DNA of 64,000 nucleotides, taken from contig NZ_FXBM01000004.1 of assembly GCF_900177245.1 (NCBI RefSeq), forward strand, positions 124,001 through 188,000. The letters are read 5' to 3'. Positions within the stretch are counted from its first letter, which is position 1, and each line of letters opens with the position of its first letter. The DNA comes from Rathayibacter oskolensis. Lineage in GTDB: Bacteria; Actinomycetota; Actinomycetes; Actinomycetales; Microbacteriaceae. Made by a program: the position numbers and the translations under genes. This document shows positions 1 through 64,000 of this stretch, piece by piece. Under the pieces are notes generated by a model that was given only the letters and a program-made list of their open reading frames with translations, was not told where the DNA came from and did no database searches.

Positions 1-1038
1 GATGAGGATCGCCGGAGTCGGGTCCATGACGGTCCCCGCCAGCAGCAGGACCACCATGATCAGGATGAGGATCACGGTGACGTTGTCGGTCACGCCGAGC
101 AGGCCCTCCGTGATCAGCTGGGGGATCCGCGCGTACGACAGCACCCACGCGAGGATGCTCGACACTCCGATCAGGAGCATGACGATCGCGGTCGTCTTCG
201 ACGCGTCGAGCACGATCTTCGGCAGGGACTTCAGCGGCAGGGTGCGCTGCGCGAGGCCGAGGAGGAAGGAGTAGAGGACCGCGATGACCGCCGACTCCGT
301 CGCCGTGAAGAAGCCGCTGAGGATGCCGCCGATCACGATGACGATCATGAGGAGCGCGGGCAAGGCCTTCAGGAGGATGACGAACCCCTGCCGCGCGGTC
401 GGGCGGGCGGCGACGGGGAGGCCCTTGTTCTTCCGGGCGTAGAGGGCGACCATGACGGCGCAGATCGCGACCCAGAGCAGCCCGGGGCCGACGCCGGCGA
501 GGAACAGTGCGGCGATCGAGGTGCTCGAGACGAGCGCGTAGACGATGAAGGTGTTGCTCGGCGGGATCAGCATGCCGGCGGGGGACGCGGCGGCGTTGAC
601 CGCGGCGGAGAAGGCCGGGTCGTAGCCGTCCTTGCGCATGCGGGGCGAGAGCACGGTCCCGACCGCGGCAGCGGAGGCCACCGAGGCGCCGGAGACGGCT
701 CCGAACATCGCGTTCGCGACGACGGTCGTCTGGGCGAGCGGGGCGGGCAGCCGCCCCGCGATCACGAGCGCCAGGTCGATCAGACGGGAGGCGATGCCGC
801 CGGTGTTCATGAGTCCGCCGGCGAGGATGAAGAACGGGATCGAGAGCAGCGCGAACGAGTTGGTGCCCGCGAAGACCCGCTGCGCGGAGGTGAGCGCCGC
901 CCCCTCCCACCCGAGCAGGACGACGATGGCGAGAGCCGAGGGCAGGCCCATGGCGACGGCCACGGGGAGCCCGAAGGTGATGCCGAGCGTGATGCCGCCG
1001 AGGAGGACGACGGTGGCGAGGACGGTGACGGAGTCCAT
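1..1038 (-). CDS. dctM: TRAP transporter large permease DctM, partial (C-terminus off window)
   Basis: This encodes the large membrane subunit of a tripartite ATP-independent periplasmic (TRAP) transporter, which moves an organic acid such as a uronate or dicarboxylate using an ion gradient. The reading frame is open for 346 codons from an ATG at 1038 to the window edge, out of about 430 usual for the family. The N-terminus is a run of hydrophobic helices and carries the family pattern IPFFILAGGLMNTGGIA near residue 55. It starts 5 bases after the dctQ stop, so dctP-dctQ-dctM form one operon. The substrate is not shown by the sequence; the pectin-degradation context suggests galacturonate or a related sugar acid (inference). 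Confidence 0.93.
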   Translation of the reverse strand, partial: MDSVTVLATVVLLGGITLGITFGLPVAVAMGLPSALAIVVLLGWEGAALTSAQRVFAGTNSFALLSIPFFILAGGLMNTGGIASRLIDLALVIAGRLPAPLAQTTVVANAMFGAVSGASVASAAAVGTVLSPRMRKDGYDPAFSAAVNAAASPAGMLIPPSNTFIVYALVSSTSIAALFLAGVGPGLLWVAICAVMVALYARKNKGLPVAARPTARQGFVILLKALPALLMIVIVIGGILSGFFTATESAVIAVLYSFLLGLAQRTLPLKSLPKIVLDASKTTAIVMLLIGVSSILAWVLSYARIPQLITEGLLGVTDNVTVILILIMVVLLLAGTVMDPTPAILI

Positions 1039-1043
1039 GGCCC

Positions 1044-1634
1044 TCAGACCGCCTCTGTCGTGTCGTCGAGTGTCGGAGTCGGGGCCTCTTCGCCGCTGAG
1101 GATGCGGGCGAGGTGGATGAGCGAGTAGACGGTGATGAGGACTCCGGCGACGGGAAGGGCCAGATAGACCTGGCCGACGGTGAGGGGGAGGGTGGAGATC
1201 GCCTGGCCCCAGGCGTTCTCCGCGATCCGCGAGCCGCCCGCCACGAAGGTGAACAGGGCGAAGAAGACGATGAGGAGCTGGACCAGGACGGCGACGATCT
1301 TCTGCGCCGGTCGCGGGAACTTGTCCACGAGGATCTCGACGGCGATGTGTCCGCGCTCCGAGAAGACGAGCGCCGCGCCCAGCAGCGCCAGGACGACGAA
1401 GGTGTACAGGGCGGCCTCCTGCGTCCACGGTGCCGAGTTCTGCAGCACCTGGCGCGTGAAGACCTGCCAGCTCACGATCGCCACGAGGGCGACGAAGAGC
1501 ACGATGCAGACCACGCCGAGGACGCGGTCGAGGACCCGGCGCAGCCGGTCGAGGAACGCGATCGAGCGCCTCGCCGGCGGGCGCGGAGCCGATCCGCCCT
1601 CGGGGGCGCGGTCGGGTGGGGAGGTGTCGGACAT
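1044..1634 (-). CDS. dctQ: TRAP transporter small permease DctQ
   Basis: This 196-residue protein is the small membrane subunit of the TRAP transporter and couples to DctM. About 40 basic, proline-rich residues at the N-terminus are followed by four hydrophobic segments. The DctQ pattern VFTRQVLQNSAPWTQEAALY lies after the first helix, as usual. The ATG is preceded by GAAGGA at a normal distance. The long charged N-terminus before the first helix is somewhat longer than usual. The gene lies between dctP and dctM on the same strand. A GC-rich hairpin at 1694-1723 separates it from dctP. Confidence 0.93.
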   Translation of the reverse strand: MSDTSPPDRAPEGGSAPRPPARRSIAFLDRLRRVLDRVLGVVCIVLFVALVAIVSWQVFTRQVLQNSAPWTQEAALYTFVVLALLGAALVFSERGHIAVEILVDKFPRPAQKIVAVLVQLLIVFFALFTFVAGGSRIAENAWGQAISTLPLTVGQVYLALPVAGVLITVYSLIHLARILSGEEAPTPTLDDTTEAV

Positions 1635-1693
1635 GTCGTCGTCCTTCTCGGGGAGGTTCGTGCCGCGGTGGTGGCGGTGGGACAGGAGCGGGA

Positions 1694-1723
1694 GGAGGCG
1701 ACCGCGGCGAGGCGGTCGCCTCC
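1694..1723. terminator. Intra-operon hairpin between dctP and dctQ
   Basis: Two perfect 12-base arms (1694-1705 GGAGGCGACCGC; 1712-1723 GCGGTCGCCTCC) surround a 6-base loop. The hairpin sits directly after the dctP stop, with no T-run on the transcribed strand. It is more likely a partial terminator or 3'-end stabiliser that raises binding-protein mRNA over permease mRNA than a full stop (inference). The same arrangement recurs after ytfQ. Confidence 0.7.
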
Positions 1724-1728
1724 CTCGG

Positions 1729-2757
1729 TCACTCGGCGGCGGCGCGAGCGGCGTCGAAGAGCTCGGTCTGCCGCTCGTCGGTGATGAACTCGTCCAGGAG
1801 CGGGGAGATGGCGTCGGCGAACGCCTCGCTGTCCACCTCGGTGAACGTCGCTCCCGCGGCCGTCGCGTCGGTGATCGCCGACTCGGTCGCCTCGTTCCAG
1901 AGCTCGGTGTGCTGCTGCCAGGTCTCGCCCCAGGCCTCCGTGAACGCGGCGGCGTCCTCCTCGGACATCTCGTCGAGGACGCCGGCGTTGCCGATGAGGT
2001 AGTCGAGCCCGATCAGGTGCCGGGTGTACGAGAAGTAGGGGGCCACCTCGTAGTGCTTCTGGGTGAAGTACGAGACCTCGTTGTTCTCGGCGCCGTCGAT
2101 GACTCCGGACTGCAGGCCCGTGTAGACCTCGCCGAAGGCCAGGGGAGTGGGCGAGGCGTCGAGCGCCTCGATCAGCGAGATGAACAGCGGGCTCTCCTGC
2201 ACGCGGATCTTCAGGCCCTCGAGGTCGGCCGGCTCCTCGGCCGGAGCCTGCTTCGTGTAGATGCTCCGCGCTCCCTGAGTGAAGCCGCCGACGACCGTGA
2301 TGTCGTTGCTCTCCTCGAGAGACGTGTAGAGCTCGTCGGTGAGCTCCGGCGAGTCGTTCACGACCGTCATCTGGTGCTCGATCGAGTCGAAGACGGTCGG
2401 GAGGTCGTAGACCAGGAAGTCCGAGGAGAGGTTCTCGAGCTGCGGCCCCGAGACGATGGCCAGGTCGACCGAGCCGTCGCCGACGAGCTGCAGGGTCTCG
2501 GCCTGGGCGCCGAGCGTCTCGTTCGGGTAGACCTGGATCGACCAGCGGCCCTCCGTGGCCTCGTCGAGCCGCTCGCCGAAGGCCTCGAGAGCGATGTAGG
2601 AGGGGTGCTCCTCGGTCTGGTTGAGAGCCAGCCGGAGGGTCCTGCTCTCGGTGCCGGAGGACTCGGCGTCGCCGCCGGATCCGGAGCAGGCCGTGAGCCC
2701 GAGGGCGGCGATCGCCGTCATCGAGACGGTGGCGAGGAGCCGGGTGCTCGTCCGCAT
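1729..2757 (-). CDS. dctP: TRAP transporter solute-binding lipoprotein DctP
   Basis: This is the extracytoplasmic substrate-binding protein of the TRAP system. The chosen ATG at 2757 has GGAG 5-6 bases upstream and gives 342 residues with a lipoprotein signal (lipobox LTAC at about residues 19-22). DctP-family signatures are visible: the Arg-containing stretch KIRVQES near residue 165, then PTPLAFGEVYTGLQSGVIDGAEN near residue 185, which forms the carboxylate-binding region. A longer in-frame extension upstream has no signal peptide and is rejected. The gene leads dctPQM and lies downstream of the GGCAAC operator near 2896-2919. Confidence 0.94.
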   Translation of the reverse strand: MRTSTRLLATVSMTAIAALGLTACSGSGGDAESSGTESRTLRLALNQTEEHPSYIALEAFGERLDEATEGRWSIQVYPNETLGAQAETLQLVGDGSVDLAIVSGPQLENLSSDFLVYDLPTVFDSIEHQMTVVNDSPELTDELYTSLEESNDITVVGGFTQGARSIYTKQAPAEEPADLEGLKIRVQESPLFISLIEALDASPTPLAFGEVYTGLQSGVIDGAENNEVSYFTQKHYEVAPYFSYTRHLIGLDYLIGNAGVLDEMSEEDAAAFTEAWGETWQQHTELWNEATESAITDATAAGATFTEVDSEAFADAISPLLDEFITDERQTELFDAARAAAE

Positions 2758-2895
2758 GTGATTCTCCTTCGAATGCAGTGCGCAGGGGGGATGGGGCGGG
2801 TCGTCGTCGACGTCCGCACGCCGTGACGGCTGATGGCGGGTGACCGACGCGTCAGCCGGTCGGTGTCGTCCATTCACCCAAGCGGCGACGAGGGC

Positions 2896-2919
2896 GGCAA
2901 CCGGTTGCCGCCAGTTGCC
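2896..2919. promoter_or_regulatory. LacI-type operator upstream of dctP (palindrome plus tandem repeat)
   Basis: GGCAACCGGTTGCC at 2896-2909 is a perfect 14-base palindrome with the CG centre typical of LacI-family operators. A second GTTGCC copy at 2914-2919 lies exactly 10 bases after the one at 2904-2909. The same 10-base tandem GGCAAC unit occurs at 4106-4121 and, degenerate, at 4450-4465. It lies between the lacI stop and the dctP start and is the probable binding site of the LacI protein encoded at 2934-4040. Confidence 0.72.
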
Positions 2920-2933
2920 ACGGATCCGATGGC

Positions 2934-4040
2934 TCAGTGGCTCCCGCTGCGGCCGGCCGCCGACCACCGGCGCGACGTGCGGGCGCGTCCGGTCGACTCC
3001 CGGACGATCAGCTGCGTGGGGAGCAGGGCCGTCTTGAGGCTGCCGTCGGCGTCGCTCGGGCGCCGCGTCGGCGTCCCCCGCAGGTCGGCGAGGAGGGTCT
3101 CGATCGCGACGGCACCGAGTTGCCGCAGCGGAGCCGCGACCGTCGTCAGCGGCGGCGTGCAGAAATCGGAGCCGAAGATGTTGTCGAACCCCAGGACCAA
3201 GACGTCGTCGGGGACGCGGGCGCCGAGGCTCTGCAGGCCCCTGAGCAGTCCGATCGCCATCAGGTCGTTGTAGGCGATGACCGCGGTCGCCTGCGAGGAG
3301 GCGAGCTCATTGGCGGCGGCGAGGCCGCCCGCCTGGGTCGGTTCGAAGGGGCCGATCCGCTTGGTCGTCAGCCCGCGCTCCTGGGTCGCTCCCCGCAGGG
3401 CGTGCCATCGGATGCCGTTCGCCCAGGACGCCTCCGGGCCGCCCGCGTACGTGATGGAGGTGTGCCCGAGCTGCGCGAGGTGGTCGACCGCGCGGGTCAT
3501 CCCGCCCGCGTTGTCCGAGGTGACGCTGGTGACATCGCTCATCGAGCGGTTCAGCAGCACGGTGGGCCTCTGCCTCGCCGCCATCCGGATCGCCGCGTCC
3601 GAGAGCCTCGAGGTGGCGAGGATGATGCCGGCGACCATCGGCAGGGTCCGGTCGAGCACCCGCTTCTCGGCCTGGGCCGACTCCTGGACGTCGGCGACGA
3701 GGAGCGTGTAGTCCGCCGCTGCCGCCTCCTCCTCCGCGCCGCGGAGCAGATCGAAGAAGTAGGGGTTGGTCACGTCGGCGACCACGATCGCGATGAGGGA
3801 GGAGGCGACGGCGGGGGCCGGGCGCGCGAGCTTATCGGTGCGGTAGCCCAGCTCGGTCGCCACCCGGCGGATGTGGGCCGCGGATTCGGCGCTGACGCGA
3901 CCGGGCCGCGAGAACGTGCGCGAGACCGTCGAGGGAGCGACGCCGGCCGCCGCCGCCACGTCGTAGATCGTCGGGCGTTTCGCAGGCGGCTCGGGCGGAG
4001 GATCCGGCGCCTCCGGCGGCTCGCTCGACGTCTTCGTCAT
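2934..4040 (-). CDS. LacI-family transcriptional regulator (dctPQM/GH3 locus)
   Basis: This 368-residue regulator has an N-terminal helix-turn-helix of LacI type (RPTIYDVAAAAGVAPSTVSR, about residues 22-41) followed by a periplasmic-binding-protein-like sugar sensor domain. The ATG at 4040 lacks a Shine-Dalgarno. A TACTAT -10 element (4047-4052) ends 6 bases before it, so the mRNA is probably leaderless. The gene stands directly upstream of dctPQM on the same strand. It is divergent from a small LarE-like gene, and GGCAAC-type sites occur in both its flanks, so autoregulation and control of dctPQM and the GH3 gene are likely. A tail of about 20 basic residues after the sensor domain is unusual. 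Confidence 0.93.
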   Translation of the reverse strand: MTKTSSEPPEAPDPPPEPPAKRPTIYDVAAAAGVAPSTVSRTFSRPGRVSAESAAHIRRVATELGYRTDKLARPAPAVASSLIAIVVADVTNPYFFDLLRGAEEEAAAADYTLLVADVQESAQAEKRVLDRTLPMVAGIILATSRLSDAAIRMAARQRPTVLLNRSMSDVTSVTSDNAGGMTRAVDHLAQLGHTSITYAGGPEASWANGIRWHALRGATQERGLTTKRIGPFEPTQAGGLAAANELASSQATAVIAYNDLMAIGLLRGLQSLGARVPDDVLVLGFDNIFGSDFCTPPLTTVAAPLRQLGAVAIETLLADLRGTPTRRPSDADGSLKTALLPTQLIVRESTGRARTSRRWSAAGRSGSH

Positions 4041-4046
4041 GGCCCG

Positions 4047-4121
4047 ATAGTAGGTGCGCGCCGCGACCTGTTGCCAGACATCTGTCGATCGGCGCGCGAA
4101 GAGATGGCAACACGTGGCAAC
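4047..4121. promoter_or_regulatory. lacI leaderless promoter and tandem GGCAAC operator
   Basis: The minus-strand -10 hexamer TACTAT (4047-4052) sits 6 bases from the lacI start codon. Further upstream is TTGCCA (4071-4076), then two GGCAAC units at 4106-4111 and 4116-4121, spaced exactly 10 bases, one helical turn. The region is shared with the divergent gene at 4159. The half-site matches the palindrome before dctP. Confidence 0.65.
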
Positions 4122-4158
4122 CGCCGGCAGCGTCGCGCGAATGCGGGAGCATGACCGC

Positions 4159-4425
4159 ATGACCGAGCTGTCGACGAGCGGGGGTGCTGCCCCCGGTGAC
4201 CTCACTCCCGAGCAGGCCACGCAGGTCGACGTGGCCGAGTACGAGCTGCGGCGGCTGGGCCTCGCCGAGGCGAGGGTGCTGCACCGCGGTGACCTGGCGA
4301 TCATCGACGCGCCGGCTCGCGACCTCAGCCTGATCGCGAACAGCCCCCTCCGGGGCGAGGTGCTGCGAGCCGTGAGCGCCGCGGGATTCGCTCACGTGGC
4401 GCTCGACCTCTCCGGCAGGGCCTGA
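4159..4425 (+). CDS. Stand-alone LarE C-terminal-like small protein
   Basis: This 88-residue protein resembles only the C-terminal portion of LarE, the sacrificial sulfur transferase that makes the nickel-pincer cofactor. The visible pattern is AEYELRRLGLAEARVLHRGD followed by IIDAPARDL, then GFAHVALDLSG. LarE proteins have a matching GF..VRVRHHGDLARIEV and GF.YVTLDL.G. The N-terminal PP-loop ATPase domain and catalytic cysteines are absent, and no other lar gene is nearby. An in-frame ATG at 4141 is an alternative start. The gene is divergent from lacI and lies just before the GH3 gene. It could be a decayed remnant or a free-standing binding domain; the assignment is from pattern memory only. 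Confidence 0.6.
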   Translation: MTELSTSGGAAPGDLTPEQATQVDVAEYELRRLGLAEARVLHRGDLAIIDAPARDLSLIANSPLRGEVLRAVSAAGFAHVALDLSGRA

Positions 4426-4449
4426 GCGCCTCGACCCGCCCTCGCCCGA

Positions 4450-4465
4450 GACAACTCGTGGCAAT
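4450..4465. promoter_or_regulatory. Degenerate GGCAAC tandem site upstream of GH3 gene
   Basis: GACAAC at 4450-4455 and GGCAAT at 4460-4465 repeat with the same 10-base period as at 4106-4121 and share the context AAC-N-CGTGGCAA. This links the GH3 gene to the LacI repressor at 2934-4040. Confidence 0.5.
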
Positions 4466-4568
4466 CGCTGGCCGGGCCTCGGAGGCGGCGACACAGTGGT
4501 GCCACTGCCCCCGCGGGGCGGCAGGAGTGGGCTGGAGGTCCGGCCACGTGATCAAAGGAGATCGATCG

Positions 4569-7151
4569 ATGCCATTCACCAGGACAGGACGGGCGAGGCG
4601 CTCGGCGCTCGCCGCGTCGACCATCGCCGCACTGGCGCTGACAGGAGGGGTCGTCACGGCCCAGGCCGTGCCCGCCGCCGCCGCGGTCAGCCAGCCGGCC
4701 GTGCAGTCGAGGGTCAAGGACACGGTGGTCGTCGACGGGCTGCAGTTCCGCGATCTCAACGCCACCGGCGCCGTGGAGCCCTACGAGGACTGGCGCCTGC
4801 CCGTCGAGCAGCGCGTGAGCGACCTCGTCGAGCGGATGACCCTCTCCGAGAAGGCGGGGCTCATGCTGATCAACACCATGAACGCCTCGTGCGACGAGAC
4901 CACGGGCGAGCGCGGGATCGTTCCCGCCTCGGGGGTCGCCCTCCTGAACGACCAGAACATGCGCCGCTTCGTGTTCAGGAGCGTCGTCGCCGACGCGGCC
5001 TCGGCGTCGTGCTCCTCGCCGACCCCGAGCGAGGCGGCCACGTTCACGAACTCGGTGCAGGAGCTGTCGGAGGCGAGCCGCCTCGGCATCCCCTCCCTCT
5101 TCAAGTCGAACGCCCGCAACCACATCGACCCCGATGTCCGCTTCGGCATCAACGAGGCGGCCGGCGCGATGACCGCGTTCCCCAAGGAGGCGGGGCTCGC
5201 CGCAGCCGCGCTCGGGGAGGCGCGGGCGAACGACACGTCGACCCTCGGCGACATGGGCGTGATCGAGGACTTCACCGGTGTGATGGGTGACGAGTGGTCG
5301 GCCATCGGCCTGCGCGGCATGTACGGCTACATGGCCGACCTGTCGACCGAGCCGCGCTGGTACCGCACGCACGAGACGTTCACCGAGAGCGCCGACCTCA
5401 ACTCCGAGATCATGGGCACTCTCGTCCGGGAGCTGCAGGGACCGGTCGACGACGAGGGCGTCTCGCTCTCGGCCGACACCGACGTCGCCCTCACGCTCAA
5501 GCACTTCCCCGGCGGCGGGCCGCAGGAGCTCGGCTTCGACCCGCACTACTCCTTCGGCAAGACGCAGGTCTACCCGGGCGGGGCGTTCGGTGACCACATC
5601 AAGCCGTTCGAGGCCGCGATCGACGCCGGAGTCTCGGCGATCATGCCGTACTACGGCGTCCCGATCGACGTCGAGTACCAGGGAGTCCAGTACAACCCGC
5701 TCGGCATGGCGTTCTCGGACCAGATCGTCAACGACCTGCTCCGGGACGACCTCGGCTTCAACGGGTACGTCAACTCCGACACCGGGATCATCACCGACCG
5801 GGCCTGGGGGCTCGAGGAGGCCTCGGTCCCCGAGCGCGTGGCCACCGCGATCAACGGCGGCACCGACACTCTGTCGGGCTTCAGTGACACGAAGACCATC
5901 ACCGATCTCGTGGATCAGGGGCTGGTCACCGAGGAGCGCGTCTCCCTCGCGGCCGAGCGCCTGCTGACGCCGCTGTTCCAGATGGGCCTCTTCGAGAACC
6001 CCTACGTCGACGCGGCGGCCGCCGACTCGATCGTCGGCTCGGCCGAGAACGAGGAGACGGCGCTCGACCTGCAGCGCAAGTCGCTCGTCCTGCTGCAGAA
6101 CGAGACGACCGCCGAGGGCAGCACCGCGCTCCCGCTCGCGAAGGGCGCGAAGGTGTACGTGCTCGGCGACCTTGACCCCGCCGTCGTGGCGGAGTACGGC
6201 TACGAGGTGGTCGACGGCAACGTCCTCGACGCGAACGGCAACCGCCCGAGCGCCGAGGGGAGCGACCACGTCATCGTCTCGATGCGGGCGAACAACGTGA
6301 ACACCGGCGACTACGACAGCCGCGTGGCGGCCGAGACGGCGCCGATCAACCCGATCGTCGCCGAGGGCTTCGAGGGGCTCGACGGCGAGAGCCGCTACGG
6401 CGCGACCGACGCCTGCGTGGCCTACGGTGCCGAGAGCTGCAGTGACAACGGACTCCGGTTCGGCGGCTCGCTGCCGTGGGAGTCGAGCATCCTCGACTTC
6501 ACCGGGATGTCGGAGTCGGAGTCGTGGCAGGTGACCCCGTCGCTCGACGTGGTCCAGCAGGCCATGGCCGAGGTCGGCGACCCCGACAAGGTCGTGCTCA
6601 ACGTGTACTTCCGTCAGCCGTTCGTCCTCGACGAGGCCAGCGGTCTGCGCGACGCCGGTGCCATCGTCGCCGGCTTCGGCAGCAGCCCGACGGCGCTCAT
6701 GGACGTGCTCTCGGGCGAGTACAACCCGCAGGGGCGGATGCCGTTCGCCCTGGCCGGTACGCGAGCGGCGGTCGAGCAGCAGTACAGCGACCTCGCCGGC
6801 TACGACGAGACCGAGGACGGCGTTCTGTTCGAGTTCGGTCACGGACTGTCGTACGACGAGACGAGCACCCTCGACGTCGAGCTCTCTGCCACCTCGCGGG
6901 TGTCCGGAGGCAAGACGGTCGTGACCCTGAGCGCGACGAACAACGAGGAGATCCCGGCGGGCCTGGCGATCACCACGAGGTTCGGCACGATCCCGCTGCC
7001 GCGCCTCGAGGCCGGGGCCACCACGACCCGGCGCATCACCCTGCCGGGCACATCCCTCCCGACCGGATCGGTGACCGTCAGACTGACGGCGACCGTCGAC
7101 GGGCGTGAGGTCGTGCTCCTCCAGGACGTCGAGGTGGAGCGCCTGCGGTAG
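4569..7151 (+). CDS. Secreted glycoside hydrolase family 3 protein
   Basis: This 860-residue exported enzyme of the beta-glucosidase/beta-xylosidase superfamily releases terminal sugars from plant oligosaccharides. The ATG at 4569 is preceded by AAAGGAG 8 bases upstream. A signal peptide ends near AAAA at about residue 38. GH3 signatures are present: LTLKHFPGGGP in the N-terminal barrel, and GFNGYVNSDTGI with Asp404 as the expected nucleophile (SDT replaces the common SDW). The C-terminal part has the GH3 alpha/beta sandwich (KSLVLLQNE) and a final beta-sandwich domain. A GGCAAC-like site upstream suggests control by the neighbouring LacI. The exact substrate cannot be read from the sequence. 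Confidence 0.92.
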   Translation: MPFTRTGRARRSALAASTIAALALTGGVVTAQAVPAAAAVSQPAVQSRVKDTVVVDGLQFRDLNATGAVEPYEDWRLPVEQRVSDLVERMTLSEKAGLMLINTMNASCDETTGERGIVPASGVALLNDQNMRRFVFRSVVADAASASCSSPTPSEAATFTNSVQELSEASRLGIPSLFKSNARNHIDPDVRFGINEAAGAMTAFPKEAGLAAAALGEARANDTSTLGDMGVIEDFTGVMGDEWSAIGLRGMYGYMADLSTEPRWYRTHETFTESADLNSEIMGTLVRELQGPVDDEGVSLSADTDVALTLKHFPGGGPQELGFDPHYSFGKTQVYPGGAFGDHIKPFEAAIDAGVSAIMPYYGVPIDVEYQGVQYNPLGMAFSDQIVNDLLRDDLGFNGYVNSDTGIITDRAWGLEEASVPERVATAINGGTDTLSGFSDTKTITDLVDQGLVTEERVSLAAERLLTPLFQMGLFENPYVDAAAADSIVGSAENEETALDLQRKSLVLLQNETTAEGSTALPLAKGAKVYVLGDLDPAVVAEYGYEVVDGNVLDANGNRPSAEGSDHVIVSMRANNVNTGDYDSRVAAETAPINPIVAEGFEGLDGESRYGATDACVAYGAESCSDNGLRFGGSLPWESSILDFTGMSESESWQVTPSLDVVQQAMAEVGDPDKVVLNVYFRQPFVLDEASGLRDAGAIVAGFGSSPTALMDVLSGEYNPQGRMPFALAGTRAAVEQQYSDLAGYDETEDGVLFEFGHGLSYDETSTLDVELSATSRVSGGKTVVTLSATNNEEIPAGLAITTRFGTIPLPRLEAGATTTRRITLPGTSLPTGSVTVRLTATVDGREVVLLQDVEVERLR

Positions 7152-7163
7152 CCGCTCTCGCGA

Positions 7164-7224
7164 GAGAACCGGCCCGTCTCGAGTCACCGCCTCCGCTGCG
7201 GCGTCCCGAGACGGGCCGGTTCTC
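7164..7224. terminator. Long bidirectional hairpin between convergent GH3 and ATPase-LuxR genes
   Basis: The arms are perfect 18-base complements (7164-7181 and 7207-7224, GAGAACCGGCCCGTCTCG on the left) with a 25-base loop. It fills the gap between the GH3 stop at 7151 and the minus-strand stop at 7241 and so should terminate both transcripts. It is unusually long for a terminator. Confidence 0.8.
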
Positions 7225-7240
7225 CGTCCGGCGTGCAGCC

Positions 7241-8053
7241 TCAGCGCGCCAGCGCCGCCAGCTCGGCCCGGTTCTGCGCCCCGGCCTTCCGCAGCAGGTT
7301 CGACACGTGGAACTTGGCCGTGTTCTCGCTGATCCCGAGCTCGTCGGCGATGCGGTGGTTGGAGGCGCCGAGCGTGATCAGGTGCAGCACCTCGCGCTCG
7401 CGGGCGCTCAGCTCGACGACGTCGAGCCCGTCGGGCTGGGCAGGCGGGTCCAGCGGCAGCCGGATCGACAGTGTCGAGCCCCAGCCCGCCGTCGAGGTGA
7501 TCTCGAGCCCGCCGTCGAGGCCGCTGACCCGCTCGGCGATCGGGCGCAGCGCCTCGTCGCGCGCGGTCAGCACCCCGCGCCCGTCGTCGCGGATCTCGAT
7601 CAGCAGGTTCAGGCCGTCGCAGTCCCACTGGATGCGGACACGACGGGTCTCCTCCGACTCGACGAAGGCGAGGACGGCGCTCCGCACGATGGCCCGCGCG
7701 GCGTGAGCGACCTCTCCGGGCAGTGCTCGCCCGGTCGCGGGCGGCTCGACGAACTGCACGTCGAGGTCGCCGAACCGCACGAGGGGGCGCAGGTCTCCGC
7801 GCAGGCGGGCGAAGGCGCCCACCACGGGCTCGAGCATCGCACTGCGCTGCTCGTCGGTCGCGGTGCGCAGCTCGACCAGGGCGGTGGTCGCGATCTCGAC
7901 GGCCTCAGCCCGGGCGGCCCGGTCGTCGAGGCGCGGCGCGCGCAGCACGGCGAGCACCGACTCGAGAGTGACAGCGTGCCGGTCGGCCTGGTCGGCGACG
8001 GTGCGGGCGTGCTCGAGGAGCTCCGAGCGGGAGGCGGGGTCTGCGGACTGCAT
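7241..8053 (-). CDS. ATPase-LuxR fusion regulator (HATPase_c plus GerE HTH)
   Basis: This 270-residue regulator joins two parts usually on separate proteins. A helical N-terminus (about 1-125) is followed by a GHKL-type ATP-binding fold (about 130-200; G1 box IRDDGRGV, then GLDGGLEITSTAGWGSTLSIRLP). A LuxR/GerE helix-turn-helix fills residues 207-270 (LSAREREVLHLITLGASNHR). There is no receiver domain, no phospho-accepting His box and no membrane segment. It is convergent with GH3 and divergent from hxlBA, with CTACCCG repeats in the shared promoter region. It probably controls hxlBA and itself; the signal is unknown. Confidence 0.85.
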   Translation of the reverse strand: MQSADPASRSELLEHARTVADQADRHAVTLESVLAVLRAPRLDDRAARAEAVEIATTALVELRTATDEQRSAMLEPVVGAFARLRGDLRPLVRFGDLDVQFVEPPATGRALPGEVAHAARAIVRSAVLAFVESEETRRVRIQWDCDGLNLLIEIRDDGRGVLTARDEALRPIAERVSGLDGGLEITSTAGWGSTLSIRLPLDPPAQPDGLDVVELSAREREVLHLITLGASNHRIADELGISENTAKFHVSNLLRKAGAQNRAELAALAR

Positions 8054-8063
8054 CCCTCGAAAC

Positions 8064-8112
8064 TACCCGCCGCACCTACCCGCGACGCACCCGCCTACCC
8101 GTTCGGGTAGGT
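8064..8112. promoter_or_regulatory. CTACCCG repeat cluster, shared promoter of regulator and hxlBA
   Basis: CTACCCG occurs three times in direct orientation (8064-8070, 8077-8083, 8096-8102) and once inverted as CGGGTAG (8105-8111). The last pair forms the palindrome CCTACCCG-TT-CGGGTAGG (8095-8112). LuxR/NarL-type proteins commonly bind such 7-base units, so these are the best candidate sites for the adjacent regulator (inference). Confidence 0.65.
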
Positions 8113-8167
8113 GCTCCTCCTCGGTCAGGTGGCGGCTCCGGATGTCGCACGGGCGCACGCTGAGAGC

Positions 8168-8758
8168 ATGCCCGACGCACCGACCCCTCCCTCCGCCGAC
8201 CCGACCGCCGACCCCGCTCGCGCGCTCGCGGCGATCGTCGCCGAGGTCGGGACGGCGGGTGCCGCCCTCGTCCCGGAGCAGCTCGAGGCGGTGGCCGCCC
8301 TGCTCGCCGACGCCGAGCGCGTCTTCGTGCACGGAGCGGGTCGCTCCGGCCTCGCCCTGCAGATGACCGCGATGCGGCTGATGCACCTGGGACTGCGCGT
8401 CCACGTGGTCGGCGACGCGACGACGCCGGCGATCGCCTCCGGAGACGTGCTGCTCACGGCGAGCGGCTCCGGCACCACGGGCATCGTCCGCGCCGCTCAG
8501 AACGCGGTCGACGCCGGCGCCCGGGTGGCGGCGCTCACGACCGCCGCCGACTCGCCGCTGGCCGGGCTCGCCTCCGCCGTGATCATCGTGCCCGCGGCCG
8601 ACAAGCTCGACCGCTCGGGCAGCGCCTCGGCGCAGTACTCGGGCGGGCTCTTCGAGCAGCTCGTGGTGCTCACCGGCGACGCGCTCTTCCACGCGCTGTG
8701 GAAGCGCGGCGATGCCAGCGCCGACGAGCTCTGGCCGCGCCACTCGAACCTCGCATGA
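8168..8758 (+). CDS. hxlB: 6-phospho-3-hexuloisomerase
   Basis: This isomerase converts D-arabino-3-hexulose 6-phosphate to fructose 6-phosphate, the second step of the ribulose monophosphate route for fixing formaldehyde. The 196-residue protein is a single SIS domain (VFVHGAGRSGLALQMTAMRLMHLG near residue 50, SGSGTTGIV near residue 99), the normal length for the family. It ends with the PHI pattern AQYSGGLFEQLVVLTGDALFHALW. It lies 29 bases ahead of hxlA, so the two are cotranscribed. Upstream lie the CTACCCG repeats and the divergent ATPase-LuxR regulator. A longer start at 8111 is possible but adds no conserved sequence. Confidence 0.93.
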   Translation: MPDAPTPPSADPTADPARALAAIVAEVGTAGAALVPEQLEAVAALLADAERVFVHGAGRSGLALQMTAMRLMHLGLRVHVVGDATTPAIASGDVLLTASGSGTTGIVRAAQNAVDAGARVAALTTAADSPLAGLASAVIIVPAADKLDRSGSASAQYSGGLFEQLVVLTGDALFHALWKRGDASADELWPRHSNLA

Positions 8759-8787
8759 CCTCCACTCTCTACAGGAAGCAGAACCTC

Positions 8788-9411
8788 ATGAAGCTCCAGT
8801 TCGCCATGGACACCCTCAGCACCGATGCCGCCCTCGAGCTCGCCGCTGCCGCCGCCCCGCACGTCGACATCCTCGAGCTCGGCACCCCGCTCATCAAGAG
8901 CGCCGGAGTCTCGGCGATCACCGCGATCAAGGAGGCGCACCCCGACAAGATCGTGTTCGCCGACCTCAAGACCATGGACGCCGGCGAGCTCGAGGCCGAC
9001 ATGGCCTTCTCGGCGGGCGCCGACCTCGTCACCGTCCTCGGAGTCGCGGGAGACAGCACCATCACCGGCGCCGTCGCCGCCGCGAAGAAGCACGGCAAGG
9101 GCGTCGTCGTCGACCTCATCGGCGTCCCCGACAAGGCCGCGCGCGCCAAGGAGGTCGTCGCGCTGGGCGCCGAGTTCGTCGAGATGCACGCCGGGCTCGA
9201 CGAGCAGGCCGAGGACGGCTACACCCTCGACTCCCTGCTGAGCGACGGCGAGACCTCCGGCGTGCCGTTCTCGGTCGCCGGCGGCGTCAGCACCGCGACC
9301 ATCGAGGCCGTGCAGCGCTCCGGCGCCCAGATCGCCGTCGCCGGCAGCGCCATCTACAGCGCTCCCGACGTCGGAGCCGCCGCGGCCGAGCTCCGCGCCG
9401 CCATCTCCTGA
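8788..9411 (+). CDS. hxlA: 3-hexulose-6-phosphate synthase
   Basis: This enzyme condenses formaldehyde with ribulose 5-phosphate to form D-arabino-3-hexulose 6-phosphate, giving formaldehyde detoxification or assimilation in the cytoplasm. It is a 207-residue single (beta/alpha)8 barrel of the OMP decarboxylase suprafamily. The signatures MKLQFAMDTLSTDAALELA at the N-terminus, IVFADLKTMDAGELEADMAF near residue 52 and EMHAGLDEQA near residue 133 match the family. The order hxlB-hxlA is typical of actinobacteria. A hairpin at 9458-9484 closes the unit. Confidence 0.95.
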   Translation: MKLQFAMDTLSTDAALELAAAAAPHVDILELGTPLIKSAGVSAITAIKEAHPDKIVFADLKTMDAGELEADMAFSAGADLVTVLGVAGDSTITGAVAAAKKHGKGVVVDLIGVPDKAARAKEVVALGAEFVEMHAGLDEQAEDGYTLDSLLSDGETSGVPFSVAGGVSTATIEAVQRSGAQIAVAGSAIYSAPDVGAAAAELRAAIS

Positions 9412-9457
9412 CCTGTCGCCGCTGAGTCGCCTCCGGCTCGTGGGGTCGCGCTCGGCT

Positions 9458-9484
9458 CTCGCAGGAACCCCGTGTTCCTGCGAG
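9458..9484. terminator. Hairpin after hxlA
   Basis: CTCGCAGGAAC (9458-9468) and GTTCCTGCGAG (9474-9484) form an 11-base perfect stem with a 5-base loop, 47 bases after the hxlA stop. The right arm runs straight into the 19-base direct repeats. Confidence 0.7.
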
Positions 9485-9536
9485 CCGGAGTGCTCTCCGC
9501 GAGCCGGAGTGCTCTCCGCGAGCCGGAGGTGCTCCG
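9481..9536. repeat. Three tandem 19-base repeats
   Basis: The unit CGAGCCGGAGTGCTCTCCG occurs at 9481-9499 and 9500-9518, and a slightly altered copy lies at 9519-9536. They lie in the 230-base gap between hxlA and a small gene at 9642. The rest of that gap holds no recognisable gene. Confidence 0.85.
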
Positions 9537-9641
9537 TTTGCACCACGCCGCGCGAGCCGTCAAGCCACTTGGACTCCGTGCCGCTCCGGGTTCGACTGAG
9601 GGTGACAGGCCTGCCCAACGATCGAGAGAAGCCCCACCCCG

Positions 9642-9818
9642 ATGACCAGTTCGAACATCGCTCCCATCGAGACCTACGCCGACGACGACGGCTGGCACAA
9701 CCGCGTCGCGCACGCCCGGGTCGCGCTCACCCACCACGGCGACTCCCGCGAGGAGGCCGAGCAGCTCGGCGCCGAGATGGCGTGCCAGCGCGGAGGCGGC
9801 CACATCGTCTCGGACTGA
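9642..9818 (+). CDS. Small acidic hypothetical protein (58 aa)
   Basis: An ATG at 9642 opens a 58-residue frame, MTSSNIAPIETYADDDGWHN at the start and CQRGGGHIVSD at the end. Its codon use fits the surrounding genes (G/C at almost every third position). The protein is rich in Asp, Glu and His, with no signal peptide or membrane segment. No family was recognised. The Shine-Dalgarno is weak (GAGAAG about 11 bases upstream). It stands alone between hxlBA and sugE, just upstream of the riboswitch. Coding status is probable, not certain. Confidence 0.5.
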   Translation: MTSSNIAPIETYADDDGWHNRVAHARVALTHHGDSREEAEQLGAEMACQRGGGHIVSD

Positions 9819-9885
9819 GGCGTCCCCGCTGCCCAGGGCCTGCACAGAGCCGCGTGGCACGATGGCACGAGCCGATGACGGCGGA

Positions 9886-9941
9886 CCGGACGAGGGAGCA
9901 GTACCCGGCAGCGCGACAAGACTGACTCGAAGGAGTGAGTC
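9886..9941 (+). ncRNA. Guanidine-III riboswitch with Shine-Dalgarno-sequestering helix
   Basis: The segment beginning CCGGACGAGG (9886), continuing GTACCCGG (9900-9907) and GACAAGAC (9915-9922), matches in order the conserved blocks of the guanidine-III (ykkC-III) aptamer known from Thermobifida. The closing helix would pair GAGCAGT (9895-9901) with ACTGACTC (9921-9928), with one bulged base. The same 3' strand can instead pair with 9933-9941 (GAGTGAGTC; 8 of 9 pairs), which covers the AAGGAG ribosome-binding site at 9930-9935 of sugE. Ligand binding should free that site, giving a translational on-switch. The downstream gene is the expected guanidinium exporter. Confidence 0.85.
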
Positions 9942-9944
9942 GTC

Positions 9945-10259
9945 GTGTCGTGGATCGTCCTCGTGGTCTCCGGGGTTCTCGAAGCCGTCTGGGCCACTGC
10001 CCTCGGCAAATCGGAGGGCTTCACCCGCCTCGGCCCGTCGGTGGTCTTCGGAGTCACCGTCGTCGCGAGCATGGCTGGTCTCGCCTTAGCGATGCGCGAG
10101 CTGCCCACCGGCACCGCCTATGCGGTCTGGGTCGGGATCGGCGCGTCACTCACCGTCCTGTACGGCATGTTCTTCGGCGGGGAGGGTTTCTCGCTCACCC
10201 GCACGCTGCTCGTCCTCGGGATCGTCGGCTGCGTGATCGGTCTGAAGATCCTGCACTGA
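9945..10259 (+). CDS. sugE: Guanidinium exporter, SMR family (SugE/Gdx)
   Basis: This is a small multidrug resistance-family membrane protein of 104 residues and four transmembrane segments that works as an antiparallel dimer exchanging protons for guanidinium. The essential glutamate is Glu13 in VSGVLEAVWATALGKSEGF, and the Gdx-type stretch GTAYAVWVGIGA near residue 56 supports the guanidinium rather than the multidrug subgroup. The start is GTG at 9945 with AAGGAG 9 bases upstream; that site is embedded in the guanidine-III riboswitch expression platform. This context makes the function well supported. Confidence 0.94.
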   Translation: MSWIVLVVSGVLEAVWATALGKSEGFTRLGPSVVFGVTVVASMAGLALAMRELPTGTAYAVWVGIGASLTVLYGMFFGGEGFSLTRTLLVLGIVGCVIGLKILH

Positions 10260-10277
10260 CCGCCGCGGGGATTGTGA

Positions 10278-10328
10278 GAGAACGAGCGTTCCCCTAGGCT
10301 CGAGCCATTCCGGGGAGAACGTCCGTTC
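10278..10328. promoter_or_regulatory. Two GAAC-N4-GTTC boxes upstream of osmC
   Basis: GAGAACGAGCGTTC (10278-10291) and GAGAACGTCCGTTC (10315-10328) are two near-identical palindromes, 37 bases apart. Each contains GAAC-N4-GTTC, the form of Gram-positive LexA (SOS) boxes. They could equally be sites of a local peroxide- or thiol-responsive repressor. Confidence 0.6.
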
Positions 10329-10365
10329 TACAGCGGCGCGCCTCCCGCCCCATGAAGGAGGAACC

Positions 10366-10806
10366 ATGCCTACTCGTACCGCACGCACTGCCTGGAACGG
10401 ATCGCTCGAGACCGGCGAGGGCCAGGTCGAGCTCTCCAGCTCGAAGCTCGGCACCTACGACGTGTCGTTCCCCAAGCGCGCCGCCGACGACGCCAACGGA
10501 TCGACCAGCCCCGAGGAGCTCCTCGGCGCCGCCCACTCCGCCTGCTACGCCATGCAGTTCTCGGCCGTCCTCGGTCAGGCCGGCGGCACCGTCGAGGCGC
10601 TCGACGTGCGCGCCGACGTCTCGCTCGGCCCGGACTCGGCCGGCGGCTTCAAGCTCACCGGCATCGCGCTGATCGTCAGCGGCGAGGTCAGCGGCATCGA
10701 CGAGGCGACCTTCCTCAAGGCCGCCGAGGACGCCAAGAACACCTGCCCCGTCAGCAAGGCGCTGACCGGAGTCGAGATCACGCTCGACGCCACCTTCGAG
10801 AGCTGA
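10366..10806 (+). CDS. OsmC/Ohr-family peroxiredoxin
   Basis: This 146-residue cytosolic protein reduces organic and fatty-acid hydroperoxides using two cysteines and a lipoyl or thiol donor. The two conserved cysteines are Cys60 (LLGAAHSACYAMQFS) and Cys127 (AKNTCPVSKAL), with a family-typical length and spacing. GGAGGAACC precedes the ATG. It is closer to OsmC (SACYAM) than to Ohr. Two palindromic boxes lie 38-88 bases upstream. It is convergent with the DUF222-HNH gene, with a hairpin between them. Confidence 0.92.
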   Translation: MPTRTARTAWNGSLETGEGQVELSSSKLGTYDVSFPKRAADDANGSTSPEELLGAAHSACYAMQFSAVLGQAGGTVEALDVRADVSLGPDSAGGFKLTGIALIVSGEVSGIDEATFLKAAEDAKNTCPVSKALTGVEITLDATFES

Positions 10807-10829
10807 CCCTGCAGTTCTCGGACCCCTCG

Positions 10830-10864
10830 GAAGCACCCCGTCGCACACCGCGGCAGGGTGCTTC
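10830..10864. terminator. Hairpin between convergent osmC and DUF222-HNH genes
   Basis: GAAGCACCC (10830-10838) pairs with GGGTGCTTC (10856-10864), and the flanks CTCG...CGAG add further pairing. It lies 24 bases after the osmC stop and should act on both strands. Confidence 0.6.
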
Positions 10865-10931
10865 TGCATGAGGCCCGCAGCTTCCGAGGACCCTCGATCA
10901 AGAGGAGTGCGCGCGCGCCGAGCTCGACCCG

Positions 10932-12233
10932 TCAGGACGGTGACGCAGCGTCGGCGGGGGGCCCGGGCGGTGGTCGTCCGGGGAGCGCGGGCGGATGCGT
11001 GGTGTGGGAGCGTCCGGTGGGAGTCGTCCACTCGGCGGTCCCGTCGGGCCGCAGCGCGTAGGTCCACCGGTCCCCGTGCCGGACGTGGTGATGGGCTGTG
11101 CAGAGCGACGCGAGATTGTCCAGGGCGGTGTCCCCGCCGTTGCGCCACTCGAGCGTGTGATCGGCCTCGGCGCTGGAGGCGGGGCGTGTGCAGCCGGGGA
11201 AGCGGCAGGTCTGGTCGCGCAGTTGGAGGTGGATCCGCATCTCTCTCGGCGGTACCCGCTGAGTGCGTCCGACCGAGACGACCGTCCCGGTGTCGGGATC
11301 GGTGAGGACGCGGTGGAACGCCGTGGCCGAGGCCGCGAGCTCGCGTGCGACGTCGGCCGGGATCGGTCCGTAGCCGTCGAGGTGGGCAGTGGTCTCGTCG
11401 AGTCCCGCCGCGGTCGTCGCCGGGACGGTGAGTCGGACCTCCGACCGGATGCCGCGCACGAACGTCGGCGCGGGCCGGTCAGTCCCGTCGGGCGGAGTGG
11501 TGCCCGCGATCTCGCCGTCGCAGAGCAGCTCGGTCAGAGCGTCGGCTCGCAGCTGCGCCAGGGTGCGCTGGTCGCCTGTGCCGTCGGCGGCCTCGCGAAG
11601 AGCGCGGGCGATCCTGTCCACACGGCCGTATGCCCCGACCGCGGCGGCCGCGGGCAGCGTCGCGCAGATCGTGGACATGCCGTCGAGGCCGGGAGTGAGC
11701 CACACCGTGCGGTGCTCGCGGGCGAGGGCGTGGCGCTCGGTGAGGGGCCGGTCGTGCAGTTCCTCTCGCAGGGTGAGCAGAGCCCGCCGCAGCTGCGTCG
11801 GCGTCATCGCCGTGGCCAGCTCGGCGGCGCGCGCGTCGAACTCGGCTCGCGCGTGCGCGGGCAGTGTGGCGGCGATCGCGCAGATCGCCTGTCCCGCCTC
11901 CCAGCGCAGCCGAGCCGCCGCGAGTGCCTCGCGAGTGAGGGGGAGGTGCTCGACGAGCAGCTCCGCGTGCTCGAGCTCGCGCGCCGCGACCCGCTCGGAG
12001 ACCCCGAGTGCGACCGCGAACTCCGCCCGGATCGACCTCTCGACGAGGTCGGGGGACTCGACACGCGAGCGCCCCCGGGCGAACGCCTCCGGACACGACA
12101 GGGCGGCCCGGTAGCCCGCGTGCAGCTCTTCAGCGGCTGACAGGAGCACGGGAGCAGCGGAACGGGCCAGGTGCGCCGCGCGATCACCGCGGGTCCGCAC
12201 CTCGCCGAGCACTGCCTGTCCGTCCGCTGTCAT
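10932..12233 (-). CDS. DUF222 / HNH endonuclease domain protein, copy A
   Basis: This 433-residue protein has the layout common in actinobacteria: a long helical DUF222 region (about 20-320) and a C-terminal HNH nuclease fold. The HNH part shows CRFPGCTRPASSAEADHTLEW, then NLASLCTAHHHVRHG, i.e. two metal-type Cys pairs around the EADH and HHH histidines. The tail is proline-rich. A close paralogue lies at 37347-38675, and the similarity extends into the promoter region (GAACCAGCGA-CACCGAC just upstream of both starts). No Shine-Dalgarno is seen. Function in vivo is unknown; it is not part of a recognisable restriction or mobile element. Confidence 0.9.
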   Translation of the reverse strand: MTADGQAVLGEVRTRGDRAAHLARSAAPVLLSAAEELHAGYRAALSCPEAFARGRSRVESPDLVERSIRAEFAVALGVSERVAARELEHAELLVEHLPLTREALAAARLRWEAGQAICAIAATLPAHARAEFDARAAELATAMTPTQLRRALLTLREELHDRPLTERHALAREHRTVWLTPGLDGMSTICATLPAAAAVGAYGRVDRIARALREAADGTGDQRTLAQLRADALTELLCDGEIAGTTPPDGTDRPAPTFVRGIRSEVRLTVPATTAAGLDETTAHLDGYGPIPADVARELAASATAFHRVLTDPDTGTVVSVGRTQRVPPREMRIHLQLRDQTCRFPGCTRPASSAEADHTLEWRNGGDTALDNLASLCTAHHHVRHGDRWTYALRPDGTAEWTTPTGRSHTTHPPALPGRPPPGPPADAASPS

Positions 12234-12333
12234 GCAGGCATCGAACCAGCGATCACCGACCCCCGGCGTGCACGAGCCCGCGGCGCGGGAGAGTCACATC
12301 CTGAGGCCCTCTGTGGAGGAGAGGTCCCCGTGC

Positions 12334-13713
12334 TCAGCCCGCCGCAGCCCGGTACCGGAAGCCCGCGCCCAGGTGCTCCTCCGGCAGCCGGTCGCCCCGC
12401 CCGTGCAGCTTGTGCCGCAGGCTCCCCGCGACGTACTCCTCCGGGTACGCGCCCCGGCGGCGCAGCTCGGGGACGATGTACTCGACGACGTCCTCGAAGG
12501 TCCCCGGAGTGATCGCGTAGGCCAGGTTGAACCCGTCGACATCGGTGTCCTCGACCCACTCCTGCAGGTGGTCCGCCACCTCCGACGGCGAGCCGACGAC
12601 GAACGGGCCGAGCCCGCCGATGGCGCCGAGCTTCGCGATGTCGCGCACCTTCCACTCCGAGCCGTCCTCGTTGGCCTCCTGGAAGTTCGCGACCGTCGAC
12701 TGGATGGCGTTGCTCTTCACGTTGCCGATGGGCTCGTCGAGGTCGTACTGCGACAGGTCGATCCCCATCCAGCCCGACATGAACACGAGCGCGCCCTCCT
12801 CGCTCGCGTACGACAGGTACTCCTGGTGCTTGGCGTGCGCCTTCTCGCTCGTCTCGTCGGTGATGATCGTGAGCAGCGTGTAGATCTTCGCGGAGTGGCG
12901 GTCGCGGCCCGCCGCCTCCAGAGCGTCGCGGATGCGAGAGACGGTGGCCTTGAGGCCCGCCTTCGTCGAGGAGGCGACGAAGATCGCCTCCGCGTTGCCC
13001 GCCGCGAAGCGGACGCCACGGGGTGAGGCGCCCGCCTGGTAGATCACGGGCGTGCGCTGGGTCGACGGCTCCGAGAGGTGGATGCCGGGAACCGTGAAGT
13101 TCTTCCCGCGGTGCCCGATCTCGTGCACCTTCGCCGGGTTGGTGAAGACCCCGGAGTCGCGGTCGCGGAGGACCGCGTCGTCCTCCCACGACCCCTCCCA
13201 CAGCTTGTAGAGCACCTCGAGGTACTCGTCGGCGACGTCGTAGCGGTCGTCGTGCTCGAGCTGGTCCTCGTGGCCCATGTTGCGGGCGGCGCTCGGGAGG
13301 TAGCCGGTGACCACGTTCCAGCCGACGCGTCCCTTGGTCAGGTGGTCGAGCGTCGACATGCGGCGGGCGAACGGGTACGGGTGCTCGTAGGCGGTGCCGG
13401 CGGTGATGCCGAAGCCGAGGTGCTCGGTCGCGGCGGCCATCGCCGAGACGAGGAGGATCGGGTCGTTCACGGGGACCTGCGCGCCGTGGCGGATCGCGGC
13501 CTCGTTCGAGCCTCCGTAGACGTCGTAGGTGCCCAGCACGTCGGCGATGAAGACGCCGTCGAAGGTGCCGCGCTCGAGCAGCTTCGCGAGGTCGGTCCAG
13601 TACGAGAGGTCCTTGTAGCGCCAGGACTGGTCCTGAGGGTGCCTCCACATGCCGGAGGACTGGTGGGCGACGCAGTTCATGTCGAAGGCGTTGAAGCGGA
13701 TCTGGCGGGTCAT
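12334..13713 (-). CDS. LLM-class flavin-dependent monooxygenase (NtaA/SnaA/DszA-like)
   Basis: This FMNH2-dependent monooxygenase of the bacterial-luciferase superfamily has 459 residues. The start MTRQIRFNAFDMNC at 13713 is chosen because conserved sequence begins there. Family marks are GTFDGVFIADVLGTYDVYGG near residue 45, STLDHLTKGRVGWNVVTGYL near residue 130, and the late VVGSPSEVADHLQEWVEDTDVDGFN. Such enzymes oxidise sulfur- or nitrogen-containing organics using reduced flavin from a separate reductase; none is adjacent, though one is encoded at 57203. It sits 86 bases downstream of an esterase gene. The substrate is unknown. Confidence 0.9.
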   Translation of the reverse strand: MTRQIRFNAFDMNCVAHQSSGMWRHPQDQSWRYKDLSYWTDLAKLLERGTFDGVFIADVLGTYDVYGGSNEAAIRHGAQVPVNDPILLVSAMAAATEHLGFGITAGTAYEHPYPFARRMSTLDHLTKGRVGWNVVTGYLPSAARNMGHEDQLEHDDRYDVADEYLEVLYKLWEGSWEDDAVLRDRDSGVFTNPAKVHEIGHRGKNFTVPGIHLSEPSTQRTPVIYQAGASPRGVRFAAGNAEAIFVASSTKAGLKATVSRIRDALEAAGRDRHSAKIYTLLTIITDETSEKAHAKHQEYLSYASEEGALVFMSGWMGIDLSQYDLDEPIGNVKSNAIQSTVANFQEANEDGSEWKVRDIAKLGAIGGLGPFVVGSPSEVADHLQEWVEDTDVDGFNLAYAITPGTFEDVVEYIVPELRRRGAYPEEYVAGSLRHKLHGRGDRLPEEHLGAGFRYRAAAG

Positions 13714-13799
13714 TCTTCGATGGTGGCGAGCGCGCCTCGGAACCGGCGCCGCAGCCGACACGCGGCGTCACAAAGAGGTGCTGCTCGAGACCCGAACGC

Positions 13800-14783
13800 C
13801 TATGCCAGCGCGCGCGCCAGGAACCGCACGTGCTCGCGCAGCTGGAAGGTCCCGCCGCCCTCGTGACCGTTGTACGGGTAGACCCGCATCTCACGTGGGC
13901 CCGCGTAGCGGTTGTAGGAGGCGTAGACCGTCGACGGCGGGCAGATGTCGTCGAGCAGGCCCACCGAGAACACCGACGGCACCTCGGCGTACGGCGCGAA
14001 CGACGTGCCGTCGAAGTACGAGAGGGTGTCGAAGACGAACGACTCGGCGCCGCGGTGGGTGCGCAGGTACTGGGTGATCTCGCCGTAAGGCATCGTCTCG
14101 ATGATCTGCACCGCGTGCCGGATGTGGCTGAGGAACGGCACGTCGATGATCGCCGCTCGCGCCGCCGACGACTCGCCGAGGAGCCCCAGGATGCCCGCGA
14201 CGGCGAGGCAGATGCCTCCGCCCTGGCTGCCCCCCGAGATCGCGACCCGGGAGGGATCGACCGCCGGGTGCGCGCGCAGCACGTCGAGCGCGCGGACCGC
14301 GTCGGTGAACACGCGCCGGTAGTAGTGGTCGTCGGGCGATTCGATGCCCTGCGTCATGAAGCCGCTCACGTGCGGGCCGCTGCCGACGGGATCGGGAGTG
14401 ACTCCGCTGCGGTGCCCGGAGCCCTGCCCGCGGGTGTCCATCACGAGGTGGGCGTAGCCGGCGGCGCTCATGGCCGTCCACTCGTCGAGGAGCCCGCGGC
14501 CGCCTCCGTAGCCGATGAAGGTCACGAGCGCGGGGAGGGGGCCCTCGATCCCGCGGGGGAGGATCAGCCAGCCGCGGATCGGGTGCCCGCCGAACCCGGA
14601 GTAGGTCACGTCGTAGGTGTCGAGCAGCGGGTAGCCGGCGTCGACCGGCTCGAAGCGCGGCTCGGTCGCGGCCGAGCGCGCCTCGGCGATCGTGGCGCGC
14701 CAGAACTCGGCGAAGCCCTCGGGCGCCGGCAGCTCGGGCGCGTACTGCTCGAGGAGCTCGAGCGGGAGGTCGAACTGCGGCAT
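13800..14783 (-). CDS. Acetylxylan esterase / cephalosporin-C deacetylase family (CE7-like)
   Basis: This 327-residue alpha/beta hydrolase removes acetyl groups from xylo-oligosaccharides or similar small esters in the cytoplasm (no signal peptide). The catalytic triad is visible: Ser in ISGGSQGGGICLAVAG (about residue 188), Asp in GLLDDICPPSTVYASYN (about 276) and His in YPYNGHEGGG (about 309). The RGQGS motif and IGYGGGRG are characteristic of CE7 enzymes. AAGGAG lies about 5 bases before the ATG. It is divergent from the reductase-like gene at 14954 and fits the plant-polysaccharide theme of the window. Confidence 0.92.
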   Translation of the reverse strand: MPQFDLPLELLEQYAPELPAPEGFAEFWRATIAEARSAATEPRFEPVDAGYPLLDTYDVTYSGFGGHPIRGWLILPRGIEGPLPALVTFIGYGGGRGLLDEWTAMSAAGYAHLVMDTRGQGSGHRSGVTPDPVGSGPHVSGFMTQGIESPDDHYYRRVFTDAVRALDVLRAHPAVDPSRVAISGGSQGGGICLAVAGILGLLGESSAARAAIIDVPFLSHIRHAVQIIETMPYGEITQYLRTHRGAESFVFDTLSYFDGTSFAPYAEVPSVFSVGLLDDICPPSTVYASYNRYAGPREMRVYPYNGHEGGGTFQLREHVRFLARALA

Positions 14784-14858
14784 GAGGTCTCCTTGTGCGG
14801 GGCGGCGACGGCGCGCCTCGGTGTCAACGTCGAACGCTCGAAACTACCGCAGAGAGCA

Positions 14859-14910
14859 CGATCTCCCGCGTCGACCCGGGGGGCGGGCCTGGACGCGTCG
14901 TGGGAGATCG
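14859..14910. repeat. Imperfect inverted repeat in the 14784-14953 divergent region
   Basis: CGATCTCCCGCGTC (14859-14872) pairs with GACGCG-TCGTGGGAGATCG (14892-14910) with a short bulge. It lies between the divergent esterase and reductase genes and may be an operator or a hairpin. No other signal was recognised in this 170-base gap. Confidence 0.4.
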
Positions 14911-14953
14911 GGGGGAGTCGGAATGCCTCCGCCCCGCGGGCGTTGACCCGGGT

Positions 14954-15595
14954 ATGACGACATACGGAATCATCGGAGCAGGCAACATCGGCAGCCAGGT
15001 CGCACGAGTGGTCATCGGCCTCGGGGACGAGGTGGTCATCGCGAACTCGCGCGGACCGGGGACGCTCGCCGACCTCATCGCGGAGCTCGGCCCGAAGGCG
15101 CGGGCCGCGACGGCTCAGGAGGCGGCGGAGGCCGCCGAGATCGCGGTCGTCACCGTGCCGCTGAAGGACCTCGCCGCCGTTCCGGTCGCGCCCCTCGCCG
15201 GCAAGATCGTGATCGACACCAACAACTACTACTTCGAGCGCGACGGCCGCATCGAGGCGCTCGACAGGGGAGAGACGACGACCAGCGGGATGCTGCAGGA
15301 GCACCTGCCCGAGTCGAAGGTCGTGAAGGCGTTCAACCACATCAAGGCGGCCGACATCACCACCGACGGGACGCCGGCCGGCACTCCCGACCGCCGCGCG
15401 CTGGCCACGTCCAGCGACTACCCGGAGGCGATCCACCTCGTCACCGACCTCTACGACCGCATCGGCTTCGACACCGTCGCGATCACTCCGCTGAGCGAGT
15501 CGTGGCGTGTCGAGCGCGACCGCCCCGCCTACGTCGTGCGTCAGAACCGCGACGAGCTCGAGGCCAACCTCGCGAAGGCGCCGCGCACGGTCTGA
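14954..15595 (+). CDS. NADPH-binding reductase, F420-dependent NADP reductase-like
   Basis: This 213-residue dinucleotide-binding protein opens with MTTYGIIGAGNIGSQVARVV, a classic GxGxxG Rossmann motif at residues 7-12. NSRGP at about residue 32 is the 2'-phosphate-binding pattern for NADPH. IDTNNYYFERDG and KAFNHIKA follow the layout of the NADPH:F420 oxidoreductase/YrpG-type family. No F420 genes are nearby, so the acceptor is uncertain. The GTATG start has no obvious Shine-Dalgarno. It is divergent from the esterase and ends 72 bases before the lipoprotein gene. Confidence 0.8.
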   Translation: MTTYGIIGAGNIGSQVARVVIGLGDEVVIANSRGPGTLADLIAELGPKARAATAQEAAEAAEIAVVTVPLKDLAAVPVAPLAGKIVIDTNNYYFERDGRIEALDRGETTTSGMLQEHLPESKVVKAFNHIKAADITTDGTPAGTPDRRALATSSDYPEAIHLVTDLYDRIGFDTVAITPLSESWRVERDRPAYVVRQNRDELEANLAKAPRTV

Positions 15596-15667
15596 CCGCC
15601 TGCGATAGTGGAGGCGGACCACGCGCATCCGAGAGCCCCGCCGGCTCCGAGAGGAGAGGTCTGCGTC

Positions 15668-17296
15668 ATGCCCCCAGAGATCCGATCCGCCCCGCCCGCT
15701 CCGCGCCTCTCGCGTCGAGCCGTCGTCGTCGGTGGGCTCGCCGTCCTCCCGCTGCTGAGCGCCTGCACCTTCGGAGCCGACGAGCCGGAGCCCGGTTCGG
15801 CTCCGTCGGAGGCGCCTCGCACGGGGACCGCCGCACCCGCCGGTCCCGTGGCGCTCGCCGCGGACTCGGCGGCGACGACGTCGCTGCTCTTCACCGCCGC
15901 GCCGCTGGCCGTCGTCGTCGAGGACGTGCCGGCGTCGCAGCTGCTCGCGGCGCAGCTCAGCATCGCGTGGGGCGTCCCTCTGCTCGTCGGCGCCGCCGCT
16001 CCCGTGTCGACGTCGACTCCGGCGCCCGCGTCGCCGCTCGACGACGAGCTCGCCCGCCTCGGCACGGAGCGGGTCGTCGTCATCGGCGATGTCGCCGAGC
16101 CGGCGGGCGTCGAGGTCGTGCGCTCGGCCGCCGACGCGGCGAGCCTCGAGGAGGCGACGGGAGTCGTCGTGGCCGATCTGGCGGTCGACGTCCTCGCCTC
16201 CTTCTCGCCCGGAACACCCGTCGACCCGCCGTTCGGCGCGCTGCCCGCCCGGGCCGAGCCGATCGCCGGCGTGGCAGCGCTCGCGCAGCCCGCCGACTCC
16301 GACATCGCCGTGATCGCGAACGCCCGGGCCGCGGGCGTCCCCGTCACCCTCGTCGAGGCCGCCGTGACCGACGTGCTCGCCTCGGGAGCCGCCGTGACGG
16401 CGATCGCGGGGGCTGCCGCCTCCTGCACTCTGCTGCTGGGCCCGGTGCTGGCCGCGCAGACGCTGCCGGAGTGGTCGGTGCGCGCCGCCGCGAACGGCTG
16501 GCAGCTGCCGGGCGGCGGGCAGCGCCTGTTCGGCGGGCACCTCTTCGTCGCGATCTACGGGACGCCGGGTGCGCCCGTGCTCGGGGTGCTCGGCGAGCAG
16601 GGCCTGGAGGCGACCATCGAGCGCGCGCGCACGGTCGCCGAGCCGTATGCGGCGCTCACCGACAAGCAGGTCGTGCCGAGCCTCGAGATCATCACGACGG
16701 TCGCGGCTGGCAGCGCGGGGTCGGACGGCGACTACTCCAACGAGCTGTCGACCGAGGGGATCCGCCCCTACATCGACGCGGCGGCCGCGGCCGGGATGTA
16801 CGTGGTGCTCGACCTGCAGCCGGGTCGCTCCGACTTCCTCTCGCAGGCGCAGGCCTACGAGGAGCTGCTGGTGCTCCCGAACGTCGGGTTGGCGCTCGAT
16901 CCGGAGTGGCGGCTCGCGCCGGACGAGGTGCCGCTCGCGCAGATCGGCCGGGTCGAGGCGGCGGAGGTCGACAGCGTCACGACCTGGCTCGCCGATCTCG
17001 TGCAGTCGCGCGGGCTGCCGCCGAAGATGCTCGTGCTGCACCAGTTCCGCTCGTCGATGCTGCAGGACCGCGAGAGCATCCGGCGCGACCGGCCGGAGCT
17101 CGAGTTCCTCATCCACGTCGACGGCCAGGGAGCGCAGCCCGACAAGCAGGCCACCTGGAACGCCCTGCACGAGGGTGCGCCGGAGGGCATCGCCTGGGGC
17201 TGGAAGAACTTCTACGACGAGGACCAGCCGATGCTGACCCCGGCCGAGACCATGGACGAGGTCTCGCCGCTGCCCGACCTCGTCACCTACCAGTAG
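15668..17296 (+). CDS. Uncharacterised lipoprotein with putative hydrolase-like C-terminal half
   Basis: This 542-residue exported lipoprotein has twin-arginine-like residues SRRAVVV followed by a lipobox LLSAC at about residue 35. The N-terminal half (about 60-260) is Ala/Val-rich alternating strand-helix, with stretches such as GTERVVVIGDVAEPAGVEVV that recall cell-wall-binding repeat 2 folds. The C-terminal half (about 300-540) looks like a barrel: GIRPYIDAAAAAGMYVVLDL, then NVGLALDPEWRL, EFLIHVDGQG and GIAWGWKNFYDED. This suggests a glycosidase-like enzyme acting at the cell surface. I could not assign a named family. GAGAGGAGAGG precedes the ATG. Confidence 0.7.
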   Translation: MPPEIRSAPPAPRLSRRAVVVGGLAVLPLLSACTFGADEPEPGSAPSEAPRTGTAAPAGPVALAADSAATTSLLFTAAPLAVVVEDVPASQLLAAQLSIAWGVPLLVGAAAPVSTSTPAPASPLDDELARLGTERVVVIGDVAEPAGVEVVRSAADAASLEEATGVVVADLAVDVLASFSPGTPVDPPFGALPARAEPIAGVAALAQPADSDIAVIANARAAGVPVTLVEAAVTDVLASGAAVTAIAGAAASCTLLLGPVLAAQTLPEWSVRAAANGWQLPGGGQRLFGGHLFVAIYGTPGAPVLGVLGEQGLEATIERARTVAEPYAALTDKQVVPSLEIITTVAAGSAGSDGDYSNELSTEGIRPYIDAAAAAGMYVVLDLQPGRSDFLSQAQAYEELLVLPNVGLALDPEWRLAPDEVPLAQIGRVEAAEVDSVTTWLADLVQSRGLPPKMLVLHQFRSSMLQDRESIRRDRPELEFLIHVDGQGAQPDKQATWNALHEGAPEGIAWGWKNFYDEDQPMLTPAETMDEVSPLPDLVTYQ

Positions 17297-17311
17297 GCGC
17301 CTCGGCAGGGG

Positions 17312-17581
17312 TCAGTAGTGGTACCGCGCCTGCAGGATCGTCACGCGCTCGTCGTCGGCGACGTAGACGAGGCGGTTCGCCTCGTCTATCCGTCGTGACC
17401 AGGCGCCGGCGAGGGCGTGCTTGAGCGGCTCGCGTTTGCCGACACCCTCGAACGGATCATCGCGCAGGACGTCCGATATCAGCAGATTGATCCGGCGCAG
17501 CGTCCTGCGGTCCTGGGACTGCCAGTAGAGGTAGTCCTCCCACGCCGCAGCTGTCCAGGCGAGGAGGCGCACCGTCGTCAC
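17312..17581 (-). CDS. yoeB: YoeB-type toxin (mRNA interferase)
   Basis: This 89-residue toxin of the RelE/YoeB fold cuts mRNA in the ribosome A site. Family features are WTAAAWEDYLYWQSQDRRTL at the start, the GVGKREPLKHALAGAWSRRI centre with the catalytic Glu and Arg, and the C-terminal YHY that supplies the catalytic His-Tyr. The start is GTG at 17581, overlapping the antitoxin stop by 4 bases (GTGA), so the two are translationally coupled. It is convergent with the lipoprotein gene, with 15 bases between stops. Confidence 0.95.
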   Translation of the reverse strand: MTTVRLLAWTAAAWEDYLYWQSQDRRTLRRINLLISDVLRDDPFEGVGKREPLKHALAGAWSRRIDEANRLVYVADDERVTILQARYHY

Positions 17582-17826
17582 GGCTCGAGCAGATCCCGTT
17601 CGACGGTGTCGCCGGCTCGAGCGCTCTCGAGCGCTGCGAGCAGGCGCCGCGCGTTCTCGGGAGAGCGGAGCAGGTAGCTCGTCTCGACGAGCGAGTCGTA
17701 CTCGTCCTTCGACATGAGGATCGCGGATCCGCGCTTGGACGTGATCTCGACCTCGGTGTGATCGAGATTGACTCGCTCGATCAGCCCGAACAGGTCGCGG
17801 CGTGCCTCGCTGGTCGTGATGGCCAT
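17578..17826 (-). CDS. yefM: YefM-type antitoxin
   Basis: This 82-residue antitoxin of the Phd/YefM family binds and neutralises YoeB and represses its own operon. The N-terminal DNA-binding part MAITTSEARRDLFGLIERVN and the central ITSKRGSAILMSKDEYDSLVET are characteristic. GGGAGGACCC precedes the ATG. The upstream palindrome at 17843-17858 overlaps the likely -10 element (TATACG on the minus strand), giving classic autoregulation. Confidence 0.95.
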   Translation of the reverse strand: MAITTSEARRDLFGLIERVNLDHTEVEITSKRGSAILMSKDEYDSLVETSYLLRSPENARRLLAALESARAGDTVERDLLEP

Positions 17827-17842
17827 GGGTCCTCCCGGAGTC

Positions 17843-17858
17843 GTACCGTATATGGTAC
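17843..17858. promoter_or_regulatory. YefM-YoeB operator palindrome
   Basis: GTACCGTATATGGTAC pairs at 14 of 16 positions and carries two GTAC cores 12 bases apart, as in known yefM operators. It lies 17 bases upstream of the antitoxin start and includes the AT-rich -10 region. Confidence 0.75.
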
Positions 17859-17886
17859 CAGTGCTCGGATCTCCCTGGGGGACAAG

Positions 17887-19287
17887 TCAGCACGCCCGCG
17901 CGAAGAGGCTGCCCGAGACGACGCCCTCCTCGACGTCCTCCAGCGCGCGGCCGCGGGTCTCGGGCACGTGTCGGGCGATGAAGACGAGCGCGACGGCGCC
18001 CACGGCGCCGAAGAGGAAGAACGTGCCCGTGATGCCGACGCCCGCGACCAGCGAGGGGAAGAACAGGCCGAGCACGGCGTTCGTGATCCAGTGGCAGAAG
18101 ATCGCGATCCCCACGCCGACGCCGCGGATCCGCAGCGGGAAGATCTCGGAGAGCATCACCCAGGTCACGATGTTGAGGAACGTCTGCATGCTGCCGACGA
18201 AGGCGACGACGAGCACGAGGATGACGAACGGCCGTGCCGGGTTCCCGACCGGCAGCGCCAGCGAGGCGACGCCGATCAGGACGTGCATGGCCGTCGTCAG
18301 CGAGTAGCCGAGCAGCAGCGTGGTCCGCCGGTTCATCGTCTGCATCAGGCGCAGGCCGATCAGGCCGCCGATCACGGCGATGACTCCGGGTGCGATGTTG
18401 GCGACGAGCGCGCTGTCGTGGTCGAAGCCCGCCTCCTTCAGCACCGACTGGCCGTAGTACATGATCGAGTTGATCCCGGTCAGCTGCTGAGCGACGCCGA
18501 GGCCGATGCCGACCAGCAGGATGCGCCGGGCCCACGGCTCTCGGAGCACCCGCAGCACCGCGACGCCCCGCCCGCGCGACGCGGCCGTCGAGCGCGCGAT
18601 GCCGGCCGCCTCCGACTCGGCGCGGCCCGGCGGCCGGATCGTCGTGAGGACGCCGAGCGCCTCCTCCTGCCGGCCCTTCGAGATCAGCCAGCGCGGCGAC
18701 TCCGGCACGCGCGTCATGCCGACGAGGAGGGCCGCCGCGGGCAGGGCGGCGACGGCGAGCATGATCCGCCAGACGCCGGGCTGCTCGCCCCAGACCGTGC
18801 CGATGATCGCGTTGGCGACGAAGGCGGCGAGCTGGCCGATCACGATCATCAGCTCGTTGCGCCCCGCGAGCGATCCGCGGATCTCGGAGGGGGACAGCTC
18901 GGAGAGGTACACCGGCACGACGACCGAGGCGCCGCCGACCGCGAGGCCCAGCACGGCACGGCCGACGACCATCACCGCGAAGCTCGGCGCGACCACGCAG
19001 ACGAGCGCGCCGACGAGGAACAGCACCGCGAGGAGCGTGATCGTCGGGCGCCTCCCGCGGGCGTCGGAGAAGCGTCCGCCGGTGACCGCGCCGACCGCGG
19101 CGGCGAAGAGCAGCGAGCTCGTCACCACGCCCTCCGTCAGCGGCGTCAGCCCGAGCTCGACCGACATCGGCTCGAGGGCGCCGTTGATCACGCCGGTGTC
19201 GTAGCCGAAGAGGAGGCCTCCGAGGGTCGCGATGAGCGCGATGAGGCCGAGGCGCCGAGTGGGCGCCTCGTGAAGGGTGGTGGTCAT
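17887..19287 (-). CDS. Sugar porter-family MFS transporter
   Basis: This 466-residue protein with twelve membrane segments is of the sugar porter family (proton/sugar symport, e.g. xylose, arabinose, galactose, myo-inositol). Signatures are GGLLFGYDTGVINGAL in helix 1, the GRFSDARGRRPT loop, RVPESPRWLISKGR before the cytoplasmic loop, QQLTGINSIMYYG in helix 7 and HVPETRGRALEDVE at the end. AGCCTGG-like context upstream gives no strong ribosome site. It stands downstream of the surface-protein pair. Substrate is unknown; the neighbouring GH43 enzymes make a pentose plausible. Confidence 0.92.
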   Translation of the reverse strand: MTTTLHEAPTRRLGLIALIATLGGLLFGYDTGVINGALEPMSVELGLTPLTEGVVTSSLLFAAAVGAVTGGRFSDARGRRPTITLLAVLFLVGALVCVVAPSFAVMVVGRAVLGLAVGGASVVVPVYLSELSPSEIRGSLAGRNELMIVIGQLAAFVANAIIGTVWGEQPGVWRIMLAVAALPAAALLVGMTRVPESPRWLISKGRQEEALGVLTTIRPPGRAESEAAGIARSTAASRGRGVAVLRVLREPWARRILLVGIGLGVAQQLTGINSIMYYGQSVLKEAGFDHDSALVANIAPGVIAVIGGLIGLRLMQTMNRRTTLLLGYSLTTAMHVLIGVASLALPVGNPARPFVILVLVVAFVGSMQTFLNIVTWVMLSEIFPLRIRGVGVGIAIFCHWITNAVLGLFFPSLVAGVGITGTFFLFGAVGAVALVFIARHVPETRGRALEDVEEGVVSGSLFARAC

Positions 19288-19362
19288 CCCGCAAGCCTGG
19301 CGGATCGCGGGAGCGCGGGGGAACCGGTGCGCGGAGGGGGCTCGAGGTGCTACTCCCCGCGG

Positions 19363-20412
19363 TCAGCGGGCCGCGCCCGCCCCCTCCCGCAGGCCCTCCT
19401 CCTTCGCCTCGCGCACGAGCTGCTCGATGCGGCGGCGCGAGCGCGAGCGGCCGGCGAGCACCGCGGCCAGGATCAGCGCGACTCCGAGCAGCACGATCAG
19501 CTGCGGGAGCGGCACGGCGAGCACCGTCGCAGAGGCGGTCACCGGCGCGAGCTCCACGGGGTCGACGCCGTCGGGGGTGACCACGGTCGGCGCGACGGTC
19601 ACGTCGGTTCCGACCGCGAACAGCGGCCAGACTCCGTCGAGCGCGACCGAGACGGTGCGGCGGTCGCCGGGCAGGAGCTCCTGGGCGGAGGCGTCCTCGG
19701 CGACCAGAGGGGCGGTGGCGCCCAGCGCGCTCACCGTGCCGTCGAGGAGCAGGCGGACGTTGCCGGTGTTGACGATCTCGGTGTCGACCGAGAGCGTGCC
19801 CGGCTCGAGCGGATTCCACGAGAGCCGGTAGTCGGTGGCGACGCTCTCGATCTCGACAGCGGGTGAGACCTCGCCTGTCACCCGCGTCATGACGCGGAAT
19901 CCGATGCGGCTCTCGACGCCGACGGAGGACCCGCCCGCGTCGGCACCGACCGAGACGAGCGAGGCGGCGAGGCCGGCCGCGTGGTCGCCGGGCTCGGCGT
20001 TGTCGGGGACGGTCACCGTGAACGGCACGACGGCGACGCCTCCGGGCTCGATCGTCACCGATTCGGGGGCCGAGATCCAGGTGCCGGCGTCGACCGACTC
20101 CTGGTCGGAGGGGAGCATGGTGAAGCGGCCCGTGTCGGTGAAGTAGCCGTCGGCGGCGTCGATCCGGAAGGTGACGGTCTGATCGCTCAGGTTGCTCACC
20201 GCGGCCTGCTCCTCGGCGACCGCGCCGGGATCGAGGTCGAGCTCGATCCAGGAGCGCGAGTCGGGCGCGCCGTCGGTGGCGGGGCTCACGGCCCACGAGA
20301 TCCGGCTCTCGTCCGCGAGGGCGGGCGGCGCGGTGCCGAGCGCGAGAGCCGCGACGACGAGCGCGAGCAGGAGGTGGAGGGGGAGCAGGGGGGATCGACG
20401 CTGATCGGTCAT
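19363..20412 (-). CDS. DUF916/WxL-binding-like membrane-anchored surface protein
   Basis: This 349-residue exported protein has a signal peptide (about 1-33, ending PALADES), a large beta-sandwich ectodomain, one C-terminal membrane helix (about 305-325) and a basic tail RSRSRRRIEQLVREAKEE. The ectodomain pattern ISWAVSPATDG, RSWIELDLDPGAVAEEQAAV and VPFTVTVPDNAEPGDHAAGL matches the DUF916 type (WxL protein peptidoglycan- and host-binding). It follows a small WxL-like secreted protein, the pairing known from Firmicutes WxL loci. Confidence 0.8.
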   Translation of the reverse strand: MTDQRRSPLLPLHLLLALVVAALALGTAPPALADESRISWAVSPATDGAPDSRSWIELDLDPGAVAEEQAAVSNLSDQTVTFRIDAADGYFTDTGRFTMLPSDQESVDAGTWISAPESVTIEPGGVAVVPFTVTVPDNAEPGDHAAGLAASLVSVGADAGGSSVGVESRIGFRVMTRVTGEVSPAVEIESVATDYRLSWNPLEPGTLSVDTEIVNTGNVRLLLDGTVSALGATAPLVAEDASAQELLPGDRRTVSVALDGVWPLFAVGTDVTVAPTVVTPDGVDPVELAPVTASATVLAVPLPQLIVLLGVALILAAVLAGRSRSRRRIEQLVREAKEEGLREGAGAAR

Positions 20413-20498
20413 GGGAGCCTCAGGATCTCACGGGGCCGTCTCTCACGGGGCGGGCAGGGGGTGGAGGCGGGACCCGGTGCGGGCCCCGCCTCCGCGGA

Positions 20499-21125
20499 TC
20501 ACTCGAAGAGCGAGAGGGTGAGGGTGGAGCTGTAGTCGCCGGGGTCGACGGTGGTCGAGGTCTTGAGGAACAGGTCGGCGTTCGCGGTCCAGGAGCCCTC
20601 CTCGGCGATCGCGGCGGAGTCGTTGGTGATCGCGAGCAGTTCCTGGTCGACGAGGCCGACTCCGTCGGGTCCGCCGTCGATGGCGGTGTCGACGACGTCG
20701 CCCTCGGCGACGAGTCCGGAGTCGCCGCCGTCGAGGAGGTTCGGCGCCCAGCCGAGGTTCTCGGCGCCGATGGTGCTCTCGCCGTCGGAGGAGACGAAGT
20801 CGCTCGCGGTGCCGAGCACGTACCAGCCGGCGCCGTCGGGGATCTCCTCGGCGGTGCGGGTGTCGGTGACGGTGACGGTGGGCAGGGTGCCGGTGAACTG
20901 GCGGATGACGCTGGTCGATCCGTTCTCGGTCAGGGCGGTGGAGGTGCCGGCGACGGACATGGACAGGGTGCCGGGCGTGGTCAGCGGCGCGATCTCGACG
21001 TTCACGTCGACGTCGTCGTTGCCGACCTCGATCTCGGCGGCGGTCGCGGTGCCGGCGACGCCGAGCAGGAGCAGTCCTCCGGCGAGGCCGGCGGCACCGC
21101 GGATCAGGAAGGAGCGAGTGTTCAT
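20499..21125 (-). CDS. Secreted WxL-like surface protein
   Basis: This 208-residue exported protein has a signal peptide ending ATAAEIEV near residue 30. The rest is predicted beta-sheet, rich in Thr, Ser, Gly and Asp, with no cysteine. The C-terminal pattern WTANADLFLKTSTTVDPGDY-STLTLSLFE resembles the end of WxL domains, which attach non-covalently to the wall through a partner such as the DUF916 protein encoded next. Strong GGAGAAC ribosome site upstream of ATG 21125. The pair lies between the double-GH43 gene and an MFS transporter. Confidence 0.7.
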   Translation of the reverse strand: MNTRSFLIRGAAGLAGGLLLLGVAGTATAAEIEVGNDDVDVNVEIAPLTTPGTLSMSVAGTSTALTENGSTSVIRQFTGTLPTVTVTDTRTAEEIPDGAGWYVLGTASDFVSSDGESTIGAENLGWAPNLLDGGDSGLVAEGDVVDTAIDGGPDGVGLVDQELLAITNDSAAIAEEGSWTANADLFLKTSTTVDPGDYSSTLTLSLFE

Positions 21126-21197
21126 TGCGGGTGTTCTCCGTTCTCCGGCCGGCGTCGTCGCCGGCTCGATCTGGTGGTGTTCGGGTGGGGGCCGTGC

Positions 21198-24100
21198 TCA
21201 GCCGCAGCTGGCAGCGGAGTAGGGGGCGGTCGCCGTGGCCGTCGCGGGCTTCCCCGCGACGAAGGCGGTCGCCGTCGCGGTCGCCTGAGCGGCGGGGATG
21301 CTCGCCGCACGGGTCGTGAAGGCGTGGGTCGCCGTCTTGCCGGCGCCCACCTCCGCGATCGTCTTCGTGCCGTAGGCCGAGGTGATGACGACCTTCGCGG
21401 GGAAGGCGTTCGGGTTCGTCACGAGGACCGAGAGGACGACCTTGCCGGCGATGCAGCGCGTGCTCGCCGACGCCGTGACGGTGATGGCGGGAGCGGCCGT
21501 GGGCACCGTCTGCGGCGCGACGCTCTCGAGGGTCGGCGTCACCTTCTGCATCAGACCCGTCGCGGGGTCGAAGGCGACCCTGTCGATCGTGGTCTCGCGG
21601 TTGGTCCCGTTGCCGCCGGGGATGGCGAAGCGGTGGTAGGCGATGTACCAGTCGTCGGTGCCGGGGACGGTGATGATCGAGCTGTGGCCGGTGGCGAGGA
21701 TGCCGAGCGAGGCGTCCTTCTCGAGGATCACGCCGCGGTAGGTCCACGGTCCGTCGATGCTCGTCGAGGTCGCGTAGCCCACCCGGTAGTTCTCGCTGCC
21801 GGTGTCGTCGATCGAGTACGTCAGGTGGTAGAGGCCCTGGCGGTAGTTGACGAAGGCGCCCTCGCGGAAGTCGGTGAGGCCGCTGATCCGCTTGATGGTG
21901 CCGGGCTTCACCGAGAGCATGTCGTCGGACAGCTCGGCGTAGACCGGCGAGCCGTTGCCCCAGAAGAGGTAGCTCGTGCCGGTGGCCGGGTCGGTGAACG
22001 CGGCGGGGTCGATGGCCTGGCCGGAGTTCACCGACTCGCCGTTCGTGATCATCGCTGTCGGCTGCGCCGTGAACGGGCCCATCGGGCTGTCCGCGACCGC
22101 GACTCCGATCGTCTTGCGGCCCTGCGCCGCGTTGTGGCCCGAGAAGTAGAAGTAGTACTTGCCGCCCTTCTCGATGATGGTCGGTGCCCAGGCGTTGCCG
22201 GTCGCCCAGGGGACGTCGCCGTTCGCGCCGTCGAGCGTCAGGATCGCCGTCGCCGAGCGCGTCCAGTCCACGAGGTTCTTCGACGACCAGACGAAGAAGT
22301 CCTTGCCGCCCCAGCCCGGAGTGCCGTCGGTGGTCGCGTAGACGTAGTACGTGTCGCCGAAGACCGCGATGTTCGGGTCGGCGTACAGGCCCGGGATGAC
22401 CGGGCTCTTCATCTCGACGGCCTTGAGGGTCCAGGTGGTGCTCGCTCCGCCGTCGGCGGGGGTCAGGACGACGGTCTGCGGGGTCGAGAGGTCGCGCACC
22501 GTTCCGGAGGCGGGGCTGGCGGTCACGCCCGCCGCCGTCGAGTAGGTCGCGGTCAGCCTGGTGCGGTCGGTGCCCGGCTTCACCGGGAAGGTGACGACGC
22601 GGTTCGCCTGGTCGGCGATCGGCGCGGTCTTGAGCACGTCGCCGGTCAGCGTCGCGTCGGCGAGGACCGTGGTGTTGCCCGAGGAGGCGAGCACCTCGGC
22701 CGAGCTCAGCGCCCGGTTGTAGATCGCGAACTCGCGGATCTGCCCCCGGAAGCGGTTGTCGGCGTCGTAGTTGCTGCGGCCGATGGAGTTGGCCGTGGTG
22801 GTCCCTCCGCCGATGTCCTTCGGATCGGCCGTGACGGTGCCGGTGCCGACCCTGACGCCATCGAGGTAGATTGTCGCGGTGGTGCCGGCGAGCGTGTAGG
22901 TGAGGTGCGCCCAGCGTCCGCGCGGCAGCGCCGAGCCCGACGAGACGGTCTGCTCGGTGGTCCAGTTGCCGGTCGCGAGGCTCGTGCGGTAGTTGTTCCC
23001 GGAGGTGAACAGGTAGCCGTCACCGGCGCCCGCGGTCGTGTTGCCGAGGCCGTAGATGAAGTACGCGCCGCCCTGGGCGGAGTCGATCCAGACGTCGGCC
23101 TGCACGGTGATGTCCGTGACTCCGGTGAGCAGGTTGTCGGGCAGATCGATGTAGTCGTCGGTGCCGTCGAGCCGCACCGAGCCGCTCTGCCAGGTGCCGC
23201 CCGAGACGATCGTGCCGTTCAGTCCGTGTCCCGTGACGTCCTGCACGGTCGTGCCCGAGCCTCCGTCGAAGGAGTAGCGCAGGATCTCGCCGGCGGCGTT
23301 CACCGGCTTGGGGGTCGGGCCCGTCGAGGTGCCGTAGGCGGCGGTGATGCGCGCCTCCTCCGCGCTCGAGAGCCGCAGGACCGAGCCGTGCCGGAAGGGT
23401 GCGGAGAACGAGTAGGTGCTCGCGCCGGTCGCGCCGGTGGTGAGCGCCGTGAACTGCAGGCTCGCGAGCGAGTCGGTGACGTACGCGCTGTATCCGCCCG
23501 AGTCGCCCATGACGACCCAGCGGCCGTCGGGGAGCTGGTAGACCGTCAGGCCCTCGATGTGGTCCGAGAGTCCGTGCGCGGTGTCCTCGCCGCGGGCGAT
23601 GACGCGCTTCCACGGGCCGGCGAGGCTCGGGGCGGTGTCGACGACGGTGCGCCAGTCGGAGGTGGAGAAGCGGTAGTAGACGCCGCCCTCCTTCGCGATG
23701 GTCGTGTCGATGATGTTCGGGCCGTCGGCGTTGTTGGTCGGCGAGTTCTCGTCGAGCCAGACCGTCGGAGTCGAGAAGGTCACGAAGTCGCGGGTGGTGC
23801 TGACGGAGACGCGCAGCGCCCAGTCGTCGGTGCCGACCTGGGTCTTGTCGCGACCCGACCAGTAGACGTAGTACTGGCCCGTCGTCTCGTCCCACATCGC
23901 CTCGGGCGCCCAGACGTTGCCCGCGTTCGCGGAGCCGGCGAAGACGAGGCTCTGATCGCTCCAGGTCACGAGGTCGGTGGAGCGCCAGACGACGAGCTTC
24001 TGGCTCGCGTTCACCTGGTCCCACGAGCCTCCGCCCGCGGTGCCTTCGGCGTGCAGGTCGGTCCCGAGGATCCAGTACTCGTCGCCCTCGGGGGAGCGCA

Positions 24101-25514
24101 CGAGGTGCGGGTCGCGGACGCCGAGCGTGCCGGCGAGGTTGGCGAGCACGGCCTTGTCGCCGTTGAGCTTCGACCAGTGCAGGCCGTCGGTGCTCGAGCC
24201 GAAGTAGATCTTCTCGTAGTCGGTCGCGGCGAAGTGGGTCCAGAGGTAGCCGGCGTCGTAGTCGGTGTCGAGGCCGGCGGGAGCGGCGGTGACGGTGACG
24301 GGGAGCTGCCGGGTCGCGGTGGTGCCGGCGACCGTCGCGGTGAGGGTGACGGGGGTGCTCGCGGCCGGGCGCTCGACCACTCCGGTGGCGCTGAGCACGG
24401 CGGTGTTCGACGACGACCAGGCGACGTCGTAGGCGCCGGCCTTCGCGGGCAGCGTGACGTTGCCGCGGACGTCGCCCGCGTTGACGATGCTCAGCGCGTC
24501 GAGCGCCGCCTGGGCGTCGGCGTTCACGTCCTGCGCGGGGACGTTCGCGGTGAAGGTGCGGGTCTGCGAGGCGGTGCCGCGGGTCGTGGTCGCGGTGAGG
24601 GTGACGGTGGCGACTCCGCTCGCGGGCCGGGTGACGACTCCGGTGGTCGAGACGACGGCCGGGTCACTCGAGGCCCACGCGATCGCGGAGCCGTTGGGCC
24701 CCGACGTCGGCAGGGCGAGGTTCGCGGTGACCGACGAGAGGTCGCCCAGGTCGAGAGCGGCGGTGTCGCGCGCGACCCTCGTGGTGTCGGTGGCCTGCAG
24801 CCCCGCGACATCGGCGGCGGTGAGTGCGCTGCTGTAGATGCGGAAGTCGCGGACCGAGCCCGAGAGGGTCTTGTCGGCGGTGTAGACCGAGCGCCCGATG
24901 GCGTTCGCGGTCGTCTTCCCGCCGCCGATGGCGCCCGGGGTGGTGGTGACTCCGGTCTGCTGCGCGACCTGGGTGCCGTCGAGGTAGAGGCGCGCCGTGT
25001 CGGAGGCGTCGTCGAGCGTGTAGGTGAGCGTCTTCCAGACGCCGCGCGCGAGGTTCGCGCCCGAGTTCACGGTCTGCTCGGTCGTCCAGTTGCCGGTCGC
25101 GATCGAGGCCTTGTAGCTGTTGCCCGTGGTGTACAGGTAGCCGTTGCCGGCGCCCGAGGTCGTGTTGCCGAGCCCCCAGATGAAGTAGGGCGTGCCCTGC
25201 GAGCTGTTCACCAGGACCTCGGCGCTGACCGTGATCGAGGTGAGCCCCGCGAGCACGTCGTCGGGGAGCTTCACGTGGTCGTCGACGCCGTCGAGCTTCA
25301 CGCCCGAGGTGCCGGAGGCGACGGCGCCGCCCGAGAGCGCGCCGTTGCGTCCCCTGCCCGAGCTGTCGACGGCGACCGTGCCGCTCGTCTCGTCGAGGGC
25401 GTAGCGGAGGATCAGATCGTCGGCCGGCGCCCCGGCGGCGGACTGCGCCGTGAGGAGGGGGACCGCGAGCGCGAGTGTCGTCGCGAGGACGAGCGGTCGC
25501 AGGAAGGGCTTCAT
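21198..25514 (-). CDS. Giant secreted multidomain enzyme with two GH43 catalytic domains
   Basis: This 1438-residue exported protein probably cuts arabinan or arabinoxylan side chains. Order by rough residue: signal peptide 1-29; LamG 33-238; Ig-like repeats 240-410; first GH43 domain 418-725 (GVRDPHLVR, IDTTIAKEGG, HIEGLTVYQL carry the acidic residues); second LamG 743-941; linker; second GH43 domain 1036-1323 (PGLYADPNIAVF base, AIDPAAFTD, FREGAFVNYRQG acid); Ig-like C-terminal module 1325-1438 ending PYSAASCG. The two LamG domains are clearly related. Start ATG 25514 has AGGAG 10 bases upstream. GTTCACGGTAAC and GTTGACGTCAAC operators lie upstream, suggesting LacI control shared with ytfQ. 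Confidence 0.92.
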   Translation of the reverse strand: MKPFLRPLVLATTLALAVPLLTAQSAAGAPADDLILRYALDETSGTVAVDSSGRGRNGALSGGAVASGTSGVKLDGVDDHVKLPDDVLAGLTSITVSAEVLVNSSQGTPYFIWGLGNTTSGAGNGYLYTTGNSYKASIATGNWTTEQTVNSGANLARGVWKTLTYTLDDASDTARLYLDGTQVAQQTGVTTTPGAIGGGKTTANAIGRSVYTADKTLSGSVRDFRIYSSALTAADVAGLQATDTTRVARDTAALDLGDLSSVTANLALPTSGPNGSAIAWASSDPAVVSTTGVVTRPASGVATVTLTATTTRGTASQTRTFTANVPAQDVNADAQAALDALSIVNAGDVRGNVTLPAKAGAYDVAWSSSNTAVLSATGVVERPAASTPVTLTATVAGTTATRQLPVTVTAAPAGLDTDYDAGYLWTHFAATDYEKIYFGSSTDGLHWSKLNGDKAVLANLAGTLGVRDPHLVRSPEGDEYWILGTDLHAEGTAGGGSWDQVNASQKLVVWRSTDLVTWSDQSLVFAGSANAGNVWAPEAMWDETTGQYYVYWSGRDKTQVGTDDWALRVSVSTTRDFVTFSTPTVWLDENSPTNNADGPNIIDTTIAKEGGVYYRFSTSDWRTVVDTAPSLAGPWKRVIARGEDTAHGLSDHIEGLTVYQLPDGRWVVMGDSGGYSAYVTDSLASLQFTALTTGATGASTYSFSAPFRHGSVLRLSSAEEARITAAYGTSTGPTPKPVNAAGEILRYSFDGGSGTTVQDVTGHGLNGTIVSGGTWQSGSVRLDGTDDYIDLPDNLLTGVTDITVQADVWIDSAQGGAYFIYGLGNTTAGAGDGYLFTSGNNYRTSLATGNWTTEQTVSSGSALPRGRWAHLTYTLAGTTATIYLDGVRVGTGTVTADPKDIGGGTTTANSIGRSNYDADNRFRGQIREFAIYNRALSSAEVLASSGNTTVLADATLTGDVLKTAPIADQANRVVTFPVKPGTDRTRLTATYSTAAGVTASPASGTVRDLSTPQTVVLTPADGGASTTWTLKAVEMKSPVIPGLYADPNIAVFGDTYYVYATTDGTPGWGGKDFFVWSSKNLVDWTRSATAILTLDGANGDVPWATGNAWAPTIIEKGGKYYFYFSGHNAAQGRKTIGVAVADSPMGPFTAQPTAMITNGESVNSGQAIDPAAFTDPATGTSYLFWGNGSPVYAELSDDMLSVKPGTIKRISGLTDFREGAFVNYRQGLYHLTYSIDDTGSENYRVGYATSTSIDGPWTYRGVILEKDASLGILATGHSSIITVPGTDDWYIAYHRFAIPGGNGTNRETTIDRVAFDPATGLMQKVTPTLESVAPQTVPTAAPAITVTASASTRCIAGKVVLSVLVTNPNAFPAKVVITSAYGTKTIAEVGAGKTATHAFTTRAASIPAAQATATATAFVAGKPATATATAPYSAASCG

Positions 25515-25574
25515 CGCACTTGCTCCTAGTTCGGCACCATTGCTGAGGGGGAGGGGCCGACAACGGCCAGCGAT

Positions 25575-25603
25575 GTTCACGGTAACACGATGTTGACGTC
25601 AAC
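25575..25603. promoter_or_regulatory. LacI-type operators upstream of the double-GH43 gene
   Basis: GTTCACGGTAAC (25575-25586) is the exact reverse complement of the ytfQ site at 30657-30668. GTTGACGTCAAC (25592-25603) is a perfect 12-base palindrome 17 bases on. Both lie 61-89 bases before the start codon. Confidence 0.72.
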
Positions 25604-25660
25604 GCGATGCCGAATCCGGCCGCTTCGGGCCCGGATCGATCCTGGTCGGTGGGACGACAG

Positions 25661-25692
25661 TGCCCCCTCGCCGAAGGAGCGGCGAGGGGGCA
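25661..25692. terminator. Terminator hairpin of ytfQRT-yjfF operon
   Basis: TGCCCCCTCGCC (25661-25672) and GGCGAGGGGGCA (25681-25692) form a perfect 12-base stem with an 8-base loop, 22 bases after the yjfF stop on the minus strand. Confidence 0.8.
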
Positions 25693-25714
25693 GCGGACGT
25701 GACGCGGACGCCCG

Positions 25715-26752
25715 TCAGGTCTTGTTGCGGGCCATCACCGCGCGCTGCAGCAGCACGAAGACCAGGAGGATGCCGCCGGTGATGATGGTGGTCGCCTCGG
25801 GAGGGATGCCGCCGTCACGGGTGATCAGCACGTTCATCAGGCCGAGCACCAGCGCGCCGATCACCGAGCCGAGCACGAAGCCGACGCCGCCGGTGAGCAG
25901 CGTGCCTCCGATGACGGTCGCGGCGATGGCGTCGAGCTCCCAGCCGGTGCCCGTGATGTTCTGAGCGCTGCCGAGGCGGGCCGTGTAGACGACGCCGGCG
26001 AGGCCCGCGAGGGTGCCGCTGATCACGTAGATGAGCAGCTTGGTCCGCACGACCGGGAGCCCCATCAGGGCCGCCGACGACTCGGAGCCGCCCATCGCGT
26101 AGACCGTGCGCCCGAGTCGCGTGCGGTGCAGCACGAAGAACGCCGCCGCGACGACGACCACGGCGATGATCACTCCGGGGCTGATCACGAAGTCGTTGAC
26201 CTTCGGGCCGTCGATCAGCTTGATCGGGCTGGCCAGGCCGAGCACGGCCGAGTCCTCCGGCAGCCGCTCGGGCACGGTGCTCAACATCGACGCGAGTCCG
26301 CGGGCGAGGAACATCATCGCGAGCGTCGCGATGAACGGCTGGACGTTGAAGTACTGGATCAGCACCCCCGAGACGAGGCCGAAGGCGGATCCGATCAGCA
26401 CCATCAGGAGCATCACGAGCCATGGGTTCCAGCCGGCGTTGATGAGCAGCACGCCGCTCACGCTGCTGAAGGCGATCACCGCGCCGACCGAGAGGTCGAT
26501 GCCGCCGGTCAGGATCACGAACGTCAGACCCACGGCGAGGATGATCAGGTGCGCGTTGTTGATCAGCAGGTTCGACAGCGTGCTCGCCTGCAGGATGCGG
26601 CCGTAGGCGACCTCTCCGTAGACGATCATCGCCAGGAAGATGATCAGGGCGGCGAGGGTCGGCAGCTTGTCGAGGTGCTGGCTGAGCCAGGATCGCGCGG
26701 AGGAGCGGCTCGAGCTCGCCGGAGGGGCGGGGCGGGTCAGCACGGTGCTCAT
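25715..26752 (-). CDS. yjfF: Sugar ABC transporter permease (YjfF-like)
   Basis: This 345-residue RbsC/AraH-type membrane permease is the second permease of a YtfQRT-YjfF system (galactofuranose in Escherichia coli). Many hydrophobic helices, with the family stretches LAVGLTFVILTGGIDLSVGAVIAFSSV near residue 73, VQPFIATLAMMFLARGLA and GTLLTGGVGFVLGSVIGALVLG. The ATG overlaps the ytfT stop by 4 bases. It ends the operon and is followed by a strong hairpin. Given the surrounding arabinan- and galactan-degrading genes, a furanose sugar such as arabinofuranose or galactofuranose is likely (inference). Confidence 0.9.
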   Translation of the reverse strand: MSTVLTRPAPPASSSRSSARSWLSQHLDKLPTLAALIIFLAMIVYGEVAYGRILQASTLSNLLINNAHLIILAVGLTFVILTGGIDLSVGAVIAFSSVSGVLLINAGWNPWLVMLLMVLIGSAFGLVSGVLIQYFNVQPFIATLAMMFLARGLASMLSTVPERLPEDSAVLGLASPIKLIDGPKVNDFVISPGVIIAVVVVAAAFFVLHRTRLGRTVYAMGGSESSAALMGLPVVRTKLLIYVISGTLAGLAGVVYTARLGSAQNITGTGWELDAIAATVIGGTLLTGGVGFVLGSVIGALVLGLMNVLITRDGGIPPEATTIITGGILLVFVLLQRAVMARNKT

Positions 26753-27825
26753 GCGGGGATCGCCTCTTTCTGCGGGACGCTGCGGCGCGCCTCGCGACGT
26801 TGCTTGAACGCGGAGCGGACCCGCTCCGACTGCAGGAGGCAGAGCGCGACGATCACGATCGCCTTGAACGCCGGGGTGGCCGACGACGAGACGCCGAGGA
26901 AGACGACCGTCTTGTCGAGGGTCGCGATCAGGATCGCTCCGACCGCGGCGCCCGTGATGTTGAACTTGCCGCCCGCGAGGGAGGTGCCGCCGACGACGAC
27001 CGCGAGGATAGCGTCGAGCTCGAGCTGGTAGCCGGTGCGCGAGACGTCGACGGTCATCACGCTCGCGGTGGCGAACACTCCCGCGACGCCGGCGAGGAGG
27101 CCGCTGCCGATGTAGGCGGTCATCAGGAGGCCGCGGCGGTTGATCCCCGCGAGTCGGGCCGCCTTCGGGTCCATGCCGATGGCCTCGATCATCAGGCCGA
27201 GCGCGGTGCGGCGGACCAGCACGCCCACGACGACGACGATCGCGATGGCGAGGAGGAAGACCACGGGGAGTCCGAAGACGTAGCCGTTCGCGATCCAGCG
27301 GAACGGCTCGTTCGTCGCGGCCGTGTTCTGGCCGCCCGTGATCACCTTCGCGAGACCGCGGCCGGCGAGCATCACGACGAGCGTGCTGATGAAGGGCTGC
27401 AGCCCGACCACCGAGACCAGGATGCCGTTCACCGCGCCGAGGACTCCGGCGACCAGCAGCGCGACTCCGAAGGCCGCGGCGGCGGCGCCGAGCGAGTCGG
27501 GAGCGCCGTAGGCGTTCAGGAACTCCATCGACACGGCTCCGGCGACGACCATGATCGAGCCGACCGAGAGGTCGATGCCCCCGGTCGCGACCACCAGGCA
27601 CATGCCGACGGCGATCATCAGGATCGGGGCGGCGGCCCGCGCGATGTCGATCACGTTGCCGACGAGGTAGCCCGTCGTCGGGCTGACGGTGACCGCGAGG
27701 TAGCTCGGGTCCTTGACGACGTTGACGAGGAGGAGCAGCACGATGGCGACCGCTCCCCAGAAGTACTGACGACGGATGAGCCCGGAGAGGACGGATCCCC
27801 GTGCGGGTCGGGTGTCGCTGCTCAT
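26749..27825 (-). CDS. ytfT: Sugar ABC transporter permease (YtfT-like)
   Basis: This 358-residue RbsC-type permease is the partner of YjfF. Signatures: LMIAVGMCLVVATGGIDLSVGSIMVVAGAV near residue 70 and VVGGTSLAGGKFNITGAAVGAILI near residue 290. It overlaps ytfR at the start and yjfF at the end, each by 4 bases (ATGA), showing translational coupling. The C-terminal tail is basic and cytoplasmic. Together with YjfF it forms a heterodimeric channel energised by YtfR. Confidence 0.9.
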   Translation of the reverse strand: MSSDTRPARGSVLSGLIRRQYFWGAVAIVLLLLVNVVKDPSYLAVTVSPTTGYLVGNVIDIARAAAPILMIAVGMCLVVATGGIDLSVGSIMVVAGAVSMEFLNAYGAPDSLGAAAAAFGVALLVAGVLGAVNGILVSVVGLQPFISTLVVMLAGRGLAKVITGGQNTAATNEPFRWIANGYVFGLPVVFLLAIAIVVVVGVLVRRTALGLMIEAIGMDPKAARLAGINRRGLLMTAYIGSGLLAGVAGVFATASVMTVDVSRTGYQLELDAILAVVVGGTSLAGGKFNITGAAVGAILIATLDKTVVFLGVSSSATPAFKAIVIVALCLLQSERVRSAFKQRREARRSVPQKEAIPA

Positions 27826-29396
27826 GATGCGGCCTCCTGCGTGGCGCCTTCGAGAACGACGACGTCCTCGTCGACGACTCCCTCTGCGGCGATGGTAGTG
27901 ACGATCGACTCCGCTGTGACAGCCGGTCCGTTCAGGATCTCCGCGATCATGCGGTGGTCCTTCAGCACGATGATGCGGTCGCTGAGTCGGACGACCTCGT
28001 CGAGCTCGGACGAGATGAACACCACGGCGACGCCCTCGCCCGCGAGAGCGACGACCTTCTCCTGGATCTCGGCCTTCGCTCCGACGTCGATGCCGCGGGT
28101 GGGCTCGTCGAGGATGAGGATCTCGGGAGCGGTGGCCAGCCAGCGTCCGAGGAGGACCTTCTGCTGGTTGCCTCCGGAGAGCTTGCTGATCGGCCGGTCG
28201 GGATCGGCCGGGCGCACATTGAGCTCGACGAGGTACTTGCCGACGATCTCGTCCTTCTCCTTCTTCGAGAGAGGGCGTGCCCAGCCGCGCTTGGCCTGCA
28301 CCGCGAGGATGAGGTTCTCGCGCACCGAGAGGTCGCGGATGATGCCCTCGTCGCGGCGGTTCTCGCTCGAGAAGGCGATCTTGTTCGCGAGCCCGGCGGT
28401 GGGCGTGGGGATGTCGACCTTCTTGCCGTGCAGCGTGATCTCGCCGGTGTCGGGCTTGTCGACTCCGTAGACCAGGCGCGCCAGCTCGGTCCGGCCGGAG
28501 CCGAGGAGCCCGGCCAGGCCGACGACCTCGCCGCGGTGGAGGGTGAGGTCGACCGCCTCGATCGAGCCCTTCTTGCTCAGGCCCTTCGCCGAGTAGAGCG
28601 GCTCCTCGCGGTAGAGGTGGTCGCGGCTCTCGCGCTCCGAGTCGAGGGAGCGGAGCGCGGCGATGTCCTTGCCGATCATCTTCGAGATGAGCGAGGTGCG
28701 GTCGAGCTCCGGAGTCAGGTACTCGCCCACGTAGGCGCCGTTGCGGAGCACGGTGAGACGGTCGCTGATCGCGTAGACCTGATCGAGGAAGTGCGACACG
28801 AACAGGATCGCGACGCCCTCGTCGCGCAGACGGCGGATGACGACGAAGAGGTTCTCGACCTCGTTCGCGTCGAGGCTCGACGTCGGCTCGTCGAGGATGA
28901 GCACGCGCGAGTCGCTCACCGTGGAGCGGCTGATCGCGACCAGCTGCTGCATCGCGATCGAGAGCGAGGCGAGCGGGCGGCGCGGGTCGAGGTGGCCGAG
29001 GCCGAGCTTCTCGAGGGCCTTCTTCGCGGCCTGGTGGGTCGCGCGCCAGTTGATGCCGAAGGGGCCCCGCACCTCGTAGCCCAGCATGACGTTCTCGCCG
29101 ATGCTGAGGTTGGTGCAGAGGTTCACCTCCTGGTAGACGGTGGAGATCCCCGCGGCCTGGGCGTCGGCGGTGCCGTTGAGGCGACGCGTCGCCCCGCCGA
29201 CGACGATGTCGCCGCTGTCGATCTTGTAGACGCCCGTGAGCGCCTTGATGAGCGTCGACTTGCCGGCGCCGTTCTCACCCATCAGGGTGTGGACCTCGCC
29301 CGGGAACAGGCGGAAGTCGACTCCGTCGAGTGCTTTCACGCCGGGGAAGCTGATCGAGATGTTCTTCATCTCGACGATCGGAGGCGAACCTGTCAT
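27822..29396 (-). CDS. ytfR: Sugar ABC transporter ATP-binding protein (YtfR-like)
   Basis: This 524-residue protein has two fused nucleotide-binding domains. Domain 1 has Walker A GENGAGKST near residue 38 and Walker B LILDEPTSSLD near residue 165. Domain 2 has the degenerate Walker A GLLGSGRTEL, signature LSGGNQQKV and Walker B LILDEPTRGIDVG, as is normal for carbohydrate-uptake-2 ATPases. The chosen ATG 29396 removes a 10-residue GTG-started extension; GGAAC lies upstream. A paralogue without its own permeases is encoded at 43700-45268. Confidence 0.93.
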   Translation of the reverse strand: MTGSPPIVEMKNISISFPGVKALDGVDFRLFPGEVHTLMGENGAGKSTLIKALTGVYKIDSGDIVVGGATRRLNGTADAQAAGISTVYQEVNLCTNLSIGENVMLGYEVRGPFGINWRATHQAAKKALEKLGLGHLDPRRPLASLSIAMQQLVAISRSTVSDSRVLILDEPTSSLDANEVENLFVVIRRLRDEGVAILFVSHFLDQVYAISDRLTVLRNGAYVGEYLTPELDRTSLISKMIGKDIAALRSLDSERESRDHLYREEPLYSAKGLSKKGSIEAVDLTLHRGEVVGLAGLLGSGRTELARLVYGVDKPDTGEITLHGKKVDIPTPTAGLANKIAFSSENRRDEGIIRDLSVRENLILAVQAKRGWARPLSKKEKDEIVGKYLVELNVRPADPDRPISKLSGGNQQKVLLGRWLATAPEILILDEPTRGIDVGAKAEIQEKVVALAGEGVAVVFISSELDEVVRLSDRIIVLKDHRMIAEILNGPAVTAESIVTTIAAEGVVDEDVVVLEGATQEAAS

Positions 29397-29442
29397 GCCG
29401 CGTCGTTCCGTTCTCGAGCCCGGCACGAGGTGCGCCGGGGGA

Positions 29443-29479
29443 GGAGCGACCGGGGACCTCGAGGGCCCCCGGTCGCTCC
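29443..29479. terminator. Intra-operon hairpin between ytfQ and ytfR
   Basis: GGAGCGACCGGGG (29443-29455) pairs perfectly with CCCCGGTCGCTCC (29467-29479) around an 11-base loop, directly after the ytfQ stop. No T-run follows. As after dctP, it probably lowers read-through or protects the binding-protein message. Confidence 0.75.
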
Positions 29480-29499
29480 CGGTGGAGTGGTGCTGAGGA

Positions 29500-30501
29500 C
29501 TAGAACTTGCGGTCGGGCAGCGCGGTCGAGGCGGCCTCGGGCGAGTCGAAGGTCTCGCTCGGGACGACGATCGAGGACTCGACCGTCTCTCCGGCGAGGG
29601 TCTTCTCGACGGCGTCGAGGGCGGTCTCGCCGAACAGCGGGTTGTACTCGGCGACGAAGCTGAGCTTGCCGTCGGCGAGGGCCTGCAGGGCGTTCTTGGT
29701 GCCGTCGATCGTCGCGATCTTGACGTCGACGCCCGGGGTGAGCCCGGCCTCCTCGACGGCCTGGACGGCGCCGAGACCCATCTCGTCGTTCTGCGCGAAG
29801 ACCATCTGCACGTCGTTGTTGTTCGACTTCAGGACGGTCTCGAAGACGCTCTTCGCCTCTTCGGTCGACCAGTTGGCGGTCTGGGCGCCGACCTTGGTGA
29901 AGGCGGAGTCGGCGCCGATGACCTCGTCCCAGCCCTCGTTGCGCTCGTTGACGACCGAGACACCGGCGGGGCCCTCGAGCGTGAAGTACTTGGCGCCGTC
30001 GGGGAAGGCGGTCTTGGCCCAGTCGGCGACCGAGGTGCTGACCTGGATGTTGTCGGGCGCGATGCGCGTGACGTAGAGGTCGGTGCTGTCCGGCTCGATG
30101 CCGCGGTCGATCAGGATGACCGGGATCTCGGCCTCCTGGGCGCGCTCGAGCGAGTCCTCCCAGCCGGAGCCCTCCGTGGCCGAGAGCAGGATCACGTCGA
30201 CGCCCTCGTCCACGAAGGAGGTGAAGGAGTCGATCTGCGACTTCTGGTCTCCGTTGGTGGCGGGTGCGTACTTGAGGTCGTAGCCGGCCTCCTCGGTGAA
30301 GGTCTCCTCGATGTTGGTCTCGTTCGCCTGGCGCCAGGCGCCCTCGGGGCCGACGGCGACGAAGCCGACGGTGGTCAGGTCGCCGCCCGAGCCGGAGCCC
30401 GCGTCGGAGTCGGAGCCGCCCGAGCATCCGGCGAGCCCGAACGCGAGAGCGCCGACTGCTGCGAATCCGACGATCTGGCCGAAACGTCTCTTGTTGAACA
30501 T
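29500..30501 (-). CDS. ytfQ: Sugar ABC transporter substrate-binding lipoprotein (YtfQ-like)
   Basis: This 333-residue periplasmic-binding-protein type 1 lipoprotein captures the sugar for YtfRT-YjfF. Lipobox LAGC near residue 24. Family stretches: TTVGFVAVGPEGAWRQANET near residue 43, ILLSATEGSGWEDSL, PVILIDRGIEPDSTDLYVTRI and FAQNDEMGLGAVQAVEEAG. The ATG 30501 has GGAGGAGATCC immediately upstream, a very strong ribosome site. Operator GTTACCGTGAAC (30657-30668) lies about 160 bases upstream. Confidence 0.94.
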   Translation of the reverse strand: MFNKRRFGQIVGFAAVGALAFGLAGCSGGSDSDAGSGSGGDLTTVGFVAVGPEGAWRQANETNIEETFTEEAGYDLKYAPATNGDQKSQIDSFTSFVDEGVDVILLSATEGSGWEDSLERAQEAEIPVILIDRGIEPDSTDLYVTRIAPDNIQVSTSVADWAKTAFPDGAKYFTLEGPAGVSVVNERNEGWDEVIGADSAFTKVGAQTANWSTEEAKSVFETVLKSNNNDVQMVFAQNDEMGLGAVQAVEEAGLTPGVDVKIATIDGTKNALQALADGKLSFVAEYNPLFGETALDAVEKTLAGETVESSIVVPSETFDSPEAASTALPDRKF

Positions 30502-30822
30502 GGATCTCCTCCTTGAGATCACGGGCGCGCAGGAGCGCCCGTGCGGGTGCGGGCCCAGGGGCCCGGATGAGTGAACGCAGTGCAGGCCTGGCGGCCCGAG
30601 GTGCAGTGAGTGCAGGATGTGCAGTGGACGCCGACTGAGCGCGTCCTCAGCGGAATGTTACCGTGAACAATTCTTGTGACGCAACAGGTCCTGCCGCGTC
30701 CTCGGTAACGATTCGGCACGCACCTCCCGGACCCGCCTCCCGGGCCGCCGCCCCGAGCGGAGCCGCGGCTCCGCGGAGGTCGTAGGGTCGTGTCCAGCGC
30801 GGCCGAGGGGAGAGGGTGATCG
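30502..30822. promoter_or_regulatory. Divergent ytfQ/lacI regulatory region (321 bases)
   Basis: This gap holds the operator GTTACCGTGAAC (30657-30668) and a half-site GGTAAC (30704-30709). It also holds four GTGCAG hexamers at irregular spacing within 30577-30625 in the ytfQ leader. No gene was recognised in it. The operator is the same word, inverted, as upstream of the double-GH43 gene. Confidence 0.65.
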
Positions 30823-31851
30823 ATGGCACTGCCCGACACCTCCCGCAAGCGACGGCCCACCATCTACGACGTCGCCGATCGCGCCGGCGTCTCGCACCAG
30901 TCGGTGTCCCGCTACGTCAAGGGGACCACGATCAGGGAGGCGACCCGCGCGGCGATCGAGGCGGCCATCGAGGACCTCGGCTTCCGCCCGAACCAGACGG
31001 CCCGCGCCCTCGCCACGAACCGCTCCTACCGGCTCGGCGCCCTCGTCTACCAGCTGCACGAGCTCGGTCCGAACCGCATCGTCGCGGGAGCCGCGCGGGC
31101 GGCCCGCGAGGCGGGCTACCTCCTCGACATCATCAGCCTCGACCCCGAGGACGACGCCGAGATCGCCCACGCGATCGACCTCCTCGAAGACCAGCAGCTC
31201 GCCGGAGTCTTCGCGATGGCGCCCACGCGCCGCCTCCGCGAGGCGCTCGCCGGCCTCGAGCACCGCGTCCCCTTCCTCCCCGACACCGAGCCGCTCTACG
31301 ACGGCACCGCCGCGACCGAGAGCCTGAACACCCGGGGTGCGCGCCTCGCGATGGAGCACCTGCTGTCCCTCGGCCACGAGCGCATCCTGCACGTCTCGGG
31401 GCCGCGCGACTGGATCTCGGCGATCAACCGCGAGGCGGTGTACCGCGAGGCCCTCGCGTCAGCGGGTCACCCGGTGCCGCCGGTCGTGGAGGGCACCTGG
31501 ACGGCGGCCTCCGGGTACGAGGCGATCCGCGCACTGCCCGATCCGCTCGAGGCGACCGCGATCTTCGCCGCGAACGACCAGATGGCGATGGGCGTCTTCC
31601 GTGCGCTGTGGGAGCGGGGGGTCGCGGTGCCCGGTGCGGTCAGCGTCGTCGGCTTCGACGACGTCCCGGAGTCGGCGTTCACCGTCCCCCCGCTGACCAC
31701 GGTGCGGCTCGACTTCGCTGAGCGAGGCCGCTCGGCCGTGGAGCAGCTGATCGGGATGATCGAGGGTCGCGCCGATGCGCAGCACAGCCCGGCCGAACCC
31801 GACGAGGTCGCTCTCGTGGTCCGCGGGTCGACCGCCCCGGCGTCCTCATAG
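30823..31851 (+). CDS. LacI-family regulator (GTTACCG regulon candidate)
   Basis: This 342-residue repressor has helix-turn-helix RPTIYDVADRAGVSHQSVSR at about 12-31, hinge region, and sugar-sensing domain (GARLAMEHLLSLGHERILHVSG near residue 168, AIFAANDQMAMGVFRALWERG near 246). Sequence continues to the expected end VALVVRGSTAPAS. It lies divergent from ytfQ and ahead of the ABC-GH42 operon. GTTACCG-type palindromes flank it on both sides, so it is the best candidate to sense a galactose- or arabinose-derived sugar and control both units. Confidence 0.93.
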   Translation: MALPDTSRKRRPTIYDVADRAGVSHQSVSRYVKGTTIREATRAAIEAAIEDLGFRPNQTARALATNRSYRLGALVYQLHELGPNRIVAGAARAAREAGYLLDIISLDPEDDAEIAHAIDLLEDQQLAGVFAMAPTRRLREALAGLEHRVPFLPDTEPLYDGTAATESLNTRGARLAMEHLLSLGHERILHVSGPRDWISAINREAVYREALASAGHPVPPVVEGTWTAASGYEAIRALPDPLEATAIFAANDQMAMGVFRALWERGVAVPGAVSVVGFDDVPESAFTVPPLTTVRLDFAERGRSAVEQLIGMIEGRADAQHSPAEPDEVALVVRGSTAPASS

Positions 31852-31905
31852 CCGTCCCGGCGCGGTCTTGCGCTCACCGCCGCCTCCGCTTACAGTCGCA
31901 GTACG

Positions 31906-31953
31906 GTTACCGGTAACAGCAGCGGCTCCGAAGCACGGACTGTTACCGCTAAC
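31906..31953. promoter_or_regulatory. Twin LacI operators upstream of the ABC-GH42 operon
   Basis: GTTACCGGTAAC (31906-31917) is a perfect 12-base palindrome, and GTTACCGCTAAC (31942-31953) matches it at 11 of 12 positions. Their centres are 36 bases apart. They lie in the 187-base gap between lacI and the binding-protein gene, where no other signal was recognised. Confidence 0.8.
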
Positions 31954-32038
31954 CGCACGCTCACCGACGAGGCGACGCCCGTCGGTCACCCGCCGCCGGT
32001 CCCGATGAGGATCCGACGGCCGATCGAAAGCAGTGACC

Positions 32039-33391
32039 ATGCGCTCTCTCTCCCGCCGCGCAGCGACGATGCTGGCGGCCGCGGCACTCGGCTCCGTGCT
32101 GGTGCTGACCGGATGCTCGACCCCCGGCGCCTCCACCGCCGCCGCCGATGTCTCCCAGGACGACGTCGACACCGCGATGACGACCCCCACCACGATCACC
32201 TTCTGGACCTGGAACGACCTCTCGGCCGAGGTCGCCATGTTCGAGGAGGAGTATCCCGACATCACCGTCGACCTCGTCAACGTCGGCTCGGGCAACGACT
32301 ACTACACCAAGCTGCGCAGCGCGCTGCAGGCCGGCAAAGGTGCGCCCGACGTCGCGCAGATCGAGTACCACAACATGCCGTCGTTCATCCTCGAGAAGCA
32401 GTTCGCCGACCTCACCCCCTACCTCGACACCGAGCTGTCGTCGCAGTTCGAGGACTTCGCCTGGGACCAGGTCGCCACCGACGACGGCATCTGGGGCGTC
32501 CCGCAGGACACCGGCCCCCTCGGCCTGCTCTACCGCAACGACATCTTCTCGGCCAACGGCATCACCACCCCGCCGGCCACCTGGGACGAGTTCGCGACCG
32601 ACGCGGCGACGATCCACGCGGCGGACCCGTCGAGCTACATCGCCAACATCTCGCCGAGCAACGCGACCGCGACGCTCGGACTGTTCTGGCAGGGCGGCGC
32701 CAAGCCGTTCAGCTACGACGGCGCAGAGACGGTCGGCATCGATCTCACCAGCCCCGAGATGACCGCGGTCGCCGAGTACTGGCAGGAGCTCGTCGACGCC
32801 GACCTCGTCTCGACCGACCCCGACTTCACCGACCAGTGGTACCAGGGCCTCGCGGGTGGCAAGTACGCCTCCTGGGTCGCCGCCGCCTGGGGGCCGCAGT
32901 TCCTGCAGGGCACCGCGGCCGACACGGCGGGCCTGTGGTCGGCCGCGAAGCTCCCGCAGTGGGAGGCGGGCCAGGACGTCTCGGGCAGCGTCGGAGGATC
33001 CGCCAACACGGTGATCGCCACCAGCGCGAACCCGATCCCGGCCGCGAAGTTCGCCGAGTTCATCAACAGCGACCACGACTCCGCGCTCGCCATGGGCAAC
33101 GACCTCTCGCTGTTCCCCGCCGCCACCACGGCGCTCGAGGACCCGGCCTTCACCGACAAGCCCGTCGAGTTCTTCGGCGGACAGAAGACCAACGAGCTCT
33201 ACTCCGAGATCTCGCCGACGGTCAGCCCCGACTTCCAGTGGCTCCCCTTCATGGACCCGGTGGCCGAGGCCTACAACGACACCTTCGGCAAGGCGCTCAC
33301 CGACAAGACCAGCCTCACCGACGCCCTCCAGGCGTGGGACGACGAGGTCACGGAGTACGCCACGTCGCAGGGGTTCACGGTCAGCCCGTGA
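32039..33391 (+). CDS. ABC transporter extracellular solute-binding lipoprotein (family 1)
   Basis: This 450-residue maltose-binding-type lipoprotein takes up an oligosaccharide. Signal peptide with lipobox LTGC near residue 25; family-1 stretch TTITFWTWNDLSAEVAMFEE near residue 51, then KLRSALQAGKGAPDVAQIEY and GIWGVPQDTGPLGLLYRND. A GTG six bases earlier (32033) is an alternative start; both have only a weak ribosome site. It heads an operon of two permeases and a GH42 enzyme. Substrate is probably a beta-galacto-oligosaccharide (inference from GH42). Confidence 0.92.
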   Translation: MRSLSRRAATMLAAAALGSVLVLTGCSTPGASTAAADVSQDDVDTAMTTPTTITFWTWNDLSAEVAMFEEEYPDITVDLVNVGSGNDYYTKLRSALQAGKGAPDVAQIEYHNMPSFILEKQFADLTPYLDTELSSQFEDFAWDQVATDDGIWGVPQDTGPLGLLYRNDIFSANGITTPPATWDEFATDAATIHAADPSSYIANISPSNATATLGLFWQGGAKPFSYDGAETVGIDLTSPEMTAVAEYWQELVDADLVSTDPDFTDQWYQGLAGGKYASWVAAAWGPQFLQGTAADTAGLWSAAKLPQWEAGQDVSGSVGGSANTVIATSANPIPAAKFAEFINSDHDSALAMGNDLSLFPAATTALEDPAFTDKPVEFFGGQKTNELYSEISPTVSPDFQWLPFMDPVAEAYNDTFGKALTDKTSLTDALQAWDDEVTEYATSQGFTVSP

Positions 33392-34329
33392 CCGCAGACG
33401 TCCTCGCACCGGCTCGAGCGGGCCGCGACGCACCTCGCCGCAGGCCCTCGCCCGCGACGCGCCAGAAGACGCTCGCCGCCTTCGGCTTCGTCGCGCCCTT
33501 CATGATCGTGTTCGCGCTCATGCTGGTCGTCCCGCTCGTCTACGCCTTCTGGCTCAGCCTCTACCGGGTGCAGCTCGTCGGCGGGCAGAGCTTCGTCGGG
33601 CTCGAGAACTACGCCCGCGCGCTCGTCGATCCCGACTTCCTCGGCGGGCTGGGCCGCGTCGCCCTCTTCCTGGTCCTCCAGGTGCCGGTGATGCTCGCGC
33701 TCTCGCTGCTGTTCGCGCTGATCCTCGACACCGGGCGGCTGCGCCTGTCGGGCTTCGTGCGGCTCAGCATCTTCCTGCCGTACGCGATCCCCGGCGTGAT
33801 CGCCGCGCTGATGTGGGGCTATCTCTACGGGCAGGACTTCGGCCCGTTCGCGCAGATCGCCCGCAGCATGGGGCTGCCGGCGCCCGCCTTCCTCTCGAGC
33901 GAGTGGGTGCTCGGCTCGATCGCCAACATCGTCACGTGGTCGTTCGTCGGCTACAACATGATCGTCATCTACGCGGCCCTCCGCTCCATCCCGGAGGAGC
34001 TCTACGACGCCGCGAAGATGGACGGCGCCGGAGCGATCAGGGTCGCCTGGAGCATCAAGATCCCGGCCGTCCGCCCCGCGCTGATCCTCTCGGCGATCTT
34101 CTCGGTGATCGGCTCGTTCCAGCTGTTCACCGAGCCGCAGCTGCTGAAGGCGATCGCACCGACCGTCATCGACGGCTCGTTCACCCCCAACCTCTACGCC
34201 TACACGCTCGCCTTCGGCCGCAGCGAGCTGAACTACGCCGCCGCCGTCTCGTTCCTCCTCGGCTTCGTGATCATGGTCGTCTCCTACATCGTGCAGCTCA
34301 GCACCGACAGGAAGGAGCGGTCGCGATGA
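33388..34329 (+). CDS. Carbohydrate ABC transporter permease (MalF-like)
   Basis: This 313-residue inner-membrane permease has six helices. The family-characteristic EAA loop is seen as EELYDAAKMDGAGAIRVAWSI near residue 207. The GTG start overlaps the binding-protein stop (GTGA), so it is coupled. The N-terminal tail is proline- and arginine-rich. It pairs with the next gene's product; the ATPase (MsiK-like) is not encoded in this operon, as usual in actinobacteria, where a shared ATPase serves several systems. Confidence 0.93.
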   Translation: MTADVLAPARAGRDAPRRRPSPATRQKTLAAFGFVAPFMIVFALMLVVPLVYAFWLSLYRVQLVGGQSFVGLENYARALVDPDFLGGLGRVALFLVLQVPVMLALSLLFALILDTGRLRLSGFVRLSIFLPYAIPGVIAALMWGYLYGQDFGPFAQIARSMGLPAPAFLSSEWVLGSIANIVTWSFVGYNMIVIYAALRSIPEELYDAAKMDGAGAIRVAWSIKIPAVRPALILSAIFSVIGSFQLFTEPQLLKAIAPTVIDGSFTPNLYAYTLAFGRSELNYAAAVSFLLGFVIMVVSYIVQLSTDRKERSR

Positions 34330-35255
34330 CCGCCACTCTCCCGCCTCCCGCCGCGGTCGCGTCGGCAGCGACCCCGAGCCGCCGCAAGCGGCGCACCGAG
34401 CGCCCCCGCTTCGATCGCCCGAGCTTCCCGCTGACGGCGCTGATGCTGCTGGCCGCCGCCTACTTCCTGCTGCCGATCGTCTGGCTGGCGATCGCCTCGA
34501 CCAAGACCAACAGCGGGCTCTTCAACTCGTTCGGCTTCGCCTTCGGGTCGGAGTTCGCGCTCGTCTCGAACGCGGCCGACGTCTTCACCCGCGACGGCGG
34601 GATCTTCACCCGCTGGCTGCTGAACACCGTCGTCTACGCGGGAGTCAGCGCGGTGGGAGCGACCCTGCTGTCGACGCTCGCCGGCTACGCGTTCGCGAAG
34701 TACGCCTTCCGCGGGCAGAAGGCGCTGTTCAGCATCGTGCTGGGCGCGATCATGGTGCCGGCGACGGCGCTCGCGATCCCGACCTTCCTGCTGTTCAGCT
34801 CGGTCGGGCTGACGGACACGCCCTGGGCGATCATCCTGCCCTCGCTCGTGAACCCCTTCGGCGTCTACCTGATGCTCGTCTACGCGCAGGGCGCGATCGA
34901 CGACAGCATGATGGAGGCGGGCCGGATCGACGGTGCCCGCGAGTTCCGCATCTTCCGCACCCTCAGCTTCCGGCTGCTGGCCCCGGGCATGGTCACCGTG
35001 CTGCTGTTCTCGCTGGTCGCGACCTGGAACAACTACTTCCTGCCGCTGATCATGCTGAACGACAAGGAGCTGCTGCCGCTGACCGTCGGTCTCGCGCAGT
35101 GGCAGGCCTCGGCCACCCGCGGGAACGGCGGCGAGGCGCTGTTCTCCTCCGTGCTCACCGGCTCGCTGATCTCGACCCTGCCGCTGATCATCGCGTTCCT
35201 CTTCCTGCAGCGGTACTGGCAGTCGGGCCTCACGGCCGGCGGAAGCAAGGGCTGA
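34326..35255 (+). CDS. Carbohydrate ABC transporter permease (MalG-like)
   Basis: This 309-residue permease is the partner of the preceding one. Six helices; the EAA loop is DDSMMEAGRIDGAREFRIFRTL near residue 197, and LVATWNNYFLPLIML follows in the C-terminal part. ATG 34326 overlaps the upstream stop by 4 bases, and the stop is 3 bases before the GH42 gene. A basic stretch RRKRRTERPR marks the cytoplasmic N-terminus. Confidence 0.93.
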   Translation: MTATLPPPAAVASAATPSRRKRRTERPRFDRPSFPLTALMLLAAAYFLLPIVWLAIASTKTNSGLFNSFGFAFGSEFALVSNAADVFTRDGGIFTRWLLNTVVYAGVSAVGATLLSTLAGYAFAKYAFRGQKALFSIVLGAIMVPATALAIPTFLLFSSVGLTDTPWAIILPSLVNPFGVYLMLVYAQGAIDDSMMEAGRIDGAREFRIFRTLSFRLLAPGMVTVLLFSLVATWNNYFLPLIMLNDKELLPLTVGLAQWQASATRGNGGEALFSSVLTGSLISTLPLIIAFLFLQRYWQSGLTAGGSKG

Positions 35256-35258
35256 GGC

Positions 35259-37259
35259 GTGGCGCTGAAGTACGGAGGCGACTACAACCCGGAGCAGTGG
35301 CCGGAGGAGGTGTGGGCCGAGGACGTCCGCCTCATGCGCGAGGCGGGGGTGAACTTCGTCACCGTCGGGGTGTTCTCGTGGGCGCTGCTCGAGCCGGAGG
35401 AGGGCCGCTACGACTTCGCATGGCTCGACCGCGTGCTCGACCTGCTGCACGGGGCGGGCATCGGGGTCGACCTCGCGACCGCGACCGCGTCGCCTCCGCC
35501 GTGGCTGTTCGCGGCGCACCCCGAGATCCTCCCCGAGGACGACCGGGGCATCCGGCGCTGGCCGGGGTCGCGGCAGCACTACTCGCCGACCTCGCCGGCC
35601 TACCGCGCGCACGCCGCCCGGCTGGTGCGGGCGATGGCCGAGCGGTACGGCGCGCATCCGGCTCTCGTGATGTGGCACATCAACAACGAGTACGGCTGCC
35701 ACACCAATCTCGACTACTCCGACGACGCCGCGCGGGCCTTCCGGGTGTGGCTGGAGGAGCGCTACGGCCGCATCGACGCGCTCAACGCGGCCTGGGGCAC
35801 GGCCTTCTGGTCGCAGCACTACACGGGGTTCGAGCAGATCCTGCCCCCGCGGATCGCCCCGAACTTCAGGAACCCCACGCAGCTGCTCGACTTCCGCCGG
35901 TTCAGCTCCGACGCGCTGCTCGAGTGCTTCCTGATGGAGAAGGCGATCCTGCGCGAGGTCACCCCCGACGTTCCGGTCACCACCAACTTCATCGGCGCGT
36001 TCAAGCCGGTCGACTACTGGCGGTTGGCGCCGCACCTCGACGTGATCTCGGACGACAACTACTACGACCCCTTCGACGCGGCGAGCCCGATGAAGGCCGC
36101 GTTCTCGCGCGACCTGATGCGCTCGCTCGGCGGCGGGCGGCCGTGGCTGCTGATGGAGCAGGCCACCTCGCACGTGCAGTGGCGGCCGACGAATGCGCGC
36201 AAGCCCACCGGGCAGATGCGGGCGATGTCGCTGCAGGCGGTCGCGCGCGGAGCCGACGGCATCAACTTCTTCCAGTGGCGCCAGTCGGTCTCGGGGGCCG
36301 AGAAGTTCCACTCGGCGATGCTGCCGCACGGGGGCACCGACACCCGGATCTGGCGCGACGTCGTCGAGCTCGGCGACACCCTCTCGCGGCTCGGCGCCGT
36401 CGAGGGTGCCTCGTCGCGCGCCGAGGTGGCGCTGGTCCTCGACTGGGACAGCTGGTGGGCGATGGAGGCGGGCGCGCACGCGCAGACCTTCGACTACCTC
36501 GCGGGCGTCGAGAGCTGGTACCGCGGGCTCTACGCGCGCAACGTGCCGGTCGACTTCGTCTCTCCGGCCTCCGACCTGACCGGGTACCGCGTCGTGATCG
36601 CGCCGCAGCTGTACGTGCTGTCGGTGGAGGACGCGGCGCGGCTCGAGCGCTTCGCGTTCGCCGGGGGGACGCTGCTGGTCGGCTACTACTCGGGCATCGT
36701 CGACGAGGTCGAGCGGATCCACGACGGTGGGTACCCGGGGCCGCTGCGGCGGGTGCTGGGCCTGCGGGTCGAGGAGTTCGCGCCGCTCCTGCTCGAGGGC
36801 GACGTCGACTCGACGGTGGTGGTCGACGGGCTCGAGCTCGGCGCGTTCGTCGGCTCGGTGTGGTCGGAGATCGTGGTGCCGACCACGGCCGCGGTGATCG
36901 GCGGCTTCGTCGGTGGCGAGCTCGACGGGCTGCCGGCGGTGACCCGCAACGCCACCGGCGCCGGCGCCGCCTGGTACGTCGCGACGCAGCCGTCGCCGGA
37001 GGGAGTGGATCTGCTCCTCGACACGATCCTCCTCGCTGCGTCGGTCGTGGTCCCGCCCGCCGCTCGGGCCGGAGTCGAGATCGTGCGCCGCGGCGGGGTG
37101 CTGTTCGTGATCAATCAGCGGCAGTCGGCGGTCGAGGTGACGCTCGCGGGCTGGGGCGTGGACGAGACCGTCTGGTTGCCTCCCTACGGCACGGCGGTGC
37201 GCGGCGCCGGTGCCTCGGTGCCGGTGTCGTCGGAGCAGCGCACGACGCTCGTCGACTAG
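35259..37259 (+). CDS. Intracellular beta-galactosidase, GH42
   Basis: This 666-residue enzyme hydrolyses terminal beta-galactosides imported by the transporter. No signal peptide. Family marks: YGGDYNPEQWPEEVWAEDVR at the very N-terminus, HINNEYGCH with acid/base Glu144, and WLLMEQATS with nucleophile Glu300, then GINFFQWRQS. The C-terminal third has the GH42 trimerisation and beta-sandwich domains. Start is GTG 35259, 3 bases after the permease stop. The pairing with a family-1 oligosaccharide importer points to galactan or arabinogalactan fragments as the substrate. Confidence 0.95.
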   Translation: MALKYGGDYNPEQWPEEVWAEDVRLMREAGVNFVTVGVFSWALLEPEEGRYDFAWLDRVLDLLHGAGIGVDLATATASPPPWLFAAHPEILPEDDRGIRRWPGSRQHYSPTSPAYRAHAARLVRAMAERYGAHPALVMWHINNEYGCHTNLDYSDDAARAFRVWLEERYGRIDALNAAWGTAFWSQHYTGFEQILPPRIAPNFRNPTQLLDFRRFSSDALLECFLMEKAILREVTPDVPVTTNFIGAFKPVDYWRLAPHLDVISDDNYYDPFDAASPMKAAFSRDLMRSLGGGRPWLLMEQATSHVQWRPTNARKPTGQMRAMSLQAVARGADGINFFQWRQSVSGAEKFHSAMLPHGGTDTRIWRDVVELGDTLSRLGAVEGASSRAEVALVLDWDSWWAMEAGAHAQTFDYLAGVESWYRGLYARNVPVDFVSPASDLTGYRVVIAPQLYVLSVEDAARLERFAFAGGTLLVGYYSGIVDEVERIHDGGYPGPLRRVLGLRVEEFAPLLLEGDVDSTVVVDGLELGAFVGSVWSEIVVPTTAAVIGGFVGGELDGLPAVTRNATGAGAAWYVATQPSPEGVDLLLDTILLAASVVVPPAARAGVEIVRRGGVLFVINQRQSAVEVTLAGWGVDETVWLPPYGTAVRGAGASVPVSSEQRTTLVD

Positions 37260-37346
37260 CGGACGGGCCGCACGCGGTCGGATCGCAGGCGGAGACCCAC
37301 GGTCGTCGGGAGACCCACGTGCTCCCGGAGGGTCCGCGCGGGTGGT

Positions 37347-38675
37347 TCAGAAGGGTGGCGGCTCGTCGAACCGTGGTCGTGGGGGTGGTTCGGGTGGTCG
37401 GCCGGGGAGGGCGGGTGGTCGGGTGGTGACGTGGCGGCCGGTGGGGGTGGTCCACTTCGCAGTCCCGTCGGGGTGGAGGACGTAGGTCCAGCGGTCGCCG
37501 TGGCGGACGTGGTGGTGGGCGACGCAGAGCGAGGCGAGGTTGTGGAGGGCGGTGTCGCCGCCGTTTCGCCATTCGATCGTGTGGTCGGCTTCGGAGCGTG
37601 AGGCGGCCCGGGTGCAGCCGGGGAAGCGGCAGGTCTGGTCGCGCAGCTGCAGGTGCAGGCGCATCTGTGGCGGGGGGACGCGGTGGGTGCGTCCGACGGA
37701 GGTGACGGTGCCGGTATGCGGGTCGGTGAGGACTCGGGTGAAGGTCGATCCGGTGGCGACGAGGTCGCGGGCGAGGTCGGCGGGGATGGTTCCGTAGCCG
37801 TCGAGGTCCGCAGCGGTGTCGTCGAGTCCCGCCGCGGTGCTCGCAGGCAGGGTCAGCCGGATCTCAGCGCGCACTCCGGGCACGAAGGCGGGCGCGGAGC
37901 GGTCGGCATCGCGGTCGACGGGAGTGGTGCCGGTGATGTCGCCGTCGCAGAGCAGGTCGGTCAGCGCGTCGGCGCGCAGCTGCGCGAGAGTGCGCTCATC
38001 CCCTCCGCTGCTGCCGTCGCCACTGCCGTCCCGGAGGACGCGGGCGATGCGGTCGAGGCGGTCGAATGCGCCGATCGCGGCGGGCGCCGGCAGGTGGGCG
38101 CAGAGCGTGGCCATCCCGTCGACCTCGGGGGTGATCCAGACGGCGCGGTCCTCCCGCGCGCGGGCGTGCCGCTCGGTGAGGGGCTGCTCGTGGAGTTCGT
38201 CGCGGAGCCGGTCGGCGGCGCGGCGCAGCTGCGTGGGCGTCATCCGGACGGCCAGCTCGGCGGCGCGTTCGTCGAACTCGGCCCGGGAGTCGACGGGGAG
38301 CGTGGACGCGACCCGGCAGATCACCTGCCCCGCCTCCCACCGCAGCCGCGCCTCCGCCAGGGCAGCGCGCGTCACCGGCAGGTCCTCCACCAGCCGCTGT
38401 GCGTGTTCGAGTTCCCGCGACGCGACCCGCTCCGACACCCCCAACGCGACTGCGAAGTCCGCGCGGATGGATCGCTCGACCAGATCGCTCGTCTCGCTGC
38501 GCGACAGACCGCGAGCGAACGCCTCCGGCCACGCGAGCGCCGCCCGGTACCCGGCGTACAGCTCCTCAGCGGCCGCCAGCAGCACCGGCGCAGCGGAGCG
38601 CGCGAGCTCGGCCGCGCGGTCGCCGTGGGCGCGCACCTGCGTGAGCGCTGCCTCCGCCGTGCCGATCTCCGTCAT
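37347..38675 (-). CDS. DUF222 / HNH endonuclease domain protein, copy B
   Basis: This 442-residue protein is a close paralogue of the protein at 10932-12233, collinear over its whole length. DUF222 region includes HAQRLVEDLPVTRAALAEARLRWEAGQVIC; the HNH end shows CRFPGCTRAASRSEADHTIEW and LASLCVAHHHVRHG. The chosen ATG 38675 corresponds to the start of copy A, and the preceding bases (GAACCAGCGA-CACCGAC) are shared too. It is convergent with the GH42 gene and divergent from the ArsR-ArsC fusion. The 87-base gap before GH42 holds a direct repeat GGAGACCCACG but no gene. Confidence 0.9.
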   Translation of the reverse strand: MTEIGTAEAALTQVRAHGDRAAELARSAAPVLLAAAEELYAGYRAALAWPEAFARGLSRSETSDLVERSIRADFAVALGVSERVASRELEHAQRLVEDLPVTRAALAEARLRWEAGQVICRVASTLPVDSRAEFDERAAELAVRMTPTQLRRAADRLRDELHEQPLTERHARAREDRAVWITPEVDGMATLCAHLPAPAAIGAFDRLDRIARVLRDGSGDGSSGGDERTLAQLRADALTDLLCDGDITGTTPVDRDADRSAPAFVPGVRAEIRLTLPASTAAGLDDTAADLDGYGTIPADLARDLVATGSTFTRVLTDPHTGTVTSVGRTHRVPPPQMRLHLQLRDQTCRFPGCTRAASRSEADHTIEWRNGGDTALHNLASLCVAHHHVRHGDRWTYVLHPDGTAKWTTPTGRHVTTRPPALPGRPPEPPPRPRFDEPPPF

Positions 38676-38779
38676 ACACGTATTGAACCAGCGACCACCG
38701 ACACCGGAGCCGCCAGGACACCCACGCCGGACAGAGCGGCTCCGATCCGCCCCTGGGGAGGACGCTGCGACCGCCGCCG

Positions 38780-38795
38780 ATAGACTCGGGTCTAT
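38780..38795. promoter_or_regulatory. ArsR-type operator overlapping the fusion-gene start
   Basis: ATAGAC-TCGG-GTCTAT has perfect 6-base arms; its last two bases are the first two of the ATG at 38794. The bases upstream carry no Shine-Dalgarno, so the transcript is probably leaderless. The same arms occur at 39719-39734. Confidence 0.8.
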
Positions 38796-39690
38796 GAGTA
38801 CCGCGGGTCCGGGCAGTGCGCTGCGCCTCCTCGCCGACCCGACGCGCGCGCGGATCGCGGCGATGATCCTGGCCGGCCCCGAGGGGCGGCAGCTCGTCGG
38901 GAGGATGGCGGCGGCGCTCGAGCTGAGGCAGCCGACGGTGAGCCACCACGTCCGGGCGATGGCCGACGAGGGCCTTCTGACCCGCGAGCCGGAGGGGCGG
39001 AACGTCTGGTACTCGATCGCGCCCGAGCAGCTCGAGCGGGTCGTCGAGTACCTCGGTGACGGCTCGGCGCAGCGAGCGGTCGACCCGGCGCTGCTCGAGC
39101 GGATCGTCTCCGATCTCGCCGTCCGCTTCGTCGGCACCTTCTCGCGCGAGACCGTCGAGCGGTACGTCCGTGAGAGCCACCAGCTGCTCGTCGAGCGCGC
39201 GCACCTCACGCGCCGCCTCCCCTCGCAGACCTCGCGCTTCGCCGCCGACCGCCTGACCGCTCTGGCGTCCTCGTCGAGCCGATCCGCGACTCCGGAGGTC
39301 CTGTTCGTCTGCGTGCAGAACGCGGGCCGGTCGCAGCTGGCCGCCGCGATCCTCCGCCAGCTCGCCGGAGACAGGGTGCGCGTGCGCACGGCCGGCTCGG
39401 CGCCCGCGGACGCCGTCCGCTCGGTGATCATCACGGCGCTCGACGAGATCGGCGTGCCGATCGGGGACGAGTACCCGAAGCCGTTGACCGACGAGGTCGT
39501 CCGCGCGGCCGACGTCGTCGTCACGATGGGCTGCGGCGACGCCTGCCCGATCCACCCGGGTCGCCGCTACCTCGACTGGGATCTCGAGGATCCGGTCGGG
39601 CTGCCGCTGGCGCGGGTGCGCGGGATCCGCGACGACATCGAGGCGCGCGTGCGGGCCCTCCTCGCGACCCTCCCGGTGAACGTCGCGTGA
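38794..39690 (+). CDS. ArsR-ArsC fusion: arsenic-type repressor joined to arsenate reductase domain
   Basis: This 298-residue three-part protein has an ArsR winged helix (about 5-85; ALELRQPTVSHHVRAMADEGLL), then a three-helix segment (about 95-140; LLERIVSDLAVRFVGTFSRETVERYV) known from actinobacterial arsenate reductases, then a low-molecular-weight-phosphatase-like reductase domain (about 165-298). The P-loop is CVQNAGRS with Cys173 and Arg179; further cysteines 247 and 251 sit in MGCGDACP. Operators ATAGAC-N4-GTCTAT precede this gene and the next. It probably senses arsenite or another thiophilic metalloid and couples repression with reduction. Confidence 0.88.
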   Translation: MSTAGPGSALRLLADPTRARIAAMILAGPEGRQLVGRMAAALELRQPTVSHHVRAMADEGLLTREPEGRNVWYSIAPEQLERVVEYLGDGSAQRAVDPALLERIVSDLAVRFVGTFSRETVERYVRESHQLLVERAHLTRRLPSQTSRFAADRLTALASSSSRSATPEVLFVCVQNAGRSQLAAAILRQLAGDRVRVRTAGSAPADAVRSVIITALDEIGVPIGDEYPKPLTDEVVRAADVVVTMGCGDACPIHPGRRYLDWDLEDPVGLPLARVRGIRDDIEARVRALLATLPVNVA

Positions 39691-39718
39691 ATCGCGCCGT
39701 CGCCCTCTCGCGCAACCG

Positions 39719-39734
39719 ATAGACGCCCGTCTAT
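39719..39734. promoter_or_regulatory. Second ArsR-type operator, upstream of arsC
   Basis: ATAGAC-GCCC-GTCTAT, arms identical to the operator at 38780-38795, lies 29 bases before the arsC ATG and after the fusion-gene stop, so arsC has its own regulated promoter. Confidence 0.8.
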
Positions 39735-39762
39735 GCTTCGAGTGTTCGAGAGAGGAACCGCC

Positions 39763-40173
39763 ATGACCGAGAAGCCCACCGTCCTGTTCGTCTGCATCCA
39801 CAACGCGGGCCGCTCGCAGATGGCCGCCGGCTACCTGCGCGAGCTGTCGAAGGGCGCCGTCGAGGTGCTGTCCGGAGGCTCGGAGCCCGGCGATCAGATC
39901 AATCCGACGGCCGTCGCGGCGATGGCGGAGGAGGGCATCGACATCTCGCGGGCCGTCCCGACGCTGATGACCACCGAGCAGGTCCGCGAATCCGACGTGG
40001 TCATCACGATGGGCTGCGGCGACGTCTGCCCGATCTTCCCCGGCAAGCGCTACGAGGACTGGGAGCTCACCGACCCCCGGGGCAGGTCGCTCGACGAGGT
40101 CCGTCCGATCCGCGACGACACCAGGGCGCGCGTCGAGGCCCTGCTCGCCGAGTTGCTGCCCCCGACGGTCTGA
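39763..40173 (+). CDS. arsC: Arsenate reductase, thioredoxin-coupled type
   Basis: This 136-residue cytosolic enzyme reduces arsenate to arsenite. P-loop CIHNAGRS with Cys11 and Arg17; Cys85 and Cys89 in MGCGDVCP complete the cysteine set expected for the pI258-type enzyme, and the GKRYEDWELTDPRG stretch follows. Start at 39763 is chosen by GAGAGGAACC upstream; an in-frame ATG at 39733 lies inside the operator. It is similar to the C-terminal domain of the preceding fusion. No arsenite exporter (ArsB/Acr3) is in the window. Confidence 0.93.
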   Translation: MTEKPTVLFVCIHNAGRSQMAAGYLRELSKGAVEVLSGGSEPGDQINPTAVAAMAEEGIDISRAVPTLMTTEQVRESDVVITMGCGDVCPIFPGKRYEDWELTDPRGRSLDEVRPIRDDTRARVEALLAELLPPTV

Positions 40174-40192
40174 CGAGCTCCTCCGAAACGGA

Positions 40193-40813
40193 TCAGGAGT
40201 CGACGCGTTCGACGGGCTGGCGGAGGATCGTCCGGAGCTTCTCGGGAGCGGCCCGCCTCGGGTCGCCGAGGTAGATCTCGTGGTGCCTGCCGCTCATCCG
40301 GAGCCCGTGCGCCGGGAGGAACTCGCGGTGCAGCGCCTCCAGGACCGGGCCCTCGTCGTCGTAGGGGCCGATGTGCAGGGTCTGCGCCGCGAGCCCCTCG
40401 TCGAGCATCTGGAGCCGGACCGCATCCGGGGCGGGCGCGCGCCCCTTCCGTCGCACGGTCTCGATCGCCGTCTCGACGTGGTCGGTCATCCAGTCGGGAG
40501 TCAGGAGGAGGAGGGTCCAGCTCCACTGCGCCTTGTCGCGAGCGGAGGTGAACGCGGTCATGTCGTCCGACCACCACAGCGCCTCGAGTGGCATCACGCC
40601 GTAGTCGCGCCCGAGCTCGTTCCTGCTGAGGGACGTGAGCGCGTAGGCGACCGGGTAGATCGTCGCGAGAGCGTCGGCGTAGGCGGCCGAGGTGTTCGGG
40701 TCGCCGGTCCCGTCGATCGCGAGGAACCACGCCGGCGCGACCTCCACGACGTCGAACCGACCGCGGCGCGCGCGGTAGGTGCTGATCTGCGCTCTCAGGT
40801 CGAGCTTCACCAT
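40193..40813 (-). CDS. GyrI-like small-molecule-binding domain protein
   Basis: This 206-residue cytoplasmic protein has the GyrI/SOUL-like fold: VEVAPAWFLAIDGTGDPNTS near residue 22, EALWWSDDM in the middle, TLHIGPYDDEGPVLEALHREFL near residue 150 and RHHEIYLGDPRRAAPEKLRT near the end. Such stand-alone proteins bind hydrophobic compounds or hydrolyse some of them; no DNA-binding part is present. It is convergent with arsC (19 bases between stops) and follows the PL11 gene. Role unknown. The MVKLDLR start has GGAGGG upstream. Confidence 0.8.
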   Translation of the reverse strand: MVKLDLRAQISTYRARRGRFDVVEVAPAWFLAIDGTGDPNTSAAYADALATIYPVAYALTSLSRNELGRDYGVMPLEALWWSDDMTAFTSARDKAQWSWTLLLLTPDWMTDHVETAIETVRRKGRAPAPDAVRLQMLDEGLAAQTLHIGPYDDEGPVLEALHREFLPAHGLRMSGRHHEIYLGDPRRAAPEKLRTILRQPVERVDS

Positions 40814-40887
40814 CGGAACCCTCCACTGCACTCCATGATGCGCCGGCGGCGGACGGATCTCGATAAGCCCACAGCCGTGCTACTCGA

Positions 40888-43446
40888 TCAGCAGGACCGC
40901 CGCCGCCGCAGCAGCAGCGCGCCGCCTCCGAGCAGGAGCGCGAGCACGCCCGCCGGCAGCAGCGACAGGTCGGCGCCGGTCGCGGCGAGGGAGTCGTGCG
41001 TGCCCGCCGCCGGCGCAGCGGTCGGAGTCGTCGCGGGGACGACGACCGCGGTCGGCACGGGTGACGGAGCGGGCGCGGGCGTTGTCGGCACCGGCACCGG
41101 CTCCGTCCCCTCCTGCGCGAGAACCGGCACGGTCGACCAGTCGATGTCGCTCGCCAGGCCGTACGAGGTGTACGACGGCTGGTTGTAGGCCGTGTTCTGG
41201 CGCGCGACCTCGACCCGGTACTGCGGATCGTGCATCAGCGTCGTCAGCTTGCGGTCGGTCACCTCGGTGCTCGAGTAGATCCGGATCGCGCTCGAGTCGG
41301 CGGTCGGCAGCAGGAGCTCCTCGCGCCAGTCGCCCAGCACGTCGGCGACCAGCGACGGGTTGCCCTTCGTCCCGTTGTTGGTGACGGTGCCCTCGGCCGA
41401 GAGCAGCACGGTGCCGTCGCCGGTGACCACGGTCGGAGTGACCGGGGTCGCGTCCTCCATCGTGGTGCTCGCGACGATCTGCGTCGTCATGTCGGCGGCC
41501 CAGCGGATGCTCTGGTTGGTGCCCGGCTGCGTGTCCGAGAGCGGCTCGCCGCTCGCCGAGAGCTCGCCGATCGCCCAGACCTCCTGGCCCGGGACGGCGG
41601 GGTCGACGTCGCCGATCATCCCGCGCCCGGTGTCCTTGCCGGAGTAGGCGCCGAAGAGCACCTCGCCCGTCGCGGCGTCGCGCATCGCGTAGCCGTAGGG
41701 TGCGCCCGTGCCGCCCTCGTGCACCGTGAAGATCTCGAGCCCCGGGTTCGCCGGGTCGATGTCGGTCACGTGCATCGCGTCGCCGTGGCCGAGCTTGGCC
41801 GAGGTCCCAGGTGCCGCGCTCCCCTCGGGGAGGGTGTCGTACGAGCTGTAGAGCAGGCCGCCGTCGTCGTCGAGGGTCGCGGAGCCGTAGACGATCTCGT
41901 GGCGCCCGTCGCCGTCGACGTCGGCCGCGCTGAGCGAGTGGAAGCCCTGGGTGGTGAGGGTCGCCCACTCCGGGCTGGTCCCCTCCCGGCCGTGCGGGGT
42001 GTCGTTGAACGGGTTCGTCAGCGGCACGTGCCCGCTGTCGGCGGTCCAGCGCTGCGAGAGCGAGGTGCCGTCCCAGTCGTAGGCGACGACGACCGCGCGG
42101 GTGTAGTAGCCGCGGGCGAAGACGGCCGACTGCGTCTCGCCGTCGAAGGAGGCGACTCCCGCGAGGTAGCGGTCGACGCGGTTGCCCGGTTCGATCCGGG
42201 AGTAGGCGTAGTCGCCCCAGAGCAGGCCGTCGTCGCCGCGGCCCGGCTCGTAGGCGACCGTCTCGAGCTCGGCGCCCGACTCGCCGTCGAACACGGTGAG
42301 GTACTCGGGGCCCTCGAGCACGAAGCCCTCGAACGTCGTCAGGTCGTTGCGATCGCTGCGGCCGGGCGCGTAGACGTCGATGAAGTAGTCGGCGAGCTCC
42401 TCGGCGCCGGTGCGATCGAGCGGGTAGGCGTGCGTCGGTGCGATTCCGAACGCCTCCTCGAGGGTGGCCGGCCACAGGCCGCTCGTCACCTCCTCGCGGG
42501 TGCCCCAGTCCTCGAACACGCCGATGAGGTGCTCGCGGTAGTCGGCGGCCGACATCCGGTAGTCGTCGGCGGCGGTCACTCCCGCGGCGACGTCCTCGAG
42601 GAGGAGGGTGATCGACTCCGCGCGGTCCGGGTCGCCTCCGGGCAGTGTCGTGGTGCCCGGAGCGGTCTTCGTCATGATCTCGGAGCGGCCGTCGCCGTCG
42701 AAGTCCGAGACCAGGAACTGCGTGTAGTGGGCGCCCGAGCGGATGTTGACCCCGAGGTCGATGCGGTGCAGCAGCGTGCCGTCGGCCTCGTAGGTGTCGA
42801 GGTAGGTGCTGCCGGTGTAGCCCTTCTGCGAGACGTCCTTCGCGTTCGACGGGTACCACTTCACGACGTACTCGTAGTCGCCGTCGCCGTCCATGTCGCC
42901 GACGCTCATGTCGTTGGCGCTGTAGCTGTAGGCCTCGCCGGCGGGGGTGACTCCGTCGGCCGGCTTCTGCAGCGGCAGCGTCTCGAAGGCGTCGGCGGAG
43001 GCGGTGGCCGGCGCGCCGGGCTCGCCCGGTTCGCCGTCGACCACGGGCACCACCCGGTACTCGTCGCCGGGGGAGCCCGCGGGGTCGTGCAGGTTGGTGC
43101 TGTCGGTGACGACTCCGACGCGCTCGGCCCCGCGGTAGACGGCGAAGTCGGCGCCGACCATCCCGGTGGCGGAGGAGCCGGTGACCTCGGTCGCGAGCAG
43201 GCGCCAGCTGACGAAGACGCCGCCGTCGGGCGAGGCGAGGGCGACGACGCCCCGGTCGAGGTCCTCGAGCTGCACGGTGAGGGCGGTGTTCGCGGTGGCG
43301 GTGCTCTGCGCGGCGGCCGGCGCGGCAGCGGCGAGGGCGACGCCCGCGACGAGGGCGAGCCCGAGGCCGGAGCGGAGAGCGGAGCGGCGTCGCGGGAGCC
43401 CCGCGACGGGCGTGCGGGCGGCGGTACGTGGACGTGAATTCGACAT
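40888..43446 (-). CDS. Wall-anchored rhamnogalacturonan lyase, PL11 family
   Basis: This 852-residue exported enzyme cleaves the rhamnogalacturonan I backbone by beta-elimination. Signal peptide about 1-46 (ends AAAQST), short Fn3-like domain, then the eight-bladed propeller core with PL11 sequences SYSANDMSVGDMDGDGDYEYVV (calcium-binding DxDGDG), YTQFLVSDFDGDGRSEIMTK, GDYAYSRIEPGNRVDRYLAG, ADVDGDGRHEIVYGSATLDD and PSLVADVLGDWREELLLPT. A Pro/Thr linker is followed by LAATG (about 820-824), a membrane helix and RRRRRSC: a class-E sortase sorting signal. GAGGG precedes ATG 43446. No sortase gene is in the window. Confidence 0.94.
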   Translation of the reverse strand: MSNSRPRTAARTPVAGLPRRRSALRSGLGLALVAGVALAAAAPAAAQSTATANTALTVQLEDLDRGVVALASPDGGVFVSWRLLATEVTGSSATGMVGADFAVYRGAERVGVVTDSTNLHDPAGSPGDEYRVVPVVDGEPGEPGAPATASADAFETLPLQKPADGVTPAGEAYSYSANDMSVGDMDGDGDYEYVVKWYPSNAKDVSQKGYTGSTYLDTYEADGTLLHRIDLGVNIRSGAHYTQFLVSDFDGDGRSEIMTKTAPGTTTLPGGDPDRAESITLLLEDVAAGVTAADDYRMSAADYREHLIGVFEDWGTREEVTSGLWPATLEEAFGIAPTHAYPLDRTGAEELADYFIDVYAPGRSDRNDLTTFEGFVLEGPEYLTVFDGESGAELETVAYEPGRGDDGLLWGDYAYSRIEPGNRVDRYLAGVASFDGETQSAVFARGYYTRAVVVAYDWDGTSLSQRWTADSGHVPLTNPFNDTPHGREGTSPEWATLTTQGFHSLSAADVDGDGRHEIVYGSATLDDDGGLLYSSYDTLPEGSAAPGTSAKLGHGDAMHVTDIDPANPGLEIFTVHEGGTGAPYGYAMRDAATGEVLFGAYSGKDTGRGMIGDVDPAVPGQEVWAIGELSASGEPLSDTQPGTNQSIRWAADMTTQIVASTTMEDATPVTPTVVTGDGTVLLSAEGTVTNNGTKGNPSLVADVLGDWREELLLPTADSSAIRIYSSTEVTDRKLTTLMHDPQYRVEVARQNTAYNQPSYTSYGLASDIDWSTVPVLAQEGTEPVPVPTTPAPAPSPVPTAVVVPATTPTAAPAAGTHDSLAATGADLSLLPAGVLALLLGGGALLLRRRRSC

Positions 43447-43513
43447 TGAATCCCTCGGCATCGATGGTGCCGAGCTACTGGAATGCGTTTTCCCTCGGCT
43501 GTGACAGCCTATG

Positions 43514-43525
43514 TGAAACCTTTCA
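43514..43525. promoter_or_regulatory. Candidate repressor site upstream of PL11 gene
   Basis: TGAAACCTTTCA is a 12-base site with perfect TGAAA/TTTCA arms, 68 bases before the PL11 start. It resembles LacI-family sites and could be bound by the regulator encoded at 45369-46370 (inference). Confidence 0.45.
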
Positions 43526-43570
43526 GAGAGGTCAACAGCCGCCGAGTCGGCCGGCTTGCGGGCCGATCCC

Positions 43571-43644
43571 CCGCACAACTGAGGCCAGGAGGCTCGGATC
43601 AGCCGACTCTGGAGCTTTCCGACGGGCCGGCCTGAGTTGTGCGG
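43571..43644. repeat. 74-base inverted repeat, family I copy 1
   Basis: CCGCACAACTGAGGCC (43571-43586) and GGCCTGAGTTGTGCGG (43629-43644) pair at 15 of 16 bases around a 42-base loop. A second copy with a related arm and an identical loop length lies at 58369-58444. It occupies the gap between the ABC ATPase and PL11 genes, both on the minus strand. Confidence 0.75.
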
Positions 43645-43699
43645 CTCGTCGCGCGACGACGGGTGGCACTGGGCGCCTCGAAGGGGGATGCGCCGCAGC

Positions 43700-45268
43700 T
43701 CACCAGCCGTCGTCGGCGTCGTCGGAGGTGTCGGCCGCGATCATCTCGACGATGGTGTCGACGGTCAGCCAGGGACCGTTGCTGACCTCGCCGATCTTCT
43801 CGCGGTCCTTGAACACGACGATACGATCGCTCAGGCGCACCACCTCCTCCAGCTCCGAGGAGATGTAGACGACCGACACCCCCTCCTTCGCGAGCTGCGC
43901 GATGTGCGCCTGGATCTCGACCTTCGACGCGACGTCGACGCCGCGTGCGGGCTCGTCGAGCACGAGGAGGCGGGGGCGGGTCGCGAGCCAGCGCGCGAGG
44001 ACCACCTTCTGCTGATTGCCTCCGGAGAGGTACTTCACCGGGATGTCGGGGTCGGCCGGCGAGATGTTGAGCGCCTCGACGTACGTCGCGACGAGCGCGT
44101 CGGTCTCGGCCGCCGACAGGGGATGCGCCCACCCCCTCAGCGCCTGCAGGCCGAGCACGAGGTTCTCGCGGAGGGAGAGGTCGCCGATGATCCCGTCCTC
44201 GCGGCGGTTCTCGCTCGAGTGCGCGATGCGGTTGCGCAGTCCCGAGACCGGGTCGGTGATCTGCGCCGGTTCGCCGTCGATGAGCACCCGGCCGCTGTCG
44301 GGCCGCTCGACGCCGCTGAGCAGCGACGCCAGCTCGGTGCGCCCGGAGCCGCGGAGGCCCGCGAAGCCGACGATCTCGCCGCGGTGCAGCTCGAGATCGG
44401 TCGGCGCGACGGCTCCCCGGCGGCCGATGCCGTAGGCGCGGTAGATCGCCGGGCCGGTGGGCTGCCTCCGGTGCTCGCGGCGGTCGGAGCCGATCTGACG
44501 GAGCGCGTCGATGTCCTTGCCGATCATCTTCGCGATCAGCTCGGCGCGGTCCATCGCCCGGGCCGGGTACTCGCCGACGGTCCGTCCGTCGCGCAGCACG
44601 GTCACCCGGTCGCTCAGCGTCAGCACCTGCTCGAGGAAGTGCGAGACGAACAGGATGGCGACGCCCTGGTCGCGCAGGCTCCGCAGCACGGTGAACAGCC
44701 GGGCCACGTCGCCGAGGTCGAGGCTCGACGTCGGCTCGTCGAGCACGAGCACCCGCGGCCGGTCGACCATGGCACGGCCGATCGCCACCAGCTGCCGGAT
44801 CGCGGGTGACAGGGAGCGCAGGGGCAGGTGCGGGTCGAGGTCGCCGAGGCCCAGCTCGGCGAGCATCTCGGCCGCGCGCTGATGCGTGCGCGACCACGAG
44901 ATGCCCAGGCGCCCGCGGATCTCGTGGCCGATCATCACGTTCTCGCCGATGCTGAGGTTGTCCGTCAGCCGCTCGTCCTGGAACACGGCGGTGATGCCCG
45001 CGGCCTTGGCGTCGGCCGGTCCGCTGAAGCGGCGGGCGACTCCGTCGAGGACGATCTCGCCCGCCTCCGGCTGGTGGATCCCGGTCAGCGTCTTGATCAG
45101 CGTCGACTTGCCGGCGCCGTTCTCGCCCATGAGGCCGTGGATCTCTCCCGGGACCAGCCGCAGGCGTGCGCCGTCGAGCGCGGGTCCGGAGGAGAAGGAG
45201 ACGCAGATCCCCGACATCTCGACGACGGGGAGCACGGCCACGCGCGTCGTCCTCGACTGTGCTGCCAC
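43700..45268 (-). CDS. Orphan sugar ABC transporter ATP-binding protein (YtfR/RbsA-like)
   Basis: This 522-residue protein has two ATP-binding domains, a paralogue of the one at 27822-29396. Domain 1: GENGAGKST near residue 47 and LVLDEPTSSLD. Domain 2: GLRGSGRTEL, LSGGNQQKV and LVLDEPARGVDV. GTG start 45268 is chosen for GAGGA 10 bases upstream. No permease or binding-protein gene is adjacent, so it may power the YtfT-YjfF permeases or a system elsewhere. It lies between a lacI gene and PL11 on the same strand. Confidence 0.9.
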   Translation of the reverse strand: MAAQSRTTRVAVLPVVEMSGICVSFSSGPALDGARLRLVPGEIHGLMGENGAGKSTLIKTLTGIHQPEAGEIVLDGVARRFSGPADAKAAGITAVFQDERLTDNLSIGENVMIGHEIRGRLGISWSRTHQRAAEMLAELGLGDLDPHLPLRSLSPAIRQLVAIGRAMVDRPRVLVLDEPTSSLDLGDVARLFTVLRSLRDQGVAILFVSHFLEQVLTLSDRVTVLRDGRTVGEYPARAMDRAELIAKMIGKDIDALRQIGSDRREHRRQPTGPAIYRAYGIGRRGAVAPTDLELHRGEIVGFAGLRGSGRTELASLLSGVERPDSGRVLIDGEPAQITDPVSGLRNRIAHSSENRREDGIIGDLSLRENLVLGLQALRGWAHPLSAAETDALVATYVEALNISPADPDIPVKYLSGGNQQKVVLARWLATRPRLLVLDEPARGVDVASKVEIQAHIAQLAKEGVSVVYISSELEEVVRLSDRIVVFKDREKIGEVSNGPWLTVDTIVEMIAADTSDDADDGW

Positions 45269-45368
45269 GTGCCGTCCTCGGTTCGTGTCGGGCGCGTCGT
45301 CAGGGTCGACTCGCCAGGGGTGCCGCCGATGATACGCGAGGCCGGCGCCGAGGATCACCCCCGCGCGG

Positions 45369-46370
45369 TCAGGCTCGCGGCGGCGCCGTCGACTCCCTGA
45401 CGACCAGCTCGGTCGGGATCCTGGTGCGCTGGGGGATCTCCTGGCCGCGGATGCTCGCGTGGATGACCTCCGCGACCGTGGTGCCCAGCCGGTCGAAGTC
45501 CTGCCGGACCGTCGTCAGCGGCGGGAGGAAGTGCCGAGCGGTCGGCAGGTCGTCGAAGCCGATCACGCTGACGTCCTGCGGCACGCGGATCCCGCGCTCG
45601 ACGAGCCCGTGGATCACTCCGAGCGCCATCTCGTCGTTCGCGACCACCATCGCGGTGAACTCGGGGATCGAGCGCAGGCTCGTGGCGAAGTCGTAGCCGG
45701 AGTCGGGGGTCCAGTCGCCGACGACGATCGGCCGCTCGTGCATCCCCCAGGCCTTCGCGCGGGAGTGGAAGGCGCGCTCGCGGGCGCGGGCGTCGAGCCA
45801 GTCGAGCGGGCCCGACACGTGCAGCACGTCGCGGTGGCCGAGCGAGGCGAGATGGTCGACGGCCTGGTTCATCCCCTCCTGCTGGTCGACCGAGACGGTG
45901 AGGAAGCTGGGGTCCTTGTCGGACTTCACGACGAGCGTCGGCACGCCGATCTCGATGGTGCGCAGCGTCGCGACGGAGGAGGAGCGCGGCGCGATCACGC
46001 ACAGCGCGTCGATCCCGAGACCCGAGAGGTGGTTGATGGCGTCGACCGGAGTCATGTCCTGGTCGTCGCGGAGGGCGACCGAGGTGATCGAGTAGCCCTT
46101 CTCGCGGGCGGCGCGCTCGATCGCCCGGAGCGTGCTCGAGGGCCCGAACTCGGCGCCGCTCTCGATCATCACTCCGATGCGGTCGGTGCGCTGGGTGACC
46201 AGCGACCGCGCGGCGATGTTGGGCCGGTAGTTGAGCTCGTCGACGGCCTCGAGGACCTTCTGACGGGTCGACTCCTTGATGTTCGGGTGCCCGCTCAGCA
46301 CCCGCGACACCGTCATGTGCGAGACGCCCGCGACCGCGGCGACATGGCGGAGGTTCGGCCGATCGGCCAT
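45369..46370 (-). CDS. LacI-family regulator (PL11/ATPase locus)
   Basis: This 333-residue repressor has helix-turn-helix NLRHVAAVAGVSHMTVSR at about 6-23 and a sugar-sensing domain (DQQEGMNQAVDHLASLGHRDVLHVSG near 160, TAMVVANDEMALGVIHGLVERG near 240). It is followed by the orphan ATPase gene on the same strand. GGAGGAGG precedes the ATG. Distinct palindromes in its own upstream region were not found. Likely targets are the ATPase and PL11 genes downstream; the effector is unknown. Confidence 0.92.
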   Translation of the reverse strand: MADRPNLRHVAAVAGVSHMTVSRVLSGHPNIKESTRQKVLEAVDELNYRPNIAARSLVTQRTDRIGVMIESGAEFGPSSTLRAIERAAREKGYSITSVALRDDQDMTPVDAINHLSGLGIDALCVIAPRSSSVATLRTIEIGVPTLVVKSDKDPSFLTVSVDQQEGMNQAVDHLASLGHRDVLHVSGPLDWLDARARERAFHSRAKAWGMHERPIVVGDWTPDSGYDFATSLRSIPEFTAMVVANDEMALGVIHGLVERGIRVPQDVSVIGFDDLPTARHFLPPLTTVRQDFDRLGTTVAEVIHASIRGQEIPQRTRIPTELVVRESTAPPRA

Positions 46371-46496
46371 GAGAGGACCTCCTCCGCTCCCCGGGCGGGT
46401 GAGCCGCGCACCCCCGGTGCGAACGGGCTCGGGTGCCGCCGCCGTGGGTGCGACCAGCATAGTCACAGGGGCTTGCGCGGCCGCGGCAGAGGGTGC

Positions 46497-46542
46497 CTGC
46501 TGGTCGAGCAGTCCGCCCGTGCGGCGGCTGCTCGACCAGCAG
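46497..46542. terminator. Terminator hairpin after second GH43 gene
   Basis: CTGCTGGTCGAGCAG (46497-46511) and CTGCTCGACCAGCAG (46528-46542) form a perfect 15-base stem with a 16-base loop, immediately after the minus-strand stop at 46551. Confidence 0.85.
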
Positions 46543-46550
46543 GGCCGGCG

Positions 46551-49475
46551 TCAGCCGCAGCTCCGCGCGGAGTAGGGCGCCGTGGTCGTGGCCGTGACGG
46601 GCGCGCCTCCGATCGTCGCCGTCGCGGTGACCGTCGCCTCGCCCGCGGCGAGCTGCGGGGAGCGCACCGTGTAGGCGGCGGAGGCGCTCGCGCCGGGCTT
46701 CACGCCGGCGAACGACTTCACCCCCTCGGCGGTGCTCACGGTCACGCTCATCGGCACGGTCTCGCCGTTCTTGGCGACGACCGTCAGCACCGGCTTGCCC
46801 GCGACGCAGCGCGAGGAGGCCGTCGCCGTGACCTTCAGCGACGCCTCCACCGTGACCGTGGCGGTGACGGGCATCCGCGACGCGTCCTGCGCGACTCCCG
46901 AGACCGTGAAGGTCCCGGCCGCGGCGTAGGAGCTCGCCGGGACCGCGTCCCAGGCGACGCCCACCGTCCGGGCGGTGCCCGCCGCCGTCGTGAGCGAGGC
47001 TCCGGGGAGGACGGGCGCGGTGCCCGCCTTCGTCGTCACCGCGATCGGCGAGACCGAGGCCACCGCGATGTCCGGCGCGAAGCCCTCGAGCACCTTCTGG
47101 TACTCGGCGCGGGTCACCGGGATGACCGTGCCGTGGCGCGGCTCGCCTCCGTCGGAGTTCTGCGGCAGGTTCTCCCGCAGCTTCGTCCCGAGCGGCTGCC
47201 AGGAGTCGCCGGCCGCGAGGTCGTCGGTGCCGAACGGGATGTAGTGGTTGGGGCCGCCGTGGTAGTCGGGCTGGTCGATGAAGAGGAACCAGTCGAGACC
47301 GTTCACGTCGCCCTCGTTGGCCGGGAACACGTTCGGGCCCTCACCGCTGGTGAAGGTGCCGCCCGGCTCGCCGTTCGGGAGCCCCGAGGCGACGCGCTCC
47401 TTGACGAGGGTCCACTCGTCGGCAGGACCGGAGGTGCCGGGCAGTGCTCCGCTCACCGTGGCGAGCAGGTCGGTGCTCTTCTCCTCGCGGAGGGTCATCG
47501 ACGCCTCGTCCTTGGTGAAGCGGTAGTAGGTGTCGCCGTCCTTCGCGATCGTCGAGTCGATGGTGCCGCGGCCGGTGCCGCGCTTGACGTCGATCCACGG
47601 CTTCGCCTCCGAGAAGGTGACGAAGTCGTCGGTCGTCGCGTACATCATCCGGTTGTAGGTGACCGCGGTGCGGTCGGCCGCGTTCGTGGTCGGGTACAGG
47701 TTCGAGGCCCAGAACACCACGTAGGTGTCGAGCTCGTCGTCCCAGTAGGCCTCGGGCGCCCAGGTGTTGCCGGCGAAGTCGGTCGAGACCTTCACGTGAC
47801 GCTGCGCCGACCAGTTCACGAGGTCGGTCGACTCCCAGACCTCGATGTACGTCGAGCCCGACTTCTGGGCCGTGTCGAAGCCGCCGGCGAGGCCGTCGAT
47901 CTTCAGGTCGGTCGCGAGCATGAAGAACGTGTCGCCCTCGTGCGAGCGGATGATGAACGGATCGCGCAGACCCTGCGTGCCCTGGGTCGACGTGAAGACC
48001 GGCTGTCCGCCGTTGAGGGTGTTCCAGTCGAGAGCGTCGTCGCCCTTCGAGGCGGCGAGGCTGACGCGCTCGGCGCCCGCACCCTCGCCCGTGAAGAACG
48101 CCCACACGTAGGCCTCGGTGTCGTCGGTCCCGGTCGGGAGCGGCTGGAGGCGCAGCGTGAAGTCGCGGGTCCTCGTGACCGCGCCGCTGGTGGCGGTCGC
48201 GCGGACGACGACCTCGGTCGCCGCGGCACCCGCCTGGGGGCGCTCGACCACGAGGGTGCGGCTGTCGGCCGTGCTGCCGTCGCGGACGGTCGCGCCGCTC
48301 GGGCTCACCACGCTCCACTCGATGCTCGATCCGAGCGCACCCCGAGCGGGGACGGAGACGTTCGTGCGGACGTCGGCGGCCTGCGCGATCTCGATGGCGT
48401 CGAGGTCGCGCTGGGCCTTGTCGGCGTCGGCGACGTCGGCGGTCACCGTCACCGGGTAGTCGACGGAGCGGGTGTCGGTGCCCGAGGTGTACGTCGCGGT
48501 GAGGGTGACGGAGGCGTCGGGGGAGCCGGCGGCGGGGCGGGTGACCGTCGCGGTCGCTCCGTTCACCGCGATCGCCGGGCTGCTCGATCGCCAGGTGATG
48601 GCGACCCCGGAGGAGCTCGTGGGCAGCGCGAAGTCGGCCGTCGCCTCCGTGGGGATCGTGACCGACGAGACCGCACGGTCGAGGGCTTGGGAGGAGTAGA
48701 GGGCCTTCACGGCGTCACCGCTGAGGGCGCTGCCGTAGACCGCGAAGTCGTCCATGTCACCGCTCCAGCCTGCATCGTTGTAGGTGGAGCGGGCGATGTA
48801 GCCGACCAGCGTCGAGCCGAACGACGCGACATCGCGCGCGATCGCGTTCTGGGCGATGCGAGTGCCGTTGACGTAGACCGAGAGGGTCCCGGTGGTGCCG
48901 TCGATGACGGTCGTGTAGAGCGAGAGGCCCGAGGGGGTGCGCGCGCCGGTGGTGGCGGCGTTCGTCGCTCCCGGCCCGACCTCGGTGGTCCAGGGGGCGC
49001 CCGCGTTGACCGAGTTGGTGACGACGGACTTCACGTAGCCCGACGGATTGCTCGGGTTGAGCAGCCAGTAGCCGGAGGAGTTCAAGGCACCGGAGGCGAC
49101 GGGGGCTCCCACGAAGGCGGCGGCGACGTTGCCGGTGGAGCGGTTGGCCGTCCAGGTCGAGAACGTGAGGTCCTTCCTGCCGACCAGGCCGGCGGTGGGG
49201 ATCTCGAGGTAGGGGGCGGCCGACGCGGATCCGCCGGGCAGGCTGATCGCGCCGTCGCGGAACGTGGCGCCCGTGCGACGCAGCGTCGCGTCGTAGCCGT
49301 TGCCGCTCGTGTCCGAGATCGTCGTGCCCGACGGCGCCGTGTCGAACGTGTAGTGCAGGAGCGGCTGCTCCGTCGCCCCGAAGGCGGAGCTGGGAACCGT
49401 GGCGCCGAGCAGCGCCGTGGCAGCGACGGTGGCGACCGCCAGAGCGGTCCTCACCACCGATCGTGATCGTGTCAT
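46551..49475 (-). CDS. Secreted multidomain GH43 enzyme
   Basis: This 974-residue exported glycosidase probably removes arabinose or galactose side chains. Order: signal peptide 1-34; LamG-like domain about 37-225; two Ig-like repeats about 235-440; GH43 propeller about 451-793 with acidic residues in GLRDPFIIR, GTIDSTIAKDGD and SGEGPNVF; Ig-like domain about 800-870; C-terminal module about 875-974 ending PYSARSCG, shared with the protein at 21198-25514. ATG 49475 is preceded by GAGGA. Divergent from the UvrA-like gene. GTGAAC half-sites lie upstream near 49553-49564. Confidence 0.92.
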   Translation of the reverse strand: MTRSRSVVRTALAVATVAATALLGATVPSSAFGATEQPLLHYTFDTAPSGTTISDTSGNGYDATLRRTGATFRDGAISLPGGSASAAPYLEIPTAGLVGRKDLTFSTWTANRSTGNVAAAFVGAPVASGALNSSGYWLLNPSNPSGYVKSVVTNSVNAGAPWTTEVGPGATNAATTGARTPSGLSLYTTVIDGTTGTLSVYVNGTRIAQNAIARDVASFGSTLVGYIARSTYNDAGWSGDMDDFAVYGSALSGDAVKALYSSQALDRAVSSVTIPTEATADFALPTSSSGVAITWRSSSPAIAVNGATATVTRPAAGSPDASVTLTATYTSGTDTRSVDYPVTVTADVADADKAQRDLDAIEIAQAADVRTNVSVPARGALGSSIEWSVVSPSGATVRDGSTADSRTLVVERPQAGAAATEVVVRATATSGAVTRTRDFTLRLQPLPTGTDDTEAYVWAFFTGEGAGAERVSLAASKGDDALDWNTLNGGQPVFTSTQGTQGLRDPFIIRSHEGDTFFMLATDLKIDGLAGGFDTAQKSGSTYIEVWESTDLVNWSAQRHVKVSTDFAGNTWAPEAYWDDELDTYVVFWASNLYPTTNAADRTAVTYNRMMYATTDDFVTFSEAKPWIDVKRGTGRGTIDSTIAKDGDTYYRFTKDEASMTLREEKSTDLLATVSGALPGTSGPADEWTLVKERVASGLPNGEPGGTFTSGEGPNVFPANEGDVNGLDWFLFIDQPDYHGGPNHYIPFGTDDLAAGDSWQPLGTKLRENLPQNSDGGEPRHGTVIPVTRAEYQKVLEGFAPDIAVASVSPIAVTTKAGTAPVLPGASLTTAAGTARTVGVAWDAVPASSYAAAGTFTVSGVAQDASRMPVTATVTVEASLKVTATASSRCVAGKPVLTVVAKNGETVPMSVTVSTAEGVKSFAGVKPGASASAAYTVRSPQLAAGEATVTATATIGGAPVTATTTAPYSARSCG

Positions 49476-49659
49476 CAAGAACGTCCTCGTGGTCGTTGCG
49501 GCGGTGACGCAGGACCCGGCGGACGTCGGATCCGTGCGTCATCGCACGGAATGTGAACGTGAACATCGTAGGAGATCCGGGGCGGGGATGACCAGTACCG
49601 GGGGTGGCGGGGACGGGACCCCGGGGCGACCCCACATCCCGACACGCCACTCTGGAGGG

Positions 49660-52233
49660 ATGAGCACGCACCGCACCGCCTCCCCGATCCCCGACAGCCT
49701 CGACCGGGTCCGCGTCCGAGGCGCCAGGGAGAACAACCTCCAGGAGGTCGACGTCGACATCCCCCGCGACGCCCTGGTCGCCTTCACCGGCGTGTCCGGA
49801 TCCGGGAAGAGCTCCCTCGCGTTCGGCACGCTCTACGCCGAGGCCCAGCGCCGCTACTTCGAGTCGGTCGCGCCGTACGCTCGGCGGCTCATCGACCAGG
49901 TCGGCGTCCCCGACGTCGACTCGATCGAGGGGCTGCCTCCCGCGGTCGCGCTCCCGCAGCGGCGCTCCGGAGGCTCGGCGAGGTCGACGGTGGGCAGTGC
50001 GACGACCCTCTCGAGCGTGGTGCGCATGGTCTTCTCGCGGGTCGGCACCTACCCGGAGGGAGCCCCCCTGCTCCTCGCCGAGGACTTCTCTGCCAACACC
50101 GTCCAGGGAGCGTGCCCCACCTGCCACGGCATCGGGCGCGTGTACGACGTCCCCGAGGAGCTGATGGTCCCGGACGACTCCCTCTCGATCCGCGACGGCG
50201 CGCTCGCCGCCTGGCCGACCGCCTGGCACGGCAAGCAGCTCCGCGACAGCCTCATCTCGCTCGGCTACGACATCGACGTGCCCTGGCGGACCCTGCCCGA
50301 GGACGAGCGCGAGTGGATCCTGCACACGCAGGAGTCGCCCCAGGTGCCCGTCTGGACCGACCGGTCGCCGGCCGAGGTGCGCGAGGCCGTCGCCTCCGGA
50401 GCCGAGCCGAGGTACATGAGCACGTTCCTCGGAGTGGAGCGCTACGTGCTCGACACGTTCGCCGGCTCGAAGAGCGCCCGGATGCGCGAGCGCGCGTCGT
50501 CCTTCCTGGTGAGCGTCGCGTGCGGGACCTGTCACGGCAAGCGCCTGAAGCCCGAGGCGCTGGCCGTCACCTTCGAGGGCCGGGACATCACCGAGCTCTC
50601 CGCCCTGCCGCTGGAGGATCTCGCGGCCGTCATGAAGCGGGTGCTCGAGCCCGGCTGGATGCCGGCCGACGGCGCACCGCAGACCCGGCTGGCCGCGCAG
50701 CGCCTCGTCGAGGACCTGGTCGGGCGGCTGTCGCCGATCATCGACCTGGGCCTCGGCTACCTCTCCCTCGACCGGTCGACGCCGACCCTCTCCTCGGGCG
50801 AGTTGCAGCGGATGCGCCTCGCGACCCAGGTGCTCTCGCGGCTGTTCGGCGTCGTGTTCGTCCTCGACGAGCCGTCGACGGGTCTGCACCCCGCCGACAC
50901 GGAGGCGCTCCTCGGCATCCTCCGGACGCTGCGGACGACGGGCAACACGGTCTTCTTCGTCGAGCACGCCCTCGACGTGATCCGCGAGGCCGACTGGATC
51001 GTCGACATCGGGCCGGGTGCCGGGTCGGGCGGCGGCACGGTCGTCTACTCCGGAGGTCTCGACGGCATCCGGAGCGCGCGCGACTCCGTCACGCGCCGCT
51101 ACCTCTTCCCCGAGGGCGACCCCGCGCCCCTGCGCGCGCGTCGCGACTCCGAGCTGCGGATCGAGCTCGCCGGAGTCACGCGCAACAACCTCCGCGACCT
51201 CGCGGTCTCGTTCCCGGTCGGTGCGCTGACGGCCGTCACCGGCGTCTCGGGATCGGGCAAGTCGACCCTCGTGAACCAGGCGCTCCCCGAGCTGCTGGCG
51301 GCGTCACTCCGCAGCGCAGTCTCGGAGGACACCGCGACCGAGGACGGGCGAGCGGGCGAGGACCCGCTGCTCGATTCGGCACCGACCGTCACGGCGGGCC
51401 GCGCGTCGGGTCCCGCCGACCGCCTCCGCCGGGTCGTCCAGGTCAGCCAGACGCCCATCGGCCGGACGTCGCGCTCGAACGTGGCCACCTACACCGGCCT
51501 GTTCGACCGTGTGCGGGCGCTGTTCGCCGCGACTCCGGAGGCGAAGCGCCGCCGCTACAGCGCCAGCAGGTTCTCGTTCAATCTGCCGAGCGGCCGCTGC
51601 CCGGTCTGCAAGGGCGAGGGGTCGATCGAGGTGGAGCTGCTGTTCCTGCCCACCGTCGAGGCGCCCTGCGCGACCTGCGGGGGGACGCGCTACAACCCCG
51701 AGACGCTCGAGGTGACGTTGAACGGGCAGTCGATCGCCGACGTCCTGGCCCTCAGCGTGACGGCGGCCCGTGAGGTCTTCGCCGGCGAGCCGGAGGTCGC
51801 CCGGCACCTCGATGCGCTGCTCGACGTCGGCCTCGGCTACGTGTCGCTCGGCCAGCCGGCCACGGAGCTGTCCGGCGGCGAGGCGCAGCGGGTGAAGCTC
51901 GCCTCCGAGCTGCGTCGCGCCCAGCGCGGTGACACCCTCTACCTGCTCGACGAGCCGACATCGGGACTGCACCCCGCCGATGCCGATCGCCTCCTCGAGC
52001 ACCTGCAGCACCTCGTCGACGCGGGCAACACGGTGATCATCGTCGAGCACGACATGCGCGTCGTCGCCGACGCCGACTGGGTCATCGACCTGGGGCCGGG
52101 CGCGGGCCAGGCGGGAGGCGCGGTCGTCGCGACGGGCACGCCGGAGCAGGTCGCGCAGGCCGACGGGAGCCGCACCGCTCCCTACCTCCTGTCGGCGCTC
52201 GAGCGGAGAGGCGCTCCCGGGCCGCGGGCCTGA
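49660..52233 (+). CDS. UvrA-like ATPase (class II / UvrA2)
   Basis: This 857-residue excinuclease-subunit-A relative has two ABC ATPase domains, each interrupted by zinc-binding CxxC pairs. Domain 1: TGVSGSGKSSLAFGTLYAEAQRRYF near residue 40, then CPTCHGIG and CGTCHGKR. Domain 2: TGVSGSGKSTLVNQ near residue 528, CPVCKGEG and CATCGG. Signature motifs LSSGELQRM and LSGGEAQRV, and two DEP[ST]SGLHPAD Walker B regions are present. Length is about 90 residues below housekeeping UvrA, as in UvrA2/DrrC-type proteins linked to drug tolerance. GGAGGG touches ATG 49660; ATG 49588 is an alternative start with better spacing. Confidence 0.9.
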   Translation: MSTHRTASPIPDSLDRVRVRGARENNLQEVDVDIPRDALVAFTGVSGSGKSSLAFGTLYAEAQRRYFESVAPYARRLIDQVGVPDVDSIEGLPPAVALPQRRSGGSARSTVGSATTLSSVVRMVFSRVGTYPEGAPLLLAEDFSANTVQGACPTCHGIGRVYDVPEELMVPDDSLSIRDGALAAWPTAWHGKQLRDSLISLGYDIDVPWRTLPEDEREWILHTQESPQVPVWTDRSPAEVREAVASGAEPRYMSTFLGVERYVLDTFAGSKSARMRERASSFLVSVACGTCHGKRLKPEALAVTFEGRDITELSALPLEDLAAVMKRVLEPGWMPADGAPQTRLAAQRLVEDLVGRLSPIIDLGLGYLSLDRSTPTLSSGELQRMRLATQVLSRLFGVVFVLDEPSTGLHPADTEALLGILRTLRTTGNTVFFVEHALDVIREADWIVDIGPGAGSGGGTVVYSGGLDGIRSARDSVTRRYLFPEGDPAPLRARRDSELRIELAGVTRNNLRDLAVSFPVGALTAVTGVSGSGKSTLVNQALPELLAASLRSAVSEDTATEDGRAGEDPLLDSAPTVTAGRASGPADRLRRVVQVSQTPIGRTSRSNVATYTGLFDRVRALFAATPEAKRRRYSASRFSFNLPSGRCPVCKGEGSIEVELLFLPTVEAPCATCGGTRYNPETLEVTLNGQSIADVLALSVTAAREVFAGEPEVARHLDALLDVGLGYVSLGQPATELSGGEAQRVKLASELRRAQRGDTLYLLDEPTSGLHPADADRLLEHLQHLVDAGNTVIIVEHDMRVVADADWVIDLGPGAGQAGGAVVATGTPEQVAQADGSRTAPYLLSALERRGAPGPRA

Positions 52234-52252
52234 GCGGACTCCGCGGAGGCCC

Positions 52253-53674
52253 TCAGTCCGAGCCGACGGTCAGCGTCCATCCACCCCGGATGTTGCCGCC
52301 GAAGGCGTACAGCTCCAGAACCGGCGTCCCGTTCTCGTTGGTGCAGGCGGCATCGCCGACGACGACCTGGCAGACGCTGCCGTTGTCGTAGTCCGACAGG
52401 GAGAAGTTCACGATCCGCCACCGGGCCACGACCGCACCGCCCGCCTCCTCCGGCTCGGAGGAGGTGATGGTCCACGACGCGAGCGCCCGCCGACCCGAGT
52501 CGCAGTACCGGCCGTCGAGGATCTGGTCGTAGCGGATGTCGGTGTAGTACCCGCCGAAGAAGGGCTCGAACGGGACGGCTTCGGAGTCGGTGCCCGGGTC
52601 GACCAGGTTCACGCACCGGTCGATGCCCGGATCGGCCTGGATCTCCACCTGACGGCCGTCGTCACTGCCGGCCGGCAGGGTGACCGGGACGGTGTACTCC
52701 CGCGGCTCCGGGGGCCGCGTGTCGGTCCAGCGGTAGCCCAGCTGTCCGTCGCTCTTCAGCGTGGCGGCATCGGTGGCCTCGATCGGGGAGTACTTGTCCT
52801 CCACCTCCGGGCTCGTCGCGCGCAGGTCGTTCCCGATGATGGCGCTGCCGATCTCGGAGATCAACGAGGCGATGATCCCGACCGGCGAGAGAGCCAGGGC
52901 CGCGAGGATCGCGGTGCCGCCGCTGCCGAGCGACGTCGTGGCGGAGTTGCCGTCGATCGCGTAGATGCGCCAGGTGTCGACGAGGTCGAGGTTGTCGTAG
53001 AACTCGATGTCCCAGCTGATGGTGGACGCCTGGAAGAAGCACGAGCCGTCCGAGATCGGCTGCCACTCGACCGTTCCCTGGAACGTCGTCGCGCCGGCGG
53101 GGCGGCCGAACCCGAAGATCTGCTCGTCCTCGAAGGGGGCCGAGCCCCGCTCGAAGACGCAGTTGTTGACGTCGCGCGGGCCTCCCCAGACGCGGCGGAC
53201 GACGACGTAGCCGGTCTCGGGCGCGTCGCGGACGGTGAAGGTGAGTCGCTGGACGGAGCTGCCGACCGCGGGAGTGCTGGGCTCGACGGTGGGCGTGATC
53301 GTGGGCGTCGGCTCGATCGTGGGCGTGGGCTCGATCGTCGGCGTGGGCTCGATCGTGGCTGTGGGGGCAGCGGAACTCACCGGCTCGACCGACGGAGTCG
53401 CGGAGGCGGTCGGGCTCGGGTCGCTCGTGACGGCGACGGCCGGCATCCGGTCGGCGCTCGCGCACACGTCTCGCGGAGAGGCGTGCGCGGGTGCACTGAC
53501 CGAGCCCGAGATCGCCAGGGCGGCGACGACGGCGAGCGCGGTGAACACGCCCAGCCGCGTGCGCCTGGTCCTCCGCCGCAGCGCGACGACGAGGACCCCC
53601 GCCAGGACGATCCCGACAGCCGCCAGCATCGTGAGGGTGGGGTCGACGCCCGTGGCGGCGAGACAGGAGGTCAT
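52253..53674 (-). CDS. Surface protein with PT-repeat stalk and sorting-signal-like N-terminus
   Basis: This 473-residue protein is of unknown family. Its first 35 residues read MTSCLAATGVDPTLTML, a hydrophobic stretch and RRRTRRTR, i.e. the layout of a C-terminal LAXTG sorting signal placed at the N-terminus. A second hydrophobic segment with a signal-peptide-like end (SAPAHA) follows at about 40-65. Then comes a Pro/Thr stalk (repeats of IEPTPT) and an ectodomain of about 330 residues with six or more cysteines and one Ala/Ile-rich helix pair. AAGGA precedes ATG 53674. Convergent with the UvrA-like gene. Confidence 0.75.
   Translation of the reverse strand: MTSCLAATGVDPTLTMLAAVGIVLAGVLVVALRRRTRRTRLGVFTALAVVAALAISGSVSAPAHASPRDVCASADRMPAVAVTSDPSPTASATPSVEPVSSAAPTATIEPTPTIEPTPTIEPTPTITPTVEPSTPAVGSSVQRLTFTVRDAPETGYVVVRRVWGGPRDVNNCVFERGSAPFEDEQIFGFGRPAGATTFQGTVEWQPISDGSCFFQASTISWDIEFYDNLDLVDTWRIYAIDGNSATTSLGSGGTAILAALALSPVGIIASLISEIGSAIIGNDLRATSPEVEDKYSPIEATDAATLKSDGQLGYRWTDTRPPEPREYTVPVTLPAGSDDGRQVEIQADPGIDRCVNLVDPGTDSEAVPFEPFFGGYYTDIRYDQILDGRYCDSGRRALASWTITSSEPEEAGGAVVARWRIVNFSLSDYDNGSVCQVVVGDAACTNENGTPVLELYAFGGNIRGGWTLTVGSD
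53310..53363. repeat. Three 18-base tandem repeats coding the PT stalk
   Basis: GGCTCGATCGTGGGCGTG and two one- or two-base variants occupy 53310-53327, 53328-53345 and 53346-53363; each encodes six residues of the Pro-Thr-Ile-Glu stalk. Such in-frame repeats can change copy number. Confidence 0.85.
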
Positions 53675-53927
53675 CGGAGTCCTTCGATCGGAGCCGCGCT
53701 CGGTCACTGCCGACCCGCTTCATCGCGAGCGGCCGGAGCGCCTGCCACGGCTGAACGTAACGGACCGTGTGACTCCCGCATCACCCCCCGAAAAGACGAG
53801 GTCGCCACGCAGAGTCCGCCGCAGATCGGGGAAGGAGGCGTTACCGATTCGTTATGAGAAATCGGCACCGTCGACCAAACCAGCACCACACTGCGAACGA
53901 GCAGGTCAAGGGCGAAAACTGACTCCC

Positions 53928-55517
53928 ATGAAACAGACAGCAGGGCCGGCGCGCGCCCCTCAGTGGCGGTTCACCGCGCTCGCCGCGGTCGCCGGGATCG
54001 TCACCGCCGGAGTCCTGCTGGCGGTCGCCGAGCTCGTCGCCCTCCTCATCGCCCCGACGGCCAGCCCCGTCCTGGCACTCGGCTCGTTCGTGGTCGACAT
54101 CGTCCCGCGGCCCGTCAAGGAGTTCGCGATCACGACGTTCGGCGAGAACGACAAGGTCTTCCTGCTCGCAGGCATCGGCGTCGCCGTGTTCGTCGCGGCA
54201 GCCCTCGCCGGCGTGCTGCAGCTCGTACGTCCGCCCCTCGGTCAGGCGCTGCTCGTGCTCGCGGGAGTCCTCTCGATCGCCGCGATCGTCACCCGCTCCG
54301 GAGCGACACCGCTCTCGGCGGTGCCCACGCTGGTCGGCCTGCTGGTCGCCCTCGTCGTGATGCACATGACGATCTCGCGGCTGCGCCGATGGCGCAACGC
54401 ACGGGCCTCGGAGGCGAGGGGAACAGGCCCCGAGGCCCGTCCGTCCGGCATCGAGCGCCGCGGCTTCCTCCGCGTCACCCTGATCGCAGCCGTGGGCGCG
54501 GTCGTCGTCGGCGCGGGAGCCCGGATCGTCAACGCAGCGACGTCCTCCGTGGCGAGCGTGCGTGAGGCGCTGCGCCTCCCGAGCCCCCGCACCACGGTGA
54601 CGGTGCCGGCCGGAGCCGAGCTCGACATCGACGGCCTCACGCCGCTCTACACGCCCAACGCCGACTTCTACCGCGTCGACACCGCGCTGACGGTCCCCTC
54701 CGTCGACCCGTCGACCTGGCAGCTGACGATCACCGGCATGGTCGATGAGGAGGTGACGCTCACGTTCCAGCAGCTGCTCGACCTGGGCGTCGACGAGTAC
54801 GGCGTGACCCTGACCTGCGTGTCGAACGAGGTCGGCGGCGGTCTCGTGGGCAACGCGAAGTGGCTCGGAGTCCCGATCCGCGACGTGCTCGCCATGGCGG
54901 GCGTGCAGAGCGGTGCCGACATGGTCCTCTCGCGCAGCGTCGACGGCTACACCGCGAGCACCCCGCTCAGCGCGCTGACCGACGACGGGCTCGACGCGAT
55001 CCTCGCGGTCGGGATGAACGGCGAGGCGCTGCCCCTCGAGCACGGCTTCCCGGTGCGGATGGTCGTTCCCGGCCTCTACGGCTACGTGTCGGCCACCAAG
55101 TGGCTGACCGAGCTGAAGGTGACCACCTTCGCGGCCGACGAGGCCTACTGGACCCCGCGCGGCTACTCCGCCGAGGCCCCGATCAAGATGTCGTCGCGGA
55201 TCGACACCCCGCGCATCGACGCCGCCATCCCCGCCGGCCCGACGAAGATCGCGGGCATGGCGTGGGCGCAGTCGATCGGCATCGCGAAGGTCGAGGTCAG
55301 CATCGACGACGCCGACTGGCAGGAGGCGACGCTGTCCACCGCCGTCAACGAGGACACCTGGGTGCAGTGGTTCGTCGACTGGCAGGCCGAGAGCGGCTCG
55401 CACTACGTCGCCGTGCGGGCGACCGACGCGAACGGCCTCCTCCAGATCGAGGACCGCGCCCCGATCGCGCCGAACGGCTCGAGCGGCTGGCAGCGCACCC
55501 TCGTCCGCGTCGACTGA
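53928..55517 (+). CDS. Membrane-anchored molybdopterin oxidoreductase (sulfite oxidase family)
   Basis: This 529-residue protein has an N-terminal block of four membrane segments (about 15-145) joined to a molybdenum-cofactor domain of sulfite-oxidase type. The Mo-ligand cysteine is Cys297 in YGVTLTCVSNEVGG; PLEHGFPVRMVVPGLYGYVSATKWL is also characteristic. A C-terminal Ig-like dimerisation domain follows. IERRGFLRVTL at about residue 180 precedes a further helix, a twin-arginine-like context. The catalytic part is probably outside the membrane. No cofactor-synthesis genes are near. The 253 bases upstream hold CCGATT/AATCGG arms (53844, 53860) but no gene. Confidence 0.9.
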   Translation: MKQTAGPARAPQWRFTALAAVAGIVTAGVLLAVAELVALLIAPTASPVLALGSFVVDIVPRPVKEFAITTFGENDKVFLLAGIGVAVFVAAALAGVLQLVRPPLGQALLVLAGVLSIAAIVTRSGATPLSAVPTLVGLLVALVVMHMTISRLRRWRNARASEARGTGPEARPSGIERRGFLRVTLIAAVGAVVVGAGARIVNAATSSVASVREALRLPSPRTTVTVPAGAELDIDGLTPLYTPNADFYRVDTALTVPSVDPSTWQLTITGMVDEEVTLTFQQLLDLGVDEYGVTLTCVSNEVGGGLVGNAKWLGVPIRDVLAMAGVQSGADMVLSRSVDGYTASTPLSALTDDGLDAILAVGMNGEALPLEHGFPVRMVVPGLYGYVSATKWLTELKVTTFAADEAYWTPRGYSAEAPIKMSSRIDTPRIDAAIPAGPTKIAGMAWAQSIGIAKVEVSIDDADWQEATLSTAVNEDTWVQWFVDWQAESGSHYVAVRATDANGLLQIEDRAPIAPNGSSGWQRTLVRVD

Positions 55518-55533
55518 CGCCTCGCGCCGCAGC

Positions 55534-55620
55534 GCCTCCCACCGAGGGAACCCGTTCTCGCCGAGACACCGCCCCCTGCGCGGTGTCTCGCGCAGAACGG
55601 GTTCCCTCGGTGGGGGAGGC
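55534..55620. terminator. Very long two-part hairpin between convergent genes
   Basis: Outer arms GCCTCCC-ACCGAGGGAACC... (55534-55558) and its complement (55594-55620) pair over about 25 bases with a 2-base bulge. An inner stem GAGACACCGC/GCGGTGTCTC closes a 7-base loop. The structure separates the oxidoreductase (plus) and monooxygenase (minus) genes and should stop both transcripts; it is far longer than a normal terminator. Confidence 0.82.
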
Positions 55621-55634
55621 TACGGAGGGGGCGG

Positions 55635-57059
55635 TCAGTCGGCGCGCGCGGGGCGGAAGGACGCGGCGTGGTGCTCGGGCGCGAGATGCGCGTCGCCGCC
55701 GAGCATGCGCTCGCGGAAGGTGTCGCCGACGGGAGCCGGGTCGAGGCGGCCCCGGCGACGCAGCTCCGGCTGGACCAGCGTGATGAAGTCCTCGAGCGAC
55801 GCGATGCCGAACACCGCCTCGAGCATGATGCCGTCGAGGTCGGTCTCCTCCAGCATCCGCTCGAGCTCGTCCGCGACCTCGATCGGGTCGCCCGTGACCG
55901 CGAAGCCGCGGGTGCCCTTGCCCTTGAGCTCGTCGAGGATCTCGCGCACCGTCGGCGCCGTGCCGTCGGGGCGCTTCAGGAACCGCTCGATGTTGCTGGT
56001 CCCCATCTGCCCCGCCTGGTCGTCGAGCACGAGCTGCTCGGCGAGTGTTCGGTCTGAGTCGTACTCGAGCAGGTCCACGCCGGTGTTGCCGGCGTAGTAG
56101 TGCGCGGCCAGCTCGTCGCTCTGCAGGGCGTCGAACTCGGCGCGGAGGCGCGTCGCCTCCTCCGACGTCTCGCCCACGACCACCGTCACGCCCACCATCA
56201 CCTTGACTGACGCGGGATCGCGCCCGTTCTCGGCGGCTCGCCGGCGGATGTCGGCGATGTCGGAGGCGACCTTCGCGTACGTCGACCCCTGCACGAAGAC
56301 GCACTCGGCGTTCTTCGCGGCGAACGCCCGCCCGACCGGCGACGTGCCGGCCTGGAACAGCAGGGGCGAGCGCTGCGGCGACGGCGGCAGCGTGTGGTAG
56401 CCGTGGGAGCGGTAGAACTCGCCCTCGTAGGCGACCGGGTGGATCTTCGACGGGTCGGCGAAGACGTTCGCCTCGTGGTCGAGCACGATCACGTCGTCGT
56501 CGTTGCCGCCCTCCCAGAACGAGAAGGCCACATCGACGTACTCCTGCGCCGCCCGGTAGCGCTCGTCGTGCGGAACCATCGCCTGCTGCCCGAGCATCGC
56601 GGCCATGGTGTTCTGCGAGGCGCCGGTGACGATGTTCCAGCCGATCCGGCCGTTCGTGACGTGGTCGAGCGTCGAGAACTTGCGGACCGCGTGCAGCGGG
56701 TGATCGGCTCCGGTCGTCGAGGTGACCACGAAGTTGAGGCGCTCGGTGCCGACGGCGAGCGCGGGGATCAGGTACGCGCCGTCGAGCGCGAAGGTCATGC
56801 CGGCCTTCACCAGCACGTCCGAGAGCTCGCCGCGGCGCGAGGAGTAGCCGAAGGATCCGCCCGCGAAGAAGAGGAAGTCGAAGCCGGCGTCGTCGAGCAG
56901 CGTCGCCATCCGCATCCAGTAGCGGATGTCGCGGAAGTCGCCGTCGCGGCTGCGCGGATGGGACCAGCTGATGGTGCCCCCGACGTGCGGTGTCCCCGCC
57001 TCGAACACCCCGAGGACCATCCGCTTCTTCATCGTCTCGGGCACATCGTTCTCCGGCAT
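55635..57059 (-). CDS. LLM-class flavin-dependent monooxygenase (NtaA-like), second copy
   Basis: This 474-residue FMNH2-dependent monooxygenase is of the same class as that at 12334-13713. Marks: GTISWSHPRSRDGDFRDIRY near residue 27, DHVTNGRIGWNIVTGASQN near 145, LLFQAGTSPVGRAFAAKNAE near 235, and GFAVTGDPIEVADELERMLEETDLDGIML near 385. Start 57059 has AGAGGAA upstream; other in-frame ATGs at 57077 and 57128 add only unconserved sequence. It is divergent from a flavin reductase and TetR gene and shares their operator region, making a complete two-component oxygenase unit. Confidence 0.9.
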   Translation of the reverse strand: MPENDVPETMKKRMVLGVFEAGTPHVGGTISWSHPRSRDGDFRDIRYWMRMATLLDDAGFDFLFFAGGSFGYSSRRGELSDVLVKAGMTFALDGAYLIPALAVGTERLNFVVTSTTGADHPLHAVRKFSTLDHVTNGRIGWNIVTGASQNTMAAMLGQQAMVPHDERYRAAQEYVDVAFSFWEGGNDDDVIVLDHEANVFADPSKIHPVAYEGEFYRSHGYHTLPPSPQRSPLLFQAGTSPVGRAFAAKNAECVFVQGSTYAKVASDIADIRRRAAENGRDPASVKVMVGVTVVVGETSEEATRLRAEFDALQSDELAAHYYAGNTGVDLLEYDSDRTLAEQLVLDDQAGQMGTSNIERFLKRPDGTAPTVREILDELKGKGTRGFAVTGDPIEVADELERMLEETDLDGIMLEAVFGIASLEDFITLVQPELRRRGRLDPAPVGDTFRERMLGGDAHLAPEHHAASFRPARAD

Positions 57060-57101
57060 TCCGTTCCTCTGCTTCATCGGCGGCTGGCGTCGTTCCGTCC
57101 C

Positions 57102-57132
57102 TTGACACGGTTGAACCGTCTGGTTCACGATA
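57102..57132. promoter_or_regulatory. TetR operator inside the reductase promoter
   Basis: A consensus -35 TTGACA (57102-57107) is followed by TGAACC-GTCT-GGTTCA (57112-57127), a palindrome with perfect 6-base arms, and a poor -10 region (ACGATA, 57127-57132). The palindrome fills the -35/-10 spacer, the usual place for TetR repression, and lies between the divergent monooxygenase and reductase genes. Confidence 0.78.
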
Positions 57133-57202
57133 GCGGAGAAAAGGGCGCACCTCTTCCCGTGGGACGCATTCCCACGCCTCCCCTCACAGGAACGGCACTC
57201 TC

Positions 57203-57694
57203 ATGACAGCCCTCGCCCTCACCCGCCTCGAGGACGCCCTCGCCCACGTCCCCTCCGCCGTCGCCGCCGTCGCCGCGATGGTCGACGGCGCTCCCGAGGG
57301 GCTCGTCGCCACCTCTCTGAGCGTCGGCGCCTCGTTCGACCCGCCGCTCGTGATGTTCGCGGTCAGGGAGGCGTCGACCACCTGGCCGCTGCTGCGCACG
57401 TCGCCGCGCATCGGCGTCTCGATGCTCTCGGAGGCGCAGGGCGAGGCGACCCGCCGCCTCGCCTCCCGCACGCGGCACCGCCGGTTCGAGGGCCTCTCTC
57501 GCGAGGAGCGGTCCGGAGGCGCGGTGCTCGTCGGCGGCTCGTCGCTCCGCTTCGAGTGCTCGGTGCACGCCGAGACGCCCGCGGGCGATCACCGCGTCGT
57601 CCTCCTCCGCGTGCACTCGCTCGAGCTCGACCCCGGTGTGGAGCCGCTGGTCTACCACCGCTCGGGCTTCCGCGCGCTGCGGGACGCGAGCTGA
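57203..57694 (+). CDS. Flavin reductase (NADH:FMN type)
   Basis: This 163-residue split-barrel flavin reductase supplies reduced flavin to the adjacent monooxygenase. Marks: AAVAAMVDGAPEGLVATSLSVGASFDPPLVMFAVREASTT at about 22-60 with the flavin-binding TSLS region, and FECSVHAETPAGDHRVVLLRV near residue 113. The sequence is shorter at the C-terminus than some homologues, but complete. It is expressed from the TetR-controlled promoter and followed by the tetR gene 41 bases later. Confidence 0.9.
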   Translation: MTALALTRLEDALAHVPSAVAAVAAMVDGAPEGLVATSLSVGASFDPPLVMFAVREASTTWPLLRTSPRIGVSMLSEAQGEATRRLASRTRHRRFEGLSREERSGGAVLVGGSSLRFECSVHAETPAGDHRVVLLRVHSLELDPGVEPLVYHRSGFRALRDAS

Positions 57695-57735
57695 GCGCTA
57701 CGCTGACCGGCGACCGCGACGGAGAGGCCGCCACC

Positions 57736-58317
57736 ATGATCACGACGCCGACGAGGCGCACGCAGCTGCTCGAGCGGATCGTCGACCACATCCTCGAGAA
57801 CGGGGTCGCGACCGTCACCCTGCGAAGCCTCGCCAGGGCCGCCGACTCCAACAACCGGATGCTGCTCTACTACTTCGGCTCGCGCGCCGCGCTGCTGTCG
57901 GAGGCGATGGTCGTCGCCTCCCAGCGCTTCCCCGACATGCAGCGCGCCGCCGACGAGCTGCGGGTGCCCGGGCGGTCGCTGGGGGAGCGGCTCGACCGCT
58001 CCTGGGAGGCGCTCGCCTCGGCCGCGAACCGTCCCTACCTCCGCCTGTTCTTCCAGGTCTTCGGGCTCGCCGCGTTCGAGCAGGCCGAGGAGTGGCGCGC
58101 GATGCGGGCGAGCTTCGACGAGTTCCTGCAGCCCGAGCTGCGGCGGGCGCTCGCAGAGTCGGGTGTGCCCGACGACGAGGTGCCGGTCGCGGCGCGCGAG
58201 ATCGTCGCGCTCTGGCGCGGCCTCGAGATCCTGCTGATCTCGATCGAGGACGATGCCGGTGTCGACGTGGTCCGACGGCGCGGGCACGCCGACCTGCTGG
58301 CCCGCCTCGAGAGCTGA
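57736..58317 (+). CDS. TetR-family repressor
   Basis: This 193-residue regulator has an N-terminal helix-turn-helix (ATVTLRSLARAADSNNRMLLYYFGSRAALL at about 25-54) and a helical ligand-binding part. GGAGAGG precedes ATG 57736. It lies downstream of the flavin reductase and probably binds TGAACC-GTCT-GGTTCA at 57112-57127, controlling reductase, itself and the divergent monooxygenase; the inducer would be the monooxygenase substrate or product. Confidence 0.92.
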   Translation: MITTPTRRTQLLERIVDHILENGVATVTLRSLARAADSNNRMLLYYFGSRAALLSEAMVVASQRFPDMQRAADELRVPGRSLGERLDRSWEALASAANRPYLRLFFQVFGLAAFEQAEEWRAMRASFDEFLQPELRRALAESGVPDDEVPVAAREIVALWRGLEILLISIEDDAGVDVVRRRGHADLLARLES

Positions 58318-58368
58318 CCCCCGCGCGGACCTGGAGACGCTCGAGTCGCGACTGTCTGCGGCGGAGCA

Positions 58369-58444
58369 GCCGCACAAGTAAGGCTGAATGCTCCGAGAAG
58401 CCGGAATTCCCGGGCTCCGGCTCGGTGAGCCTTACTCGTGCGGC
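58369..58444. repeat. 76-base inverted repeat, family I copy 2
   Basis: GCCGCACAAGTAAGGCT (58369-58385) and AGCCTTACTCGTGCGGC (58428-58444) pair at 16 of 17 bases around a 42-base loop that itself folds (CCGAGAAGCCGGA/TCCGGCTCGG). Arms resemble those at 43571. The right arm overlaps the 3' end of the deaminase gene, at the convergent junction with tetR. Confidence 0.78.
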
Positions 58445-59508
58445 CCGCTCGCCTCCGACCGCAGCTCCGCGATCGCTGCCGTGAACTCGGCGCGGAGCCG
58501 CGCCTTCTGCTCCGGCGGGCAGAACGCCGCCTCCACCCCGTTCAGCGCGATCGTGCACGCGTCGTCGACGCTCAGGCCGAGCGCGGGAAGCGCCTCTCGG
58601 TACTCGCGCCCGATGTCGGTGCCGAAGAAGACGGCGTCGTCGGTCGACACCGTCACCCGCAGGCCCGCCCGCACCATCGCCGCGATGCGGTGGGCGGGGT
58701 CGAGGGTCCAGCCCGAGCAGATCGTGGTCGAGATCGGGGTGGTGGTGAAGCCGATGCCGGAGTCGCGGGCGCGCGCGACGAGGTCGGGGTCGTCGAGGAT
58801 CCGGTAGCCGTGGTCGATGCGGTCGACCCGGAGCTCGTCGAGGGCGATGCGCACCGCGTCCGGCTCGGAGCGGTCGGTCTCGCCGACGTGCGCGGTGAGC
58901 GAGAGGCCTGAGCGGCGGGCGAGCGCGAACGCCTCCGCGAACCGCGCCGGATCCTCCGCGCCCTCGGGAGTGAGGTCGTCCATCCCGAGCGCGACGACCT
59001 CGTCCCGCGGGTTCTCGCGCATCAGCTCGACGAGCTCGACCGCGCTCGCGGCCGATTCGCGCCGGTTGACCGCGACGACGAGGCCGAAACCGACGCCGAG
59101 GTCGGCCTCGGCGGCCCGCAGTCCGTCGATGACGGGGTCGATCAGCTCCGCATAGCCGAGCCCGCCCCAGCCGAGACTGCTCTGTCCGAGAAAGGCGCGA
59201 TCGGCGAAGTACTGCGGATTGATCGCGTACTCGCGGTAGCGCAGCCCCTGCGCCGCCGCCGCGCGGACGCCGTCGTAGGCGACCGTCGCCAGGTCGGCGG
59301 GCGTCCGCAGCACGCGGTGGGCGGCGCGGAAGGCGACCAGGAACTCCTTCAGATCGGCGAAGTCGAAGAGCGATGCGGGGTCGTCGGAGGCGAGGGTCAC
59401 GCCGTAGCGGTCGGCCGCGGCGACGAGGTGGGCGGCCGACATGGTCGACGCGAAGTGGCAGTGCAGCTCGGTCTTGGGCAGCAGCCGGAGGAGGTCGTCG
59501 TCGGTCAT
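58432..59508 (-). CDS. Adenosine deaminase-family protein
   Basis: This 358-residue zinc hydrolase of the adenosine/adenine deaminase family acts in the cytoplasm. Metal ligands are seen as His16 and His18 in TELHCHFAS, His in LTAHVGET (near 204) with its catalytic partner, and the Asp pair in VSTDDAVFFGT. The HCHF..TMS opening differs from the usual HLDGS/HLHL, so the substrate may not be adenosine. ATG overlaps the GNAT stop by 4 bases. Third gene of the GH35-GNAT-deaminase unit. Confidence 0.88.
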   Translation of the reverse strand: MTDDDLLRLLPKTELHCHFASTMSAAHLVAAADRYGVTLASDDPASLFDFADLKEFLVAFRAAHRVLRTPADLATVAYDGVRAAAAQGLRYREYAINPQYFADRAFLGQSSLGWGGLGYAELIDPVIDGLRAAEADLGVGFGLVVAVNRRESAASAVELVELMRENPRDEVVALGMDDLTPEGAEDPARFAEAFALARRSGLSLTAHVGETDRSEPDAVRIALDELRVDRIDHGYRILDDPDLVARARDSGIGFTTTPISTTICSGWTLDPAHRIAAMVRAGLRVTVSTDDAVFFGTDIGREYREALPALGLSVDDACTIALNGVEAAFCPPEQKARLRAEFTAAIAELRSEASGPHE

Positions 59509-60086
59509 CCTCGGCCCCGCTCGTGCGCGAGGACCGCCATCAGCACCTCGTCGTGGAACGCTCCGGCGTGGAAGACGGCGTCGCGGCGTCGCCCCTCCTC
59601 GGTGAAGCCCGCGCGGCGGTAGGCGGCCTGCGCGCGCGTGTTGAACGCCGCCGTCCGCAGCTCGATACGGTGCAGCCCCAGCTCGTCGAAGCCGTAGTCG
59701 ACGAGGGCGCCGACGGCGTCGGGCCCGAGCCCGCGTCCGACGGCGTGCGGCCCGAGGATGATCGCGAGGGTCGCGCAGCGGTGAGGGAGCGCGCCTCCGA
59801 ACAGCGTCGCGTGGCCGGCGAGCATGCCGTCGGCGAGCTCGACGACCGCGAAGCCGACGGCGCCGGGGGAGGCGTTCGTGCTCCACTCGCGGAGAGCCTC
59901 CGCCGCGCGGCCGACCGGACGCGGCAGCACGGTGCTCTGCTGCAGCACGGCCTGCTCCGGGTCGTTCCACCACGTCTCGACAGCCGCGAGGTCGTGCTCG
60001 GTCGCGGGGCGGAGGAGCGTCCGCTCCCCGCGCAGCAGGCGGCTCCCGTAGGCGGTCGCCGCGTCCTGGTCGGGGAGAGCAGTCAT
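59505..60086 (-). CDS. GNAT N-acetyltransferase (RimJ/RimL-like)
   Basis: This 193-residue acetyl-CoA-dependent acyltransferase is of the Acetyltransf_3 type. Marks: LLRPATEHDLAAVETWWNDPE at about 23-43, AIILGPHAVGRGLGPDAVGALVDYGFDELGLHRIEL (acetyl-CoA binding Q/RxxGxG variant GRGLGP) near 125, and FNTRAQAAYRRAGFTEEGRRRD. Start and stop overlap the flanking genes by 4 bases each, so the three genes are translated as a unit. Substrate is unknown; sugar amines or ribosomal proteins are typical. Confidence 0.88.
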   Translation of the reverse strand: MTALPDQDAATAYGSRLLRGERTLLRPATEHDLAAVETWWNDPEQAVLQQSTVLPRPVGRAAEALREWSTNASPGAVGFAVVELADGMLAGHATLFGGALPHRCATLAIILGPHAVGRGLGPDAVGALVDYGFDELGLHRIELRTAAFNTRAQAAYRRAGFTEEGRRRDAVFHAGAFHDEVLMAVLAHERGRG

Positions 60087-62356
60087 GCCGACCAGCCTGC
60101 CAGGCTCCCGAGGTCGAGGTGGTGGCGGACGGCGGTGAGCAGGCGGGCGGAGTCGACGCCCGCGAGGCCCGGCCGGCGCCGGCCGCGGACGCGCGCGTCG
60201 ACGAAGACGCCCGAGTCCTCGCGCCACGGCAGGATCCGCACCCGCACGGGCGAGGAGGCGAGCGCCTCGCGCCACGGCGCCAGGTCGATCTCCCAGCTCC
60301 TCCCCGACCAGAACTGGTCGGCGACGAGCACGCCGCCGATCTCGAGCCGGGCGACGTCGCCGCTCCACTCCAGGACGAGGACGGTCGCGGCGTCGGGATC
60401 CAGCTCGGCGATCCGGATCTCGACGACGGCCGCGTCGTCGAAGTCGCCGTCCTCGGGCGCCGACAGCCGGTCCATCGAGCCGCCGCGGCGCACGGGTGCT
60501 GCGGAGGAGTCGGCCCGGACGACCGCCACGGGCAGCTCGCGGATCGGCTCGTGCTCGGCGAGCCGGAGGTGCTCGAAGAGGTCGTCGGAGTCGCTGCCGA
60601 GTGCCGAGGAGCGGAGGACCGCGACCTCGGAGGCGCCCGTCCAGCGCTCGAGGACGATCCCCTCCCCGTCGACCACGACACCCCCGTCGACGAGCAGGGC
60701 GACCGACTCTCCGCCGACGTCCACCCGCCAGAGGAGGGAGGCCGTCGCGTCGTCGAGGATCACCAGCCGGGTGTCGCCGACCGTCACGACGCAGTCCCGG
60801 CCGGGGGCGCGATCGGGCAGCCAGCGCGGTCCCGCCGGTGTGTCGACGAGCGTGGCACCGCGGACCGTCTCGGTCGTCTCGAACTCGAGCTCGACGGGGA
60901 TGCCAGGGGAGCTGGCGAGGAAGACGACGGTGGCGGTGCCGTCCGAGAGCTCGGTGATCGGCTGCGCGGTCGCCGAGACCGCCTCGATCGACCCGAAGCG
61001 CTGACGCACGGGCCAGACGAAGAAGGCGCCGGACGGGACGCTGACCGGCTCGGAGGGGAGCGTCGTGACCGTGTCGCCGGTCGCGACCGAGAAGCGGACG
61101 CCGTCGACCCGCGGGAGCGGCTGCGCCGCCGGCTGGCGGTTGGTCACGAAGACGTAGCCGCGCCGCTCGTCGGCCCGCAGCGCCCAGCGCACCCCGGAGC
61201 CGGCGTCCGGCAGCGTCACGGGCAGGGCGGTGAGGGCGCCGCCCCAGCGCTCGAGGAAGAGGTGCTGACGGCGCAGGAGGTGGTAGTGCGGCCGGAGGGT
61301 GCCCGCGGCCCCGATCGGTGCGAAGAAGTCGTAGTCCTTACGCGGCATGTCGTTGGGGTAGCCGCTGTCGTGCGACTCCTGCAGGCCGCCGCCGTCGGCC
61401 CCGGTGACCTGGGTGGTGCCGTGGTACAGGTAGAAGCCCTGCCAGGCGGAGCCGCTGCCGATCTTGGTGAGGCCGAGTGCGGCGATGTCCTCGCCGTCGA
61501 CCAGCGGCCGGCGGTGGTAGGCGGTGGTCATCCCGCCGCCCAGCTCGCAGGTCAGGAACGGGTACCGGTGATCCTCCGCGACGGGCTCGACCGCCGACGT
61601 CGCTCCCCGCACGTCGGCGCCCACGGAGAGGTCGTCGCGAACGGTCGAGTACTCGAAGTGCATCCTCGCGAAGGGCGGCCACTCGATGTCCGCCTCCTCC
61701 CAGAAGGCGTCGGAGTAGCCGGCGTAGACCGGGGCGAGGCGGTCGAGGGGGACCTGCGCGCCTCCCCAGCCCGTGGCCACCCAGAGGGGAGCGCTCATGC
61801 CGACCTGCTCGGCCAGCTCGCGCAGGCGGGCGAGGTGCTCCGGCTGGTCGTACAGCTCGTTGTCGACCTGGATGCCCACGATCGGCGCCTCCGGATGCTC
61901 GGCGTCGCGGAAGAGCCCGCTCAGCTGCGTCGCGATGTCGCGGTACCAGCCCTCGACGACCTCGAGGTAGGCGGGGTCGTTCGTGCGGTGACGCACGGGC
62001 AGCTCCTGGAGCCAGTCCGGGAACCCGCCGTTGCGCGCCTCGCCGTGCGCCCACGGCCCGATGCGGAGCATGACGGAGAGGCCGGCCCGGTGCGCCTCCT
62101 CGACGAAGCGGCGCAGATCGAGGTGCCCGTCGAAGCGGCGCTCGCCGCGAGCCTCCTCGTGCAGGATCCAGATGACGTAGGTGGCGACCACGTCGATCCC
62201 GCCGGCGCGGATCTTCTGCAGCTCGTGCTGCCAGCGCTCGGGGCGGTCGCGGCTGAAGTGGTACTCGCCCATGACCGGGAACCACGGCTCGCCGCCGCGC
62301 CTGACCGAGGTCGAGTCGATGGAGATGGTCCCGGCGCGCTGATCGTCTCTGAACAC
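60083..62356 (-). CDS. Beta-galactosidase-like glycoside hydrolase, GH35
   Basis: This 757-residue enzyme has no signal peptide. N-terminal barrel marks: GEPWFPVMGEYHFSRDRPERW near residue 20, LRIGPWAHGEARNGGFPDWL near 97, VDNELYDQPEH with acid/base Glu167, and LTCELGGGMTTAYHRRP with nucleophile Glu271. The long C-terminal half is beta-sandwich (galactose-binding-like). The GTG start at 62356 has GAGGA adjacent, closer than ideal. It is 76 bases downstream of lacI on the same strand and overlaps the GNAT gene. Probably removes terminal beta-galactose from imported oligosaccharides. Confidence 0.9.
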   Translation of the reverse strand: MFRDDQRAGTISIDSTSVRRGGEPWFPVMGEYHFSRDRPERWQHELQKIRAGGIDVVATYVIWILHEEARGERRFDGHLDLRRFVEEAHRAGLSVMLRIGPWAHGEARNGGFPDWLQELPVRHRTNDPAYLEVVEGWYRDIATQLSGLFRDAEHPEAPIVGIQVDNELYDQPEHLARLRELAEQVGMSAPLWVATGWGGAQVPLDRLAPVYAGYSDAFWEEADIEWPPFARMHFEYSTVRDDLSVGADVRGATSAVEPVAEDHRYPFLTCELGGGMTTAYHRRPLVDGEDIAALGLTKIGSGSAWQGFYLYHGTTQVTGADGGGLQESHDSGYPNDMPRKDYDFFAPIGAAGTLRPHYHLLRRQHLFLERWGGALTALPVTLPDAGSGVRWALRADERRGYVFVTNRQPAAQPLPRVDGVRFSVATGDTVTTLPSEPVSVPSGAFFVWPVRQRFGSIEAVSATAQPITELSDGTATVVFLASSPGIPVELEFETTETVRGATLVDTPAGPRWLPDRAPGRDCVVTVGDTRLVILDDATASLLWRVDVGGESVALLVDGGVVVDGEGIVLERWTGASEVAVLRSSALGSDSDDLFEHLRLAEHEPIRELPVAVVRADSSAAPVRRGGSMDRLSAPEDGDFDDAAVVEIRIAELDPDAATVLVLEWSGDVARLEIGGVLVADQFWSGRSWEIDLAPWREALASSPVRVRILPWREDSGVFVDARVRGRRRPGLAGVDSARLLTAVRHHLDLGSLAGWSA

Positions 62357-62432
62357 TCCTCGACCGTAGGGCCTCGACGCCCACCGCCTCCAGCGGGCGA
62401 CGACGCTCCACCTGGACGATCCTCTGGTCGCG

Positions 62433-63461
62433 TCAGCGCAGCGGCGCGGTCGAGCTCCGCACCACCAGTCGCGCCGAGACCGCCGTGCGCTCCTGGTGCT
62501 CGCCGGTGCGGATCCGCGCCGCGAGCATCTGCAGCGCCTTCTCGCCGAGCAGCTGGTGGTCGAGGTGCATCGTGGTCAGCGGCGGCGAGTAGAACTCGGA
62601 GTCGGGCATGTCGTCGACGCCGACGATCGAGTAGTCGTCGGGCGCGCCGAACCCGCGCTCGGCCATCGCCCGGAGGAACCCGAGCGCGATCTGGTCGTTG
62701 GCGGCCGAGACCGCGGTGAACGACTCCGGATCGACGGCGCGTCCCTGCGCGGCGCCCGACTCCGCATCCCACTCCCGGCACCGCAGCACGTCGAGCGGCG
62801 CGACTCCCGCCTCGGCCAGCGCCGCCCGGTAGCCCCGCTCGCGGTCGACAGCCTCGTTGCGATCGCCGGGACCGGCGAGGTGCAGGATGCGCCGGTGGCC
62901 GAGCTCGAGCAGGTGCCGGGTGCCCAGGTAGCCGGCGCCGTAGGAGTCGGCGTAGGTCGAGTCCTCGGAGTGAGCGGCCCGCTCGGACCGCGTCACGACC
63001 GGGACCGAGGCGGCGATGTAGTCGGTGAGCTCGTCGAGCCCCTCGTAGGGCGTGCCGACGATGATGCCGTCGACCTGGAACGACAGCAGCTTGTCGACCG
63101 CGTTGAGCATCTCGAGCCGGGCGCTCGGCTCGTGCGGATCGACCTCGAGCAGCGCCGTGATCAGCGAGAGCCCCTCGGCGCGGGCGGCGCGGCTCACTCC
63201 GGTCAGCAGCTCGGAGTGGCCGTAGTTCAGCGGGCCCATCGCCAGGAAGCCGATCGTGTCGGTGCGCTGCACGCGCAGGTTGCGGGCGACGCGGTTGTGG
63301 CGGTAGCCGAGCTCGGCGATGGCCGCCTCGATCCGTGCGCGGGTGGCGGGAGCGACGTAGCCGCCGGTGAAGAAGCGCGAGACGGTCTGCGCCGACACCT
63401 CGGCCCGGCGGCCCACATCGGCCATGCTCGGCCGCGCTCGGGGAGCCGGGACGCTCGACAT
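62433..63461 (-). CDS. LacI-family regulator (GH35/ABC locus)
   Basis: This 342-residue repressor has helix-turn-helix PSMADVGRRAEVSAQTVSRF at about 11-30 and a sensor domain (GYLGTRHLLELGHRRILHLAG near 165, FTAVSAANDQIALGFLRAMAERG near 240). AAGGAG precedes ATG 63461. It is divergent from a binding-protein gene and leads the GH35 operon. Two palindromes in the 208-base divergent region are likely sites. Confidence 0.93.
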   Translation of the reverse strand: MSSVPAPRARPSMADVGRRAEVSAQTVSRFFTGGYVAPATRARIEAAIAELGYRHNRVARNLRVQRTDTIGFLAMGPLNYGHSELLTGVSRAARAEGLSLITALLEVDPHEPSARLEMLNAVDKLLSFQVDGIIVGTPYEGLDELTDYIAASVPVVTRSERAAHSEDSTYADSYGAGYLGTRHLLELGHRRILHLAGPGDRNEAVDRERGYRAALAEAGVAPLDVLRCREWDAESGAAQGRAVDPESFTAVSAANDQIALGFLRAMAERGFGAPDDYSIVGVDDMPDSEFYSPPLTTMHLDHQLLGEKALQMLAARIRTGEHQERTAVSARLVVRSSTAPLR

Positions 63462-63529
63462 CGACGCTCCTTCCTCCTCGGTGGGGGCCACTCTACTGAG
63501 GCCCACGCCGTTATCTGATCGTGACCTAT

Positions 63530-63572
63530 CAACCGGTTGGACGCATTGCCGCCCGAATGTGTTATCGATAAC
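63530..63572. promoter_or_regulatory. Twin palindromic operators between lacI and ABC genes
   Basis: CAACCGGTTG (63530-63539) and GTTATCGATAAC (63561-63572) are perfect palindromes with CG centres, the LacI-family form, with centres 32 bases apart. Confidence 0.72.
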
Positions 63573-63669
63573 GTATTGCTCACTCCCCGCCCGTCGCTAC
63601 GACTCCGATCGGGTGGATCCGACGTCGACGTCGCGCTGATGCGGTGTCGCGCAGCGAAAGGACGCGAAG

Positions 63670-64000
63670 ATGCGTGCACTGCCCCGATCCGTCGCATTCG
63701 TGACGGGCGCCCTCCTCCTCGCAGGCCTGGCCGGCTGCTCCGCCGGCGGCGGCGACACCGGCGGGACGACCGAGATCACCTGGTTCAAGCTGACCGAGTC
63801 GGCCGAGTCCGCGAACGACACCATCAATGGCATCGTCGAGGACTTCGAGGCCGCCAACCCCGACATCACCGTGAAGATCGAGGAGCGCTCGACCGACGCC
63901 CACAAGGACGCCCTGCGCACCACGCTCGGCACGAGCGGGTCGCCCGACGTCTTCTTCTCGTGGGCCGGCCCCGGCCTCGGCGGCGAGTTCATCGACGCCG
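63670..64000 (+). CDS. ABC transporter solute-binding lipoprotein, partial (C-terminus off window)
   Basis: The first 110 residues are visible: signal peptide with lipobox LAGC near residue 22, then TEITWFKLTESAESAN and DFEAANPDITVKIEERSTDAHKDALRTTLGTSGSPDVFFSW, the family-1 carbohydrate-binding layout. AAAGGA lies 9-10 bases before ATG 63670. It is divergent from lacI and presumably starts a transporter operon that supplies the GH35 enzyme. Confidence 0.92.
   Translation, partial: MRALPRSVAFVTGALLLAGLAGCSAGGGDTGGTTEITWFKLTESAESANDTINGIVEDFEAANPDITVKIEERSTDAHKDALRTTLGTSGSPDVFFSWAGPGLGGEFIDA

Follow-up and report, generated by a model that had tools for sequence, protein, structure and literature searches.

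A guanidine-III aptamer before a Gdx-type transporter gene in Rathayibacter oskolensis and a predicted hairpin over the gene's ribosome-binding site and start codon

How might a guanidine-III aptamer that ends just short of a transporter gene control that gene's expression? The locus in question lies in Rathayibacter oskolensis (NZ_FXBM01000004.1, positions 124,001 to 188,000); the whole 64,000-nt stretch analyzed (GC content, 71%) is referred to as the window, and all coordinates below are window positions. A first-pass annotation had recognized the guanidine-III class from three blocks occurring in order, CCGGACGAGG (9886-9895), GTACCCGG (9901-9908), and GACAAGAC (9915-9922), and had proposed a search with the Rfam covariance model as a check. 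The blocks are present at these positions, and the search (cmscan) bears out the identification: the guanidine-III model RF01763 matches 9866-9931 on the forward strand with 46 bits (gathering score, 36; E = 2.3e-6), all 67 model positions are covered, and no other Rfam family exceeds its cut-off in the window. Both the conserved ACGA (9890-9893) and the conserved core strand (9915-9922) are present in this copy. The locus very probably carries a guanidine-III riboswitch that switches on translation of a guanidinium exporter; guanidine binding, translational control, and a kinetic choice between folds are what we infer. The model is based on the sequence, the covariance-model hit, the gene family, the predicted competing folds, and comparative conservation. 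The features of the locus, all on the forward strand (+), are as follows.

9829-9847 (+): direct repeat CTGCCCAG..CTGCACAG, copies 11 bp apart; partly conserved when aligned with 14 Rathayibacter-group loci
9866-9931 (+): guanidine-III aptamer (RF01763); cmscan
9871-9882 (+): upstream hairpin of the Rfam model, GCCG-AUGA-CGGC; cmscan alignment
9886-9889 (+): P2 pseudoknot 5′ strand, CCGG; partner 9905-9908
9896-9902 (+): P1 5′ strand, GAGCAGU; cmscan alignment
9905-9908 (+): P2 pseudoknot 3′ strand, CCGG
9911-9928 (+): 5′ arm of the mask hairpin; predicted fold
9915-9922 (+): conserved core strand GACAAGAC; cmscan, kept in listings of related leaders
9921-9928 (+): P1 3′ strand ACUGACUC, common to the mask, A9925 bulged; cmscan and predicted fold
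9930-9935 (+): Shine-Dalgarno sequence AAGGAG, 9 nt before the start; sequence
9933-9948 (+): 3′ arm of the mask hairpin, over half of the Shine-Dalgarno sequence and the start codon; predicted fold
9945-10259 (+): gdx (sugE-like) SMR transporter gene, 104 aa, GTG start; open reading frame, PF00893, best solved relative 6wk5

Related leaders were collected by a pattern scan for the aptamer, which gave at least 118 stretches, and from a sample of 299 genomes of the family Microbacteriaceae. The combined set, drawn for the pattern scan from among the matches listed, holds 263 loci, all with the aptamer, and 250 unique leaders; the ten weakest family-sample matches and that of G173 were left out, and six others were already in the set. 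Each of the four P2 pairs is of a standard type in 250 of the 250 unique leaders, and the helix shows compensatory swaps between relatives: the outer pair is C-G in 218, G-C in 31, and G-U in 1, and the third pair is G-C in 247 and C-G in 3. The P1 pair adjoining GU is A-U in 145 leaders, C-G in 103, and non-standard in 2, and the P1-2 and P1-3 pairs, as counted, are less regular (226/250 and 188/250), in part because of the bulge. An aptamer match was found in 146 of the 299 family genomes (138 above the cut-off) and in 14 of 15 Rathayibacter genomes; in the family sample, a comparison by eye shows an aptamer match in 68 of the 74 genomes that match gdx strongly. The window region is approximately 82 to 91% identical to 12 of the 14 Rathayibacter-group loci; for the remaining two, L127 and L130, the identity is approximately 76%. 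The direct repeat upstream of the aptamer is possibly a promoter or operator element.

The gene begins 14 nt past the end of the RF01763 match, which places the aptamer in the leader of a guanidine-related gene. Its product matches the SMR family (Pfam PF00893) with 76.5 bits (gathering cut-off, 23.7), and its closest solved structures are 6wk5 (Gdx-Clo; E = 1.4e-18, matched over residues 1-102) and 8vxu (E = 6.2e-18), both ahead of EmrE. The translation, read by eye, retains E13, W16, S42, Y59, and W62, where W16 is a mark of the Gdx subtype and the roles of the other four residues are likewise taken from excerpts of PMC7695847. The best NCBIfam match is the SugE equivalog NF008512 at 93.8 bits, below its curated cut-off of 126, and the protein is therefore not filed as a SugE equivalog. 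The likeness to the Gdx-Clo exporter consists of the best sequence match and the five retained residues, whereas the window protein is actinobacterial, falls short of the SugE cut-off, and is presumed from its sequence to transport. We regard it as a likely guanidine exporter of the Gdx type, in agreement with the earlier description of the controlled gene as the matching exporter. The upstream neighbor (9642-9818) encodes a small DUF2188 protein that is barely above the Pfam cut-off (22.1 versus 22), and the downstream neighbor (10366-10806) encodes an OsmC-family peroxiredoxin.

The first-pass annotation had further proposed that the 3′ strand of the closing helix, placed at 9920-9928, pairs alternatively with 9933-9941 over a ribosome-binding site at 9930-9935. 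AAGGAG does occupy 9930-9935, followed by the GTG start at 9945, and GACTGACTC (9920-9928) can form 8 of 9 pairs with GAGTGAGTC (9933-9941), with a G.G mismatch at 9924/9937 and the loop GAAG. The strand was nearly correctly placed, P1 proper ending in 9921-9928 with A9925 bulged, and the proposed helix is only the inner part of a longer predicted mask, 9911-9928 with 9933-9948, the outer part of which (9911-9917 with 9942-9948) spans the GUG start. The stretch 9911-9948 alone folds with -21.0 kcal/mol, compared to -3.9 kcal/mol for the P1 hairpin, values that exclude the energies of pseudoknot, triplex, and ligand. In the ligand-free ensemble, the unpaired probability is 0.03 for 9933-9935 and 0.00 to 0.04 for the start codon, while the first half of the Shine-Dalgarno hexamer (9930-9932) sits in the hairpin loop. 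When P1 is forced and the pseudoknot strands are held, these probabilities become 0.62 to 1.0 for 9933-9935 and 0.08, 0.58, and 0.70 for the start codon. Dinucleotide shuffling of the leader stretch gave folds as good as the window hairpin in 69 of 2,000 cases; for the complete 101-nt fold, the z score is -2.03, and 8 of 200 shuffles are as good. The window hairpin by itself is thus only moderately unusual, and comparison with relatives provides the stronger support.

These folds suggest the following mechanism. In the absence of guanidine, the arm 9911-9928, which contains the core and the P1 3′ strand, would fold onto 9933-9948 and hide half of the Shine-Dalgarno sequence and the GUG; with guanidine, the aptamer (P1, the P2 pseudoknot, and the core strand) would retain the arm, leaving the initiation region open so that the exporter could be made. 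The earlier proposal that the aptamer and the mask share one strand is upheld by the predicted folds and by the comparative analysis below. Its simple two-state on-switch agrees with the competing folds but needs a kinetic step, since the completed mask far exceeds P1 alone in stability, and the choice would most likely be made during transcription. The aptamer would be complete at about 9928, and the inner mask helix could close only approximately 13 nt later; in the predictions, an RNA ending at 9928 or 9932 folds best with P1, and one ending at 9936 or 9941 has the mask in its place. The decision therefore probably falls while the leader is being transcribed. A mask of such calculated stability, with pseudoknot and ligand energies excluded, might hardly open at all. 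The mask hairpin was also considered as an intrinsic terminator, a candidate that was dropped because no U-run lies 3′ of the hairpin and the hairpin overlaps the coding start.

Much of this has precedent. The Thermobifida fusca guanidine-III structure (Huang et al. 2017, PMC5696562) is of the same aptamer, which the window copy matches over 67 positions with P1, the P2 pseudoknot, and the core, and the excerpted text of that paper suggests that the ribosome-binding site becomes exposed once guanidine is bound. As described there, the aptamer end lies 16 nt from the ribosome-binding site in T. fusca, whereas in the window the last P1 position is 9928 and AAGGAG begins at 9930; unlike in that description, the window leader is predicted to form a specific hairpin that covers both the ribosome site and the start codon. 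Excerpts of a 2025 review (PMC12186494) present guanidine-III as predicted to switch translation, with mRNA stabilization as a further effect, and they describe the guanidine-I, -II, and -IV riboswitches as ON switches with the same ligand class and similar genes but with different RNA folds, guanidine-I and -IV acting on transcription termination. The original motif paper (PMC2864571), in the portion consulted, places ykkC-III (guanidine-III) in the leaders of emrE and speB.

To judge the mask in relatives, a start was assigned to each leader: 230 of the 250 unique leaders passed the start filter and 20 were dropped, the 230 including at least three with non-gdx or doubtful starts (L030, L080, and L088). 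Opening energies were calculated for 197 leaders, excluding those with spacers longer than 30 nt or with no recognized Shine-Dalgarno sequence. The aptamer arm adds a mean of 4.3 kcal/mol to the cost of opening the initiation region, versus 0.99 kcal/mol in 875 shuffled-arm controls, and the difference for the window leader, 11.5 kcal/mol, is the highest of the 197. Compared with 60 shuffles each, the hairpins of 220 relatives have a mean z score of -1.15, and 31% of them reach p ≤0.05. When each leader's own P1 strand was exchanged for those of others, none of 200 permutations reached the observed value across all 211 leaders or, among the matches listed, in the pattern sample (109 leaders), and 16 of 200 did so in the family sample (105 leaders), where the signal is weak. 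Whole-arm permutations reached it in 0, 4, and 3 of 200 cases (all 220 leaders; the pattern sample of 110, among the matches listed; and the family sample of 113). Core-only permutations (175/200 in the family sample, 24/200 in all leaders, and 3/200 in the pattern sample, among the matches listed) neither help nor refute, because an invariant strand cannot covary. Paired exchanges, given as chosen examples rather than as a count, include GGUCC/GGACC (L214), CCAC/GUGG (L225), GCCA/UGGC (L259), GACGC/GCGUC (L025), GCUCU/AGAGC (L254), and GACUC/GAGUC (L212). The hiding of the start site by a hairpin, as in the window, seems to recur in many relatives.

The start contexts point to a more specific role for the core. 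The core strand CGACAAGAC could pair with GUC-AUG-UCG at every position but one, a mismatch that faces the start codon's first base. The triplet immediately before the start is GUC in 143 of 230 leaders versus 13 of 290 generic starts, counts that, like all start-context counts here, are inflated because the sequences are related; the enrichment fits pairing of the near-invariant core with GUC-RUG-UCG. It extends over the family sample (80/119), other leaders (57/99), and non-actinobacterial ones (6/12), as grouped by record titles. The generic starts (290 in all, 264 unique for the register and 280 for codon 2) were picked by length, GC3, and Shine-Dalgarno sequence rather than by annotation, and 8 of the 290 have no upstream triplet. 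In the start-codon register, mean pairing is 6.48 of 9 positions for 215 unique starts versus 4.30 of 9 for the 264 unique generic starts, which likewise peak in this register, since some of the pairs come from the start codon itself. Serine at codon 2 under an aptamer is encoded by UCN in 122 of 122 cases, while AGN accounts for 240 of 816 later serines in 134 of the same genes and for 12 of 36 codon-2 serines behind generic starts. When codon 2 encodes alanine, GCG is not favored (28/77 versus 830/1,998 in gene bodies), which does not support pairing there. Taken together, the evidence leaves about evenly poised the reading that, in the guanidine-III class, CGACAAGAC has two jobs, contributing to the guanidine-binding fold with ligand and pairing with GUC-AUG-UCG across the start without it, and that the second has shaped the pre-start bases and codon 2.

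Among the alternatives, the one that survives best is control chiefly of mRNA stability, in which the aptamer in its ligand-bound fold would block RNase E scanning and the mask would be secondary. Stability control of guanidine-III is stated in the excerpts of the 2025 review (PMC12186494), which cite a 2021 paper for it, and such control could operate together with the mask; alone, it does not predict what the relatives show around the initiation region (GUC, register, and opening energy), and we consider it unlikely as the main mode. Less likely still is that a real aptamer is accompanied by a mask that is a by-product of G+C-rich sequence, with control exerted otherwise, for example through a folded aptamer lying close to the ribosome site. 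The 69 shuffles that fold as well as the window hairpin and the weak P1-strand result in the family sample would fit such a by-product, as would the presence of GUC in three of six first-gene gdx genes with no recognized aptamer, which, as far as six cases go, counts against core-start pairing; two of the six are closely similar (L263 and L266), and in L268 the aptamer looks decayed. The opening energies of the 197 leaders argue the other way, as does the GUC enrichment taken with its absence from the second genes of gdx pairs (0/20), a control in which L292 and L302 were not placed on a start codon and the starts overlap coding sequence. GUC was also seen by eye at none of 14 other SMR starts. 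Moreover, GUC precedes 6 of 14 non-gdx genes under an aptamer (L030, L088, L183, L196, L208, and L232), the others being L050, L087, L092, L108, L242, L254, L256, and L257; three further leaders (L012, L080, and L247) have no clear start. Blocked translation can be coupled to Rho, and guanidine might control transcription, for example through Rho-dependent termination in the untranslated leader. We consider this very improbable; the hairpin, with no U-run after it and an overlap with the coding start, is not an intrinsic terminator.

With translational masking as the preferred reading, the guanidine-III class is known, exposure of its ribosome site had already been suggested, the pairing of aptamer and exporter gene is ordinary, and the window copy is a further case with an unusually strong predicted mask. 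Masking of the start codon by the core strand refines this modestly and is apparently undescribed: no description of it was found in the excerpted guanidine-III literature, a coverage that does not extend to the 2017 validation paper and the 2021 RNase E paper. Its value is a concrete, testable account of possible control in this class, in which one conserved strand has two partners and the start codon lies inside the mask. If CGACAAGAC does have a second job, the expression platform may account for part of its extreme conservation, alongside the ligand site. A conserved aptamer strand should then not be taken as a sign of nothing but ligand contact, and start contexts could also aid the recognition of weak or variant guanidine-III copies.

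Several relatives carry the aptamer in other settings. In two mycobacterial genomes, guanidine-III aptamers precede non-SMR genes (L050 and L108), and the L050 gene fragment has no Pfam or NCBIfam match. Guanidine-III-like aptamers also precede small membrane proteins in L242, L254, L256, L257, L087, L183, L196, L208, and L232; the L208 and L254 fragments match NCBIfam CBU_0592 with 32.0 and 30.2 bits (cut-off, 25), and the others look alike by eye. In four of these aptamers the core is changed to GACGACGAC, which might reflect an altered ligand preference, and the four leaders with this core lack GUC before the start. Upstream of the gdx genes of L263, L264, L266, and L267, which have no recognized aptamer, GCACAGTCGTGCG-like inverted repeats are repeated, as if a putative repressor operator had replaced the riboswitch. 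In L268, an apparently decayed guanidine-III aptamer precedes the gdx gene.
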